64,000 nucleotides of DNA from Arthrobacter sp. PvP023. Lineage in GTDB: Bacteria > Actinomycetota > Actinomycetes > Actinomycetales > Micrococcaceae. A program made the translations under genes and the position numbers. A model generated the notes under the pieces. The model made no database searches. It worked only from the letters and a program-made list of their open reading frames with translations, and was not told the origin of the DNA. The stretch is taken from positions 1,550,001 to 1,614,000 of the forward strand of contig NZ_JAFIBI010000001.1 of assembly GCF_017832975.1 (NCBI RefSeq). Reading direction: 5' to 3'. Positions 1 through 64,000 of this stretch are shown here, piece after piece (position 1 is the first letter of the stretch; the number at the start of each line of letters is the position of its first letter).

Positions 1-10312
<10,312 letters not shown>

Positions 10313-10433
10313 GTTCCTTCTCGGTGTCTCGAGGGGCCGCGCGACCGAATCAGGGCACGCCGATAGGACCCCGGCTGTGAGCACAGGCAGGGGGATTTTC
10401 AGGAGGGGTGGTGGAACGGGGTAAGGATGGCCG

Positions 10434-10467
10434 GGGGGCAGGCCGGCAGTCGGGCCGCCCTACCCCC
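10434..10467. terminator. Imperfect hairpin between repeat-peptide gene and NRPS
   Basis: GGGGGCAGGCCGGC pairs with GCCGCCCTACCCCC around a 6-nt loop, with two mismatches. It lies just downstream of the small exported-peptide gene and 122 nt before the NRPS start. There is no U tract on the minus strand, so it may attenuate rather than terminate, leaving more transcript for the short gene than for the NRPS. Confidence 0.35.
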
Positions 10468-10481
10468 GCGTCAGGGGAAGG

Positions 10482-10712
10482 CTACTGGAACTGCCCGAAT
10501 TGGAACGGGCCGGTCTGGCCGAACTGGAAGGGACTCGTCTCGCCGGTCTCCACGAGCGGACCGTCAACCAGCGGACCGTTGATGAGGGTGCCCTCGACGA
10601 GAGGGCCGTCGATCAGCGCGGCCTGGGCCGGCATGGCAGTGAAGGTGAAGGCCGCAATGGCAAGGGCCGATCCTGCGGCGATCCGGGTTGAAGTCCTGAG
10701 GTTCTTGTTCAC
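10482..10712 (-). CDS. Small exported peptide with pentapeptide and PFQFGQ repeats
   Basis: A 76-residue protein with a Sec-type signal peptide: basic start MNKNLRTSTR, hydrophobic stretch to about residue 26, and AQA cleavage near residue 31. The mature part is about 45 residues. Residues 33-57 read as five consecutive 5-residue units (LIDGP, LVEGT, LINGP, LVDGP, LVETG). Residues 60-76 hold two PFQFGQ copies and end FGQFQ. There is no cysteine, Lys or Arg in the mature part. The GTG start has GGAG 7 nt upstream. It sits on the same strand as the NRPS, 169 nt upstream, and could share its transcript. I recognise no family. The repeats suggest a structural, surface or matrix peptide, or a precursor; function is unknown. 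Confidence 0.72.
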   Translation of the reverse strand: MNKNLRTSTRIAAGSALAIAAFTFTAMPAQAALIDGPLVEGTLINGPLVDGPLVETGETSPFQFGQTGPFQFGQFQ

Positions 10713-11008
10713 GTGTCATCTCCAGTTAGATAGCTGTCCAGTTTCCACGCGCCAAAAGGCGCCATGAAGCAATTCGGATCTGAACGGCCCCCGGATGGGG
10801 GCGTGCCGTCTGTCGAAAGTTTCCGACTTCCGCCTAGTGGCCAAACACCCACTGTGGTTGATGTGACTGAAGTGCACAGTGTTCACAAATATGCCTTATG
10901 GCCTTACCATTCGAATGTCGGTGCAGGGCTTGGGGGTCCACGCCACCACTGGCAGTTCTGGGGGAGTCCTTCCGCAGAGTCAACCGTTAGTCTTGCCGGG
11001 AGTGGCCA
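10713..11008. promoter_or_regulatory. Divergent control region between repeat peptide/NRPS and secreted protease
   Basis: This 296-nt region between divergent genes holds no convincing ORF. Visible signals: a hairpin GCGCC-AAAA-GGCGC at 10749-10762, in the likely leader of the minus-strand gene; a second hairpin GCCCCC-GGAT-GGGGGC at 10787-10802; and a 15-bp dyad at 10872-10886 fitting GTGnACAnTGTnCAC, a plausible dimeric-regulator site. No clear iron box (DtxR/IdeR type) was seen. Promoter assignments are not secure. Confidence 0.4.
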
Positions 11009-13111
11009 ATGCCTATTATCACCTCACACTTCAAACGCGCCGCTGGCGTCGTGGCCGCAGTCTCCGTCCTATGCGTCTCCGGGCTTCCTGCAGCGATAGC
11101 CACTACTGAGCCTGCGGTGCCTGCTCCGGCGGCCACTACTGAGCCTGCGGTGCCTGCTCCGGCGGCCACTACTGAGCCTGCGGTGCCTGCTCCGGCGGCC
11201 ACAACTGAGCCTGCGGTGCCTACTGCGGAGGCCACCACGGCGCCTGCGCCAGCAGAGTCAGTGCCCCACAGAACATTCGTCCGCCAATCTGCTGGAGTTG
11301 GTGCCCGTGCCGCGGACATCAAGGTCACGCTGGTCACTGCTAAGACGCGCGATAAATCAGTTGCCGATGTTGCATCCGTCGATGTCACTAAGGCAAAGGC
11401 GGCTGTTACTTCGGCAGGGGACTATTGGCGCACGATTAGCGACGGTAAGTTGACCATCAGCCTCGCGAGCCTGAGACTGGGATTCGTCACCAGCGCCAGC
11501 TCAGCCGACAACTTCGACGTTATTTTGGAGACCATCACCAGGGAGTTGGGCTGGAAGGCCGACCCGGGCCAGGCCCTGGTCGTATTCATCCCGCGCTCGG
11601 ACGTCGTCGTTTATTCCGTCGGAGGAAACCTGGGCGCAGGCTGGTCCTCCGGCGCCACCACAGGACGCATCGTGATGCCGCTGACCAGTGGCTTCACGTC
11701 GCCGGTGCTGGCGCACGAGTTCGGCCATGTCTTCGGCTTGCAGCACGCCAACTCCCTCGACTGTTCCAGTGGACGTGCGGACACCGCCGTGACCGCCTGG
11801 GCTGTAGGCAATGGTGAGTGCTACGCACGCGAGTATGGCGACGGAACAGACTTGATGGGAGTCTCCCAGTTTGCCCAGCCATATCTTAACGCGGCCCTCT
11901 ACGACTATGGATCATTTGGCAGTGGCGATGAGATCCGCGATCTTGGTACTCTGCAGGGCAGCCAAACCGTCACGCTCCTGCCCTGGGCCAGCAACGCGGC
12001 TGCCCGGGCCGTCAAATTCAAGGATCCTGGCAGCGGGGAGATCTACTACATCCAGCTTCGGCTTCCTGTCGGCTACGACTCCGCGACTGCAGTCAACGGC
12101 AACAAGGGCATCCAGATCCTCAAGGCGGGACCCGAACCAGGATCCTCGCTGCTTCTGCCGCCGAGCACGCTCGCATTCAGCGGGTGGTATGGCTCCAACC
12201 TGGCCTGGCAACGCGGCGGAGTATTTACCACCTATTCAGGCGTTCAGATCCGCGTCAACGACATCACTTCCACCTCGGCGTCTGTGACTATTGATTCAGT
12301 TTCGCCGGCCATAGTGAGCCAACTCGATGCGGCCGCCGCGCGGAACAGCCTCGGGAGTCCTCTCCGGGCAGCGGCTCTCGGACTGGCCAACAACGGTGCA
12401 TACCGCGACTACCAGCGTGGAACTGCCGTCTGGTCGGCGGCGAGCGGTGCGTACGAGTCCACTGGGGCCATCCGGAACACCTGGCTGTGGTCAGGAATGG
12501 AACGCGGCCCTCTGGGGTACCCAGTCACCGATGAAAAAGGCGGCCTCGTGTCGGGTGGCGCCTACCAGATGTACCAAGGGGGTGCCATTGTGTGGTCGCC
12601 GTCTACCGGCGCGCATACATCGCGGGGCGCCATTCGGGTCGCATGGGGCGGCGTGGGCTATGAATCAGGCTCGCTGGGATACCCGACAGCCAGCGAAGTG
12701 GGCGGACTGAAGGATGGCGGGTCCAACCAGGACTTCCAGCGTGGATCGATTGTCTGGTCCCCCGCCACCGGCGCAAGAATATCTACCGGCGCGATCCGCA
12801 GCACATGGGTGTGGAGCGGACTCCAGAACGGCGCCCTTGGGTACCCGTATACGAACGAGATCAAGGGTCTCCGTGACGGCGGCGCATACCAGATGTTTGA
12901 GGGCGGCGGCATCGTCTGGTCTCCTGCGACGGGCGCACATGTGTCCAAAGGCGGCATCCGGAATGCTTGGGCAAGTTTGGGTTTTGAGAACGGCCCGCTC
13001 GGCTACCCGACCTCCAGTGAATATTCCGGCCCGGGTGGAACAGTCATCCAGAACTTTCAGGGGGGCCGCATCGTCTGGAGCCCCGGTAGCGGGGTTCAGG
13101 TGATCAGCTAG
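11009..13111 (+). CDS. Secreted metzincin-type metalloprotease with C-terminal LGFP repeats
   Basis: A 700-residue exported protein. Residues 1-31 form a signal peptide. Residues 31-74 are an Ala/Thr/Pro/Glu-rich linker of four ATTEPAVPAPA-type units. A zinc peptidase domain follows, with the exact metzincin pattern HExxHxxGxxH (His236, Glu237, His240, His246) and a downstream DLMG that fits a Met-turn. From about residue 445 there are five LGFP-type repeats (GSPL once, then LGYP four times), which in Micrococcales and corynebacteria associate with the cell envelope. It is therefore probably an extracellular, wall-bound protease. GGGAG lies 6 nt before the ATG. It is divergent from the repeat peptide/NRPS and convergent with the PucR gene. 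Substrate unknown. Confidence 0.88.
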   Translation: MPIITSHFKRAAGVVAAVSVLCVSGLPAAIATTEPAVPAPAATTEPAVPAPAATTEPAVPAPAATTEPAVPTAEATTAPAPAESVPHRTFVRQSAGVGARAADIKVTLVTAKTRDKSVADVASVDVTKAKAAVTSAGDYWRTISDGKLTISLASLRLGFVTSASSADNFDVILETITRELGWKADPGQALVVFIPRSDVVVYSVGGNLGAGWSSGATTGRIVMPLTSGFTSPVLAHEFGHVFGLQHANSLDCSSGRADTAVTAWAVGNGECYAREYGDGTDLMGVSQFAQPYLNAALYDYGSFGSGDEIRDLGTLQGSQTVTLLPWASNAAARAVKFKDPGSGEIYYIQLRLPVGYDSATAVNGNKGIQILKAGPEPGSSLLLPPSTLAFSGWYGSNLAWQRGGVFTTYSGVQIRVNDITSTSASVTIDSVSPAIVSQLDAAAARNSLGSPLRAAALGLANNGAYRDYQRGTAVWSAASGAYESTGAIRNTWLWSGMERGPLGYPVTDEKGGLVSGGAYQMYQGGAIVWSPSTGAHTSRGAIRVAWGGVGYESGSLGYPTASEVGGLKDGGSNQDFQRGSIVWSPATGARISTGAIRSTWVWSGLQNGALGYPYTNEIKGLRDGGAYQMFEGGGIVWSPATGAHVSKGGIRNAWASLGFENGPLGYPTSSEYSGPGGTVIQNFQGGRIVWSPGSGVQVIS
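11099..11230 (+). repeat. 33-bp in-frame tandem repeat, 3 identical copies plus one variant
   Basis: Three identical 33-bp units start at 11099, 11132 and 11165. A diverged fourth starts at 11198. Each encodes ATTEPAVPAPA in the protease linker. The identity at the DNA level implies recent slippage or gene-conversion expansion; the copy number may vary between strains. Confidence 0.95.
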
Positions 13112-13141
13112 CCGGGCGGCTCCCGGCGGGACCGGCGCTTC

Positions 13142-14584
13142 CTACCGCTGCTGGCGATGGTTCAGCCGCTGGACCGCGAGGGCCAGCCAGAGCTGCACCC
13201 GGTCCTGGGTCTGGGCGGGGTCGTAGCCGGTCAGTTCGGTGATCTGGGCCAGCCGGTACCGGACGGTGTTGCGGTGCAGAGTCAGCGCTTCGGCCACGGC
13301 GGCCACCGAGCCGTTGTTGTTCAGGTAGCTCTCCAGCGTGGTCATCAGCTCGGCTCCGTGCAGGGCGTCGAAGTTCCGAAGCGGGTTGAGGGACTCGTTC
13401 GCCATGTCCGCCAGCGGCACATCTTCGCTGGCCAGGAGCAGCGACGTCAGGCTGAGCCGTTCGGGCTCGTTGACGGGCAGGCCGTGGCTCGCCGCATCCC
13501 GGGCCTCGAAGTAGCTCCAGCGCAGCCCGTTGGGTTTGGTGTAGGCGCCGCCGATGCCGATCGTGGCATGGATGCCCGCCTCGGCAAGATGGTCGCTGAG
13601 GCTCCTGGCGAGCGCGCTGGCGCCGCTGCCGTCGTCCGTAACAACAACCACCAGGTCCTTCCCGACGACGGCAGTCACCCCGTGCTCCAGCGGCCGGGGC
13701 ATCGAGGAACTCACCAGCTGCTTGGGGTGGGCTGCGGACTCGGCCAGCAGGACAACGTTCTTCCGGGTGCTGTTGACGCCGATGCCGGCGAGCCGCCGGG
13801 ACGCCTCGCTGGCCTCCAACGTCCCGTGGATCACGTCCTCCAGGACCTGCCCTGACAGTGCCCGCTGCGCCTGCCGTTGCTTGACCATGTTGTTCAGTTC
13901 CACGCTGATCAGGTTCTGCGCGTACCCCACGATGCCGGTGTCCTCGAAAGGCTGCCGGACCCAAAGGGTGCACGCGTCGCGCCGGCCGGTGGGGATGGGA
14001 TAGGACGCCCACGTGTCCGCCGTGGGCGCGGGGTTGCCGGGCACGCTGTTGTAGAGCTGCGCCGTGAACTGGGTCAGCACAATGTCCGTGCGCAGCATGG
14101 AGCCCAGGTTCTTGAGGAGCTCGGCCAGGCCGCCGCCGGTGAGCAGGGCGCGGGCCAGGATCTGATGGCCCGCAATGAGCCGTTCCAGCTTGGCGTAGTG
14201 GTCCGCCGACTGGGCGTCCGCCACCAGCTTGGTGATCGCGATGAAGGGCGTCTCGTAGGGGACCTCCACGACGGGAAGGCCCCAGCGGTTGGCCTCGGCG
14301 ATCAGTGCCGGCGGAACGGCCTCGTGCGTCAGCCCGACCCCGAAGCCGATCCCCACCGCGCCCGCCCGCTGCACCTGCCGCACGAAGCGGCGCTGCTCCG
14401 GGGCGGACTTCAGCCGCATGCCCGTGGTGAGTACCAGCTCGCCGCCGTTGAGGAAACGCTGCGGGTCCTCCTGCTCCGTGACGGCAACCCACTGGATGTC
14501 CTGGTGCCACGTGGTCTCGGCGAGGCCTGATTTCACGAGCTGGAGCGACTGGACGCCCAGCAGGGCGGCGAGGGAAATTGCCAT
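13142..14584 (-). CDS. PucR-family transcriptional regulator, probable GABA-pathway regulator
   Basis: A 480-residue cytoplasmic regulator. The N-terminal PucR-type domain covers about residues 5-125 (start SLAALLGVQSLQLVKSGL; GGELVLTTG). A GGDEF-like middle region follows. The C-terminal helix-turn-helix of the HTH_30 type is near residues 425-470 (NNNGSVAAVAEALTLHRNTV, then RYRLAQITELTGYD). It is divergent from the aminobutyraldehyde dehydrogenase and gabT genes. PucR-type GabR of Corynebacterium glutamicum activates gab genes in response to GABA, so the same role is inferred here. The ATG start opens directly into the domain. It converges with the protease gene, with only about 30 nt between them. 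Confidence 0.87.
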   Translation of the reverse strand: MAISLAALLGVQSLQLVKSGLAETTWHQDIQWVAVTEQEDPQRFLNGGELVLTTGMRLKSAPEQRRFVRQVQRAGAVGIGFGVGLTHEAVPPALIAEANRWGLPVVEVPYETPFIAITKLVADAQSADHYAKLERLIAGHQILARALLTGGGLAELLKNLGSMLRTDIVLTQFTAQLYNSVPGNPAPTADTWASYPIPTGRRDACTLWVRQPFEDTGIVGYAQNLISVELNNMVKQRQAQRALSGQVLEDVIHGTLEASEASRRLAGIGVNSTRKNVVLLAESAAHPKQLVSSSMPRPLEHGVTAVVGKDLVVVVTDDGSGASALARSLSDHLAEAGIHATIGIGGAYTKPNGLRWSYFEARDAASHGLPVNEPERLSLTSLLLASEDVPLADMANESLNPLRNFDALHGAELMTTLESYLNNNGSVAAVAEALTLHRNTVRYRLAQITELTGYDPAQTQDRVQLWLALAVQRLNHRQQR

Positions 14585-14702
14585 GGAATCAGGATAGCCG
14601 CGTGCTGGGCAACCGCACTAAAGGATTCCGGGGATGGTGTGCAGGTGGCTATTCCCTGCCTACCCGCCCTGGCATAGGCTCATGAGCAGTCGCAATACTG
14701 CG

Positions 14703-14718
14703 CCGGTTGCAGAACCGG
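14703..14718. promoter_or_regulatory. Perfect inverted repeat upstream of aminobutyraldehyde dehydrogenase gene
   Basis: CCGGTT-GCAG-AACCGG lies 34 nt before the proposed GTG start and in the divergent interval with the PucR gene. It could be the PucR operator or a small leader hairpin. Being the only strong dyad in the interval, it is the first candidate for regulator binding. Confidence 0.45.
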
Positions 14719-14751
14719 TTCCAGAAACCCGCATGAAAGAGGTTGAACACC

Positions 14752-16182
<1,431 letters not shown>

Positions 16183-16227
16183 AACAGCCGCATAACGCTA
16201 CCCACGATTTTCCAGAAAGGCATCCCC

Positions 16228-17583
16228 ATGACTGCAACCGCCCATGACATCACCTACCGTCTCGAGCAGAAGCGCCGCGTCCAGGCGGACTTCCCGGGCC
16301 CCAAGTCCGTCGCGCTGACCGAGCGCCGCAAAGCCGTCGTGGCTGCCGGCGTCGCCTCCAGCGTCCCCGTCTTTGTCTCCGACGCCGACGGCGGGATCAT
16401 CCACGACGTCGACGGCAACTCCTTCATCGACCTCGGCTCCGGCATCGCCGTGACGAGCGTCGGTGCGTCCGATCCCGCCGTCGTCGGCGCCGTGAAGGAA
16501 GCGGTGGAGCACTTCACCCACACCTGCTTCATGGTCACCCCGTACGAAGGCTACGTAGCCGTCGCCGAACAGCTGAACCGGCTCACCCCGGGCGACCACG
16601 AAAAGCGCACGGTGCTGTTCAACTCCGGCGCCGAAGCGGTGGAAAACGCCGTCAAGGTGGCGCGCCTGGCCACCGGCCGCGACGCAGTCGTCGCCTTTGA
16701 CCACGCCTACCACGGCCGCACCAACCTGACCATGGCACTCACCGCCAAGGCCATGCCGTACAAGACCAACTTCGGCCCGTTCGCGCCCGAGGTCTACCGC
16801 ATGCCCATGAGCTACCCCTTCCGCGAGGAAAACCCGGCGATCACCGGTCCCGAGGCCGCCAAGCGCGCCATCACCGCGATCGAGAAGCAGATCGGCGGCG
16901 AGCAGGTTGCCGCGATCATCATCGAGCCGATCCAGGGCGAGGGCGGCTTCATCGTCCCGGCCGACGGCTTCCTTCCGGCACTGGCTGCCTGGGCCAAGGA
17001 GAAGGGCATCGTCTTCATCGCGGACGAGGTCCAGTCCGGCTTCTGCCGCACCGGCGAATGGTTCGCCGTCAACCACGAGGGTGTTGTTCCGGACATCATC
17101 ACCATGGCCAAGGGCATCGCCGGCGGCATGCCGCTGTCCGCGATCACCGGCCGCGCCGACCTGCTCGACGCCGTCCACCCGGGCGGCCTCGGCGGCACCT
17201 ACGGCGGCAACCCCGTTGCCTGCGCCGCGGCACTGGCGTCCATCGGCTCCATGGAGGAGTACGACCTCAACGCCCGCGCCAAGCACATTGAAGAACTGGC
17301 CACCGGCCGGCTCCGCGCACTGCAGGGTGAAGTGTCCGTCATCGGCGACATCCGCGGCCGCGGCGCCATGCTGGCCATCGAGCTCGTGCAGGCCGGCTCC
17401 AAGGAACCGAACCCGGAACTGACCAAGGCCGTTGCCGCTGCCTGCCTCAAGGAGGGCGTCATCATCCTCACCTGCGGCACGTACGGCAACGTCATCCGGC
17501 TGCTGCCTCCGCTGGTCATCGGCGATGAGCTGCTGCTGGACGGCCTCGAGGTGCTGGCCGCCGCCATCAAGGCACACGCCTAA
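16228..17583 (+). CDS. gabT: 4-aminobutyrate--2-oxoglutarate aminotransferase
   Basis: A 451-residue class III PLP aminotransferase that converts GABA and 2-oxoglutarate to succinate semialdehyde and glutamate. Visible: NSGAEAVENAVKVAR for phosphate binding, the AYHGRT loop, ADEVQSGFCRTG with the PLP-ring Asp, and the PLP-binding Lys295 in TMAKGIAGGMPL. Length is normal for GabT. AGAAAGG precedes the ATG. It is co-directional with the aldehyde dehydrogenase, giving an aminobutanal to GABA to succinate-semialdehyde route. No dedicated succinate-semialdehyde dehydrogenase lies beside it, so the upstream ALDH may serve both steps. Confidence 0.93.
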   Translation: MTATAHDITYRLEQKRRVQADFPGPKSVALTERRKAVVAAGVASSVPVFVSDADGGIIHDVDGNSFIDLGSGIAVTSVGASDPAVVGAVKEAVEHFTHTCFMVTPYEGYVAVAEQLNRLTPGDHEKRTVLFNSGAEAVENAVKVARLATGRDAVVAFDHAYHGRTNLTMALTAKAMPYKTNFGPFAPEVYRMPMSYPFREENPAITGPEAAKRAITAIEKQIGGEQVAAIIIEPIQGEGGFIVPADGFLPALAAWAKEKGIVFIADEVQSGFCRTGEWFAVNHEGVVPDIITMAKGIAGGMPLSAITGRADLLDAVHPGGLGGTYGGNPVACAAALASIGSMEEYDLNARAKHIEELATGRLRALQGEVSVIGDIRGRGAMLAIELVQAGSKEPNPELTKAVAAACLKEGVIILTCGTYGNVIRLLPPLVIGDELLLDGLEVLAAAIKAHA

Positions 17584-17677
17584 CCACGGCCACGCCCCAC
17601 CAAGACCCGGGACCCCACCAGGGCCCAACCACTGGGACTCCACCCGGGTGCCTGATCCGGGCACCCGGGCGCCAACC

Positions 17678-17710
17678 GAAGAGCCGCGGACCGACCGTCC
17701 GCGGCTCTTC
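17678..17710 (+). terminator. Terminator hairpin after gabT
   Basis: A perfect 14-bp stem, GAAGAGCCGCGGAC / GTCCGCGGCTCTTC, with a 5-nt loop CGACC, followed by TGTTTGTG. It sits in the 304-nt gap between gabT and the universal stress protein gene. The rest of that gap shows only GC-rich sequence and a presumed promoter for the next gene. Confidence 0.82.
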
Positions 17711-17887
17711 TGTTTGTGCCGCCGGTGCGGGTGTCCGGGGTTTCTTTTCGGGCCGAATGTCACCTCTGATTTACGCCTGTGTGGGCTAGAGTCAGCAGTA
17801 CCACTGCAGGAACGCAGACCGGCCGACGTCGCCCGGGAACCCCGAGCGCGGCTGGATTCTGCCCCAGACCCAAAAAGGGGTTCACCC

Positions 17888-18757
17888 ATGCGATACGTAG
17901 TTGGCTACACACCAAACGAGCGCGGCGCCGATGCAGTTGCCCTGGCGTCCGCATTGGCCAAGGCACAGGGCGCCCAGCTCGACCTCGTCTATGTGGTGGA
18001 CAAGGGCCTGCACGTTGCGCACGAGGTGGCGAGCGGCCACGACCTCGCCCGTGAGCAGGCCGTGCAGGACGCGCAGCGCGAAGGGCTAGGACTGGTCCCG
18101 GAGGACGTGCCCGTCGAGTTCCACGTACGCCATGCTGAGTCGTTCGCCGCGGGACTGATCGAGGCCGCCGTCGATATCGAAGCCGGGCTCATCGTGGTGG
18201 GTGCGGCAAGCAACGGGCTATTCAAACGCCATACCGTGGGCAGCGTGGCGAACGCCCTCCTGCACGCCTCGCCGGTGCCGGTGGCGCTGGCTCCGCGCGG
18301 TTACCGCCGCAAGGAGGCAATATCGCGGCTGACCCTCGCCGTCGGACAGCGGGCCGGGGCGGATGCCGCGATCGACGTCGCCATCGGATCCGCAGAGCGC
18401 CGTGGCGTTCCGCTGCGCATGGTCTCCCTGGTGGAGCTGGACGCCGAAGGGGACCCGGGAGAAGTGGTCAACGCGGCTCACATCCACGCCAACACCGTGC
18501 TCACCGAAGCCTCGCGCAGGCTCCCCGAAGGACACAGGGTCACGGTGGAGGTGGCCCACGGCCGCACCATCGAGGAGTGCATCGACGACCTCGACTGGGA
18601 TGACGGGGAGATCCTGATCGTGGGGTCCTCCCGCCTGGCCGAACGGAACAAGCTGTTCATCGGCAGTACGGCCAACAAGGTCCTCCGGGCGCTCCCGGTG
18701 CCCATGGTGGTCATTCCGCGCGAGTACGAGCGGGTGGACACTGCCATGGCGCCCTGA
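17888..18757 (+). CDS. Tandem-domain universal stress protein
   Basis: A 289-residue cytoplasmic protein with two UspA folds, about residues 1-138 and 143-289. Each ends in the nucleotide-loop pattern: IVVGAASNGLFKRHTVGSVA in the first, and ILIVGSSRLAERNKLFIGST in the second. The second matches the ATP-binding consensus GxxG-x9-GS/T best. ATG 17888 has AAAGGGG 7 nt upstream, so the longer in-frame reading upstream is not used. The gene is alone between two hairpins. Role inferred: ATP-dependent stress or energy sensing. Confidence 0.9.
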   Translation: MRYVVGYTPNERGADAVALASALAKAQGAQLDLVYVVDKGLHVAHEVASGHDLAREQAVQDAQREGLGLVPEDVPVEFHVRHAESFAAGLIEAAVDIEAGLIVVGAASNGLFKRHTVGSVANALLHASPVPVALAPRGYRRKEAISRLTLAVGQRAGADAAIDVAIGSAERRGVPLRMVSLVELDAEGDPGEVVNAAHIHANTVLTEASRRLPEGHRVTVEVAHGRTIEECIDDLDWDDGEILIVGSSRLAERNKLFIGSTANKVLRALPVPMVVIPREYERVDTAMAP

Positions 18758-18769
18758 CCGCAAGCTGCT

Positions 18770-18839
18770 GGAGCGCGAACGGGCAGATAACGCCCCCTAA
18801 AAAGCCGAAAACAGGGCATTATCTGCCCGTTCGCGCTCC
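18770..18839. terminator. Long inverted repeat, bidirectional terminator between usp and rarD
   Basis: Two 26-nt arms (18770-18795 and 18814-18839) pair with one mismatch around an A-rich spacer. Left arm begins GGAGCGCGAACGGGCAGATA. The right arm overlaps the stop codon and last codons of the convergent rarD gene. The spacer and right arm share the core CCCTAAAA...CATTATCTG with the element at 22556-22624. Confidence 0.85.
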
Positions 18840-19874
18840 GGCCAGGGCACGCTTCTTCGCCACGGAGTTCCGGCGGGTCAACGCCAGCATGTCCACCGTC
18901 AGGACCAGCAGCGCCAGCCAGACCACGCTAAAGCCGATCCAGCGGTCCAGGGTCATGGATTCCTTGAACACCACCAAGGCCACGATGAACTGCAGCACCG
19001 GGGCGAAATATTGCAGCAGCCCGATGGTGGTCATGGGCAGCCGGCGGGCGGAGGCTCCGAAGAACAGCAGCGGCACGGCCGTGATCACGCCGGAAGAGAC
19101 CAGCAGCCAGAAGTGAACGGGCCCCTGCGTCCCGAGCGTGTTGGTCCCGCTGACTGCCAGGAAGATCATCGTGGCGGCCGCCAGGGGAGTCAGCACCACG
19201 GTCTCCATCGTCAGGCTGGTGACGGCGTCCGCCTTCGGCCCGATCCGTTTCTTCACGAACCCGTAAAGCCCGAAGCTGAAGGCCAGCGTCAGCGCGATCC
19301 ACGGGAGCTTGCCGTAGGAAATCGTCAACACCACCACGGCGACAAAACCGATCCCGACGGCGGCCCACTGGAGCGGACGCAGCGTTTCCTTCAGCACGAA
19401 CACGCCCAGCAGGACGGAGACGAGCGGGTTGATGAAGTAGCCCAGCGACGCCTCCACGGCCTGGCCGGTGGTCACGCCGTAGGTGTACGTCAGCCAGTTC
19501 ACGGCGATGAGGGCCGCGGCGATGGACAGCGTGCCCAGGACTGTCCGGTCGCGGAAAGCAGCTGCCAAAACACGCCATGAGCGGGTGACCGTGATCAGCA
19601 GTGTGCAGAACACCAGCGACCACACCACCCGGTTGGCCACGATTTCCACCGCACCGGCGGGCTGCAGGACGAAGAAGTACAGGGGGAGCAGCCCCCAGAG
19701 TCCGTAGGCGCCGATCCCGAAGATGACACCCGCCGTCGTGTCCTTGTCCACCGCCTTGAGAACGACGCCGGGGCGGGGCGGCTGCCCGCCGGACCCAGCG
19801 GAATGCCCGCCGGAAGCGGGCGTACCCGTGGTGGTCAGGGCAGGTGCTGAGGCGGTTCCGTCGGGTGTAGGCAC
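18819..19874 (-). CDS. rarD: EamA/RarD-family permease
   Basis: A 351-residue inner-membrane drug/metabolite transporter with about ten transmembrane helices and two EamA repeats. Family landmarks include the helix starts GVIFGIGAYGLWGLLPLYFF and AVEASLGYFINPLVSVLLG, plus QYFAPVLQFIVALVVFKE. It starts after a Ser/Gly/Pro-rich cytoplasmic tail. I used GTG 19874, which has GGAGG about 16 nt upstream. A later GTG in KAVDKD would give about 310 residues, closer to the family norm. The ORF continues open further upstream without family similarity. The last residues lie in the terminator palindrome. Substrate unknown. Confidence 0.83.
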   Translation of the reverse strand: MPTPDGTASAPALTTTGTPASGGHSAGSGGQPPRPGVVLKAVDKDTTAGVIFGIGAYGLWGLLPLYFFVLQPAGAVEIVANRVVWSLVFCTLLITVTRSWRVLAAAFRDRTVLGTLSIAAALIAVNWLTYTYGVTTGQAVEASLGYFINPLVSVLLGVFVLKETLRPLQWAAVGIGFVAVVVLTISYGKLPWIALTLAFSFGLYGFVKKRIGPKADAVTSLTMETVVLTPLAAATMIFLAVSGTNTLGTQGPVHFWLLVSSGVITAVPLLFFGASARRLPMTTIGLLQYFAPVLQFIVALVVFKESMTLDRWIGFSVVWLALLVLTVDMLALTRRNSVAKKRALAGARTGR

Positions 19875-20006
19875 ACGATCAATAACACCACCTCCATGGA
19901 CGGTATTCCGCCAACACGGCACGGATTCCCCGCGAGCGGTATCCCGGGGACTTGCGGTAGTCAGTACGCTTACCACTATGAATTCGCATCCTGAGCGGGC
20001 CGCACG

Positions 20007-21017
20007 ATGAGGCTCCGCCACAGCAACGCCTCGGGCAGGGGCTACCGGCGCCTGGCCGCGGGAACCGGCTTCACGTACCGCGACCTTGACGGTTCCACCC
20101 TTCCGCCGGGCCCCGTGCGGGAGCGGCTGGAAAGCATCGGCATCCCGCCGGCCTGGACCGATGTGTGGATCGCGCCCTACGACAACGGGCACATCCAGGC
20201 GACCGGGCTCGACGCCGTGGGCCGCCGCCAGTACATCTACCACCCGGCCTGGCGGGAAAAGAAGGACCGGCTCAAGTTCGACCGTGCCCTCCAGCTCGCC
20301 GAATCCCTGCCGACGGCGCGCAGACTGGTCACCCTGGACCTCCGAAGCGACGGATTCTCGCGCGAACGTGTCCTGGCGGGGGCCTTCAGGATGCTGGACA
20401 GCGGTTCACTGCGGGTGGGATCGGAGCGGTACACCAACGAGAACGGCAGCCACGGCCTGGCCACCCTGCTGTGCGCCCATGTGAAGGTCAAGCAGGAGAG
20501 CCTCCGGCTCAGTTTCCCCGCCAAGAGCGGGAAGACCTGGGATTCGGAGATCGACGACGCCGACCTCGCCGCCCTGGTCCGCTCGCTCAAGCGGCGCGGC
20601 GGGAACGCCAGGCTGCTGGCGTACAAGAACGGGCGCGGCTGGCACCCCGTGGGCAGCGCGGAAATCAACGAATACGTCAAGGAACGCACCGGCGCGGACT
20701 TCACCGCGAAGGACTTCCGCACCCTCCGCGGCACCGTGGCGGCGGCCGTCAGCCTGGCCCGGACCGGGCCGCAGCCAACAGTGGCCGCGAGGAAACGCGC
20801 CATCAGCCTGGCGATGCAGGATGCTGCCGCGGTGCTGGGGAACACGCCGTCGATCGCCCGGAAGAGCTACGTGGATCCGCGGCTGTTGGATCACTTTTCC
20901 GCGGGGGAGACCATCGACCCCCGCCGGACCGGTTCGGCGGAAGCGGAACTGCGCGCCATGCTGTACCGCGAAGGCGACGTCGTATCCATCAACAGCTCCC
21001 CGAAGAAAGCGGGCTGA
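20007..21017 (+). CDS. DNA topoisomerase IB
   Basis: A 336-residue poxvirus-like type IB topoisomerase that relaxes supercoils through a 3'-phosphotyrosyl intermediate. N-terminal domain: GFTYRDLDGSTL, then WTDVWIAPYDNGHIQATGLD. The catalytic domain carries the conserved Arg of LRVGSERY, KRRGG, FTAKDFRTLRGT and the nucleophile Tyr288 in ARKSYVDPRL. Length fits the bacterial family. It starts at ATG 20007 and is divergent from rarD across 132 nt. The ORF is complete, with no sign of decay. Confidence 0.93.
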   Translation: MRLRHSNASGRGYRRLAAGTGFTYRDLDGSTLPPGPVRERLESIGIPPAWTDVWIAPYDNGHIQATGLDAVGRRQYIYHPAWREKKDRLKFDRALQLAESLPTARRLVTLDLRSDGFSRERVLAGAFRMLDSGSLRVGSERYTNENGSHGLATLLCAHVKVKQESLRLSFPAKSGKTWDSEIDDADLAALVRSLKRRGGNARLLAYKNGRGWHPVGSAEINEYVKERTGADFTAKDFRTLRGTVAAAVSLARTGPQPTVAARKRAISLAMQDAAAVLGNTPSIARKSYVDPRLLDHFSAGETIDPRRTGSAEAELRAMLYREGDVVSINSSPKKAG

Positions 21018-21085
21018 GCAATTAGAATGGGGGAATTGTGCGCTAAGTGACCTGGCGCAGTCTCTCAGTTCCAGAAGGGCTCCCG

Positions 21086-22543
21086 GTGTCCAATTCGGCC
21101 GAAACCACTCCCAAACGTCCCCTCCGCGTCGCGATCGTCGGCGCCGGACCGGCCGGCGTCTATGCCGCGGACATCCTGACCAAGTCCAACGAAGTCAAAG
21201 ACGGCGACTTCGAGGTCAGCATCGACCTCTTCGAGGCCTACCCTGCCCCGTACGGCCTGATCCGCTACGGCGTGGCCCCGGACCACCCGCGCATCAAGGG
21301 CATCGTCAACGCCCTGCACAAGGTCCTGGACCGGGGCGACATCCGGTTCCTCGGCAACGTGACGTACGGCCGCGACCTGAAACTCCACGATTTCCGCGCC
21401 TTCTATGATGCCGTGATCTTCTCCACGGGCGCCATCAAGGACGCAGACCTCAACGTTCCCGGCGTCGAGCTTGAAGGCTCGTTCGGTGGCGCGGACTTCG
21501 TCTCCTGGTACGACGGCCACCCCGACGTGCCGCGTGAATGGCCGCTCGATGCCAAGGAAATCGCCGTGATCGGCAACGGCAACGTGGCCCTGGACGTGGC
21601 CCGCATGCTGGTCAAGCACGCCGACGATCTGCTGTCCACGGAAATCCCGGACAACGTCTACCAGGCGCTGAAGAAGTCCCCGGTTACTGACGTACACGTC
21701 TTCGGCCGCCGCGGCCCGGCCCAGGTGAAGTTCACCCCGCTGGAACTGCGCGAACTGAGCCACGCCAGGGATGTTGACATTGTGCTTTACCCGGAGGACT
21801 TCGAATTCGATGAAGCTTCCGAGGAAGCCATCCGCACCAACAACCAGACCAAGACCATGGTCAACACCATGACCAACTGGCTTGTCGAGGAGCACGCGGA
21901 GGCCGAGGTGCCGTCCTCACGGCGGCTCCACCTGCACTTCCTGCACAGCCCGGTGGAGATTTACGACGCCGCCGGCGGCAATACCGCGGGCACCGGCAAG
22001 GTGGCGGGCATCAAGTTTGAGCGGATGCAGCTGGACGGCACCGGCCACGTCAAGGGCACCGGGGAGTACATCGACTACCCTGTCCAGGCCGTCTACCGGG
22101 CCATCGGGTACCACGGCTCGCCGCTGGAGGAACTCGAATACGACGCCAGGGCCGGCGTGATTCCCAACGAGGGCGGCCGCGTGCTGGATGCCGACGGCAA
22201 CCCCGTTCCGGGAATCTACGCCACCGGCTGGATCAAGCGCGGGCCGGTGGGCCTGATCGGGCACACGAAGGGCGACGCCCTGGAGACCATCGGCTGCCTG
22301 CTCGAAGACCGGCTGACGCTGCCGCCGGCGCAGAACCCGGACCCACACGCCATCATCGCCCTGCTCGAGGAGCGCGGCGTAGAATACACCACCTGGGAAG
22401 GCTGGAACAGGCTCGACGCGCACGAAGCAGCCCTGGGGAAGGCCTGGACCGAAGCAGAAGCGGACACCGGCGTCGTGCGTGAACGCATCAAGGTTGTGCC
22501 GCGTGAGGAAATGATCCGCATCTCCCGCAGCGCCGAAGACTAA
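21086..22543 (+). CDS. Ferredoxin/adrenodoxin-type NADP reductase (FprA-like)
   Basis: A 485-residue FAD flavoprotein that passes electrons between NADPH and ferredoxin for P450s, iron-sulfur enzymes and similar partners. Visible: FAD-binding VAIVGAGPAGVYAADIL near the N-terminus, APYGLIRYGVAPDHP of the adrenodoxin-reductase class, NADP-binding IGNGNVALDVARML, VFGRRGPAQVKF, and the C-terminal ATGWIKRGPVGLIGHTKGDA. The start is GTG 21086, with AGAAGGG 5 nt upstream; an earlier in-frame GTG adds 13 residues without similarity. It is a single gene ahead of a palindrome. Confidence 0.92.
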   Translation: MSNSAETTPKRPLRVAIVGAGPAGVYAADILTKSNEVKDGDFEVSIDLFEAYPAPYGLIRYGVAPDHPRIKGIVNALHKVLDRGDIRFLGNVTYGRDLKLHDFRAFYDAVIFSTGAIKDADLNVPGVELEGSFGGADFVSWYDGHPDVPREWPLDAKEIAVIGNGNVALDVARMLVKHADDLLSTEIPDNVYQALKKSPVTDVHVFGRRGPAQVKFTPLELRELSHARDVDIVLYPEDFEFDEASEEAIRTNNQTKTMVNTMTNWLVEEHAEAEVPSSRRLHLHFLHSPVEIYDAAGGNTAGTGKVAGIKFERMQLDGTGHVKGTGEYIDYPVQAVYRAIGYHGSPLEELEYDARAGVIPNEGGRVLDADGNPVPGIYATGWIKRGPVGLIGHTKGDALETIGCLLEDRLTLPPAQNPDPHAIIALLEERGVEYTTWEGWNRLDAHEAALGKAWTEAEADTGVVRERIKVVPREEMIRISRSAED

Positions 22544-22555
22544 TCCCTCGCTCCG

Positions 22556-22624
22556 CAGGAGTTTTTGTCCACCTATCGCGACTTCCGGGGCCCTAAAAGG
22601 CCATTATCTGGACAAAAACTCCTG
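22556..22624. repeat. Intergenic inverted repeat sharing a core with 18770-18839
   Basis: Perfect 16-nt arms CAGGAGTTTTTGTCCA (22556-22571) and TGGACAAAAACTCCTG (22609-22624). The interior contains GGGGCCCTAAAAGGCC and CATTATCTG. The core CCCTAAAA...CATTATCTG also occurs in the element at 18770-18839, although the outer arms differ. It follows fprA and may act as its terminator. Confidence 0.8.
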
Positions 22625-22719
22625 TGGCGGCACGGCCGGGCGGGAACTAGACTGTCCGGACCAAGCCACTTCGGCATGCCGTCACGCCTGGCACACTGTT
22701 GTGCCGGCAGGGGAGTCCA

Positions 22720-24120
22720 ATGAGGAACATCATGCAGCCGGCTGTTGCGGGCACCGCAGACAGGGACGACGCTGCGGCACTGCTCCAGCGCGATGCCCTG
22801 GCAGGCCATGAGCTGCTGGCCGTGCCGGGACCGCTGGGGGCGGGCAGCGCCGGTGGCCCGGCTGGAGTGCGCGTGCCCGGACTGCGCAGCCTCGTGGAGG
22901 AGTCCTGGCAGCGGTCCGTCCAGTTCCGGGCGAACCCGGACAACCCCGAAGCACCCCTTGCACTGGACCAGGAAGAGCTCGAGGAATACCGCCGGCAGCA
23001 CCCCCTGGCCACCATCATGCCCGTCATCCACAAACTCCTGGTCCTGCCCAGCCACGACAGCGGCCTGCTGGTTGCCGTGGGCGACGAAGTGGGCCGCCTC
23101 CTGTGGGTGGAGGGCGACGCCGTGATGCAGCGCCGGGCAGAAGGCATGATGTTCGTGGCCGGCGCGGACTGGTCCGAGGCCAGCGTGGGCACCAGCGCCC
23201 CGGGCACCGCCCTGGCCCTTGGCCGCAGCATCCAGATTGCCGGCGCCGAGCACTACAAGCGTTCCGTCCACCCGTGGAGCTGCACGGCCGTGCCGTTCCA
23301 CGACCCTGATTCCGGCGCACTGCTGGGTGTTGTGGACATCACCGGCACCGAGTCCGCCGTCGCGCCCCACACGCTGTCGCTGGTGGAGGCAACGGTTGCG
23401 GCCGCGCAGGCCCAGTTGCGCGTGGAGCGGCTCCAGCTGGCGGCCGCGCGCCAGGCAGCGCCCGCACGACGGCGGACCCAGGCTTCCGCTTCACGGACAC
23501 CTTCCGCTGCGGAAGGCAGCCTCTACCGCAACAGCCTCCAGCTCCTGGGCCGGGACCAGGCCCTGCTCAGCATCGAAGGCCGCACCGTGGCGCTTTCGGC
23601 CCGGCACAGCGAAATCCTGGCCCTCCTCAGCGTCCATCCGGACGGGCTGAGCGCGGAGGAACTCTGCACCCTGCTCTACCCGGGAGACGGCTCGTCCATG
23701 ACGCTGCGCCCGGAGATGGTGCGGCTGCGCAAGGTCCTGAAGCAGCTCAGCCCGGAAGCCGTCCCCGGCTCGCGCCCGTACCGGCTGCCCATGGACCTGA
23801 TGCCGGATTCCAGCCAGGTCCTCAACTGCCTGCAGCGCGGCGCCCACCGCATCGCGCTGGAGATCTACCGCGGCGCTGTGCTGCCGCGGTCCGAAGCTCC
23901 GGGCATCGTGGAACTCCGGGACCGTGTCTCCTCACTGCTGCGCGAAGCGGTGCTCACCGACGGCAGCGCTGATGCGCTGCTGAAGTACGCGGAACTGCCG
24001 GAAGCAAAGGACGACGTCGGCGTCCGCCTCGCCGCGCTGAAGCTCCTGCCGGCGCGCTCACCCAAGCGGGCCGCCGTCGTCGCCGATCTCGAACGGCTGG
24101 AAACCGAACTCAGCGCCTGA
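22720..24120 (+). CDS. GAF-domain transcriptional regulator of the exaC-adhP module
   Basis: A 466-residue cytoplasmic protein. Residues 40-75 hold the WQRS segment (LVEESWQRSVQFRANP) seen at the start of AcoR/aldehyde-responsive regulators. A GAF sensor covers about 90-235 (GVVDITGTESAVAPHTLSLVE at its end). The C-terminal half carries a winged-helix-like region near 270-360 (LSARHSEILALLSVHPDGLS, MVRLRKVLKQLSP). No AAA+ sigma-54 domain is present, as usual for this actinobacterial type. ATG 22720 has GGGGAG 4 nt upstream; ATG 22732 is possible. It lies 123 nt upstream of the acetaldehyde dehydrogenase gene, so aldehyde- or alcohol-responsive activation is inferred. Confidence 0.82.
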   Translation: MRNIMQPAVAGTADRDDAAALLQRDALAGHELLAVPGPLGAGSAGGPAGVRVPGLRSLVEESWQRSVQFRANPDNPEAPLALDQEELEEYRRQHPLATIMPVIHKLLVLPSHDSGLLVAVGDEVGRLLWVEGDAVMQRRAEGMMFVAGADWSEASVGTSAPGTALALGRSIQIAGAEHYKRSVHPWSCTAVPFHDPDSGALLGVVDITGTESAVAPHTLSLVEATVAAAQAQLRVERLQLAAARQAAPARRRTQASASRTPSAAEGSLYRNSLQLLGRDQALLSIEGRTVALSARHSEILALLSVHPDGLSAEELCTLLYPGDGSSMTLRPEMVRLRKVLKQLSPEAVPGSRPYRLPMDLMPDSSQVLNCLQRGAHRIALEIYRGAVLPRSEAPGIVELRDRVSSLLREAVLTDGSADALLKYAELPEAKDDVGVRLAALKLLPARSPKRAAVVADLERLETELSA

Positions 24121-24149
24121 CCCGGTAGACGTGAGCTGGATCACTGCGT

Positions 24150-24192
24150 TGCAACCTGACTGCAACCTCCCTGCTCCTACGCTGAATGCAAC
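24150..24192 (+). promoter_or_regulatory. Repeated TGCAAC motifs and likely promoter upstream of exaC
   Basis: TGCAACCT occurs at 24150 and 24161 (11 bp apart, one helical turn), and TGCAAC again at 24187. A TAcgcT -10-like hexamer at 24178-24183 has a CTGACT -35-like hexamer between the first two copies. The layout fits an activator contacting the -35 region, with the GAF regulator as the obvious candidate. Promoter elements are inferred by eye. Confidence 0.5.
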
Positions 24193-24243
24193 GGCGGCCG
24201 CCAGCACAGGCCGCTAATCATCTGCACAGCAAAGGAGCTAGCA

Positions 24244-25767
24244 ATGACTGTCTATGCACAGCCCGGTACCGAAGGTTCGAAGGTTACGTTCAAGGACCGC
24301 TACGAGAACTGGATCGGCGGCGAATGGGTGGCTCCCGTCAAGGGCCAGTACTTCGAGAACATCACCCCGGTCACCGGCAAGGCATTCTGCGAGGTGGCCC
24401 GCGGCACGGCCGAGGACATCGAGCTGGCCCTGGACGCCGCGCACAAGATCGCACCCTCCTGGGGCAAGACCTCCGTTGCCGAGCGCGCAGCCATCCTGAA
24501 CAAGATCGCCGACCGCATCGACGAGAACCTCGAGATGCTCGCCGTGGCCGAGTCCTGGGACAACGGCAAGCCGATCCGCGAAACCCTCAACGCGGACATT
24601 CCGCTGGCTGCCGACCACTTCCGCTATTTCGCTTCCGCCGTCCGCGCCCAGGAAGGCCGCCTGTCACAGCTCGACGACGACACCACGGCCTACCACTACC
24701 ACGAGCCGCTCGGCGTCGTGGGCCAGATCATCCCGTGGAACTTCCCCATCCTCATGGCCGTCTGGAAGCTCGCCCCGGCCCTGGCCGCCGGCAACGCCGT
24801 GGTCCTCAAGCCGGCCGAGCAGACGCCGTCGTCCATCCTGGTCCTGATGGAGCTCATCGGCGACATCCTTCCCGCCGGCGTCATCAACGTGGTCAACGGC
24901 TTCGGCGTCGAAGCCGGCAAACCGCTGGCCTCCAGCCCCCGGATCCGCAAGATCGCCTTCACCGGTGAAACCACCACCGGCCGCCTGATCAGCCAGTACG
25001 CCAGCCAGAACCTGATTCCGGTCACCCTGGAGCTGGGCGGCAAGAGCCCGAACATCTTCTTCAACGACGTTGCCGAAAAGGACGACGCGTTCTACGACAA
25101 GGCGCAGGAAGGCTTCGCGCTGTTCGCGTTCAACCAGGGCGAGGTCTGCACCTGCCCGTCCCGCGCCCTGGTCCAGGAGGACATCTACGACTCCTTCATG
25201 GCCGATGCCGTGGCGCGTGTGGAGAAGATGATCCAGGGCAACCCGCTGGACACCGAAACCCAGGTGGGCGCCCAGGCCTCCAACGACCAGCTCGAGAAGA
25301 TCCTCTCCTACATCGACATCGGAAAGCAGGAGGGCGCCAAGGTGCTCACCGGCGGCGCCCGCGCCGAGCTCCCCGGCGACCTTGCCGGCGGCTTTTACGT
25401 CCAGCCCACCGTCTTCGAAGGCCACAACAAGATGCGGATCTTCCAGGAGGAGATCTTCGGTCCGGTGGTCTCCGTGACGCGCTTCAGCGACTACAACGAC
25501 GCCATGGGCATCGCCAACGACACCCTCTACGGACTCGGCGCCGGCGTCTGGTCCCGCAACGGCAACGTGGCGTACCGCGCCGGGCGTGAAATCCAGGCGG
25601 GCCGAGTGTGGGTCAACAACTACCACGCCTACCCGGCCGGTGCCGCGTTCGGCGGCTACAAGTCCTCCGGCATCGGACGTGAGAACCACTCCATGATGCT
25701 GGACCACTACCAGCAGACCAAGAACCTCCTGGTCAGCTACAACGAAAACAAGCTCGGCTTCTTCTAA
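24244..25767 (+). CDS. exaC: Acetaldehyde/aldehyde dehydrogenase, ExaC/AldB type
   Basis: A 507-residue NAD(P)-dependent aldehyde dehydrogenase that oxidises acetaldehyde and similar aldehydes to acids. Motifs: [30 protein letters not shown], the cofactor-loop motif [23 protein letters not shown], and Cys302 in [13 protein letters not shown]. The GEVCTCPSR active site and about 506-residue length are typical of the ExaC/AldB subgroup that works with alcohol dehydrogenases. AAAGGAG lies 6 nt before the ATG. It is first gene of an exaC-adhP-DUF779 unit, downstream of the GAF regulator. Confidence 0.93.
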
Positions 25768-25858
25768 GCCGCACTGAACCCGGGCGGGGACGGATTGCAC
25801 GCATCCGTCCCCTCCCGCTCCACCCAAGCAATGCTTCAACGACGCAAGGATTTCGCCA

Positions 25859-26881
25859 ATGACGACGACAATGCAAGCAGCCGTAGTAACCGAATTCGGG
25901 AAAGACCTCCAGATCCAGTCCCTCCCCGTTCCCACTCCGGGCCGCGGCGAGGCGCTGGTCAAGGTCATCACCACCGGGGTCTGCCATACCGACCTTCACG
26001 CCGCGGAGGGAGACTGGCCGGTCAAGCCGACACCTCCCTTCATCCCCGGCCATGAAGGCGTGGGCGAAGTGGTCGCCCTCGGCGAGGGTGTCACCGACCT
26101 GGCCGTCGGAGACCTTGTGGGTAACGCCTGGCTTTGGTCCGCCTGCGGCGACTGCCAGTACTGCCGCACGGGCTGGGAAACCCTCTGCGAAGCGCAAAAG
26201 AACGCCGGCTACAGCGTGGACGGCTCGTTCGGCGAATACATGCTCGTTGACACCCGCTTCGCCGCCCGGATTCCGGCGGGTTCCGACCCCGTGGAGGTGG
26301 CCCCGGTGCTCTGTGCCGGCGTCACGGTCTACAAGGGACTGAAGATGACCGAGGCCAGGCCGGGCCAGTGGGTCACCATTTCGGGCATCGGCGGCCTGGG
26401 CCACATCGCCGTCCAGTACGCCGTGGCCATGGGCCTGCGGGTGGCCGCCGTGGATATCGCGGACGACAAACTCGCCCTGGCCAAGAAACACGGCGCTGAG
26501 CTCACCGTCAACGCGTTGCACGAAGATCCGGCTGAAGTCATCCAGCGGGAAACCGGAGGTTGCCATGGAGTCCTGGTCACGGCGGTGCACCCGTCAGCGT
26601 TCGGGCAGGCCATCGGGATGGCCCGCCGCGGCGGCACCATTGTGTTCAACGGCCTGCCGCCGGGCGACTTCCCGGCACCGATCTTCGAGATTGTGCTCAA
26701 GGGCCTGACCGTCCGCGGCTCTATCGTGGGCACCCGGCAGGACCTGGAGGAAGCCCTGGATTTCTACGCACAGGGCAAGATCCACCCCACGGTGTCCACT
26801 CGGGAACTCTCGGAAGTCAACGCGGTTCTCGACGAGATGAAACACGCCAAGATCGACGGCCGCGTCGTCATCAAGTACTGA
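25859..26881 (+). CDS. adhP: Zinc-dependent alcohol dehydrogenase
   Basis: A 340-residue medium-chain dehydrogenase oxidising primary alcohols to aldehydes. Catalytic zinc ligands are Cys42 in GVCHTDLH, the His in PGHEGVG, and the later Cys in LCAGVTVYKGL. Structural zinc ligands are the four Cys in ACGDCQYCRTGWETLC. The NAD-binding motif is GIGGLGHIAVQYA. It lies 91 nt after exaC and overlaps the next gene by one base (TGATG). Together they form a route from alcohol through aldehyde to acid. Confidence 0.94.
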   Translation: MTTTMQAAVVTEFGKDLQIQSLPVPTPGRGEALVKVITTGVCHTDLHAAEGDWPVKPTPPFIPGHEGVGEVVALGEGVTDLAVGDLVGNAWLWSACGDCQYCRTGWETLCEAQKNAGYSVDGSFGEYMLVDTRFAARIPAGSDPVEVAPVLCAGVTVYKGLKMTEARPGQWVTISGIGGLGHIAVQYAVAMGLRVAAVDIADDKLALAKKHGAELTVNALHEDPAEVIQRETGGCHGVLVTAVHPSAFGQAIGMARRGGTIVFNGLPPGDFPAPIFEIVLKGLTVRGSIVGTRQDLEEALDFYAQGKIHPTVSTRELSEVNAVLDEMKHAKIDGRVVIKY

Positions 26882-27288
26882 TGACACAGGCGAGGCTGGA
26901 CGCCGCTGTGACGCTGCCCGGGGAGGACTTCTCCCGGGTGGCGCTCACCGGGCCGGCCGTGGAACTGCTGCGGAAGTTGTGGGACCAGCACGGCCCGCTG
27001 ATGTTCCATCAGTCCGGCGGCTGCTGCGACGGCTCCTCGCCCATGTGCTATCCGGCGGGGGACTTCATCACCGCCGAGGCGGATGTGCTCCTGGGGCTGT
27101 TCGACATCGCCGACGGCGTGGAGCCGAAGACGCTCGAGTTCTGGATGTCCAGGGAGCAGTTCAACTACTGGAGCCACACCCACCTGACCGTGGACGTGGT
27201 CCAGGGCCGGGGAAGCGGCTTCTCGGTGGAGGCACCGGAAGGCAAGCGGTTCCTGATCCGGTCAACACTGATGAACTGGCCGGCCTGA
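26881..27288 (+). CDS. DUF779 protein linked to aldehyde dehydrogenase
   Basis: A 135-residue cytoplasmic protein of the DUF779 family, which commonly accompanies exaC-type aldehyde dehydrogenases. Conserved features visible: HGPLMFHQSGGCCDGSSPMC with a Cys-Cys pair and a third Cys, then FWMSREQFNYWSHTHLTVDV, and FSVEAPEGKRFLIRS near the end. The Cys and His residues could bind a metal; this is inference. ATG 26881 overlaps the adhP stop (TGATG), so translation is probably coupled. Biochemical function is unknown. Confidence 0.88.
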   Translation: MTQARLDAAVTLPGEDFSRVALTGPAVELLRKLWDQHGPLMFHQSGGCCDGSSPMCYPAGDFITAEADVLLGLFDIADGVEPKTLEFWMSREQFNYWSHTHLTVDVVQGRGSGFSVEAPEGKRFLIRSTLMNWPA

Positions 27289-27314
27289 GGGCCAGCGTCC
27301 GCCAGCGCGAACGT

Positions 27315-27350
27315 ACGGTTGGGGCCCCTCCGGCGAGGGGCCCCAACCGT
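27315..27350 (+). terminator. Terminator hairpin after the exaC-adhP-DUF779 unit
   Basis: A perfect 16-bp stem, ACGGTTGGGGCCCCTC / GAGGGGCCCCAACCGT, with tetraloop CGGC. Flanking ACGT/GCGT extends it imperfectly. It lies 26 nt after the DUF779 stop. There is no long T run. Confidence 0.78.
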
Positions 27351-27389
27351 GCGTCCACCCCGATAGGCGTCTCACTATCTGGGATAAAT

Positions 27390-27418
27390 GTGACCGTCCA
27401 CTGGATGGACACTACTCT
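27390..27418 (+). promoter_or_regulatory. Promoter with embedded operator upstream of APC permease
   Basis: GTGACC (27390-27395) and TACTCT (27413-27418) fit -35 and -10 boxes at 17-bp spacing. Between them lies the dyad GTCCA-CTGGA-TGGAC (27396-27410). Its core TCCA-N5-TGGA also occurs in the palindrome at the downstream tetR start. A repressor bound here would block the promoter. Assigned by eye. Confidence 0.5.
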
Positions 27419-27463
27419 TGATAAGTCTGTTTCCAGCAAGCTATCGAGATTGTGGACTTTCCT

Positions 27464-29011
27464 ATGAACCTTTTCCGGACGAAATCCATCGAGCAGTCGA
27501 TCGCCGACGCCGATGAACCCGGACGCAAGCTGAAGCGTTCCCTGAGCACGTGGGACCTCATGATCATGGGCGTCGCCGTTGCCGTCGGCGCGGGGATCTT
27601 CTCCGTCGGCGCCAAGGCCGCTGCGAACTTCGCCGGCCCTGCTGTGACGATCTCCTTCGCCATTGCCGCGGTCACGTGCGCGCTGGCCATCATGTGCTAC
27701 GCAGAATTTGCCACGGCCATTCCGGTCGCGGGTTCCGCCTACGTTTTCACGTACGCCACCATGGGTGAACTGCTGGCCTGGATCATCGGCTGGAACCTCA
27801 TCCTGGAACTCTTTACGGCAGGTGCGGTGATCGCCAAGTACTGGGGCATCTACCTCAGCAAGGTCTTTGCGCTCATGGGCGTGGACATTCCGCCCTCCAT
27901 CTCGCTCGGCGGCATCGACCTCTACTGGGGTGCCTTCCTGATCGTGGCCGTCTTCACCGTCCTGTTGGTGCTGGGGACAAAGCTGTCCGCCCGCGTGGGC
28001 AATATCTTCACCCTCATCAAGATCGCCGTGGTGCTGTTCGTTATCGTGGTGGGCTTCAGCTACGTGAAGTTCGAGAATTACTCGCCCTTCGTTCCCGCTT
28101 CCGAACCCACCGCAGCCTCCGGCACCGCCGACGTGCTCAAGCAGTCCTTCTTCGGGTTCCTGACCGGAGCCGTCCCGGCACAGTACGGCACGCTGGGCAT
28201 CTTCGCCGGCGCAGCGCTCGTGTTCTTCGCCTTCATCGGATTCGACGTTGTGGCCACCTCGGCCGAAGAGGTCAAGAACCCGCAGAAGACCCTGCCGCGC
28301 GGCATCTTCGGCGGCCTGGCCATCGTCACCGTTCTCTACATCCTGGTATCGCTCGCCCTCACCGGCATGGTGTCCTACACGCAGCTGGCCGAAGCCAAGA
28401 ACCCCACCCTCACTACCGCGTTCGAAGCCGTGGGCAACACTGACGCCGCCAAGGTCATCGCCTTCGGCTCCCTGGTGGGCCTCACCACGGTCATCATGGT
28501 GCTGCTTATGGGCCTGTCCCGGGTGGTCCTGGCGATGAGCCGCGACGGCCTGCTGCCGCGCTCGCTGTCCAAGACCAGCACCATCCGTGCGACGCCGGTC
28601 CGCCTCCAGGTGATCTGCGGCGCGGCAGTGGCCCTCGTGGCCGGCCTGACCAATGTGGACCTGCTGGAGGAAATGATCAACATCGGCACGCTGTCCGCCT
28701 TCGTGATGGTGAGCCTGGGCATCCTGGTCCTGCGGAAGAAGCGCCCGGACCTGAAGCCGGCATTCCGCGTGCCGTTCGGCAAGGTTCTCCCCGTGGTGTC
28801 CGCCCTCCTGTGCCTCTACCTGATGACGAACCTCGCGGTTGAGACCTGGATCTTCTTCGCCATCTGGCTGGTCATCGGTGTGGCGATCTACTTCGCCTAC
28901 GGCCAGCGGCACTCCCGGCTGAACGAGAAGTTCGCTGAGGCCAAGGCCGCCGTCAATGGCGAGCCGCAGGCAGCGGGGGACAAGGATGAGGACGCGCTCA
29001 CCCGCCCCTGA
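27464..29011 (+). CDS. APC-superfamily amino acid permease
   Basis: A 515-residue inner-membrane transporter with about twelve helices. The first helix has the APC signature GVAVAVGAGIFSVGAKAA. FAFIGFDVVATSAEEVKNP is the TM6 sequence typical of the cationic amino acid transporter (CAT/YfnA-like) branch. The amphipathic N-terminus (FRTKSIEQSIADADEPGRK) also fits that branch. ATG 27464 is used; an in-frame TTG lies 12 nt upstream and neither has a strong ribosome site. The tetR gene starts 49 nt downstream in the same direction. Substrate is not determined by sequence; basic amino acids or GABA-like compounds are possible. Confidence 0.88.
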   Translation: MNLFRTKSIEQSIADADEPGRKLKRSLSTWDLMIMGVAVAVGAGIFSVGAKAAANFAGPAVTISFAIAAVTCALAIMCYAEFATAIPVAGSAYVFTYATMGELLAWIIGWNLILELFTAGAVIAKYWGIYLSKVFALMGVDIPPSISLGGIDLYWGAFLIVAVFTVLLVLGTKLSARVGNIFTLIKIAVVLFVIVVGFSYVKFENYSPFVPASEPTAASGTADVLKQSFFGFLTGAVPAQYGTLGIFAGAALVFFAFIGFDVVATSAEEVKNPQKTLPRGIFGGLAIVTVLYILVSLALTGMVSYTQLAEAKNPTLTTAFEAVGNTDAAKVIAFGSLVGLTTVIMVLLMGLSRVVLAMSRDGLLPRSLSKTSTIRATPVRLQVICGAAVALVAGLTNVDLLEEMINIGTLSAFVMVSLGILVLRKKRPDLKPAFRVPFGKVLPVVSALLCLYLMTNLAVETWIFFAIWLVIGVAIYFAYGQRHSRLNEKFAEAKAAVNGEPQAAGDKDEDALTRP

Positions 29012-29034
29012 CCTCCGGACCCCGGAATCCGCAC

Positions 29035-29067
29035 TGGCCATGACTCCATAAGATGGAGTCATGGCCA
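29035..29067. promoter_or_regulatory. 33-bp perfect palindrome covering the tetR start codon
   Basis: Arms TGGCCATGACTCCAT (29035-29049) and ATGGAGTCATGGCCA (29053-29067) pair without mismatch around AAG. The tetR ATG (29061-29063) lies inside the right arm. TAAGAT (29049-29054) fits a -10 box whose start point would fall on the ATG, implying a leaderless mRNA. The core TCCA-N5-TGGA recurs in the permease promoter. Probable autoregulatory operator. Confidence 0.72.
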
Positions 29068-29666
29068 GAGCTGTTAAACCGCAACGCAAGGTGGAGCTGT
29101 TGTCCGCCATTCAGGACTACCTGATGGACAAGACCCTGGCCGAGCTCACCTTCCGGAGCCTCGCGGAGGGCCTGGGCATCAGCTCGTACGTGCTGGTCTA
29201 CCACTTCGGCAACCGGGAACAACTGGTCAACGAGATCATCCGCTCCATCGAATCCAGGCTGGACAGCATGCGCACCACCGACGTGCGTGACATCGACCGG
29301 GAGGCCTGGCGGTCCTTCCTGATGGAGTCCTGGCAGTGGACCATGGCCCAGCGCAACCGCCACCTCGCCAGGCTTGAGTTCGAGGCCACGGCGCAGGACG
29401 TTGTGGCGGCCTCCCCCCGCGGGACGGCCCAGGACCATTTCCGCATGCTCCACGAGAAAGCACGCGACTGGCTGGTGGTGCAGGGCATCCGGCCGGAGTA
29501 CGCAGACACCGACGCGCGCCTCTTTACCTCTACCTTTTACGGCCTCCAGTTCGATTTTGTGGTGATGAACCAGCCCGAGGAAGCGACGAAGGCCTTCGAG
29601 CTGATGGTGGCCGTGTTCTTTTCCAACCTTGAGCACCGCCTGGCCACGGAAGGCCAGCACGTCTGA
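29061..29666 (+). CDS. TetR-family transcriptional regulator
   Basis: A 201-residue DNA-binding repressor. The N-terminal HTH is at about residues 11-56 (LTFRSLAEGLGISSYVLVYHFGNREQLV). The alpha-helical C-terminal ligand domain includes WRSFLMESWQWTMAQRNRH. The start codon is embedded in a perfect palindrome and there is no ribosome site, consistent with leaderless translation and autorepression. It follows the APC permease; a shared operator core suggests it controls that gene. The ABC importer downstream shows no matching site. Ligand unknown. Confidence 0.9.
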   Translation: MARAVKPQRKVELLSAIQDYLMDKTLAELTFRSLAEGLGISSYVLVYHFGNREQLVNEIIRSIESRLDSMRTTDVRDIDREAWRSFLMESWQWTMAQRNRHLARLEFEATAQDVVAASPRGTAQDHFRMLHEKARDWLVVQGIRPEYADTDARLFTSTFYGLQFDFVVMNQPEEATKAFELMVAVFFSNLEHRLATEGQHV

Positions 29667-29706
29667 CCTCCTTCGGGGCCAGCACGTCTGACCTCCTTCG
29701 GGGCCA
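29652..29706 (+). repeat. 25-bp tandem duplication across the tetR stop codon
   Basis: Two identical 25-bp units, 29652-29676 and 29677-29701, begin GGCCAGCACGTCTGACCTCC. A partial third copy (GGCCA) follows. The first unit contains the tetR stop codon, so the second copy is untranslated. Probably a slippage product. Confidence 0.9.
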
Positions 29707-29794
29707 ACAGGGGGCAGCAGGCCCTTACCCCGCCGTCTCAGAGCTGTAACAATGTGCCTTAAGTAGATGTGGTGGACCTCACAAAGGAGTGAAC

Positions 29795-30781
29795 ATGAAA
29801 CGTCGTCTTATTGCCGTTCTGGCAGCCGCGTCTGTTCTGGGTTTGTCGGCCTGCGGAAGTGGCTCGCCCAGTTCCACGGGAGGCGGAACTGCCTCGGGCA
29901 CCGCCGGTGGAGGTTCGGACCTGACCAAGGTCAGCGTCGGTGTCATTCCCATCGTCGACTGCGCCCCTATCTACCTCGGAGACAAGCAGGGCTTCTTCAA
30001 GGAAGAGGGCCTTCAGCTGGACATCCAGACCGCAACGGGCGGCGCGGCGATCGTCCCCGGCGTCGTCAGTGGCAGTTTCGACTTCGCGTTCTCCAATCTG
30101 ATCTCGGTCATGGTCGCCAAGGACAAGGGTCTTGACCTGAAATTCGTCGCCAATGGTGCTTCCACCACCGGCGAAAAGGGCAAGGACATCGGCGGTGTCG
30201 TTGTCCCGGCAGGCTCGAGCATCCAGTCCGCGAAAGATCTGGCCGGCAAGACCGTCTCCGTGAACAACCTCTCCAATATCGGCGATACCACCATCAAGTC
30301 GGTCGTCGAAAAGGACGGCGGTGACCCCAAGAGCGTGAAGTTCGTCGAGGTGGCCTTCCCGGACGCCCCGGCCGCCCTGGCCAACAAGCAGGTTGATGCG
30401 GCGTGGATCCTGGAGCCCTTCCTGTCCAAGGCCGTGGCTGAAGGCGGCAAGGTGGTTTCCTGGAACTTCGTCGAGATGAGCCCGGAGCTGGACATCGCCG
30501 GGTACTTCACCAAGGGAGACACCATCAAGGGCAAGGCTGAGCTCACGCAGAAGTTCACCCGCGCCATGAACAAGTCCCTCGAATATGCGCAGCAGCACCC
30601 GCAGGAAGTCCGCGACATCGTGGGGACCTACACGAAGATCGACGAGGCTGCCCGGGCCAAGATCGTGCTGCCGCGGTACCGGGTCGAATTCAACAAGGAC
30701 GCGTTCAAGACCCTCGGCGATGCTGCCGCCAGCTTCGGCACGCTGACCAAGGCTCCGAACGCAGACGAACTCCTCCCGTGA
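29795..30781 (+). CDS. ABC transporter substrate-binding lipoprotein, NMT1/SsuA-like
   Basis: A 328-residue lipoprotein anchored outside the membrane. Signal peptide with lipobox LSAC (Cys near residue 20) and a Gly/Ser/Thr linker to about residue 43. The binding domain has the NMT1/TauA/SsuA pattern: VGVIPIVDCAPIYLGDKQGF, then FFKEEGL, GSFDFAFSN, LAGKTVSVN and ANKQVDAAWILEPF. ATG 29795 has AAAGGAG 5 nt upstream; the GTG at 29789 is too close to that site. First gene of a four-gene importer with overlapping reading frames. The family takes up sulfonates, nitrate, pyrimidines or riboflavin; this substrate cannot be read from sequence. Confidence 0.9.
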   Translation: MKRRLIAVLAAASVLGLSACGSGSPSSTGGGTASGTAGGGSDLTKVSVGVIPIVDCAPIYLGDKQGFFKEEGLQLDIQTATGGAAIVPGVVSGSFDFAFSNLISVMVAKDKGLDLKFVANGASTTGEKGKDIGGVVVPAGSSIQSAKDLAGKTVSVNNLSNIGDTTIKSVVEKDGGDPKSVKFVEVAFPDAPAALANKQVDAAWILEPFLSKAVAEGGKVVSWNFVEMSPELDIAGYFTKGDTIKGKAELTQKFTRAMNKSLEYAQQHPQEVRDIVGTYTKIDEAARAKIVLPRYRVEFNKDAFKTLGDAAASFGTLTKAPNADELLP

Positions 30782-31620
30782 GTTCACCGGCCCTCACCTC
30801 CGGTGGTGCCGCTCCACGCGGCGAGCGGCACCACCGGCGGGTCCGCAAGGTACCAACAAAACAACTGCTGGGCGTCGCGGGTATCCTGGGGTTCCTTGTC
30901 ACCTGGGAGCTGATTCCCCGGCTCGGCATCATCGATGCACGCTACCTGCCGCCCGCGAGTGAGGTCATTGCCGCCCTGGTTGTCGACCTCGGGCTCACCG
31001 CCTTCTGGGTTGCGGTTGGCGAGACCATGAAGGCCTGGTTCCTGGGCCTCGCGATAGCGGTGGCGGCTGCCGTGCTGCTCGGCTTCATCATCGGCTCCAG
31101 CAACTTCCTCCGGAAGGCCACCAATTCGACGGTTGAATTCCTCCGCCCGATCCCGTCGGTGGCCCTGATCCCGCTGGCCGTTCTGCTCTTCGGCGTCAAG
31201 ATCGAATCGTCGCTGCTGCTGATTGTGTACGCGTCCTTCTGGCAGGTCCTGATCCAGGTCCTCTACGGCGTGGCCGACGTCGACATGGTTGCCAACAACA
31301 CGGCCAAGACCTACGGGCTGGGAAGGATGGCGCGCATCCGGTACGTCGTCTTTCCCACGGCCCTGCCCTACCTGATGACCGGGGTGCGGCTCGCCGGCGC
31401 GGTGGCGCTGGTCCTGGCCATCACGGCCGAACTGGTGATCGGATCCCCGGGACTCGGCCGGGAGATCGCCCTTGCCCAGTCCGGCGGCGCAATTTCCGGC
31501 ATGTACGCCCTGGTGCTGGCCACCGGCCTGATCGGCGTGCTGATCAATGTCCTGATGCGCTTCATTGAGAAGAAGACGCTGGCCTGGCATTCGTCAGTCC
31601 GTTCCGAGGTGATCGTATGA
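30778..31620 (+). CDS. ABC transporter permease (BPD-type), first subunit
   Basis: A 280-residue inner-membrane permease with about six helices after a basic cytoplasmic tail (RHHRRVRKVPTKQ). It carries the EAA-type coupling loop near residues 170-200 (NNTAKTYGLGRMARIRYVVF, then PTALPYLMTGVRLA), which contacts the ATPase. GTG 30778 overlaps the preceding stop (GTGA), so translation is coupled. It pairs with a second, non-identical permease, suggesting a heterodimeric channel. Confidence 0.9.
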   Translation: MSSPALTSGGAAPRGERHHRRVRKVPTKQLLGVAGILGFLVTWELIPRLGIIDARYLPPASEVIAALVVDLGLTAFWVAVGETMKAWFLGLAIAVAAAVLLGFIIGSSNFLRKATNSTVEFLRPIPSVALIPLAVLLFGVKIESSLLLIVYASFWQVLIQVLYGVADVDMVANNTAKTYGLGRMARIRYVVFPTALPYLMTGVRLAGAVALVLAITAELVIGSPGLGREIALAQSGGAISGMYALVLATGLIGVLINVLMRFIEKKTLAWHSSVRSEVIV

Positions 31621-32390
31621 AGGCCCTGAAGACTCTTGGCTACCTGCTGGGACTGCCAGTACTGCTGATCCTGATCTGGTGGTCCGCAACCCTGGGGACG
31701 GTCAACTTCTTCGTCCCCACACCGGCCAGCCTGGTCGGAACGTTTGGCAAGGTCTGGTTCGGCGAGCGCTTCCTCACGGACGTGCTGCCCAGCATCGGAC
31801 GGCTCCTGGTCGGAGTCGTCGCGGCGATCGTGATCGGGGTCGTCGGCGGGGTCCTGATCGGCTCGATCAGGTGGCTCCGCGCCCTGCTGGAACCGGTGCT
31901 GGAGTTCTTCCGCGCCATCCCGCCACCCGTCCTGGTCCCGGTCCTGATCCTGCTGATGGGCATCACCGACTCCATGAAGATCGCGGTCATCATCTCCGGC
32001 TGTGTCTGGCCGGTCCTGCTGAACACCATTGAGGGTGTCCGTGCCGTCGACGGGGTCCTCTCGGACTCGGCCCACACCTACGGTATCGATGGCTGGGCCC
32101 GGGTGCGCTACCTGGTGCTGCCCTCGGCCAGCCCGCAGATCCTGGCCGGTGTGCGCCAGTCGCTGTCGCTCGGGCTGATCCTGATGGTGATTTCCGAAAT
32201 GTTTGCCTCGTCCTCGGGACTGGGTTTCACCATCGTCCAGTTCCAGCGCTCCTTCGCCATTCCGGAGATGTGGTCCGGCATTGTGGTCCTCGGCCTGCTG
32301 GGCGTGGCGATGTCGTTTATCTTCCAGTGGGCCGAGCGGAACATCCTGCGCTGGTACCACGGCCAGAAAGAGGTAGAAAATGCAGCCTGA
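31617..32390 (+). CDS. ABC transporter permease (BPD-type), second subunit
   Basis: A 257-residue inner-membrane permease with about six helices and its own coupling loop (DSAHTYGIDGWARVRYLVLP, then SASPQILAGVRQS). It is related to but distinct from the upstream permease. ATG 31617 overlaps the previous stop by four bases (ATGA). SsuC/TauC systems usually have one permease gene, so two point to a heterodimer. Confidence 0.9.
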   Translation: MKALKTLGYLLGLPVLLILIWWSATLGTVNFFVPTPASLVGTFGKVWFGERFLTDVLPSIGRLLVGVVAAIVIGVVGGVLIGSIRWLRALLEPVLEFFRAIPPPVLVPVLILLMGITDSMKIAVIISGCVWPVLLNTIEGVRAVDGVLSDSAHTYGIDGWARVRYLVLPSASPQILAGVRQSLSLGLILMVISEMFASSSGLGFTIVQFQRSFAIPEMWSGIVVLGLLGVAMSFIFQWAERNILRWYHGQKEVENAA

Positions 32391-33252
32391 CCCGACTCCG
32401 GCAGCTCCGGAAGCCATGCTGTCCGTCCGCGGGGTGAAGAAGGTGTACCAGACCGACGGCGGCGACATCGAGGCCGTGCGGAACCTTACTTTCGACCTGC
32501 GCGCCGGCGAGTTGGCATGCCTCGTGGGCCCCTCGGGTTCCGGCAAGACCACGCTCCTGAAATGCATTTCCGGGCTGATGGCCCCGACCGAGGGAGAGGT
32601 CCTGCTGGACGGCAGGCGGGTGACGGGCCCGCCGAAGAAGATGGCCGTGGTGTTCCAGGAATACGGACGCTCGCTGTTTCCGTGGATGCGGGTTCGCGAC
32701 AACGTGGAACTCCCGCTGAAGAACCAGGGGATGCCGAAAGCCGAGCGTGACAGGCTGGTGGACGAGGCCCTCGAGGCCGTGGGCCTGTCCGGCGTTCCCC
32801 GGTCCTACCCCTGGCAGCTCTCCGGTGGCATGCAGCAGCGCGTGGCGATCGCCCGGGCCATTGCCTACCAGCCCGAAGTCCTGCTGATGGACGAACCGTT
32901 CGCCGCCGTGGACGCCCAGACCCGTGCCGACCTGGAAGACCTGATCCGGGTCGTATGGAAAAAGCTCGGCGTGACCGTGCTCTTCGTGACGCACGATATC
33001 GATGAATCGGTTTACCTGGGGGAGCGGGTCATCATCCTTTCCAGCTCTCCGACGGTAATCCAGGAGGACATCATGATCGACCTTCCGGCAGAGCGTGACC
33101 AGCTGAACACCCGTTCGCTGCCACGCTTTACCGAACTGCGGCACCACGTCTATGAGCAGATCCAGCTGGCTAAGAGAGGCCACCGCCCGGCGGCTGCCTC
33201 GTCGTCGGCGCAGACTCCAACGACGGCGACCTCCACCTCCGACACTGCGTAG
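32380..33252 (+). CDS. ABC transporter ATPase subunit
   Basis: A 290-residue cytoplasmic ATPase. Walker A GPSGSGKTTLLKC (residues about 49-61), Q-loop VVFQEYGRSLFPWM, signature LSGGMQQRVAIARAI, Walker B EVLLMDEPFAAVDAQT and H-loop LFVTHDIDESVYLG are all intact. The YGRSLFPW Q-loop is common in nitrate/sulfonate/taurine-type ATPases. ATG 32380 lies 11 nt inside the previous gene. The Ala/Ser/Thr-rich C-terminal tail from about residue 268 is extra. Last gene of the importer. Confidence 0.93.
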   Translation: MQPDPTPAAPEAMLSVRGVKKVYQTDGGDIEAVRNLTFDLRAGELACLVGPSGSGKTTLLKCISGLMAPTEGEVLLDGRRVTGPPKKMAVVFQEYGRSLFPWMRVRDNVELPLKNQGMPKAERDRLVDEALEAVGLSGVPRSYPWQLSGGMQQRVAIARAIAYQPEVLLMDEPFAAVDAQTRADLEDLIRVVWKKLGVTVLFVTHDIDESVYLGERVIILSSSPTVIQEDIMIDLPAERDQLNTRSLPRFTELRHHVYEQIQLAKRGHRPAAASSSAQTPTTATSTSDTA

Positions 33253-33347
33253 CCCGTCCGGCGACTGCGTAGCCGTCCGGCGTTTCAGCCTCGGGCCGTC
33301 GCAATTGGCCGCAATTTTCCTGGCCGCAATTCTCGGGGTCGCGATTC

Positions 33348-33983
33348 TCAGGGTGCTGCGTGGCGACCCATCCATTCAACGAGCGGCCGCAGCTCGTCCC
33401 AGAGGCGGCCGATCTCCGCCACGGCCGCAGGCGTGGGCAGCCAGTCCGGTTGACCCAGTTCCCGGCTGGCGGACACCGACTTGTACTTGAGGAGCTCCGC
33501 CCGGGGATGGTCGCGCGGAAAGCCCCGCGGCACCGTTTTCAGCCGTTCGCCGTCGACGGTGAAGCCGGCCTCGCTGGCCCTGCGCACGATCTGCTCCAGG
33601 GACTCCCCGGTCCCGGTGGCGTCCACCGAGTTCCGCAAGCGTGCCAGCTGGGCCGGGGAAGTGGAGTGGCAGCCGCCACCCACCAGGAGGCCGTCGGCGC
33701 TGATCTGTAGGTAGTAGCCGACGCCTTCCTGGAACGACGCGAAAGCCCCCTGGGCCGTCTTGTAAGGGGATTTGTCGGGAGAGAAGCGAACGTCCCGGTT
33801 GGGTCTGAAGATTTTCGCGGGACCGAACCTGGGCTCCAGCTGGGCCAGCAAAGCCGTCAGCGGTTCCCGGACGAGCGATTCGTAGCGGGGTTTGTGTTCG
33901 AGCCACCACTCCCGGTTGTTGTTCTGCTCAAGTTCGGCGTAGAAGCCGAAGGCTGCGGCGGGGATGCCCTGGAATGTGGTCAT
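33348..33983 (-). CDS. DUF2461 family protein
   Basis: A 211-residue cytoplasmic protein of the DUF2461/TIGR02453 family. Conserved blocks visible: FYAELEQNNNREWWLEHKPRYE at the N-terminus, the central RPNRDVRFSPDKSPYKTAQG, and YYLQISADGLLVGGGCHSTSP. Full length for the family. Function unknown. It converges with the ABC ATPase across about 95 nt, in which ACTGCGTAGCC(C)GTCCGGCG occurs twice and GCCGCAATT-like copies follow. Confidence 0.88.
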   Translation of the reverse strand: MTTFQGIPAAAFGFYAELEQNNNREWWLEHKPRYESLVREPLTALLAQLEPRFGPAKIFRPNRDVRFSPDKSPYKTAQGAFASFQEGVGYYLQISADGLLVGGGCHSTSPAQLARLRNSVDATGTGESLEQIVRRASEAGFTVDGERLKTVPRGFPRDHPRAELLKYKSVSASRELGQPDWLPTPAAVAEIGRLWDELRPLVEWMGRHAAP

Positions 33984-34075
33984 GCAGTGAGCCTAAGGCG
34001 GCCCCGGCGCCCCGGCCAGTGGCCCGGGGCCCGTATGTGGAAAACAGCGGTTCAGAGCCCAGCGATACAAAAGCA

Positions 34076-34112
34076 GAACACCCCGCCGCGGATGGTCCGC
34101 AGCGGGGTGTTC
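34076..34112 (-). terminator. Terminator of the furA-katA unit
   Basis: A 17-bp stem with one mismatch: GAACACCCCGCCGCGGA (34076-34092) against TCCGCAGCGGGGTGTTC (34096-34112), loop TGG. Read on the minus strand it is followed by TGCTTTTG. It lies 45 nt beyond the katA stop. Confidence 0.85.
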
Positions 34113-34156
34113 TTGTGAATCGCAGTCAGCGGCACCGAGGGCGCCGCCGGGGGAGG

Positions 34157-35656
34157 CTACAGCTTGTTGGCTGCCTCGGCGTCGGATTCGGTCTGGCCGG
34201 CGCCCAGGTTGGCGCGCAGCTTGGCGCCGAGGTCGGCGTCAACGTTGGTCCAGTACTGGATGGCGCGTTCCTTGATCTCGGGGGTCTTGACGCCGCCCAC
34301 TGCACCGGTGATGGTGTCCAGCAGGCGGGCCTTGGCGCCGTCGTCGAACACTTCGCGGTACAGCGTGCCGGCCTGGCCGAAGTCGCTGTCCTCAGCGTGC
34401 AGGGAGTGGGCGGAGAGCGTCAGATCGCCGTCGTTCTCCCAGCCGCCACCCGCAACCGCAGGCTCAACAGCAGCAGGGCCGCCAACCGAGTTGGGGGCGT
34501 AGACCGGAACGGACGGGGCGTTGAAGAGGTAACGCCCGGCGCCGTCCTGGCTGTAGTTGTTGACCTGGTTCTTCGGCTGGTTCACCGGGATCTGGGCGTG
34601 GTTGGTGCCCACGCGGTAGCGGTGTGCATCGGCGTAGGAGAAGATGCGGGCCTGCAGCATCTTGTCCGGGGAAGCGGCGATGCCCGGAACGAAGTTCGAC
34701 GGCGCGAAGGTGGCCTGCTCGATCTGCGCGAAGTAGTTCTCCGGGTTCCGGTTCAGCTCCATGGTGCCCACCTTGATCAGCGGGTAGTCCGAGTGCGGCC
34801 ACACCTTGGTGAGGTCGAACGGGTTGAAGCGGTAGGTCTTGGCGTCCTCGTACGGCATGACCTGGACGTGCAGGTCCCAGGAGGGGAAGTTGCCGGCGGC
34901 AATGTTCTCCTGGAGGTCGCGGATGTAGAAGTCCGCGTCCGAACCGGCCAGCTCTTCGGCGCGGTCGCCCGTGATGGTCTTGACGCCCTGGTTGGACTTG
35001 AAGTGGTACTTGACCCAGAAGCGCTCACCCTCGGCGTTGATCCACTGGTAGGTGTGCGAGCCGTAGCCCTGCATTTCACGCCAGGAAGCCGGCAGGCCGC
35101 GGTCGCCCATGAGCCAGGTGACCTGGTGCGCGGACTCGGGGGACAGGGTCCAGAAATCCCACTGCATGTCGGCGTCGCGCAGGTGGGTGCCCGGCAGGCG
35201 CTTCTGGGAGTGGATGAAGTCCGGGAACTTGATGCCGTCGCGGATGAAGAAGACGGGGGTGTTGTTGCCCACGAGGTCGTAGTTGCCCTCGGAGGTGTAG
35301 AACTTCACGGCGAAGCCGCGGGGATCGCGCCAGGTGTCGGGAGAACCGTTCTCGCCGGCGACCGAGGAGAAGCGGATCAGCATTTCGGTTTCCACGCCCG
35401 GCTGCAGGAATGCGGCTTTGGTGTACTTGGAGATGTCCTCGGTGGTGGTGAACTTACCGAACGCGCCGCCGCCCTTGGCGTGGACTACGCGCTCCGGGAC
35501 ACGCTCGCGGTTGAACTGTGCGAGCTTCTCGATCAGGTAGTGGTCGGTCAGGATGATGGCGCCGTCAGCGCCGACAGCCTTCGAGTGAGCATCGGAAGTG
35601 ACGGGAGCACCGGACTGTGTGGTGGACACAGCGGGCGCAGAGATGTTCAGAGTCAT
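34157..35656 (-). CDS. katA: Monofunctional heme catalase
   Basis: A 499-residue catalase of the small-subunit clade, dismutating hydrogen peroxide. Active-site His59 lies in [11 protein letters not shown], with Asn131/132 in VGNNTPVFF. The proximal heme Tyr is in [19 protein letters not shown]-pocket segments typical of clade 3 and the motif [20 protein letters not shown] are present. AAAGGAG lies close to the ATG. It follows furA by 26 nt, so both genes likely form one peroxide- or iron-responsive operon. Confidence 0.96.
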
Positions 35657-35682
35657 CTTTCTCCTTTGGTTGGGTTTCTTGC

Positions 35683-36150
35683 TTAGTTTCGTTCGGCGGG
35701 TAGCTTTTGGGTGCGCTGGCAGTCCTGGCAGATGCCCTGGTACATGACGTCAGCGATCTGGATGGTCATCGGCTCGGAATTTTCGTCCCAGTGCGGCGTG
35801 AGGCAGGGCGCATGGCCCACGGCGCAGTCCACGTCCTCCACCCGCCCGCAGCTGATGCAGATGGCGTGGTGGTGGTTGTCGCCCACCCGCGTCTCATACA
35901 GCGCGGGGGAGTGTGGCGGTTCGAACCGGCGCAGCATATGCAGGTCCGTGAGGTCACCGAGGACCACGTACACGGACTGCGCGGTCATTTCGGGCAGCTC
36001 TTCACGCGCGGCGGCGAGAATGCTTTCGGCCGGCGAGTGCGGGTGGCGTTCGACGGCGGTGAGGACCGCCAGCCGCTGTTTGGTCACCCGGCGGCCGTGG
36101 GCGCGCAGGGCAGCAGCCCATGCATCCTGGCCTGCCTCGTGAACTGTCAT
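35683..36150 (-). CDS. furA: Fur-family regulator (FurA/PerR-like)
   Basis: A 155-residue metal-dependent repressor. Winged helix at residues about 10-85 ([36 protein letters not shown]). Metal ligands: the HHHA of [21 protein letters not shown], and two CxxC pairs (CISC and CQDC) for structural zinc. ATG 36150 is chosen; a TTG 12 nt upstream is in frame. It lies directly upstream of katA, like actinobacterial furA-catalase operons. A Fur-type box overlaps the promoter, consistent with autoregulation and peroxide sensing. Confidence 0.9.
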
Positions 36151-36165
36151 AGCCCCATTCAAGCA

Positions 36166-36190
36166 CTTATTATGACTAAATCACAATAAG
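36166..36190 (-). promoter_or_regulatory. Fur/PerR-type operator of the furA-katA operon
   Basis: On the plus strand, CTTATTATGA (36166-36175), spacer CTAAA, TCACAATAAG (36181-36190): an AT-rich dyad with 9 of 10 arm positions matching, in otherwise GC-rich DNA. CATAAT inside it fits a furA -10 box with a start point near 36162. It also overlaps the stop codon of the upstream hypothetical gene. Confidence 0.78.
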
Positions 36191-37011
36191 GCCGGGCTAA
36201 TGTCCGGAGACCGCAGCAATATTTCAAACGGGTTGACGGCTTCACCGGCAGAGCGGCCAAGCGCGTGCAGTTCAAGCCGGCCGCCGGTGACGGCAGTGTC
36301 AGGCACAACGCAGCTGAGGCCTGTTACGGCCTGCCGGAGCGACAGGGCTTCCAAGGCTGCGGCCAGGGCAAGCAATTCACTCGGGGTCACCTCCTCCACG
36401 GAACCGATGGTCCGTTCCGGTGCGAGAACCGTGTGGTCCGACCCCGCAGGGGACGGCGGTGTCCAGGCGCGGATAGCGGGCAGCGGCGCTTCCTGTTCCC
36501 GGGCGGCTTCATCCCGGTCGGCTTCCGCGACAGTTTCCGCGTCGGTTTCCGAGCCGGTACCGTCCGGCGCCTCGTCCACCGCGGCAGCTGCCGCTGTCAG
36601 CAACGCGGCGCGGAGCCCGGCGTCGTACTTGTCCAATTCCTGGTCCGGCGCCGGCTTCCGGCGCTGCGCCGGCAGGGACAGCTGCCCGGCGGGGGTGACC
36701 GGTTCGCCGTCCCAGCGGCCGAACAGGTGGAACGTGGGGGTGGAAGATTCCGCGGCGGGTTCGCCGATAGCGGCTCCGAGCGCATGCCAGCGATGCGCAA
36801 AGAGCAGGGTGCAGGTGTCCGCCCCGAGAACATCGGCCAGTGCCCTTCGGGCGGCGTTGTGGCAGAGTAGCCAGTCGGCCGCCGACCGGTGGTCCAGTGC
36901 CGTTGCCGGATTGCTCAGGCGGATCATCAGGTGGCCGGCCGTCAGCGGAGTGCGCGGCCGGGTGACCTCCCAGACCGCCGAGCCGAAAAGCAGCCGTCTG
37001 GACAACTGCAT
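36181..37011 (-). CDS. Hypothetical protein with HIT-like N-terminal region
   Basis: A 276-residue protein, not firmly assigned. Residues 8-100 resemble a HIT nucleotide-binding fold: FGSAVWEVTRPRTPLTAGHLM matches the usual strand plus PL-x-GH motif, followed by a helix and a strand ending FHLFGRW. The catalytic HxHxH triad expected there is absent. The rest is Ala/Glu-rich and low complexity (about residues 130-180), then a helical tail. ATG 37011 is used because AAGGA is well spaced from it; ATG 37017 is in frame. It ends inside the furA operator and is transcribed toward furA. Probably a catalytically inactive HIT relative. Confidence 0.65.
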   Translation of the reverse strand: MQLSRRLLFGSAVWEVTRPRTPLTAGHLMIRLSNPATALDHRSAADWLLCHNAARRALADVLGADTCTLLFAHRWHALGAAIGEPAAESSTPTFHLFGRWDGEPVTPAGQLSLPAQRRKPAPDQELDKYDAGLRAALLTAAAAAVDEAPDGTGSETDAETVAEADRDEAAREQEAPLPAIRAWTPPSPAGSDHTVLAPERTIGSVEEVTPSELLALAAALEALSLRQAVTGLSCVVPDTAVTGGRLELHALGRSAGEAVNPFEILLRSPDISPALL

Positions 37012-37139
37012 GTACATTCCTTCCGCCAGAGTGTTTCCCCGCCCGAGACTATCAAGGCCGTCCCCGGCATTCAGGGGAGCCGCAGCATGCGGGCTCAGAA
37101 TGGCCCGGATCCCTCGGTCCCCGCCGCTAGAGTTGCCCG

Positions 37140-38411
37140 GTGGGAAGATTTCTGGCTGACATCACTCCGTTGCGCGAGAGCCCGGATTTCCGTCGGCTCT
37201 GGCTCGGATCCGCCGTCTCCAACCTTGGCAGCCAGCTGACCCTGGTGGCGGTCAGCCTCGAGGTGTACCGGCTGACGCAGGACAGCCTCTACGTGGGCCT
37301 GTTGAGTATCTTCGCGCTGGTGCCCCTGGTGCTCGGAGGCCTGCTGGGCGGCTCCATCGCCGATGCGCACGACCGCCGCAAGGTTGCCCTGCTGGCGACC
37401 ACTGTGCTGTGGCTTACCACGGCCGGGCTGGCGGCGCAGGCCTGGCTCGGGCTGGGCAACGTGTGGCTGCTCTACGTCCTGGTGGCCGTGCAGAGCGGCG
37501 CACAGGCCATCAACCAGCCCGCCCGCAGTGCCATTATCCCGGCACTGGTCCGCAAGGAACTCCTGCCGGCGGCCAACGCGCTGAGCATGATCACGTTCGG
37601 CCTGGGCATGACGGCCGGTCCGTTGCTGGCCGGCGTGCTGGTGGCCTGGGTGGGCTTCGGCTGGACCTACACGCTGGACGTGGCGAGCTTCGCATTTGCG
37701 TTCTGGGCCCTGCTGAGGCTCCCGCCGATGCCGCCGGGGAAAGCCTCACACCGGGCCGGGCTGCGCTCCGTGGTGGAGGGTTTCCGCTTCCTGGGTACGC
37801 GGCCGAATCTCCGCATGACGTTCGTGATCGACCTCGTGGCCATGATCTTCGCGCAGCCGCGGGCCCTGATGCCGGCGATCGGCGCGGTGATGATCGGCGG
37901 CGGCGAGGCCACCGTGGGCGTGCTGCTGGCGTCGACAGCCGTGGGCGCGTTCCTGGCCGGGCTCTTCTCCGGCCCGCTGGGCGGCATCCGGCGGCAGGGG
38001 AGCGCGGTGGTGTGGTCCGTCATGGGCTGGGGAGCGTCCATCGCCGGCTTCGGACTGGTGGTGGTGCTGGCCGGGCGTTCCGGCGCCGGCGGTGTGACGT
38101 GGTGGCTGCTGCCCGCGGCGCTCTGCTGTGCCCTTGCTGGCATCGCGGACTCCGTGAGCGCCGTCTTCCGCACCACCATCCTCCAGGCGGCGACGCCGGA
38201 CCACCTGCGCGGGCGGCTCCAAGGAGTGTTTGTGGTGGTGGTTGCGGGCGGCCCGCGGATCGGGGACATGCTGGCCGGCGGCGGCACTAAACTTTTGAGT
38301 GAAGGTTGGGTGTTGTTGCTGGGCGGGCTGTTGTGCATCGCCGTGGCGTGGACGGTGGCGCACTTGCAGTCGGGTTTCCTGAAGTACGACGCGCGGAATC
38401 CCGTTCCGTAG
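37140..38411 (+). CDS. MFS exporter, EntS-like
   Basis: A 423-residue inner-membrane transporter with about twelve helices. It has the PF05977/EntS-type start LRESPDFRRLWLGSAVSNLG, the A-like loop GGSIADAHDRRKVALL, and AINQPARSAIIPALVRKELL, LPAANAL typical of enterobactin-exporter relatives. The second half has ATPDHLRGRLQGVFVVVVAG. GTG 37140 lacks a clear ribosome site and may be leaderless. Substrate unknown; siderophore or drug efflux is possible by family. Confidence 0.88.
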   Translation: MGRFLADITPLRESPDFRRLWLGSAVSNLGSQLTLVAVSLEVYRLTQDSLYVGLLSIFALVPLVLGGLLGGSIADAHDRRKVALLATTVLWLTTAGLAAQAWLGLGNVWLLYVLVAVQSGAQAINQPARSAIIPALVRKELLPAANALSMITFGLGMTAGPLLAGVLVAWVGFGWTYTLDVASFAFAFWALLRLPPMPPGKASHRAGLRSVVEGFRFLGTRPNLRMTFVIDLVAMIFAQPRALMPAIGAVMIGGGEATVGVLLASTAVGAFLAGLFSGPLGGIRRQGSAVVWSVMGWGASIAGFGLVVVLAGRSGAGGVTWWLLPAALCCALAGIADSVSAVFRTTILQAATPDHLRGRLQGVFVVVVAGGPRIGDMLAGGGTKLLSEGWVLLLGGLLCIAVAWTVAHLQSGFLKYDARNPVP

Positions 38412-38462
38412 CGGCGGCGCCCCGGCCGTCACTTGAGGGTTGTAACGTCGTGAGGAGGCACA

Positions 38463-39332
38463 GTGCATAATCACCACAACGGATTGAAGACCGCGGCTCT
38501 GTTCGGGGTTCTTTGGGCGGTGCTGCTGGGGCTGGGTGCCGTGATCGGCACCAGCATGCGGAGCACCACCCCCATCTGGATCATGGCACTGGTGGGCGTG
38601 GGCACCACAGCCTACGGGTACTGGAACAGCGACAAACTCGCGCTCCGCTCCATGCAGGCCTATCCCGTTACCGAGGAGCAGGCGCCCCAGCTCTACCAGA
38701 TCGTCCAGGAGCTCTCCGCCAAAGCGAACCAGCCCATGCCGCGGATCTATATCTCGCCCACCCCGGCGCCTAATGCTTTTGCCACCGGCAGGAACCCGCA
38801 GAACGCCGCCGTCTGCTGCACGGAAGGCATCCTGCGGCTCCTGAGCGTCAGGGAGCTTCGCGGGGTGCTGGGCCACGAGCTCATGCACGTGTACAACAGG
38901 GACATCCTGACCTCGTCCGTGGCCGCCGCAGTAGCGGGCGTAATCACCTCGGTGGGCCAGATGCTGCTGATCTTCGGCGGAGGGGATCGCCGCAACTCAA
39001 ACCCGCTCGCGGTGATGGCGATGGCGCTTCTCGCTCCGCTCGCGGCGGTGGTGATCCAGTCGGCCATTTCGCGGACCAGGGAGTACGACGCCGACGAGGA
39101 CGGTTCCGCACTCACCGGCGATCCGCTGGCGCTCGCCTCAGCCCTGCGCAAGATCCATCAGGGCGTGCAGATGGTGCCGCTCCCGCCGGACCAGAAGCTG
39201 GTGAACACTTCGCACCTGATGATCGCCAACCCGTTCCGGGCCGGCGGTGTGACCCGGATGTTCGCAACGCACCCGCCGATGCAGGACCGCATCACCCGGC
39301 TGGAACTGATGGCGGGCGGCCCGGTCAGCTGA
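38463..39332 (+). CDS. htpX: HtpX-type membrane zinc metalloprotease (M48)
   Basis: A 289-residue membrane protease for quality control of membrane proteins. Two N-terminal helices (residues 9-28 and 36-50), zinc site HELMHVYNRD (His138, Glu139, His142), a hydrophobic pair near 155-205, and the third ligand Glu in SRTREYDADEDG. The motif PAPNAFATGRNPQNAAVCCT is standard for HtpX. GTG 38463 has GAGGAGG about 5 nt upstream. Single gene. Confidence 0.94.
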   Translation: MHNHHNGLKTAALFGVLWAVLLGLGAVIGTSMRSTTPIWIMALVGVGTTAYGYWNSDKLALRSMQAYPVTEEQAPQLYQIVQELSAKANQPMPRIYISPTPAPNAFATGRNPQNAAVCCTEGILRLLSVRELRGVLGHELMHVYNRDILTSSVAAAVAGVITSVGQMLLIFGGGDRRNSNPLAVMAMALLAPLAAVVIQSAISRTREYDADEDGSALTGDPLALASALRKIHQGVQMVPLPPDQKLVNTSHLMIANPFRAGGVTRMFATHPPMQDRITRLELMAGGPVS

Positions 39333-39431
39333 GCGCCGGCGTCGTTCGCCTCAGGTTGAAGCGACGCGCAAAAAACCCTGCGCGGCCGGAATTCCCCAGG
39401 CGCCGGGAATTTTGCGCATCGCCGGAAAGAG

Positions 39432-39923
39432 TCAGCTGCGGAAGTTGACGAACTGCAGGTCGGCTTCGTCAAAGTCCTTCAGGAGAGCCATGGTGGCCTG
39501 CAGATCGTCGCGGGACTTGGACGTCACACGAAGTTCATCACCCTGGATCTGGGACTTGACGGACTTGGGCGCCTCGTCGCGGATCAGCTTGTTGATCTTC
39601 TTCGCGAGGTCCTGGGCGATGCCCTCCTTGATGGTCGCCTCCAGCCGGAATTCCTTGCCGGATGCGTAGGGCTCGCCAGTGTCCAGCGACTTCAGCGAGA
39701 TTCCGCGGCGGATGAGCTTGGACTGCAGTACGTCCAGGACGGCCAGAACCCGCTCTTCCGAGTTGGCCTTCATCAGGATATTTTCACCGCTGAAATCGAC
39801 TTCGGCGCCAACGCCCTTGAAGTCGTAGCGCTGGGCCAGTTCCTTCTGCGCCTGGTTCAGCGCATTGGCAACTTCCTGCTTGTCTACCTTGCTGACGACG
39901 TCGAATGTGGATTCGCCTGCCAT
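39432..39923 (-). CDS. YajQ-family nucleotide-binding protein
   Basis: A 163-residue cytoplasmic protein of the YajQ/DUF520 family, some members of which bind cyclic di-GMP. Two ferredoxin-like halves; conserved start STFDVVSKVDKQEVANALNQ, central KSLDTGEPYASGKEFR, and DELRVTSKSRDDLQATMALL near the end. CAGGAGG precedes the ATG. It converges with htpX across about 100 nt, which holds an imperfect dyad (GCGCAAAAAA ... GGGAATTTTGCGC). Ligand in this organism unproven. Confidence 0.93.
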   Translation of the reverse strand: MAGESTFDVVSKVDKQEVANALNQAQKELAQRYDFKGVGAEVDFSGENILMKANSEERVLAVLDVLQSKLIRRGISLKSLDTGEPYASGKEFRLEATIKEGIAQDLAKKINKLIRDEAPKSVKSQIQGDELRVTSKSRDDLQATMALLKDFDEADLQFVNFRS

Positions 39924-40162
39924 AACTGTCCTCCTGCTGATCGCATGGGTGCCCCTTCAGGGGCAGTGGTGTCTGCATTCCAGCCTAGTACGGATGGCGG
40001 CGAAGTGAAGGCTCAGGGCCCCGGGCCGGGTTCGAGGCGGAAACGGTCGCAGCGGAGGCGTTCCGGGCCATTCACAGTCTCCTCAAAGCGGACGCACGGC
40101 GGGAACGAAGTCTCGACCCCCAGAGTTGGAGTGTTGGAAGAGTTGCCCCGGAAGGAAAGCAC

Positions 40163-40417
40163 ATGCACCAGAAGGCCGTCCGCTACGTCACCCGCTCCAC
40201 TGCCGCTGCAGCCACCTCCCTCGCTGCTGCGGCCACTTCCGTAGCAGCCGCCGCGGTCGCTGCCTCGATCATCCTTAGCCCAGTGGCCGAGGCTTCCTCC
40301 CGACTGGACGGTGTGCACTCAGATTTGATGCGGGCGGTGCAGTTGAACCAGATCACCGAGGAGCAGGCGGCGAAGTTCGAAGCGAAACTGGCCGGACGCA
40401 TTCTTGGCGAAGCCTGA
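40163..40417 (+). CDS. Small exported or membrane Ala-rich protein
   Basis: An 84-residue protein. Basic start (MHQKAVRYVTR), then a long Ala/Thr/Ser-rich hydrophobic segment to about residue 40, with possible cleavage at AEA near residue 44. The remaining 40 residues form a charged helix with LNQITEEQAAKFEAKLAG, like the calcium-binding-free helix pairs of small periplasmic proteins. GGAAGGAAAG lies close to the ATG, supporting expression. Alternatively the segment stays as a signal anchor. No family recognised. It is upstream of the tRNA-Tyr gene in the same direction. Confidence 0.62.
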   Translation: MHQKAVRYVTRSTAAAATSLAAAATSVAAAAVAASIILSPVAEASSRLDGVHSDLMRAVQLNQITEEQAAKFEAKLAGRILGEA

Positions 40418-40578
40418 TTTTTGGCGGATTTCCGGGGTATTCGGAGGTCTCGGCGGCTCGATTCGATTCTTCGGCAGAAGTTCTGTAAAGTTGTCTTGCC
40501 CGCGGTTGCTGGAAGCGGAACGGACTGGAAACAGTGGTTCTGGCCAAGGAAGCCGCGAGTGATCTTCTTTTGAAGTTC

Positions 40579-40660
40579 GGCAGATTACCCGAGCGGCCAA
40601 AGGGGGCTGACTGTAAATCAGCTGGCAACGCCTACGGGGGTTCGAATCCCTCATCTGCCA
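40579..40660 (+). tRNA. tRNA-Tyr (GTA anticodon)
   Basis: Acceptor GGCAGAT (40579-40585) pairs with ATCTGCC (40653-40659), and A40660 is the discriminator. The anticodon arm reads GACTGTAAATC with anticodon GTA. The T arm is GGGGGTTCGAATCCC, and a long variable arm, usual for bacterial tRNA-Tyr, lies between. CCA is not encoded. A TAAAGT hexamer about 90 nt upstream could be its -10 box. Confidence 0.96.
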
Positions 40661-40667
40661 CCCAAGG

Positions 40668-40704
40668 AAAAGTCTCCGGAACCATCAGGTTCCGGAGACT
40701 TTTT
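40668..40704 (+). terminator. Rho-independent terminator after tRNA-Tyr
   Basis: AAAGTCTCCGGAACC-ATCA-GGTTCCGGAGACTTT, a perfect 15-bp stem followed by further T residues, starting 8 nt after the tRNA. It also serves the convergent secreted-protein gene in reverse, given the A run on its left side. Confidence 0.95.
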
Positions 40705-40719
40705 CGTTGTCCGGGAACG

Positions 40720-41490
40720 TCAGTTGAGGCCAATCACCAGCATCTGGCTGGTCCCCGGGATGCAGGTCTGCAGGATGACCCGCGGGAAGCCGCCGAAGAT
40801 CGCCGAGACATTGTTGGTGGTGCCGGGGTTTGGCACCTGCCCCCGTCCGACCACCGTGTAGGTCCCGTAGCCGGGAATGCTGACGGTCTCGCCGACGCCG
40901 ATGCCCGAGAACCGGGCCCATCCGCCGCAGAAGTCATGCTCTGTGATGAAAAGTGCGTAGGCATCGGTGGGCGTGAAGTGGATGGGGCCGATGCAGGCGT
41001 CCACCATGGACTGTCCGCCCGCACCCGCTACGTAGATCGTACGGACTGCCGGAGCAGGCGCCGGAGCGGGAGCCGCAGCAGGTGCTGGTGCTGCAGCAGG
41101 GGCGGGCGCCGGTGCCGGAGCGGCAGGAGCTTCGGGTACAGAGACGGGCGCTGGGGCAGTCGAAGTGGCGGTGATTGGGGTCGCTGTCGCTGGTTGAAGG
41201 GCAGGAGGTGCTGGTGTTTCGCCGACTCCGGACTCTGGCGAGTTGCCCGCCTGCGAGTGCTGGGCGCGCCCATTCCGCAGAATGATGAGCGGGTCCGGTT
41301 TGGTGCCAGGCGGAGGTTGACCTTGCCATTGTGCGGGTGCCACGTGCATAGGACCGGCGTGGGACACGGCCTCCGACGCGGAATGCTCCACGGCCGGAAC
41401 GGACATGGTCCCCAAGGCCAAAATTGAGATCACGGCAACGACCGCTTTTGACCTGCCGATGTGGTGAACAGAAGGAGGGCTGGGGCGCAT
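40720..41490 (-). CDS. Secreted protein with Ala/Pro linker and sortase-like domain
   Basis: A 256-residue exported protein. N-terminal hydrophobic segment (residues 16-33, SKAVVAVISILALGT), a Pro/Ala-rich region with an (AP)n tract at about residues 95-148, then a C-terminal domain. That domain resembles a class E/F sortase: ITEHDFCGGWARFSGIGVGE with a His, VSIPGYGTYTVVGRG, and VILQTCIPG matching the TLxTC Cys motif. The Arg expected shortly after the Cys is not seen (SQMLVIGLN). It may be a transpeptidase with altered chemistry or an inactive relative. The start codon context is weak. It converges with tRNA-Tyr. Confidence 0.68.
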   Translation of the reverse strand: MRPSPPSVHHIGRSKAVVAVISILALGTMSVPAVEHSASEAVSHAGPMHVAPAQWQGQPPPGTKPDPLIILRNGRAQHSQAGNSPESGVGETPAPPALQPATATPITATSTAPAPVSVPEAPAAPAPAPAPAAAPAPAAAPAPAPAPAVRTIYVAGAGGQSMVDACIGPIHFTPTDAYALFITEHDFCGGWARFSGIGVGETVSIPGYGTYTVVGRGQVPNPGTTNNVSAIFGGFPRVILQTCIPGTSQMLVIGLN

Positions 41491-41771
41491 CTGGGCTCTT
41501 GACTATCCCTGCGCTGCCGAAAGACGACGGCGCGTTCCTAGCAGGCCAGGTGGATCACGGAAGCACAGAGCGGACTGTGGCTCAACGTACGGGACATGAC
41601 CCTCGGTATGTCGATAGAGACACGTTCAGTAGCGTGTCGCCCCAGCGGAATCATTCTAGTGGCCGGGCGGATTGTCGGCACCAGTATTCGGTACTCGATT
41701 CCTTGTCGCGATTATGTGCCCGTAGGCCCCGGCTCCCCGTAAGTACTCAGTGGCAGCGTGCCCGGACTCGC
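41491..41771. other. Intergenic stretch without recognisable gene
   Basis: About 280 nt between two minus-strand genes. It should hold the promoter of the sortase-like gene, but no convincing -10/-35 pair, dyad or small ORF with a ribosome site was found. Confidence 0.5.
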
Positions 41772-42506
41772 CTATGGCTCGCGTTCGCGGCGCAGCGCCG
41801 CCAATTCCTGCCGCAGGGCGGCCACCTCCGCCAGGAGTTCCCGGACCTCCGCGCGGACCGGAACTTCAGCCGACTCCACGGCCGCTTCCGTGTTCTCTTC
41901 GACCCTTTGCACCAGCCATGATGCGATGGACGCCGTGACGACACCCAGCACGGCGATGCCGCTCATCATCAGGGCAGCGGCAACCATGCGGCCGATGGGT
42001 GTGACGGGAAAGAGGTCCCCGTAGCCCACGGTGGTGATGGTGGTGATGGCCCACCACGCGGCGTCGCCGAAGGTGACGATTTTGGCGTCGGGCGCATTTT
42101 GTTCGACGTCCAGGACAGCCAGTGCGCCCACAAACACCAGCAGGACGGCCGAGCCGGCCACATAGGTGACCACGCGGCCGCGAAGCGTCTCGCCCACGGT
42201 CCGGTGCAACACGGACAGCAGGGTGACCAGCCGGAGCAGCCTGAGCGGCCGGAAAAACGGCAGCGCCACAATCAGCAGCTCGTGCAGGTTGCGAATGAAC
42301 CAGCGCTTCCTGTTGTCCGCGAGCCACAGGTTCGCCGCGTAGTCGGCAACGAAGACAGCCCAGGTGATCCACATGACGTTTTCGAGGAACTCGGCCTGCC
42401 GCCCTTCGATGTGACCGATCACCTGCCAGGCGTAAGCTGCCAGGAAAATCAGTGCTGTTCCCATCAATGGCCACTCGGCGATGTCCCTGTAGCGTTGCTG
42501 CGTCAT
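41772..42506 (-). CDS. Two-pore-type/voltage-gated-like potassium channel
   Basis: A 244-residue membrane channel. About six helices with a pore loop carrying the K+ selectivity filter TTVGYGDLFP, preceded by WWAITTI. The S4-like segment RPLRLLRLVTLLSVLHR contains regularly spaced Arg, as in voltage sensors. The C-terminal tail from about residue 205 is a Glu/Arg-rich coiled coil (VRELLAEVAALRQELAALRR) likely to hold the tetramer. No RCK/TrkA domain. The adjacent thioesterase gene is divergent. Confidence 0.92.
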   Translation of the reverse strand: MTQQRYRDIAEWPLMGTALIFLAAYAWQVIGHIEGRQAEFLENVMWITWAVFVADYAANLWLADNRKRWFIRNLHELLIVALPFFRPLRLLRLVTLLSVLHRTVGETLRGRVVTYVAGSAVLLVFVGALAVLDVEQNAPDAKIVTFGDAAWWAITTITTVGYGDLFPVTPIGRMVAAALMMSGIAVLGVVTASIASWLVQRVEENTEAAVESAEVPVRAEVRELLAEVAALRQELAALRREREP

Positions 42507-42566
42507 GGGGAAATCCTAAAGGGGACAACTCTTGGCGCTCTTGTTACTCGCGGGTAACATGATGGC

Positions 42567-43112
42567 ATGCACCTGCTTTTGCGAACGCTCCTGCTCCTGT
42601 TCACGTCCTCGCGCCGCCCGCCCCTGAGTATCTGGGACACGTCCTCCCTCCCGTTGCGCGTACTGCCGACCGACATCGACATCGCCATGCATGTCAACAA
42701 CGGGATGTACTTCTCGCTCATGGACCTGGGCCGGTTTGATCTCATGGCGCGGAGCGGAACCTGGAAGAAGATGCGCCAGCAGGGGTGGTCGCCGGTGGCC
42801 GCAGGGGAGACCATCGCCTTCCGGAAGTCCCTGCAGCTGTGGCAGCAATACACCATCGAATCCCGGATCATCGGACTCGACACCAAGGCCATCTATTTCG
42901 AGCAGCGCATGGTGGCGGACGGTGAAATCTATGCCCGCGCCCACATCGCAACGCGGCTGGTCAGCAAGGGCAAGCCGGTGAGCCAGGAGGAGATCTTCCG
43001 GGAGTTCGGCGAGCCGCCGGCCGGGCTCGAACTGCCGGAGTGGATCCACGAGTGGCGCGAGACCAACGCGCTGCCCGGGGCCCGCCGGCCGGCGCCGCAC
43101 CTCTGGCATTAG
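42567..43112 (+). CDS. Hotdog-fold acyl-CoA thioesterase-like protein
   Basis: A 181-residue protein of the 4HBT/THEM6-like group. The key block LPTDIDIAMHVNNGMYFSLM carries the conserved Asp and HVNN of this fold, followed by DLGRFDLMAR and the strand-rich core QYTIESRIIGLDTKAIYFEQ. A short hydrophobic N-terminus may associate with the membrane. It probably hydrolyses an acyl thioester; substrate unknown. No strong ribosome site precedes ATG 42567. Confidence 0.82.
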   Translation: MHLLLRTLLLLFTSSRRPPLSIWDTSSLPLRVLPTDIDIAMHVNNGMYFSLMDLGRFDLMARSGTWKKMRQQGWSPVAAGETIAFRKSLQLWQQYTIESRIIGLDTKAIYFEQRMVADGEIYARAHIATRLVSKGKPVSQEEIFREFGEPPAGLELPEWIHEWRETNALPGARRPAPHLWH

Positions 43113-43193
43113 GCCGCGGATGCCGGACGGCAAAAGGTGTGCCAAGAGCGAAACGCGCGGGACATCGCCGGACGGCTCGCGTACCGTTGACCC

Positions 43194-43607
43194 ATGGCTA
43201 CCGTAGACATTACAGGTGAACAGTTCGCATCAACCGTCGAGAACAACGACATCGTCCTCGTTGATTTCTGGGCCGAATGGTGTGGTCCCTGCAAGCAGTT
43301 TGGACCCACGTATTCCGCAGTTTCAGAGAAGCACCCGGACGTCGTCTTCACCAAGGTGGACACCGAAGCCGAGCAGCAGCTGGCCGCCGAAGCAGGCATC
43401 ACGTCCATCCCCACGCTGATGGCCTTCCGCGAGAAGGTGCTGGTGTTCTCGCAGCCCGGCGCGCTCAATGCCCAGCAGCTGGAGCAGGTGGTTGACGCCG
43501 TCAAGGCACTGGACATGGAAGAAGTCCACGCGCATGTTGCCCGGTCCCAGGCCGAGGCGGCCGCGGCGGCAGGCAAGCAGGACGGCACGCAGATCCCGGA
43601 GGCCTAA
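43194..43607 (+). CDS. trxA: Thioredoxin
   Basis: A 137-residue cytoplasmic disulfide reductase. Active site FWAEWCGPCKQFGP with Cys30 and Cys33, cis-Pro in SIPTLMAFRE, and VDTEAEQQLAAEAGI. A charged C-terminal extension of about 30 residues (AHVARSQAEAAAAAGKQDG) exceeds the usual length. Stand-alone gene ending at a long inverted repeat. Confidence 0.93.
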   Translation: MATVDITGEQFASTVENNDIVLVDFWAEWCGPCKQFGPTYSAVSEKHPDVVFTKVDTEAEQQLAAEAGITSIPTLMAFREKVLVFSQPGALNAQQLEQVVDAVKALDMEEVHAHVARSQAEAAAAAGKQDGTQIPEA

Positions 43608-43637
43608 GGGTCCGCCGGTCGCTCATCGCCTTAAACT

Positions 43638-43704
43638 CCAACGCGGGGCCACTTCCGCCCACGAACCCTGGTTCGTTCGGGCGGAGTGGCCCCGCGTTGT
43701 TGGA
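43638..43704. terminator. Long imperfect inverted repeat between trxA and monooxygenase gene
   Basis: The left side AACGCGGGGCCACT..CCGCCC..CGAAC pairs with the right side GTTCG..GGGCGG..AGTGGCCCCGCGTT around CCTG, with small bulges. The genes on both sides converge on it, so it is a likely bidirectional terminator. Confidence 0.78.
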
Positions 43705-43715
43705 CGGAAAAGGCG

Positions 43716-43994
43716 TTACAGGCGTTCGAGCTGGACAGGTTCGGCCAGCAGGGCGCTCAGGGATTCATTGAGGTCCTGGACGGCGGTGCCCTTGGAATGC
43801 TTGGCCAGGTCCTCTTCGGAAGCCCACTGCTCCGTCAGCACCAGCTTTTCCTCGGTGGCCTCCGTCAGTTCGTACCGGATGCAGCCGGGTTCGTTGACCA
43901 CCTCGTCGATCGCGATTTCGAGGGCGAGCTTCACGCGGAAGAATTCGCCGTCGTTGGGGATGAACGTTGCCTTCAGGTCAATGGGTGCACTCAT
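43716..43994 (-). CDS. Antibiotic biosynthesis monooxygenase (ABM) domain protein
   Basis: A 92-residue protein of the ABM/quinol monooxygenase fold. Typical blocks are VNEPGCIRYELTEATEE and LVLTEQWASEEDLAKHSKG, with the conserved Trp and His. The family includes YgiN-type quinol monooxygenases, heme-degrading proteins and proteins without proven activity, so the reaction here is open. Single gene. Confidence 0.85.
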   Translation of the reverse strand: MSAPIDLKATFIPNDGEFFRVKLALEIAIDEVVNEPGCIRYELTEATEEKLVLTEQWASEEDLAKHSKGTAVQDLNESLSALLAEPVQLERL

Positions 43995-44096
43995 GCGTTT
44001 TACAATACCGGCCGGGCCGCTTGCCTCCCCGAATATTTTGTAGGACTTCCTAGTTTTAGGCTTCTATTGTCGGGGCTCTGTTGGTAGCGTGCCAGC

Positions 44097-45773
44097 ATGC
44101 GCGCTTATACAGCCGGGGACACTGACGTCCCGCTGCTTGACGAGACCATCGGCCAGAATTTCGAGCGGATGGTGGCCAGGTTCCCGTTCCACGACGCCCT
44201 GATCGAGGCGGCTCCGGTACCCGGGGCGGACGCCCGCCGCTGGAGCTACACCAAGCTGAACGACGACGTCGACAGGCTGGCCCGGGCGCTGATCGCCCGC
44301 GGCGTCGCCGCGGGGGACCGGATCGGCATCTGGAGCCCCAACTGCGCCGAGTGGACCATCCTGCAGTACGCCACGGCCAAAATCGGGGCGATCCTGGTCA
44401 ACGTGAACCCGTCCTACCGGAGCCATGAACTGGAGTTCGTGGTCAGGCAGAACGGCATGCGGATGCTGGTGGCGGCGCCGTCGGACCGCAGCAGCGACTA
44501 CACGGCGATGGCCAGGCAGGCCCTCGCCGAATGCCCGGAGCTGAAGGAGCTGGTCTTCCTGCCCGATGGCGGCCAGCCGCAGCTGCAGGCCGGTGAACCT
44601 GAAACTGCTGCGGAAATGACGTACGCCGAGCTGCTCAAGCGGGCTGACGACGTCGGGCATTCCGTCCTGAAGGCCCGCCTGGCGGGACTGGACCCGCAGG
44701 ACCCCATCAACCTGCAGTACACGTCGGGCACCACCGGGTTCCCGAAGGGTGCCACCCTGACGCACCGCAACATCCTGAACAACGGCTATTCCATCGGCGA
44801 GCTGCTGGGCTACACGGAGCATGACCGCGTGGTGATTCCGGTGCCGTTCTACCACTGCTTCGGGATGGTGATCGGGAACCTGAATGCCCTCAGCCACGGC
44901 GCCGCGACCATCATTCCGGGACGCTCCTTCACCCCGGCGGCGGCGCTCGAAGCGGTCCAGGACTTCGGCGGGACATCGCTGTACGGCGTACCCACCATGT
45001 TCATTGCCGAGCTCGCGCTGCCGGACTTCGCCTCCTATGACCTGTCCACGCTGCGCACCGGTGTGATGGCCGGATCCCTGTGCCCCATCGAGGTGATGAA
45101 CCGGGTCATCTCCGACATGAACATGAAGGATGTGGCCATCTGCTACGGCATGACGGAAACCTCCCCGGTATCCACCATGACCCGTGCCGACGACTCCATG
45201 CAGCAGCGCACTGAAACCGTGGGCCGCACCATGCCGCAGCTGGAGAGCCAGGTGGTGGACCCGGTGACAGGCGAGGTGCTGGAGCGAGGGGACATCGGCG
45301 AGCTGTGCACCCGCGGGTATGCCGTGATGAAGGGATATTGGAACCAGCCGGACAAGACTGCGGAGGCGATCGACCCGGACGGCTGGATGCACACCGGGGA
45401 TCTGGCCCGGATGGACGCGGACGGCTACGTGGTGATCGAAGGCCGCATCAAGGACATGGTGATCCGCGGCGGCGAGAACATCTACCCGCGCGAGATCGAG
45501 GAGTTCCTCTACACCCACCCGTCCATCCAGGACGTGCAGGTGATCGGGGTGCCGGACGCCAAGTACGGCGAGGAGCTCATGGCCTGCATCATCGTCAAAC
45601 CCGGCGCGGATCCGCTGGACGCGGCCGGTGTCGCCGAGTTCTGCCGCGGCAAGCTGGCGCATTACAAGATCCCGCGCTACGTGGAGGTCCGGGACAGCTT
45701 CCCGATGACGGTGTCAGGGAAGATCCGGAAAGTGGAGATGCGGCAGGAGGCCGTGGCCCGGCTGGGGTTGTAG
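44097..45773 (+). CDS. AMP-forming acyl-CoA synthetase
   Basis: A 558-residue ANL-superfamily enzyme that activates a fatty or aromatic acid to its CoA thioester. Motifs: P-loop YTSGTTGFPKGATLTH, CYGMTETSP, GWMHTGDLARMD, the hinge GRIKDMVIRGGENIYP and the A10 Lys in MTVSGKIRK. The order and the REIEEFLYTHPSIQDVQV segment match medium- to long-chain FadD-like synthetases. Single gene, convergent with the glycosylase gene. Substrate not decided. Confidence 0.92.
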   Translation: MRAYTAGDTDVPLLDETIGQNFERMVARFPFHDALIEAAPVPGADARRWSYTKLNDDVDRLARALIARGVAAGDRIGIWSPNCAEWTILQYATAKIGAILVNVNPSYRSHELEFVVRQNGMRMLVAAPSDRSSDYTAMARQALAECPELKELVFLPDGGQPQLQAGEPETAAEMTYAELLKRADDVGHSVLKARLAGLDPQDPINLQYTSGTTGFPKGATLTHRNILNNGYSIGELLGYTEHDRVVIPVPFYHCFGMVIGNLNALSHGAATIIPGRSFTPAAALEAVQDFGGTSLYGVPTMFIAELALPDFASYDLSTLRTGVMAGSLCPIEVMNRVISDMNMKDVAICYGMTETSPVSTMTRADDSMQQRTETVGRTMPQLESQVVDPVTGEVLERGDIGELCTRGYAVMKGYWNQPDKTAEAIDPDGWMHTGDLARMDADGYVVIEGRIKDMVIRGGENIYPREIEEFLYTHPSIQDVQVIGVPDAKYGEELMACIIVKPGADPLDAAGVAEFCRGKLAHYKIPRYVEVRDSFPMTVSGKIRKVEMRQEAVARLGL

Positions 45774-45831
45774 CCTTCGCGCGTGCGGTGGCCGCCCGGG
45801 CCGGCGATAAGGCACCTTAACGTGCCCGCCG

Positions 45832-45849
45832 GGATGGGGAAACCCATCC
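45832..45849. terminator. Short GNRA-type hairpin between convergent genes
   Basis: GGATGGG-GAAA-CCCATCC lies between the acyl-CoA synthetase and DNA glycosylase genes. A second small dyad, GGCAC..GTGCC (45811-45826), lies beside it. Probable weak terminator; no T run. Confidence 0.45.
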
Positions 45850-45888
45850 GCTCGCGAGGGTTCCCAGGCCTCCATTCACACTTGCCGC

Positions 45889-46869
45889 CTAGTGCCGTCG
45901 GTGGTCCTGGATGGTCATGCGGGGGCCGAACGTGGGTTTCCGGAAACCGCTGAGGCCGATCATCCGCACCACCCGCTGCCGGTGACCCTGCCACGGCGCC
46001 AGCAGCCGCAGCATCCCGGCGTCGTCCGTCCTCCGGCCGGTCAGCGCTGCGCCGACGTAGGCCGCGAGGTGGTAGTCGCCCACCGCGATGGAGTCAGGGC
46101 AGCCGTGCGTCCTCTGCACCACCTCCGCCGTGGTCCAGACCCCGATGCCCGGAATGGTCTGCATCCCGGCGGCCGCCTCTGTTGCCGGCAGCGCCGCAAG
46201 GCGTTCAAGGGCGACGGCGGAACGCAGCGCCCGCATGACCGTGGCCGAACGCTGGGGACCCACGCCGGCCTTGTGCCACTCCCACGACGGGATGCGCAGC
46301 CACTGCTCCGGTGTGGGCTGCAGCCGCAGGCCGGCCGGAGCGGCCGAACCGGCAGCCGGAGCCGGCGCCCCGTAACGGTACATCAGGTAGCGGTAGCCGC
46401 GCCGGGCTTCGATGACGGTGACCTTCTGCTCAAGAATGGTGGGCACCAGGGAGTCCACCATCCGGCCGGTGGCCGGGAGCCGCAGCGCCAGGTTCCGGCG
46501 TCGGGCTTCCACCACCATCCGGGGGAGCGTGGAGTGGAACTCCGGGTGGTCGAACGCGGACCAGTCGTCCCCGCTGCCCAGCAGCCGCGGCGCGCCGGCC
46601 ACGGCCTCCTCCGAACCAGGTCCCCAGGCCTGGATGTCCACCGCCGGTTCGCGGGGGTCCCCGGCCACGGCGAGGCGCAGGGTGGCCGGCCCGCACGGCG
46701 TGGTGAATGCCATCCAGAGCCCGTCCGGTGCGGCAGCAAACGCCGGATCGCCATTGCCGCGCATGAGTGTGCCGAGCGTCTGCAGGAGGTTGAACGGGCC
46801 GCCGGCATGCCACCGCAGGGAGGCATCCGCCGCGGCGGCCAGGCCGGCGGGGACGTCTGCGATGGTCAT
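45889..46869 (-). CDS. HhH-GPD DNA glycosylase, AlkA-like
   Basis: A 326-residue base-excision repair enzyme. Residues about 140-310 form the helix-hairpin-helix glycosylase fold: LEQKVTVIEARRGYRYL, the hairpin MQTIPGIGVWTTAEVVQ, and the catalytic Asp of SIAVGDYHLAAYVG. No Cys4 iron-sulfur loop is seen, in keeping with AlkA-type 3-methyladenine glycosylases. An N-terminal domain of about 130 residues (PCGPATLRLAVAGDPR) precedes it. Exact lesion specificity unknown. Confidence 0.87.
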   Translation of the reverse strand: MTIADVPAGLAAAADASLRWHAGGPFNLLQTLGTLMRGNGDPAFAAAPDGLWMAFTTPCGPATLRLAVAGDPREPAVDIQAWGPGSEEAVAGAPRLLGSGDDWSAFDHPEFHSTLPRMVVEARRRNLALRLPATGRMVDSLVPTILEQKVTVIEARRGYRYLMYRYGAPAPAAGSAAPAGLRLQPTPEQWLRIPSWEWHKAGVGPQRSATVMRALRSAVALERLAALPATEAAAGMQTIPGIGVWTTAEVVQRTHGCPDSIAVGDYHLAAYVGAALTGRRTDDAGMLRLLAPWQGHRQRVVRMIGLSGFRKPTFGPRMTIQDHRRH

Positions 46870-47024
46870 TTACCCATCGTCCCACGCGGGGCTGACAGGT
46901 CCGGAAACCGGCAAGGCCGAACGGCCCTGCCCGTCACCGACCCCCGGGCCTAGACTCCAGGTGTGGCGTGGACCGCCCGCGCCGGGCCGATTGCGGCCAG
47001 AGTGTGGAATGCCAGGTGAAGACA

Positions 47025-47453
47025 ATGGCCGGAGGAGTAGTGCACTTCGAGATCCCCGCCGACAACGAAGACCGCGCACGGGATTTTTACAGTTCGGCGT
47101 TTGGCTGGGAGATGAATCCGCTGCCGGATATGAGCTACACGCTGATCATGACGACGCCTGTCGATGACACCGGCATGCCGTCCGCGGCCGGTTCCATCAA
47201 CGGGGGCATGTTCCGCCGGGAGGGGGAGATGGCGGCGCCGGTGGTCACCGTTGACGTGGAGGACATTGACGCCACCCTGGCGAAGATTGCCGCCGTGGGT
47301 GGTTCAGTCTTCCGGGGCAAAATGGAGGTTCCGGGCATGGGGTGGAACGCCTATTTCAAGGACAGCGAGGGGAACATCGTGGGCTTGTGGCAAAACGCCG
47401 AACCGGGCCCCGCCGTCAGCCCTGACGCCGCTGCCAACGACATCGGCGCGTGA
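47025..47453 (+). CDS. VOC (glyoxalase/bleomycin-resistance fold) family protein
   Basis: A 142-residue metalloprotein-like fold of two beta-alpha-beta-beta-beta units. N-terminal VVHFEIPADNEDRARDFYSS with the metal-type His and Glu position, then FGWEM; C-terminal YFKDSEGNIVGLWQNA with the usual Glu/Asp. The reaction cannot be inferred. ATG 47025 follows AGGTG by 6 nt; longer in-frame starts upstream have no similarity. Confidence 0.85.
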   Translation: MAGGVVHFEIPADNEDRARDFYSSAFGWEMNPLPDMSYTLIMTTPVDDTGMPSAAGSINGGMFRREGEMAAPVVTVDVEDIDATLAKIAAVGGSVFRGKMEVPGMGWNAYFKDSEGNIVGLWQNAEPGPAVSPDAAANDIGA

Positions 47454-47457
47454 CGCC

Positions 47458-48708
47458 TCACTGCATGCCTGAAGCCGCCCACAGCGCCACGACTGCCAGG
47501 GGAACCGTCAGCGTTGCAGCCCCCAGGCCCGCCAGGGCGAATCCGCCCCACCTGATCCGGACGTTCAGCGCCCGCAGCCGCTCGTGCCAGAGCAACGTGG
47601 CCAGCGACGCCCACGGACTCACCAGCGGGCCAAGGTTCACGCCGATAAGAAGGGCGGCCAGCCGGGCGGGCGAGCCGGCCACAGGTTCCAGGGCCAGGTA
47701 GGCGGGGAGGTTGTTGGCAGCGTTTGCGGCGCCCGCGCCCAGCCCCGCCAACTGCAGGAGGGCGGGCAGGCTGTCGCCTGATCCGGACACTCCGGCCAGG
47801 AGCGAGGTCAGGCCGTTGGCGTGCAGGGCCTCCACGATCATGAACAGGCCCACCGTCAGCATCAGCGGACGCCACGGAACCATGGACCATCGCAGCGCGG
47901 CCGGGCGGCGCCGCAGGAAGACCGCCAGCAGGAAAGCCGCGGCTACCATCGCGGGGTATTGCACCGGAACTCCGGACACCAACGCAGGCAGCAGCACCAG
48001 CAGCGTGCCGGCTGCAAATATCAGCAGGCTGCGGTCCCTCACTCGGTGGACAGGCTGCGGACCGTAGGTTCCGCGCAGCTCCCGCCTGAACGCCAGCCAC
48101 AACAGGGCCAGCGGGACCAGCAATCCCACCAGGGCGGGCGCCCAGACCAAAGCCGCAAAGCCGAGCGGGCTGAGCCCGAGCCTGTCCTGCGCCAAAAGGT
48201 TCGTCAGGTTGGACACCGGAAGCAACAGGGAGGCCGTGTTGGCGAGCCAGATGCTGGTCAGGGCGAACGGCAGGGGCGGAATCCGGGCATGGACGGCCAG
48301 GAGCACCACCACAGGAGTCACCAGCACCGCCGTTGTGTCCAGGGATAGGAACACCGTGGAGACAGTGGCCACCGCGATGACCAGGAGCCACAAGGAGAAC
48401 ACCCGGCCCCGGCCCAGGGCAGCCAGGCGGTCCGTCACCACGCGGAACAGCCCCGCCTCGTCCAGGAGCTCGGTGACCAGTGACATGGCCAGCACGAAGG
48501 ACAGGATCGGGATGGTGCGGGCTGCCAGTTCCTCGAAAGCGCGCCCCGGGAGCGCACCAACCGCCAGGGCGCCCATGCCTGCCGCCAGTACGGCCCCCGG
48601 CAGGAGGTAGCTCCGTATCTTCGTCAGCCACGCGAACCGCTCCACCGCCCCATCGTCCCATCCGCTGCCGTGTGCGTGCGCGAGCGACGCTCGGACGCCT
48701 GCCGGCAT
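47458..48708 (-). CDS. ArsB/SLC13-type anion permease
   Basis: A 416-residue inner-membrane transporter with about ten to eleven helices. The pattern TVFLSLDTTAVLVTPVVVLL and the repeated half ANAANNLPAYLALEP match ion-transporter-superfamily permeases (ArsB, CitMHS, SLC13) with paired Asn/Asp substrate loops. ATG 48708 has GGAAGAGC close upstream. GTG 48645 is an alternative, giving a start directly at VERFAWLTK and leaving more room for divergent promoters with the cystathionine beta-synthase gene. The ORF stays open far upstream only as antisense of that gene. Substrate unknown (arsenite, citrate or another anion). Confidence 0.82.
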   Translation of the reverse strand: MPAGVRASLAHAHGSGWDDGAVERFAWLTKIRSYLLPGAVLAAGMGALAVGALPGRAFEELAARTIPILSFVLAMSLVTELLDEAGLFRVVTDRLAALGRGRVFSLWLLVIAVATVSTVFLSLDTTAVLVTPVVVLLAVHARIPPLPFALTSIWLANTASLLLPVSNLTNLLAQDRLGLSPLGFAALVWAPALVGLLVPLALLWLAFRRELRGTYGPQPVHRVRDRSLLIFAAGTLLVLLPALVSGVPVQYPAMVAAAFLLAVFLRRRPAALRWSMVPWRPLMLTVGLFMIVEALHANGLTSLLAGVSGSGDSLPALLQLAGLGAGAANAANNLPAYLALEPVAGSPARLAALLIGVNLGPLVSPWASLATLLWHERLRALNVRIRWGGFALAGLGAATLTVPLAVVALWAASGMQ

Positions 48709-48759
48709 GCTCTTCCGCCGAGGCAAGGGGAACAGGTCAGAGACGGTAACTTTGTACCT

Positions 48760-50145
48760 ATGAAGTACGCCCAGTCCGTCCTGGACCTCATCGGCAACAC
48801 GCCTCTCGTCAAGCTCAACCACGTCACCGATGGCATCAAAGCCACCGTCCTGGCGAAGGTGGAATACCTGAACCCCGGGGGGTCCATCAAGGACCGGATC
48901 GCGGCGAAGATGATCGAGGAGGCGGAGCGGGACGGCAAGCTGCTGCCCGGCGGGACCATCGTTGAACCCACCTCGGGGAACACCGGCGTTGGCCTGGCAC
49001 TGGTGGCACAGCAGAAGGGCTACCGCTGCGTTTTCGTGGTGCCGGACAAGGTGGGCGAGGACAAGCGTGCCGTCCTGCAGGCATACGGCGCCGAAGTGGT
49101 GGTGACGCCTACCGCCGTCGCACCTGACAGCCCGCAGAGCTACTACGGCGTGTCCGACCGCCTCGTCACCGAGATCCCCGGCGCCTATAAACCGGACCAG
49201 TTCTCCAACCCTGCCGCCCCCGGGAGCCACTACGAAACCACCGGCCCGGAAATCTGGCGCGACACCGACGGCCGGATCACCCACTGCGTGATCGGGGCCG
49301 GCACCGGCGGCACCATCACCGGCACGGGCCGGTACCTCAAGGAGGTTTCCGCCAACCGTTCCGAAGCCGACGGCGGACGCGTCCGGATCATCGGCGCCGA
49401 CCCCGAAGGCTCCGTGTACTCGGGCGGCACCGGACGGCCGTACTTCGTCGAAGGCGTCGGTGAGGACATGTGGCCGGCCAACTACGACAAGTCCGTTCCG
49501 GACCAGGTGATTGCCGTCAGCGATGCCGAGTCCTTCGAAATGACCCGCAGGCTGGCCCGCGAGGAGGGCCTGCTGGTGGGCGGATCCTCCGGCATGGCCG
49601 TGGTGGCCGCCCTGCAGGTCGCCAAGGACCTGCCCGAGGACGCCGTGGTGGTGGTGATCCTGCCCGATTCCGGCCGCGGCTACCTGGCGAAGATCTTCAA
49701 CGACCAGTGGATGCGGTCCTACGGCTTCCTGTCCGGCGGCGAAGAGTCCTCCGTCGGTGAGGTGCTCAAGTCGAAGACCGGTGAGCTCCCCGAGCTGGTG
49801 CACATCCACCCGAACGAAACGGTGCGCGATGTCATCAACATCATGAACGAGTTCGGCGTCTCCCACATCCCGGTCCTGTCCCAGGAGCCGCCGGTGGTCA
49901 TGGGCGAGGTGCTGGGCGCCGTGGACGAGCGGAGCCTCACCTCCAAGCTGTTCCGCGGCGAGGCGAAGCTGACGGACAAGATCGCCGAACACATGGGGGA
50001 GCGCCTGCCCGTGATCGGATCGCTGGAAACCATCTCCGCCGCCCGCGAACTGCTCTCCGACGTCGACACCGTGATGGTCACGTTCGTTGGCGCCCCGGTG
50101 GGCATCCTGACCCGCCACGACCTTCTCGCCTACCTCAGCAACTGA
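48760..50145 (+). CDS. cbs: Cystathionine beta-synthase
   Basis: A 461-residue PLP enzyme that condenses homocysteine and serine to cystathionine. PLP-binding Lys44 in NPGGSIKDRIA, the phosphate loops TSGNTGVGLA and GAGTGGTITGTG, and ILPDSGRGYLAK. A C-terminal pair of CBS nucleotide-binding domains (about 335-461, MNEFGVSHIPVL) is present, as in regulated actinobacterial enzymes. First step of reverse transsulfuration, with the next gene supplying the gamma step. No strong ribosome site; the short distance from a TAACTT-like hexamer suggests a short or absent leader. Confidence 0.93.
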   Translation: MKYAQSVLDLIGNTPLVKLNHVTDGIKATVLAKVEYLNPGGSIKDRIAAKMIEEAERDGKLLPGGTIVEPTSGNTGVGLALVAQQKGYRCVFVVPDKVGEDKRAVLQAYGAEVVVTPTAVAPDSPQSYYGVSDRLVTEIPGAYKPDQFSNPAAPGSHYETTGPEIWRDTDGRITHCVIGAGTGGTITGTGRYLKEVSANRSEADGGRVRIIGADPEGSVYSGGTGRPYFVEGVGEDMWPANYDKSVPDQVIAVSDAESFEMTRRLAREEGLLVGGSSGMAVVAALQVAKDLPEDAVVVVILPDSGRGYLAKIFNDQWMRSYGFLSGGEESSVGEVLKSKTGELPELVHIHPNETVRDVINIMNEFGVSHIPVLSQEPPVVMGEVLGAVDERSLTSKLFRGEAKLTDKIAEHMGERLPVIGSLETISAARELLSDVDTVMVTFVGAPVGILTRHDLLAYLSN

Positions 50146-50146
50146 C

Positions 50147-50197
50147 CCGGTGGTTGAGCCTGTGCCGGACCAGGATTTCGACAGGCTCGATCACCGG
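50147..50197. repeat. Intergenic inverted repeat with TTGAGCCTGT arms
   Basis: CCGGTGGTTGAGCCTGT (50147-50163) and ACAGGCTCGATCACCGG (50181-50197) pair at 15 of 17 positions. TTTCGACAGGCTCGATCACC is reminiscent of a short element dispersed in Micrococcales intergenic regions; that is recollection, not checked here. It sits between cbs and the gamma-synthase gene. Confidence 0.7.
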
Positions 50198-50218
50198 ACT
50201 CCAGCCGAAAGGAACGTC

Positions 50219-51403
50219 ATGTCCAGAGAAAACCAAGGCTTCAACACCCGCGCCGTGCACGCCGGCCAAGCCTTCGAGCCGCGCACCGGTGCCGTGGTGC
50301 CCCCGCTGCACTTCAGCTCCACCTATGCCCAGGACGGGATCGGCGGGCTCCGTGACGGCTATGAATACGGCCGCGGCGGCAACCCCACCCGCGACGCGCT
50401 GCAGGAACAGCTTGCCGCCCTCGAAGGCGGCTCGCACGCCTACTCCTTCAGCTCGGGCCTGGCCGCGGAGGACTCCCTCATCCGGGCGCTCACCCGCCCC
50501 GGGGACCACATCGTGCTGGGCAACGACGCCTACGGGGGAACCTACCGCCTGATCAGCCGTGTGCTGGGTGAATGGGGCATCGGCAACACCCCCGTGGACA
50601 TGGCGGACCTTGATGCCGTGGCAAAGGCCATCGCCGCGGGCGGGACGGACGGCGGCACCACCCGCCTCGTATGGGTGGAAACCCCTTCCAACCCGATGAT
50701 GAAGATCACCGACATCGAAGCGCTCGCCGCGCTGGCCCACGACGCCGGCGCCCTCCTGGTGGTGGACAACACCTTCGCGTCGCCCTATTTGCAGACCCCG
50801 CTGGCCCTTGGTGCCGACATCGTGGTGCATTCCACCACCAAGTACATCGGCGGCCATTCCGACGTCGTCGGCGGAGCGATCGTGGTCAACGACGCGGAAC
50901 TCGCCGAGAAGATCGGCTTCGTCCAGTTCGCCGTCGGCGCCGTTTCCGGGCCGATGGACGCCTTCCTCACCACCCGCGGGCTCAAGACCCTCGGCGTCCG
51001 GATGGACCGGCACAGCGACAACGCCCAGGCCGTGGCCGAGTGGCTGCTGCAGCGCCCGGAAGTGGAGGCGGTGCTGTACCCGGGCCTCCCGTCGCACCCC
51101 GGCCACGAACTCGCGAAGAAGCAGATGAAGAAGTTCGGCGGCATGATTTCCGTGCAGTTCAAGGGCGGCGAAGCCGCGGCCCGTACCGTTGCGGAAAACA
51201 CGTCGGTGTTCACCCTGGCCGAGTCCCTCGGCGGCATTGAATCCCTGATGAACTACCCGTCGGAAATGACGCACGCTTCGGTCAAGGGGACGGAACTGGC
51301 AGTGCCGGTCAATCTGATCCGGCTCTCCTGCGGCATCGAGGACGTCGAGGACCTGATTGCGGACCTGGAGCACGCTTTCACCTTCATTGGTGCGGGCAGC
51401 TAG
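50219..51403 (+). CDS. metB: Cystathionine gamma-synthase/lyase
   Basis: A 394-residue Cys/Met-metabolism PLP enzyme. PLP Lys208 in HSTTKYIGGHSDVVGG, the cofactor-contact Tyr and Arg in YEYGRGGNPTRDALQ, SSGLAAEDSLI, and the C-terminal SLGGIESLMNYPSEMTHAS and IRLSCGIEDVEDLI. Sequence does not separate synthase from lyase. Following cbs by 73 nt, a gamma-lyase role yielding cysteine is plausible. ATG 50219 follows AAAGGA by 5 nt; the longer frame would translate the upstream palindrome. Confidence 0.92.
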   Translation: MSRENQGFNTRAVHAGQAFEPRTGAVVPPLHFSSTYAQDGIGGLRDGYEYGRGGNPTRDALQEQLAALEGGSHAYSFSSGLAAEDSLIRALTRPGDHIVLGNDAYGGTYRLISRVLGEWGIGNTPVDMADLDAVAKAIAAGGTDGGTTRLVWVETPSNPMMKITDIEALAALAHDAGALLVVDNTFASPYLQTPLALGADIVVHSTTKYIGGHSDVVGGAIVVNDAELAEKIGFVQFAVGAVSGPMDAFLTTRGLKTLGVRMDRHSDNAQAVAEWLLQRPEVEAVLYPGLPSHPGHELAKKQMKKFGGMISVQFKGGEAAARTVAENTSVFTLAESLGGIESLMNYPSEMTHASVKGTELAVPVNLIRLSCGIEDVEDLIADLEHAFTFIGAGS

Positions 51404-51409
51404 CAGCCG

Positions 51410-52714
51410 GTGACCATCTCGCTTCGGGCTATTTCGCCCGCCACCCGCGGCTGGCTCGCGACCGCGGCCGGTGCCGTAATTCTTGCCGTAGCAGTGTGGT
51501 TCCTGTACACGGACTACAAACCGTTCCTGAACGACTTCGAGGTCTACTACTACGGCGGCGGCCGCGTCCTGGCATCAGGTGAAGGCGGCGCCAACGAGCT
51601 CTACGCACCGCGTGACGGCCTTCCGTTCACGTACCCGCCGTTTGCTGCCCTGCTCTTTGCCTTGTTGGCGACGATGAGCTTTGACGCAAGCAGCATGGTC
51701 TTCATCGTTGCTGCCCTGGCCGGTGCAGCGGTGGTGGCAGGCTGGCTGGCCCGGCACTACTTCGGCATGAAGTCGTGGCGCGCAGCCTTCGCGGACTACC
51801 GCTTCAGGACCACTGCCTTGGTGGGAACCGGCGCGATCCTGCTCCTGGGGCCATGGCGGGACACGTTCGTATTCGGCCAGATCAACATCATCCTGATGGG
51901 CCTGATCCTCGCGGACTTCGCCCTGTACGGGAAGTCGCGTGCGGGTGAAATCCGGTGGCCTGCCGGCCTGCTGATCGGACTGGCCGCCGGAGTGAAGCTC
52001 ACCCCGCTCGCGTTCGGCCTGTACTTCCTGGTGCGCCGCGACTTCAAGGCGCTCGGCTGGATGGCTGCCGGCTTCTTCGGTTCCATTGCGCTGTCCTGGG
52101 CAATCCTGCCGCAGGCGTCCTTGGCTTTCTGGACCAAGATCCTGCCTGACACCGGACGGATCGGCGGACCGGCTTACGTGGACAACCTTTCCCTGAAGGG
52201 GCTGCTGCTGCACGTCGGCATGCCGGATTCGTCCGTGACCAACCTGGCGTGGCTGGTCCTTTCGCTGGCGCTGGTAGTTCTCGCTGCGGTGGTCATCAAG
52301 TGGGCGGTGGACGTTGACGAGAACTTCATCGCCGTGTCCGCCACCGCCGTGCTCATGCTGCTGATCAGCCCGGTTTCCTGGTCACACCACTGGGTCTGGG
52401 TGGCTGTTGCGCTGCCCAGCATGGCATTTGCGATGCACCGCGTGCCGTCGCGCAACGGCAGGATGCGGACTGCCGGCTGGGTCATCGTTGTTTTCTCCAC
52501 CATCGCCTTCTACATGACGCCCAAGAACCTGGCGGTCTGGGCCGGAGCAGCCGAATGGGGCAAGGACCCGCAGACGCAGTGGCAGCTCACGGTGTCAAGC
52601 CTGGGTGTGGTGTGTGGCATCGCGATGCTGGCGTACTGGGCCCTCGCGTACCGTCCCTCGAGGGCCTCGCTTCGCTCATCTCCAGCGGATAAAACGGGTA
52701 TCCGCACAACCTAG
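51410..52714 (+). CDS. Glycosyltransferase family 87 membrane protein, copy 1
   Basis: A 434-residue polytopic membrane protein with about ten helices, related to GT87/DUF2029 polyprenyl-phosphomannose-dependent mannosyltransferases of actinobacteria (PimE-like). Motifs: NDFEVYYYGG with the acidic residue of the first loop, LPFTYPPFAALLF, LGPWRDTFVFGQIN, GVKLTPLAFGLYFLVRR, ILPDTGRIGG, and ISPVSWSHHWVW. GTG start 6 nt after metB. A paralogue lies at 54878. Likely acts in lipoglycan or cell-wall glycan synthesis on the outer face of the membrane; donor and acceptor unknown. Confidence 0.86.
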   Translation: MTISLRAISPATRGWLATAAGAVILAVAVWFLYTDYKPFLNDFEVYYYGGGRVLASGEGGANELYAPRDGLPFTYPPFAALLFALLATMSFDASSMVFIVAALAGAAVVAGWLARHYFGMKSWRAAFADYRFRTTALVGTGAILLLGPWRDTFVFGQINIILMGLILADFALYGKSRAGEIRWPAGLLIGLAAGVKLTPLAFGLYFLVRRDFKALGWMAAGFFGSIALSWAILPQASLAFWTKILPDTGRIGGPAYVDNLSLKGLLLHVGMPDSSVTNLAWLVLSLALVVLAAVVIKWAVDVDENFIAVSATAVLMLLISPVSWSHHWVWVAVALPSMAFAMHRVPSRNGRMRTAGWVIVVFSTIAFYMTPKNLAVWAGAAEWGKDPQTQWQLTVSSLGVVCGIAMLAYWALAYRPSRASLRSSPADKTGIRTT

Positions 52715-52729
52715 CTTTCTTGAAGAAAG
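52715..52729. promoter_or_regulatory. Perfect 15-bp dyad upstream of the hxlR-MFS pair
   Basis: CTTTCTT-G-AAGAAAG starts directly after the GT87 stop codon and ends 18 nt before the HxlR-type regulator. TAGCT...AGCTA flanks extend it imperfectly. It is AT-rich relative to its surroundings. Probable autoregulatory operator for the regulator-transporter pair. Confidence 0.6.
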
Positions 52730-52747
52730 TCAGCTACGGTAGCCTGC

Positions 52748-53257
52748 ATGGCACTCCGCTCTGACTGGTCCCAACGCTCGTGCGCCATGGCGCGCGGCCT
52801 GGATATCCTTGGCGATCCCTGGAGCATGCTGGTGCTCCGCGAAGTCTTCTTCGGCAACGGCCGCTTCGATGCCATGAAGAAGCGGCTGATGGTGGCCGAC
52901 TCCGTGCTCACCAAACGCCTGGCCGGCCTCGTGGACGACGGGCTGCTCGAGCGGAAACCGTACGACGACGGCGGCCGCACCCGGCAGGAGTACGTCCTCA
53001 CCGGGAAGGGCGAGGACGCGCTGCCGGTTCTCAATGCCGTCGTGATCTGGGCTGAAAAGCACCTCCCGGCGCCGTCCGAAACGGCGCACATGTTTGTCAT
53101 CCACTCCACCTGCGGGCAGCGGACGTCCTCCGCGGACACCTGCACGGCCTGCGGTGAGCGTCTTAGCGCGGACAACACCAGCTGGCACAGCCTCACCCGC
53201 ACCCCGGATCCGGTTCCGCTGGCCACGGCAGCCCTACGGAACGGAACCGCAGCATGA
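52748..53257 (+). CDS. HxlR-family transcriptional regulator
   Basis: A 169-residue winged-helix regulator. HxlR signature from residue 6: WSQRSCAMARGLDILGDPWS, then MLVLREVFFGNGRFDAMKK, VLTKRLAGLVDDGLLERKPY and a beta wing (GRTRQEYVLTGKGED). The conserved Cys near residue 12 is a redox-sensing candidate. A C-terminal CxxC pair (DTCTACGERL) may bind zinc; it is an addition beyond the usual 110-120 residues. It overlaps the MFS gene by four bases (ATGA). Confidence 0.9.
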   Translation: MALRSDWSQRSCAMARGLDILGDPWSMLVLREVFFGNGRFDAMKKRLMVADSVLTKRLAGLVDDGLLERKPYDDGGRTRQEYVLTGKGEDALPVLNAVVIWAEKHLPAPSETAHMFVIHSTCGQRTSSADTCTACGERLSADNTSWHSLTRTPDPVPLATAALRNGTAA

Positions 53258-54642
53258 GCGCCCCCAAGACCACCCTGCCCTCCGCTCCCCACACGAAACC
53301 ACGCCGCCGGCTGCATCCCGCGTGGATCGTGGCCGCGGTCGCATTCCTTGCCCTGGTGGGCGCAGCCGGCTTCCGGGCGGCCCCCGGGGTCCTGATGGTG
53401 CCGCTGCAGAACGAATTCGGCTGGTCCACCACCGTGCTGTCCGCGGCGGTCAGCATCAACCTGGTGCTCTTTGGCCTCACCGCCCCCTTTGCTGCGGCGC
53501 TCATGGAACGGTTCGGCATCCGCGCCGTGACCTCGGTGGCGCTGGTCCTGATCGGCGCCGGCAGTGCCCTGACCGTGCTGGTGAACCAGTCCTGGCAGAT
53601 CCTCCTGACCTGGGGGTTGCTGATCGGACTGGGTACGGGTTCCATGGCACTGGTCTTCGCCGCCACCATCGCCAACACCTGGTTCGCCAAGAGCCGCGGC
53701 CTGGTGATCGGTATTTTGACGGCGGGGAGTGCCGCCGGGCAGCTGGTCTTCCTGCCCTTCATCGCCATGCTGGCGCAGGATCCCGGCTGGCGGCAGGCCT
53801 CCCTGCTCATCGCCGCCGGTGCCCTGGCCGTGGTGCCGCTGGTGCTTAAATTCCTAAAGAACTCTCCCGCCGACGCCGGAGTGCTGCCCTACGGCTCCGA
53901 CGCCGCCGCGGAACCGGCCCCTTCACCAGCGTCCGGCGGCGCCGCCGTTCCCGGCGGCAACGGCACAGCTCCCGACGGGAACGCCGCGCCCGGGGGGAAC
54001 GCCGCCGTCCGGGCGCTGAAGGTGCTCAGGCGCGCCAGCAAGGTCCGGACGTTCTGGGCGCTGGTGGCCGGCTTCGCCATCTGCGGGGCCACCACCAACG
54101 GGCTTATCGGCACCCACTTCATCCCTTCCGCGCACGACCACGGCATGGCCGAAACCACCGCTGCAGGCCTGCTCGCCGTCGTCGGAATCTTCGACATCGT
54201 GGGCACCATCGCATCCGGCTGGCTGACCGACCGTTTCAACCCGCGGATCCTGCTGGCGGTGTACTACCAGTTCCGCGGCATCGGACTGCTGGTGCTGCCG
54301 CTCCTGCTAAGCGCCACGGTCCAGCCCAGCATGATCGTGTTCGTGGTGATTTACGGGCTGGATTGGGTGGCCACCGTCCCTCCCACCGCTGCCATCTGCC
54401 GCCAGGTGTTCGGCGCTGACGGCAGCGTGGTGTTCGGCTGGGTCTTCGCCGCCCACCAGCTCGGCGCGGCCGCCGCCGCCCTGGCCGCCGGCGCCATCCG
54501 TGACGCCACCGGCCAGTACACGTACGCCTGGTTCGGCGCAGCCGCCATGTGCACCATTGCCGCCGTCATCAGCGCCACCATCCGCAAGGACGCCGCGGCA
54601 CGGGAACCTGTCCTCGTGGAGGCAAGGGCCGCCGAGGGCTGA
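53254..54642 (+). CDS. MFS transporter, oxalate/formate-antiporter-like
   Basis: A 462-residue twelve-helix transporter. N-terminal half: GVLMVPLQNEFGWSTTVLSA, then NLVLFGLTAPFAAALMERFG, of the MCT/OFA-like subfamily. The central cytoplasmic loop (about residues 210-252) is Gly/Pro/Ala-rich. The second half contains GIFDIVGTIASGWLTDRFNP, typical of the same subfamily. ATG 53254 overlaps the hxlR stop (ATGA), so the regulator and transporter are translated together. It probably exports or imports a small organic anion. Confidence 0.88.
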   Translation: MSAPKTTLPSAPHTKPRRRLHPAWIVAAVAFLALVGAAGFRAAPGVLMVPLQNEFGWSTTVLSAAVSINLVLFGLTAPFAAALMERFGIRAVTSVALVLIGAGSALTVLVNQSWQILLTWGLLIGLGTGSMALVFAATIANTWFAKSRGLVIGILTAGSAAGQLVFLPFIAMLAQDPGWRQASLLIAAGALAVVPLVLKFLKNSPADAGVLPYGSDAAAEPAPSPASGGAAVPGGNGTAPDGNAAPGGNAAVRALKVLRRASKVRTFWALVAGFAICGATTNGLIGTHFIPSAHDHGMAETTAAGLLAVVGIFDIVGTIASGWLTDRFNPRILLAVYYQFRGIGLLVLPLLLSATVQPSMIVFVVIYGLDWVATVPPTAAICRQVFGADGSVVFGWVFAAHQLGAAAAALAAGAIRDATGQYTYAWFGAAAMCTIAAVISATIRKDAAAREPVLVEARAAEG

Positions 54643-54760
54643 GCGAGCCGCCCAGGCGGCCGGGCCGGCAGCCGGGAGCGCATAAAGCCCGGAGGCTGGT
54701 TCCGCCGGGTTGTGGTGCCACGCCGGGACCGCGCAGCAGGGGACAGGGCCGCTGTTTCAG

Positions 54761-54793
54761 TAGGATGTGAGGACGATGCGCCGGATCCGGCGC
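54761..54793 (+). promoter_or_regulatory. Putative -10 box and palindrome upstream of GT87 copy 2
   Basis: TAGGAT (54761-54766) fits an actinobacterial -10 box. GCGCCGGATCCGGCGC, a perfect 16-bp palindrome at 54778-54793, would lie just after the transcription start. The rest of the 235-nt gap (54643-54877) shows nothing else. Palindrome content alone does not prove regulation. Confidence 0.4.
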
Positions 54794-54877
54794 GAGTCAG
54801 CCGGCACAACTTCGCGATACGCGCGCACCGCGCCTTCAGTGGCGCCGCTCTGCAGGAACAACGTTTGGGGACACGGG

Positions 54878-56257
54878 ATGGCACTGCTCGACGCCGAAAA
54901 AGAGCTCGACGCCGGACCTCGCCTACGCGCGGGGGCGGAACCCGGGCCACTCGCCGGGGCCGCCGGATCCTGGTACCGCAGCCGGCCGGCGCTGGGCGTC
55001 GCCGGTGAGCTGGTGACGCTCCTGGCCGTCCTGGCCGCAGCCTGGTTCGTCGCCCAACGCCTTGACGCCTGGGCCGGGCACGGTCTCGATTTCAGCGTGT
55101 ACTGGCACGGCGGCAAGATCCTCAACGAGGCCGGCCAGTCGCCGTCGGACCTGTACAGCCTGACCGTGGGCTGGGCCGGAGGGCCGGAGCTGCCGTTCAC
55201 GTACCCGCCCTTCGCCGCGCTGCTATTCAGCCTGCTGGCCAGGCTGCCGGAGAAATCCGCGCTGATGCTTTTCAATGCCGCCGGGGCGGCAGTTGCCGTG
55301 TGGGTTGCCGTGCGCGGCGTGCGCTACTGGAGCGCGAAACAGGACTGGCGCTCCACCTTCGGAGCTTCCGGATTCCAGGCAACACGCAACAAATGGGGCG
55401 CCGTGATCCTGCTGCTTGCCGTCCTGAACCTGGGCCCGTGGCGTGAGACCCTGGCGTTCGGCCAAATCAACATCCTGCTGATGGGGATCATGGCGGCCGA
55501 CCTGCTGGCCAGGAACCAGCGGTGGGTCCGCGGTTTTCCGGGCCGGGGCTTCCTGGTGGGGATGGCCGGCATCAAACTGACGCCACTGGTCTTCGGCCTG
55601 TACTTCCTGGTGCGCAAGGACTGGCGCGGCCTGTTCAACATGGCCGGGGGGTTCGCCTTCACTGTGCTGCTGGGCTGGCTGGTCCGCCCGGCGGAATCGT
55701 TCCGGTTCTGGCTGGAGATCCTCCCGGACACGTCCAGGATCGGCGGCGCAGGCTACGTGGACAACCTCTCACTCAAAGGTGCCCTGCTGCATTTCGGTGT
55801 TCCCGAAGCCGGCGTCACGGTTCCCTGGCTGCTGCTGGGCCTGCTGGTGACAGGCATGGGCGCCATGGTGATCAAGGCCGCAAACGACCAGGGCTCACGG
55901 GTGGTTGCCATTTCGGCCACAGCCCTCACTATGCTGCTCATCAGCCCCGTCTCGTGGTCCCACCACTGGGTCTGGATGGCGGCAGTCCTCCCGGCCTTTG
56001 CCTGGACCCTGCGTGAGACGCCGCACCGTTACCGTGCCACCCGCTGGCTGATGGGCGGAGTGCTGGGGGCCTCGATCATCGTGTTCTTCTTTTCCCCCAA
56101 GAGCATCGGCGAGGCCCTGGGCGCGGAGAACCTGGACTTCCAAACGCCGGAGCCCTGGCTGATGGCCTCCAGCGCCGGCGTGTTCTGCGCCGTGGCCATC
56201 CTGGCGTGCTGGCTCGTGGTGCTCCGGCGGGGGTCCCTGGCCGAGGTGCCCGCATGA
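54878..56257 (+). CDS. Glycosyltransferase family 87 membrane protein, copy 2
   Basis: A 459-residue paralogue of the protein at 51410-52714. Shared blocks include LDFSVYWHGGKIL, LPFTYPPFAALLF, LGPWRETLAFGQIN, GIKLTPLVFGLYFLVRKDW, ILPDTSRIGG, YVDNLSLKG and ISPVSWSHHWVW. It has an extra charged N-terminal tail of about 35 residues. ATG 54878 follows GGGGA by 6 nt; the longer reading upstream would run through the palindrome at 54778. It overlaps the SDR gene by four bases (ATGA). Predicted membrane mannosyltransferase; acceptor unknown. Confidence 0.86.
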   Translation: MALLDAEKELDAGPRLRAGAEPGPLAGAAGSWYRSRPALGVAGELVTLLAVLAAAWFVAQRLDAWAGHGLDFSVYWHGGKILNEAGQSPSDLYSLTVGWAGGPELPFTYPPFAALLFSLLARLPEKSALMLFNAAGAAVAVWVAVRGVRYWSAKQDWRSTFGASGFQATRNKWGAVILLLAVLNLGPWRETLAFGQINILLMGIMAADLLARNQRWVRGFPGRGFLVGMAGIKLTPLVFGLYFLVRKDWRGLFNMAGGFAFTVLLGWLVRPAESFRFWLEILPDTSRIGGAGYVDNLSLKGALLHFGVPEAGVTVPWLLLGLLVTGMGAMVIKAANDQGSRVVAISATALTMLLISPVSWSHHWVWMAAVLPAFAWTLRETPHRYRATRWLMGGVLGASIIVFFFSPKSIGEALGAENLDFQTPEPWLMASSAGVFCAVAILACWLVVLRRGSLAEVPA

Positions 56258-57000
56258 GCAGGACAGTGTTGGTGACCGGCGTCGGCCGCCTTGCCGGTAT
56301 CGGTGCCGGCATTGCCCGCCGCCTCGCTGCCGACGGCTGGGACCTGGTGCTGACGTACTGGCAGGACTACGATTCCCGGATGCCCTGGGGAGTCCAGCCG
56401 GAGGATGTTGAACGCCTCACGGCGGAACTTGAAGCAACCGGCGCCCGCGTCGTTGCCGTGCCTGCGGACTTGGAGGATCCGCTGGCCGTGGATCGGCTCA
56501 TGGCCGCCGTGGCGGAGCAGGCCGGAACGTTGCAGGGGCTGGTGCTGAGCCACGCCGAGTCCGTGGACTCCGGCATCCTGGACACCACCCTGGCCAGCTG
56601 GGACCGGCACTTTGCCGTCAATGCCCGGGCCAGCTGGCAGTTGATCGCGGCCTTCGCCCGGCAGGCGTCGGACGACGGCGGCGCCATCGTGGCGCTGACC
56701 AGTGACCACACGGCGTTCAACCTGCCGTACGGCGCTTCCAAGGGGGCGCTGGACCGGACCGTCATTGCCGCGGCACGGGAGCTGGGGCCGATCGGCATCA
56801 CCGCGAACGTGCTGAACCCCGGGCCGGTGGATACGGGCTGGATGGACAGGGCCCTGCGGGAGGACCTCACCCGGCAACAACCCGGCGGAAGACTCGGTAC
56901 CCCCGCGGACGTGGCCGGAACCGTGGCGTTCCTGCTCTCGCCGGAAGGCCGCTGGGTGTCCGGTCAGCTGATCAAGGCCGACGGCGGCTTCTCGGCCTAG
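56254..57000 (+). CDS. Short-chain dehydrogenase/reductase
   Basis: A 248-residue NAD(P)-dependent SDR. Cofactor motif TGVGRLAGIGAGIARRLA, structural NARASWQLI, catalytic YGASK with Tyr and Lys, and the Ser/Thr in VALTSDHTAF, set four residues closer to the Tyr than in the common form. The C-terminus GQLIKADGGFSA is standard. It overlaps GT87 copy 2 (ATGA), so it probably works in the same process. Substrate unknown. Confidence 0.9.
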   Translation: MSRTVLVTGVGRLAGIGAGIARRLAADGWDLVLTYWQDYDSRMPWGVQPEDVERLTAELEATGARVVAVPADLEDPLAVDRLMAAVAEQAGTLQGLVLSHAESVDSGILDTTLASWDRHFAVNARASWQLIAAFARQASDDGGAIVALTSDHTAFNLPYGASKGALDRTVIAAARELGPIGITANVLNPGPVDTGWMDRALREDLTRQQPGGRLGTPADVAGTVAFLLSPEGRWVSGQLIKADGGFSA

Positions 57001-57020
57001 GTTCACCCATCCGCCCGCCC

Positions 57021-57110
57021 GCCCAACTGACTCGCAATTCCAGCCCAAGTAGCTCGCAGTTAACGTCGTGAAAAGCGCGTTTCACGACGTTAACTGCGAG
57101 TCAGTTGGGC
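57021..57110. repeat. Nested long inverted repeat between SDR and acyl-CoA dehydrogenase genes
   Basis: Inner stem: CTCGCAGTTAACGTCGTGAAA (57053-57073) pairs perfectly with 57080-57100. Outer stem: GCCCAACTGACTCGCA (57021-57036) pairs with TGCGAGTCAGTTGGGC (57095-57110). The right arm TGCGAG segment is shared, so two alternative structures compete. It lies between convergent genes and probably terminates both. Confidence 0.88.
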
Positions 57111-57117
57111 CAGGGAA

Positions 57118-58317
57118 TTAGCGGAAGGCGCCGATGCCGGTGATGTGCTGGCCCAGGATGAGGGTGTGGACCTCGTCGGTCCCCTCATAGGTGCGGACCG
57201 ACTCGAGGTTCGAGGCGTGCCGCAACGGCGAGTAGTCAAGGGTGATCCCGTTCCCGCCCAGGATGGAGCGGGCCTCCCGGGCAATACCCAGCGCCTCGCG
57301 TACGTTGTTCAGCTTGCCGAGTGAAATCTGTTCCGGCCGCAGGGTGCCGGCGTCCTTCAGACGGCCCAGGTGGAGCGCCAGCATGGTCCCCTTCTGGATC
57401 TCCAGGAGCATGTTCACCAGCTTCTCCTGGGTCAGCTGGTACCCGGCCAGCGGCCGGCCGAACTGGAGCCGGTCCTGCGAGTACTTCAGGGCGGCCTCGT
57501 AGGAATCACGGGCAGCACCCATGGCACCCCAGGCAATCCCGTACCGCGCTTCGTTGAGGCAGGTGAAGGGGCCCCGCAGGCCTCGGGCACCCGGCAGCAG
57601 GGCCTCCGGACCCAGCCGCACGCCGTCGAACGCCACGTCGCACTGGATCGAGGCGCGCATCGAAAGTTTCCGGTTGATCGGCGTCGCGGTGACCCCGGGA
57701 GTTCCGGCGGGCACCAGGAAGCCGCGGACGCCGTCTTCGGTCATGGCCCACACCACCATCACCCCGGCCACGGAAGCCAGCCCGATCCAGCGCTTGGCGC
57801 CGTCGAGCACCCACCCGGCGTCGTCCCCGGATCCGTCGCGGCGGGCCGTCGTGGTCATGGAGGACGGATCTGATCCGGCAGTCGGTTCGGTCAGGGCGAA
57901 ACAACCGATTACCTCGCCGGCGGCCATCCGGGGGAGCCACTCCTGTTTCTGGTCCTCGGACCCCCACTTGTGGATGGCGGTCATGGCCAGGGAACCCTGC
58001 ACCGAGACGAAGGTGCGGATTCCGGAGTCCCCGGCCTCCAGCTCCATGGCCGCCAGGCCGTACTCGACGGCGGAGCGCCCGGGGCACCGGTAACCCTCCA
58101 GGTGCATGCCGAGCACGCCCAGCTCGCCGAGTTCGGGGGCAAGGTCGAGCGGAAACACGGCGTCGTCGTACCAGCGGGCAATATCCGGTTTGATCCGCTG
58201 CTCCGTGAAATCGCGAATGCGCTCCCGGAGAGCCAGCTCCTCAGCCGTCAGCAGGGCGTCAAGGCCCAGGACATCGGAGGTGTCGGAAACAGCGGGGAGG
58301 TCAGCGGCGTTGCTCAT
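57118..58317 (-). CDS. Acyl-CoA dehydrogenase, glutaryl-CoA dehydrogenase type
   Basis: A 399-residue FAD enzyme. Acyl-CoA dehydrogenase signatures: CFALTEPTAGSDPSSMTTTA, GAKRWIGLASVAGVMVVWA, the DRLQFGRPLAGYQLTQEKL block, and the C-terminal LESVRTYEGTDEVHTLILGQ with the catalytic Glu. The YEGT-TLILG form, ending ITGIGAF, is typical of glutaryl-CoA dehydrogenases. It lies 48 nt after the APC permease gene on the same strand. Probably a step of lysine or aromatic breakdown; exact substrate unproven. Confidence 0.9.
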   Translation of the reverse strand: MSNAADLPAVSDTSDVLGLDALLTAEELALRERIRDFTEQRIKPDIARWYDDAVFPLDLAPELGELGVLGMHLEGYRCPGRSAVEYGLAAMELEAGDSGIRTFVSVQGSLAMTAIHKWGSEDQKQEWLPRMAAGEVIGCFALTEPTAGSDPSSMTTTARRDGSGDDAGWVLDGAKRWIGLASVAGVMVVWAMTEDGVRGFLVPAGTPGVTATPINRKLSMRASIQCDVAFDGVRLGPEALLPGARGLRGPFTCLNEARYGIAWGAMGAARDSYEAALKYSQDRLQFGRPLAGYQLTQEKLVNMLLEIQKGTMLALHLGRLKDAGTLRPEQISLGKLNNVREALGIAREARSILGGNGITLDYSPLRHASNLESVRTYEGTDEVHTLILGQHITGIGAFR

Positions 58318-58365
58318 TGGAGCATCCTACGGCGTGCTTGTCCGGACTGCCGGTACCCCATGTTC

Positions 58366-59853
58366 CTATAGCTTGCTGGGCTCCGCCTGCCGTGCCACGA
58401 AGTAGTCCCGGGTGGCGGGGGAGAAGCGGCACACCACGGCCAGTACCACGCCCAGCGCCAGCAGCACCACGCCGCTGACGAAGGCGCCGCCCACGCCGAA
58501 GATCTCCGTATCGCCGTAGGCCGGGTCCCACATCTGGACGGCGGAGATGAAGAACGCCGCAGTCAGCATCAGTGCGCCGAGCAGCGGCAGGATGCCCCGG
58601 AACCAGAGATTGCGGGCGGAAACGCGCAAGGTACCGCGGAAGAACCAGAAGCAGGCGAAGCCGGTCAGCGCATAGTAGAAAGCAATGAACAGGCTGATGG
58701 CGCTGATGGAGTCGGAAAGCAGGTTCTGGCTCAGGAAGCTCATGGCCACGTAGTACACGACGGCGGCGGCCCCCATCACCTGGGTGGAGAACCCCGGAGT
58801 CTGGTTTCGCGGGTGGACTTCGCCGAACTTGGCCGGCAGGGCGCCGTGGACGCCCATGGACAGCGTCCCGCGGGCGGTGGGCAGGATGGTGGTCTGGGTG
58901 GAGGACAGTACCGAGGCCAGCACGGCCACCACGATCAGCCAGCCCCATGGGCCAAGCACAACATCCTTCATGGCCAGGAAGACGTCATCCTGGTTTTCCG
59001 CATTGCCGAGGCCGATGCCGTCCGTGCCCACGGTGGCATACATCATCACCAGGAGCGCCACGGAAACGTAGATGGCCATCAGGACGAAGGCGGAGATGAC
59101 GGCACCGCGGCCGGGCGTCCTGGACGGGTTCTCGGTTTCCTCATTCACGGCCAGGCAGGTGTCCCAGCCCCAATAGATGAAAAGGGCCAGCAGGGCACCG
59201 TGAACCACTGCGCCGGGATCGGCGAAGGCTCCGGCGGGGTTGAACCATTCGAAGTCGAATGCCTGGCCCTCCGGTGCTCCGCCCGCAATCCGGAACACGA
59301 TGGCCAGCGCGAATATGCCCAGCGAAACATACTGCACGTAGGTCAGCACCCGCTGGACGTGCTCGCCGAGCCGGATGCCCCGGTAGTTCACCAGGGTCAT
59401 GAAGACAATGAACACGACGCCGGTGGCCGTCACCAGAAGGTCGTTTTCGGCCAGCGAACCGTCGCCGACCAGCAGCCACAGGTATTGCCCGGCCACCTGG
59501 GCCAGGTTGGCTAGCACCACGATGCCCGCAAGGGCAACGCCCCAGCCGCCCAGCCAGCCCGCCCACGGGCCGAATGCCCGGCGGGCCCAGATGAAGGTGG
59601 TGCCGCAGTCCGGCATGGCGCTGTTCAGTTCTCGGAAGGCGTAGGCGATGAAGAGCACCGGCACAAAGCCCAAGAGGAGGATCAGCGGGGTGTAGTTGCC
59701 ATTGACCGCCACGATCAGGCCCAGCGTGGCGGCGAGTGAATAGACGGGGGCGGTGGACGCCAGCCCCAGCATGACCGAGTCGCCCAGGTCCAGGATGCCG
59801 GCGCGCAGCCCCTTGGACGGGACCTCCGCCGTCGTCGTCGTCCCTGTGCTCAT
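58366..59853 (-). CDS. APC-superfamily permease in the YgiBC-like operon
   Basis: A 495-residue inner-membrane transporter with about twelve helices. APC signature GDSVMLGLASTAPVYSLAAT, AYAFRELNSAMPDCGTTFIW, and the central loop YWGWDTCLAVNEETENPSRT, a sequence seen in the amine/amino-acid branch near YhdG/PuuP-like permeases. ATG 59853 overlaps the stop of the ATP-grasp gene (ATGA), so the two are co-translated. Candidate cargo: a polyamine, amino acid or the product or substrate of the upstream ligase. Confidence 0.87.
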   Translation of the reverse strand: MSTGTTTTAEVPSKGLRAGILDLGDSVMLGLASTAPVYSLAATLGLIVAVNGNYTPLILLLGFVPVLFIAYAFRELNSAMPDCGTTFIWARRAFGPWAGWLGGWGVALAGIVVLANLAQVAGQYLWLLVGDGSLAENDLLVTATGVVFIVFMTLVNYRGIRLGEHVQRVLTYVQYVSLGIFALAIVFRIAGGAPEGQAFDFEWFNPAGAFADPGAVVHGALLALFIYWGWDTCLAVNEETENPSRTPGRGAVISAFVLMAIYVSVALLVMMYATVGTDGIGLGNAENQDDVFLAMKDVVLGPWGWLIVVAVLASVLSSTQTTILPTARGTLSMGVHGALPAKFGEVHPRNQTPGFSTQVMGAAAVVYYVAMSFLSQNLLSDSISAISLFIAFYYALTGFACFWFFRGTLRVSARNLWFRGILPLLGALMLTAAFFISAVQMWDPAYGDTEIFGVGGAFVSGVVLLALGVVLAVVCRFSPATRDYFVARQAEPSKL

Positions 59854-61070
59854 AGTGCGATACCTGCTTTGCTGGAGGAGGCCGAAGCGGCCTGGACTGA
59901 AAGGGGTGCCGGGGCGTCGATCGTGTTGGGGACGAACCGGCAGAAGTAATCGGTGATGGGGCCGTCCGATTCGCGGATGCCGCAGCCCACGGACTCGCCA
60001 TCCACCACCCAGAGGCCCAGAACCGGGTGGTTGCCGTCGAAGTCGGGCAGGGAGTGGAACTGCTGGTAACACCAGCCCTCGCGCCCGTAGCCGCCCGGCT
60101 GCTCCATGTTGATGCCGGCAGCGTGGATCTTGATGTTGTCCCCTTCGCGGCCGTGCAGCGGCTTGGCTACCCATTCCTTCAGCGGCCCGGGTTCGTTCAG
60201 GTAAGCCGGGAGGAGGTTGGGGTGGTCAGGGTACAGGTGCCACAACGCGGCCAGGAGTGCCTTGTTGGACAGGAGCATTTTCCAGGCCGGCTCCACCCAG
60301 CGCGGATTGTGGGCACGTTGCAGCAGCCGCTGGCCGAAGGGTTCCTTAATCATCAGTTCCCACGGATACAGCTTGAATATCGTGCTGATCATGAAGTTGT
60401 CCAGGTCCACAAAGCGGTTCAGGTTGGGGTCCCAGCCGATGTCGGACATGTTGATGCCGATGGTGGTCCAGCCGCCCTGGCCGGCGACGTCCCGCATGTA
60501 GGCCGCCGTCATCCAGTCCTCGCCGGACTGCTCGGCTTCCGAGTGCGCAATGTGCAGGGTGCTCATGCCGGTGCGGTACTGGAGTTTCTTCCACTGCCGG
60601 ATCAGGGCTTCATGGATGCCGTTCCACTGGTCCTTCTCCGGGAATACGTCCTGCAGCCAGAACCATTGCGCCACGGAGGCCTCGATCAGCCCCGTGGGCG
60701 TGTCCGCGTTGTACTCGAGCATCTTGGCAGGGCCGCCGTGGCCGTCGTAGACGAAGTCGAAGCGGCCGTAGATGTCCATGTCCCCGGCCTGCAGTGATTC
60801 CGCGGCCAGCTCCAGCGCCTGCGGACCGATACCGATGTTGCCCATGGCCCCGGTGGCCAGGTATTTGGCTGCCTCAAGGCACATCAGGTGCATGTCCTCG
60901 GCGGTCTTCTCGAGGGTTTCCACCTCGTCCATGGTGAATTCGTAGTACGCAGACTCGTTCCAGTACTCGATCTTCTTGCCGTCAGGCATGGTGGTGGTGG
61001 AAAAGACCAGCCCCTGTTCCTCGATCTTCCGCTTCCAGTCGGGCCTGGGGGTTGCAGTCAGTCTCTTCAC
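59850..61070 (-). CDS. Glutathionylspermidine-synthase-like ATP-grasp ligase (YgiC/YjfC type)
   Basis: A 406-residue cytoplasmic protein homologous to the synthetase half of Gsp, without the amidase half. Landmarks: YYEFTMDEVETLEKTAEDMH, YGRFDFVYDGHGGPAKMLEY with NADTPTGLIEAS, MTAAYMRDVAGQGGWTT, and the C-terminal ATP-site segment NIKIHAAGINMEQPGGYGREG. It is a peptide-ligase-like activity. E. coli YgiC and YjfC have no established reaction. Actinobacteria generally use mycothiol, so glutathione is an unlikely substrate. GTG 61070 has GGGAGG 6 nt upstream and lies 2 nt after the YgiB-like stop. Confidence 0.88.
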   Translation of the reverse strand: MKRLTATPRPDWKRKIEEQGLVFSTTTMPDGKKIEYWNESAYYEFTMDEVETLEKTAEDMHLMCLEAAKYLATGAMGNIGIGPQALELAAESLQAGDMDIYGRFDFVYDGHGGPAKMLEYNADTPTGLIEASVAQWFWLQDVFPEKDQWNGIHEALIRQWKKLQYRTGMSTLHIAHSEAEQSGEDWMTAAYMRDVAGQGGWTTIGINMSDIGWDPNLNRFVDLDNFMISTIFKLYPWELMIKEPFGQRLLQRAHNPRWVEPAWKMLLSNKALLAALWHLYPDHPNLLPAYLNEPGPLKEWVAKPLHGREGDNIKIHAAGINMEQPGGYGREGWCYQQFHSLPDFDGNHPVLGLWVVDGESVGCGIRESDGPITDYFCRFVPNTIDAPAPLSVQAASASSSKAGIAL

Positions 61071-61072
61071 GC

Positions 61073-61909
61073 CTAGCCTCCCGTGCTTCCGCCCTTGGAG
61101 CTGCTGCCGAAGCCGCCCCTGCTGACCGTGCCGCCCTTGGTGCTGTAGCCCTTGGACGATTTCGCCCCCTGCGGCACAGTTTTGGTGAAGCCGGTGTACT
61201 GAGAACGGTTCTGCCCGACCGCCGGAACGCTGGCGCCGCGCGAGTAGAAGTACCAGGCGTAAATGCCGGAGCTCCGCCCGGCGCTGCTGCTGTTGTCGCA
61301 CTGGGCGTCGTCCACGCGCTCGCCGGTTTCGTCGTTGAAACAGACCTGGGCGTAGTCGGCCTCCGCCTCGTTGCTGGCCACGATGGCGGTGATGGTGCCT
61401 GCCAGCAGGGCAGTGACGCCGAGGCCGACGACGACGGTGCGGCGCTGCGAGCGCTTCTTCCGTGCCGCTGCCTCCCGCTTGCGTTCACGCTCAAAGGGAT
61501 CGATGACCGGGCCCGGTCCTGCCCCCGGTGACGGAAGCGGGCCCGCGCCCGGCGTAGCACCCGTCCCTCCGGCCTGGCCCTTCTGCCGCCGTCCGGGCTT
61601 CATGCCGGGGTTCCCCGGTTCGGGCGCTCCTCTGCCCGCTGCCGAATCGTTGAGCAGTTCCGGGCGGAGCTCCGGTTTGGGAACCTGCCAGGGCGGCAGC
61701 TGACCCGTCGCCGGATCATGGGGCTGCGGCGTGAAGTCCCCGGGCGCGGTCATCCACCCGGGTTCGGAAGCCCCGGGACCACCGGCTCCTGCCGGCTCGC
61801 TATCCGGGCGCTGTTGGCCGGAACGGTTGTCCTCTGGATCCTTCGTTGGATCCTTCGAAGGGTCCTGGCTCGGGTCCTGCGGTTCCATGGGTCCCCCTTG
61901 GTTGTCCAT
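61073..61909 (-). CDS. YgiB-like (DUF1190) membrane protein
   Basis: A 278-residue protein. A Pro/Gly/Asp-rich cytoplasmic region (about residues 1-150), one transmembrane helix (TVVVGLGVTALLAGTITAIVA, positions cut here to its core, about 157-177), then an exported domain. That domain has two Cys (AQVCFNDETGE; DDAQCDN) and ends TVSRGGFGSSSKGGSTGG, matching the TVTRGGFG tail of E. coli YgiB. The YgiB-YgiC gene pair is conserved in proteobacteria, supporting the call. The start is uncertain: ATG 61909 is used; ATG 61888 has a better AGGGGG site. Confidence 0.78.
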   Translation of the reverse strand: MDNQGGPMEPQDPSQDPSKDPTKDPEDNRSGQQRPDSEPAGAGGPGASEPGWMTAPGDFTPQPHDPATGQLPPWQVPKPELRPELLNDSAAGRGAPEPGNPGMKPGRRQKGQAGGTGATPGAGPLPSPGAGPGPVIDPFERERKREAAARKKRSQRRTVVVGLGVTALLAGTITAIVASNEAEADYAQVCFNDETGERVDDAQCDNSSSAGRSSGIYAWYFYSRGASVPAVGQNRSQYTGFTKTVPQGAKSSKGYSTKGGTVSRGGFGSSSKGGSTGG

Positions 61910-62063
61910 GCTTAAGCTGTGATCCTCCACGCGCACGTCTGAGGCCGCGCGGCGACGCCGACGCGGCAAGACACTGCTGTGTAAACCTGAAGTTAGCCTA
62001 GTGCCTGACAGCAGGTGCTGTTAACGGAAAACGGGGGAGAACTGCCCATGCCAAGATGGAGCC

Positions 62064-63671
62064 ATGGCAGCAGTTGAATCCGCCCGCGGCGGCGCCGCCC
62101 GATCCGGCCCCGGACGGTCGGGGACGGCAGGTTCGGGGACGGCAGCCCCGGAGCTCCAGGGCATCGGGCGGAGCCGCTTTGTCGTCGGCATGGTGCTTGC
62201 CGTGGTCCTGCCGCCCGGAGTGGAAGTACTGGTGACCCTGGCGGGATACCGGAACTTCGCCATCATCATGCTGCTACATCTCGCGGTCGCGGTGGCGGTG
62301 GCTGCCATCGGGGGATTCTGGCCCGCCGTCGTGGCAGCGGTCCTGGGCACCACGCTCCTCAACTACTTCTCAGCCGATCCCGTGGGCACGCTGTCCATCG
62401 CCGATCCCTCCACCCTGTTCACCCTCCTGGTGTTCCTGGCCGTCGCCTGCAGCGTGGCCCTTGCCGTTGGCCTGGCGACCCGCCGGGCGCAGGAAGCCGC
62501 CAGGTCCGGGGCTGAAGCCACGGCTTTGAGCGAGCTGTCCCTGCGGATCCTCAGTTCCGACGGCAGCCTGGAGACGTTCCTTGAGAAGGTCCGCAGCAGG
62601 CTGGGGGTGGACGCCGTGACCTTGCTGGCCGACAGCTCACCCGGCAGTTCACCCGGCAGCCCGCATGGGGCGGGACCCGCCGCCGGAAGCGTTCCGGGGC
62701 GGCCCCGTAGCAACAACACCTCATGGGCAGTGCTCGCCAGTGCCGGGACCAGCGCGCCGGTGACGCACGCGGCTGCCGACCACGCCGTCGTCGTCGATTC
62801 CCGCTACACGCTGCTGATCAACGGCGGACCGCCGGCCGGTCATACGTTTTCCGGACAGCACCAGCGCATGCTGGCCGCTTTCGGGGCGTTCCTGGTGGCG
62901 ATCCTGGAACGGCGCCAACTGGCGGCGAGCATGCAGGACAACCAGCGGCTCTCCGAGGGCAACAAGATGCGCACGTCCATCCTGAGGGCGGTCAGCCATG
63001 ACCTGCGCACCCCGCTGGCCGGGATCAAGCTGGCCGTCAGCAGCCTGCGCCAGGAGGATGTGCAGTTTTCCCCGGAGGACGAACGCGAACTGCTCGCCAC
63101 CATCGAGGATTCGGCCGACAGGCTGGACCACCTGATCGGCAACCTGCTGGACATGTCCCGGATCACGGCTGACTCGGTCAACCCGCTCCTGCGCGGGCTG
63201 GGCTGGGCGGACGTGCTGCCCGATGCGCTCAAGGGGCTGCCTGCGGCGCGGATCCGCGTGGAACTGCCGCCCAACCTGCCCCGCGTGGAGGCCGACGCCG
63301 GGATGCTGGAGCGCGTGGTGGCGAACCTGGTGGAGAACGCGCTCAAGTACGCGCCGGACGCCGATGTGGTGCTGACAGCGCGGGCGGGGGAGGGAATCGC
63401 ACTGGCAGGCAGGCCTGCCAGCGAATTCCGCGTGGTGGACCATGGCGCCGGAGTTGCCCCGGCGGCGGTGCTGGACATGTTTCAGCCGTTCCAGCGGCTC
63501 AACGATTCCCAGCGCACCGGAGGCGGCCGCACCGTGGGGATCGGGCTTGGCCTGGCCGTTGCCAACGGCTTCACCGAAGCCATGGGAGGAATCCTAGCGG
63601 CGGAGCCGACGCCGGGCGGCGGGCTGACCATGGTGGTCACCCTTCCGCTGTGGGAGGGTCCGCTGCCGTGA
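62064..63671 (+). CDS. KdpD-like sensor histidine kinase lacking the N-terminal sensor domain
   Basis: A 535-residue membrane kinase. Four-helix DUF4118-type region (about residues 35-145), a GAF-like domain (about 155-290), HisKA with phosphoacceptor His312 in AVSHDLRTPLAGIKLA, and HATPase motifs NLVENALKYAPDADV and VGIGLGLAVANGFTEAMGG. This is the C-terminal half of KdpD; the usual N-terminal KdpD/Usp module of about 370 residues is absent. It overlaps the response regulator gene (GTGA). Expected role: K+ or osmotic signalling to the Kdp pump, but no kdpFABC lies in the window. Confidence 0.9.
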   Translation: MAAVESARGGAARSGPGRSGTAGSGTAAPELQGIGRSRFVVGMVLAVVLPPGVEVLVTLAGYRNFAIIMLLHLAVAVAVAAIGGFWPAVVAAVLGTTLLNYFSADPVGTLSIADPSTLFTLLVFLAVACSVALAVGLATRRAQEAARSGAEATALSELSLRILSSDGSLETFLEKVRSRLGVDAVTLLADSSPGSSPGSPHGAGPAAGSVPGRPRSNNTSWAVLASAGTSAPVTHAAADHAVVVDSRYTLLINGGPPAGHTFSGQHQRMLAAFGAFLVAILERRQLAASMQDNQRLSEGNKMRTSILRAVSHDLRTPLAGIKLAVSSLRQEDVQFSPEDERELLATIEDSADRLDHLIGNLLDMSRITADSVNPLLRGLGWADVLPDALKGLPAARIRVELPPNLPRVEADAGMLERVVANLVENALKYAPDADVVLTARAGEGIALAGRPASEFRVVDHGAGVAPAAVLDMFQPFQRLNDSQRTGGGRTVGIGLGLAVANGFTEAMGGILAAEPTPGGGLTMVVTLPLWEGPLP

Positions 63672-64000
63672 CCCTGGTCCTGATTATCGAAGACGAGGCA
63701 CAGCTGGCCCGGGCCATGCAGATCAACCTCCGCGCCCACGGTTACCAGGCAATCACCGCGGGCCTGGGAGCGGACGGGCTGAAACTGGCCGCCCAGCACC
63801 CCGTGGACATCGTGGTGCTGGACCTCGGGCTCCCGGACATGGACGGAGTGGACGTGATCCGGGGGATCCGCGGCTGGAGCTCCGTTCCCGTCATCGTGCT
63901 TTCCGCCCGCCACGCTTCGGAGGACAAAGTGGAAGCGCTCGACGCCGGGGCGGACGACTACGTGACCAAGCCGTTCGGCCTCGACGAGCTGCTGGCGCGG
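63668..64000 (+). CDS. KdpE-like response regulator, 3' end outside window
   Basis: The first 111 residues of a receiver domain: acidic pocket IIEDEAQ (Glu8, Asp9), phosphoacceptor Asp52 in VLDLGLPDMDG, and the conserved Lys in YVTKPFGLDELLAR. The DNA-binding domain is cut off. GTG 63668 overlaps the kinase stop (GTGA), so the two are co-translated. KdpE-like by partner and sequence. Confidence 0.9.
   Translation, partial: MTLVLIIEDEAQLARAMQINLRAHGYQAITAGLGADGLKLAAQHPVDIVVLDLGLPDMDGVDVIRGIRGWSSVPVIVLSARHASEDKVEALDAGADDYVTKPFGLDELLAR

Follow-up and report, generated by a model that had tools for sequence, protein, structure and literature searches.

An operon in Arthrobacter encoding a YgiC-like ATP-grasp ligase, an exported partner with a conserved RGGFG tail and an APC permease: a candidate C-terminal amidation system

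The window analysed here, a 64,000-nucleotide stretch of the genome of Arthrobacter sp. PvP023, carries three adjoining genes on its minus strand, with the following features:

61073..61888, minus strand: exported tail-bearing partner, 271 aa, without a Pfam or NCBIfam family
61376..61438, minus strand: transmembrane segment of the partner, residues 151–171, approximate (hydropathy script)
61106..61120, minus strand: RGGFG tail motif, partner residues 257–261 (conservation in a 60-sequence alignment)
61076..61081, minus strand: C-terminal Gly-Gly, partner residues 270–271, putative role as candidate acceptor carboxylate
59850..61070, minus strand: YgiC-like ATP-grasp ligase, 406 aa (PF03738 and 7uk8 matches)
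58366..59853, minus strand: APC-family amino acid/amine permease, 495 aa, substrate not assignable

The stop codon of the partner gene (TAG, 61075–61073) is followed by 2 nt and then by the GTG start of the ligase gene at 61070, and the ligase stop codon (TGA) overlaps the permease ATG within the ATGA at 59853–59850. Gene order, strand, gap and overlap are all seen in the sequence and bear out the tight three-gene operon described in an earlier note on this DNA; its phrase ‘fused in translation’ is to be read as an overlap of genes and not as a single polypeptide. The start codon of the partner may be either the ATG at 61888, which has the better-placed ribosome-binding site, or an alternative ATG at 61909, the limit given in that note.

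The ligase matches the PF03738 (GSP_synth) profile over its full length (E = 5.9e-147, profile positions 1–371 of 371) and the structure of YgiC (7uk8; E = 2.4e-80). The synthetase part alone matches within its 406 aa, with no N-terminal amidase domain. We surveyed 208 related loci, corresponding to 200 distinct ligase sequences; these are related to one another, so the counts given here do not represent independent cases. From 90 matches, the survey's class set (n = 88) omits the window and genome G002, both being placed in the genus set. Residues R103, D105, E119, N121, K270, K303 and R366, which we take to be active-site residues of GSP_synth/YgiC-type ATP-grasp enzymes, are each kept in 87 of the 88 class loci, the remaining one being a gap. 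The earlier view of the enzyme as a ligase that couples acids with amines is supported. The accompanying statement that the E. coli pair lacks an assigned reaction no longer holds: current annotation names E. coli YgiC and YjfC peptide–spermidine ligases. A 2023 paper by Pederick reportedly lies behind that naming, and a 2009 paper by Iyer reportedly deals with amidoligases.

The partner comprises a Pro- and acid-rich N-terminus, a basic stretch, one transmembrane segment (N-in), a small ectodomain with two conserved Cys, and the RGGFG tail. The charge bias around the transmembrane segment places the C-terminus outside, in agreement with the export proposed earlier. Its description as a YgiB-like (DUF1190) protein holds for the tail, which is of a type common to both, but not for the body. 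The partner gave no match to PF06693 (DUF1190), and 0 families in Pfam or NCBIfam, in searches for which the positive controls YgiB and YjfM scored 2.9e-55 and 2.9e-17. Alignment of the bodies only with hhalign gave a probability of 0.1% (E = 0.43), using a DUF1190 profile of 8 rows that very distant body kinship could escape; with full partners, the match was limited to 21 tail columns (E = 5.4e-5, probability 67%). The predicted structure of the ectodomain has a mean pLDDT of 75, lowest at the tail end, and a Foldseek search of the model against the PDB returned 0 matches at E up to 10.

The tail RGGFG...GG is common to the window partner, E. coli YgiB and YjfM (RGGFG-type tail as a peptide: TVSRGGFGSSSKGGSTGG). 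Across 60 aligned actinobacterial partners (that of the window and 59 of the 76 extracted from named loci), conservation of at least 90% is limited to the two Cys and RGGFG, where two G are invariant and R, G and F are present in 90% or more. A tail-bearing ORF adjoins the ligase gene or lies one gene off at all 88 class-survey loci (scripts plus reading), and likewise at 18 of 21 plasmid loci from Pseudomonadota, Actinomycetota and Bacillota, hand-chosen for diversity from 158 matching records. The strict motif RGG[FLIAMY]G occurs in 150 of 179 partner picks, themselves preselected by a looser form of the motif, versus 4 of 21,993 other ORFs, 3 of which are tail proteins near a ligase; this control disfavours a chance or low-complexity origin of the tail. 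Partners encoded downstream of the ligase also retain it (L098, L266, L268, L270, L274 and L283), and one Actinomadura locus combines a single ligase with two different tail-bearing lipoproteins. Azospirillum homologues that have no partner have lost the equivalents of D105, E119, K270 and K303 too.

Counts of end residues depend on how partners were picked. The initial pick required each of the two last residues to be G, S or A, which biased the end counts, and later picks drop this requirement. Picking without an end condition took wrong frames at L102, L233, L123, L129, L132 and L133; requiring a hydrophobic, basic-flanked segment removes these but also fails at 15 of the 88 class loci and 7 of the 79 named ones, for which we counted the tail ORFs by eye. 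The gap and motif-position picks took the wrong ORF at L240 and L098, L111 is a short contig, and the ligase frame is split at L109 and L113. At the 88 class loci, 59 tails end in G, 28 in S and 1 (L259) in A; at the 79 named loci, 53 end in G and 26 in S.

The permease matches AA_permease_2 (E = 3.9e-29; 102 bits vs a cut-off of 27), and no NCBIfam model scored over its cut-off. Among 61 genomes of the genus, 41 carry ligase, partner and permease, and 18 lack all three at the chosen cut-offs; in G030, ligase and partner are accompanied by no more than a short permease match, and G003 bears a deletion scar. The permease is present in 41 of 42 ligase-bearing genomes vs 0 of 19 without the ligase, and because of this genus-wide co-occurrence the three-gene association is not due to chance. 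The proposed tie between permease, ligase and partner is therefore sound within the genus. For ligase neighbourhoods, the result that the note had named as refuting its proposal, absence of the permease from most actinobacterial loci, was obtained: a close permease homologue lies near the ligase at 1 of 88 class-survey loci, in the same genus as the window, and at none from other genera, while 3 further class loci have a 37–39% homologue on the partner's other side. The permease is lineage-specific, and we rejected it as a universal part of ligase neighbourhoods (genome-wide presence was tested within the genus).

DUF350 is found instead of the permease at 43 of the 88 class loci. Neither DUF350 nor PspA-like neighbours occur at the 41 genus loci (PspA was searched for at loci), and the window's own genome has no DUF350. 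That genome also has no PF01564 match to spermidine synthase, so spermidine may not be made there. Spermidine synthase was dropped as a correlate of the permease, since DUF350-bearing genomes such as G075, G146, G200, G220 and G358 have no PF01564 match either.

That the partner body varies while the tail recurs in distant bacteria suggests modification of the tail by the enzyme. Judging from these sequence patterns, we think it somewhat probable that the operon is a C-terminal amidation system, in which the ligase would join the partner's tail to an amine and the C-terminal carboxylate would be the acid. The cytosolic ligase would recognise the RGGFG tail, activate the carboxylate of the C-terminal Gly (or Ser) with ATP to an acyl phosphate, and couple it to an amine, for which spermidine or another polyamine is the simplest choice. 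The ligase needs ATP and the tail comes to lie outside the membrane, so modification would have to precede export; the modified partner, membrane-held or exported, would then expose a polycationic C-terminus on the cell surface. The overlapping permease may, in this genus, supply or recover the amine. To our knowledge, peptide–spermidine ligation itself is known from the work of others on the relatives YgiC and YjfC of E. coli.

Several observations count against parts of this reading. Roughly one in three actinobacterial tails has Ser in place of Gly at its end (28/88, 26/79); at Photobacterium locus L264 the ligase looks intact and no partner is seen nearby; and beside the most distant ligases (Bacillus, Geobacillus and Pseudomonas FeN3W) the tail core shows no more than a loose resemblance. 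The missing spermidine synthase match in the window's own genome counts against spermidine as the amine. An AlphaFold2 model of a natural read-through tail–ligase chain, a construct that blocks the tail C-terminus and so probes docking weakly, has a confident ligase and a disordered tail (pLDDT 24–26), and docking was not seen.

Alternatively, the tail could be a docking tag that anchors the ligase to the membrane or regulates it, a soluble peptide–polyamine being made from another acid. RGGFG lies mostly 7–11 residues before the partner end and is more strictly kept than the last residues, as a tag might be, and after export the tail is outside the membrane. We nevertheless consider this unlikely: a tag would not need the G/S end seen in 87 of 88 class partners, an exported docked tail could not remain in the cytosol, and peptide ligation is what the enzyme class is named for. 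A lower probability still attaches to the model of the earlier note, in which the ligase couples a small acid to an amine that is imported or exported, with the exported protein as a helper distinct from the substrate. Co-inheritance of permease and ligase in the genus fits that model, but elsewhere in the class survey the ligase keeps its tail protein and has no close permease nearby, and the model does not account for a tail that remains associated with the ligase as the body changes; the shared tail points instead to the partner itself as the putative acid substrate. Glycine-rich C-terminal sorting signals exist, and the tail might be a sorting or protease signal of another envelope enzyme with the ligase only co-regulated; this seems improbable for a tail that accompanies the ligase through different phyla and gene orders. 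Least credible of all is that the terminal Gly-Gly arises incidentally from the ribosome-binding site (GGAGG) of the ligase gene just downstream: partner-to-ligase gaps are often 0–4 nt, so that the last codons overlap the would-be Shine-Dalgarno region, but G/S ends are kept in 18 of 19 picks more than 60 nt from, or downstream of, the ligase (the nineteenth, L102, is a wrong frame whose true partner ends in FG) and at L266, L268, L270 and L283, and RGGFG lies too far upstream to be explained so.

Extended beyond this genus, the amidation reading would describe a widespread bacterial tail conjugation, in which exported RGGFG...G(G/S) proteins, their bodies free to vary between lineages, receive polyamines or other amines at the C-terminal carboxylate from dedicated ATP-grasp ligases; we regard this broader claim as evenly poised. 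The literature searched, in part as extracts, did not propose the YgiB tail as a ligase substrate, nor did it name the natural peptide of the two E. coli peptide–spermidine ligases; Pederick 2023, Sui 2012 and Iyer 2009 lay outside its scope and may state the former. The tail of the neighbouring exported protein is a concrete candidate peptide beside nearly every ligase examined, and makes the peptide question directly accessible to mass spectrometry in a laboratory strain. If the proposal is right, bacteria have a general C-terminal polyamine modification of envelope proteins, and polyamine supply would be tied both to the cell surface and to PspA stress operons, in which these genes can occur.

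Among known systems, the closest are E. coli YgiB-YgiC and YjfM-YjfC, to whose ligases that of the window is 40% and 38% identical. There too the partner gene lies just upstream (gaps of 5 and 2 nt) and encodes an exported protein with the tail RGGFG/RGGYG...GG, whereas the body of the window partner is not DUF1190; unlike the yjf operon, the window locus has the APC permease, with no DUF350 or other yjf homologues found. E. coli GspSA (gss) belongs to the same ATP-grasp family, its R316, N332 and R598 aligning with R103, N121 and R366 of the window ligase. It differs in having the amidase domain that the window ligase lacks, and its 6-kb locus has no tail-bearing neighbour; its acid substrate is free glutathione.

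PspA-linked operons combine a GspS-like ATP-grasp enzyme with DUF350 and DUF1190, and a polyamine link has been proposed for them (PMC11237479); in the portion of that source available, DUF1190 is termed a metal-chelating lipoprotein and the tail is not mentioned. They resemble the window locus, as described there, in pairing a ligase with an exported protein, and differ from it in that no PspA or DUF350 was found in the latter. In fission yeast, according to the available part of another report, the SUMO E1/E2 enzymes join the C-terminal Gly-Gly carboxylate of SUMO to spermidine (PMC12270671). Those enzymes are eukaryotic and unrelated to the window ligase, but the proposed acceptor in the window partner would likewise be a C-terminal Gly-Gly.

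The earlier note had observed a three-gene operon in the window, and this holds, with a gap of 2 nt between the first two genes and an ATGA overlap between the second and third visible in the sequence:

61888–61073, minus strand: partner (the exported, tail-bearing protein encoded beside the ligase), 271 aa, no family match
61070–59850, minus strand: ligase (YgiC-like ATP-grasp enzyme), 406 aa, matching PF03738 (GSP_synth) across the whole model
59853–58366, minus strand: permease, 495 aa, APC transporter

By sequence, the nearest solved structures to the ligase are E. coli YgiC (7uk8, E = 2.4e-80) and YjfC (7uk6, E = 1.5e-66). The permease scored above the cut-off of no NCBIfam model. Family model searches with the partner matched 0 families, and the DUF1190 label previously given to it must be withdrawn, since only its tail (the C-terminal RGGFG...GG stretch) aligns with proteobacterial partners. 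An acyl-CoA dehydrogenase gene (57118–58317, minus strand) lies 48 nt after the permease on the same strand, and such a gene follows the permease within 4 kb in 34 of 41 genus loci; E. coli yjfC is likewise followed by a homolog, aidB, which may be coincidence. A divergent sensor kinase gene with DUF4118 (62064–63671, plus strand) adjoins the operon, and 10 of the 41 genus loci, including that of the window, have a homolog on the strand opposite to the ligase.

The E. coli pair had been described as having no assigned reaction; YgiC and YjfC are in fact annotated in databases as peptide–spermidine ligases, an annotation that reportedly stems from Pederick et al. in 2023. A further paper terms them peptidylpolyamine synthetases (PMC12568646). 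The reaction class is known for these relatives of the window ligase. The literature passages searched gave no name for their natural peptide.

The tail closes E. coli YjfM (TVSRGGYGRSSSARGHWGG), the window partner (TVSRGGFGSSSKGGSTGG) and E. coli YgiB (31 residues). Ligase loci, 41 from the genus, 88 from the class and 79 from named genomes, were surveyed for a nearby ORF that lies on the ligase strand and bears a tail of this type, the last residue being left free. An ORF of this kind was picked at 41/41, 88/88 and 79/79 loci; six picks were wrong frames, and for each the true tail was found by a stricter re-pick and reading of the loci. In seven loci of one other genus (L099–L105) the partner lies ~450–550 nt upstream of the ligase with a DUF350-like ORF in between, and in locus L098 it lies downstream, with a looser tail core (TGFG). 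The last residue was G in all 41 genus partners; of the 88 class partners (15 loci tallied by eye), 59 end in G, 28 in S and one in A. As background, among ORFs of at least 250 aa from both the class and the named loci, with spurious ORFs counted, 947 of 4,465 end in G or S. A strict tail pattern was present in 150 of 179 partner picks (themselves pre-selected by a looser form of the pattern) vs 4 of 21,993 other ORFs in the same loci. Of these four, the ORFs at L164, L240 and L270 are true tail proteins close to a ligase, and the one at L183 resembles chance. At one of these loci, in Actinomadura barringtoniae (L164:5697–6994), a tandem pair of different tail-bearing lipoproteins precedes a single ligase.

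The tail also accompanies the ligase on plasmids. Among 21 loci, fetched from 158 records matching YgiC and chosen for diversity, the ligase is accompanied by a tail protein in 18: Rhizobium (two), Sulfitobacter, Rhodobacter, Paracoccus, Methylorubrum, Tistrella, Roseomonas, Paraburkholderia, Pseudomonas (three), Vibrio, Acinetobacter, Tsukamurella, Arthrobacter, Geobacillus and Bacillus. Fifteen of the 18 tail proteins, all but those of L269, L272 and L283, were viewed through to the N-terminus, and each of the fifteen has a lipobox or membrane-spanning segment. The ligases of Geobacillus, Bacillus and one Pseudomonas are only ~25% identical to YgiC, and the tail cores there are looser (SGLG, SGIG, RAGGY). 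The remaining 3 of the 21 loci, in Photobacterium (L264) and two Azospirillum, had no tail protein, one of them (L285) by annotated neighbors only; the Photobacterium ligase appears intact, and both Azospirillum ligases lack equivalents of window ligase residues D105, E119, K270 and K303. The Roseomonas locus (L274:4926–7276) has two adjoining ligase paralogs with a single tail-bearing partner and DUF350, and the Arthrobacter plasmid partner (L284:3376–3879) is annotated, apparently wrongly, as a tRNA-dihydrouridine synthase.

An alignment of 60 actinobacterial partners (the window's and 59 of 76 extracted) has a mean column identity of 25%. One Cys and two Gly of RGGFG never vary in it, and conservation of 90% or more is otherwise reached at a second Cys and at the R, G and F of RGGFG. 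Among eight proteobacterial partners, two N-terminal residues, the lipobox Cys, another Cys, three tail positions and the final Gly are invariant. In profile–profile comparison of the two sets the tail alone aligns (21 columns, E = 5.4e-5, probability 67%), and with tails removed there was no match (probability 0.1%). Because only the tail aligns, the partner body is, as judged from these profiles, replaced or diverged past recognition, with tail and ligase kept together. On sequence comparison, the partner feature that stays with the ligase from one phylum to another is the tail, whose end is a small-residue carboxylate that would suit a peptide–amine ligase.

We consider it somewhat probable that the ligase joins this carboxylate to an amine. 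N-terminal to the tail domain, 84 of 85 class partners (the exception, at L240, being a wrong pick) and 41/41 genus partners have a hydrophobic segment. Judged by charge bias, 82 of 85 and 41/41 have their N-terminus inside; 57 of 85 class partners have a lipobox-like Cys. A stricter segment rule held for 73/88 class, 41/41 genus and 72/79 named partners. This topology would leave the tail on the outer side of the membrane, so that a modification driven by ATP would have to come before export, which is the weakest link of the amidation model. Structure models neither support nor exclude docking: in a read-through tail–ligase model the ligase is confident and the tail has pLDDT near 25, and a model of the partner ectodomain is of low confidence where the tail ends and matched nothing in the PDB.

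The permease is not a general part of ligase loci. Among 61 genus genomes, 42 have the ligase, 43 the partner and 41 the permease (cut-off, E up to 1e-150), and all with the permease also have the ligase. The permease of genome G030 is a 156-aa piece only (L215), and G058 carries the set twice, the second copy being divergent and on a separate contig. In G003 a single deletion removed the tail, the ligase and most of the permease; at its scar (L280, G003:C3:124000–136000) the partner body runs on in frame into the C-terminal end of the permease. An Arthrobacter caoxuetaonis plasmid encodes a tail protein, ligase and annotated APC permease, and outside the genus survey homologs occupy the same place in Psychromicrobium (L146, 78%) and a Micrococcaceae MAG (L148, 59%). 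DUF350 lies near the ligase in 43 of 88 class loci (immediately 3′ of it in 34 of the 43) and 31 of 79 named loci (after the ligase in all 31), and was found in 0/41 genus loci and nowhere in the window's own genome. Given this distribution and placement, the permease is a lineage-specific yet tight addition that occupies the place where DUF350 often stands. Three of the seven loci L099–L105 (L099, L100 and L103) have an APC permease of 37–39% identity immediately before the partner and constitute a second lineage with such a permease at this operon; their order is permease, partner, DUF350, ligase, and the permease stop overlaps the partner start by ATGA or GTGA. A reasonable guess is that the permease supplies the amine.

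E. coli gss, which differs in using free glutathione as its acid, has no tail protein within its 6-kb locus. The window's gene pair is of a known kind; as far as the literature listings and passages searched show, what is new is the non-DUF1190 body, the permease and, as the main point, the partner's tail as a candidate ligase substrate.
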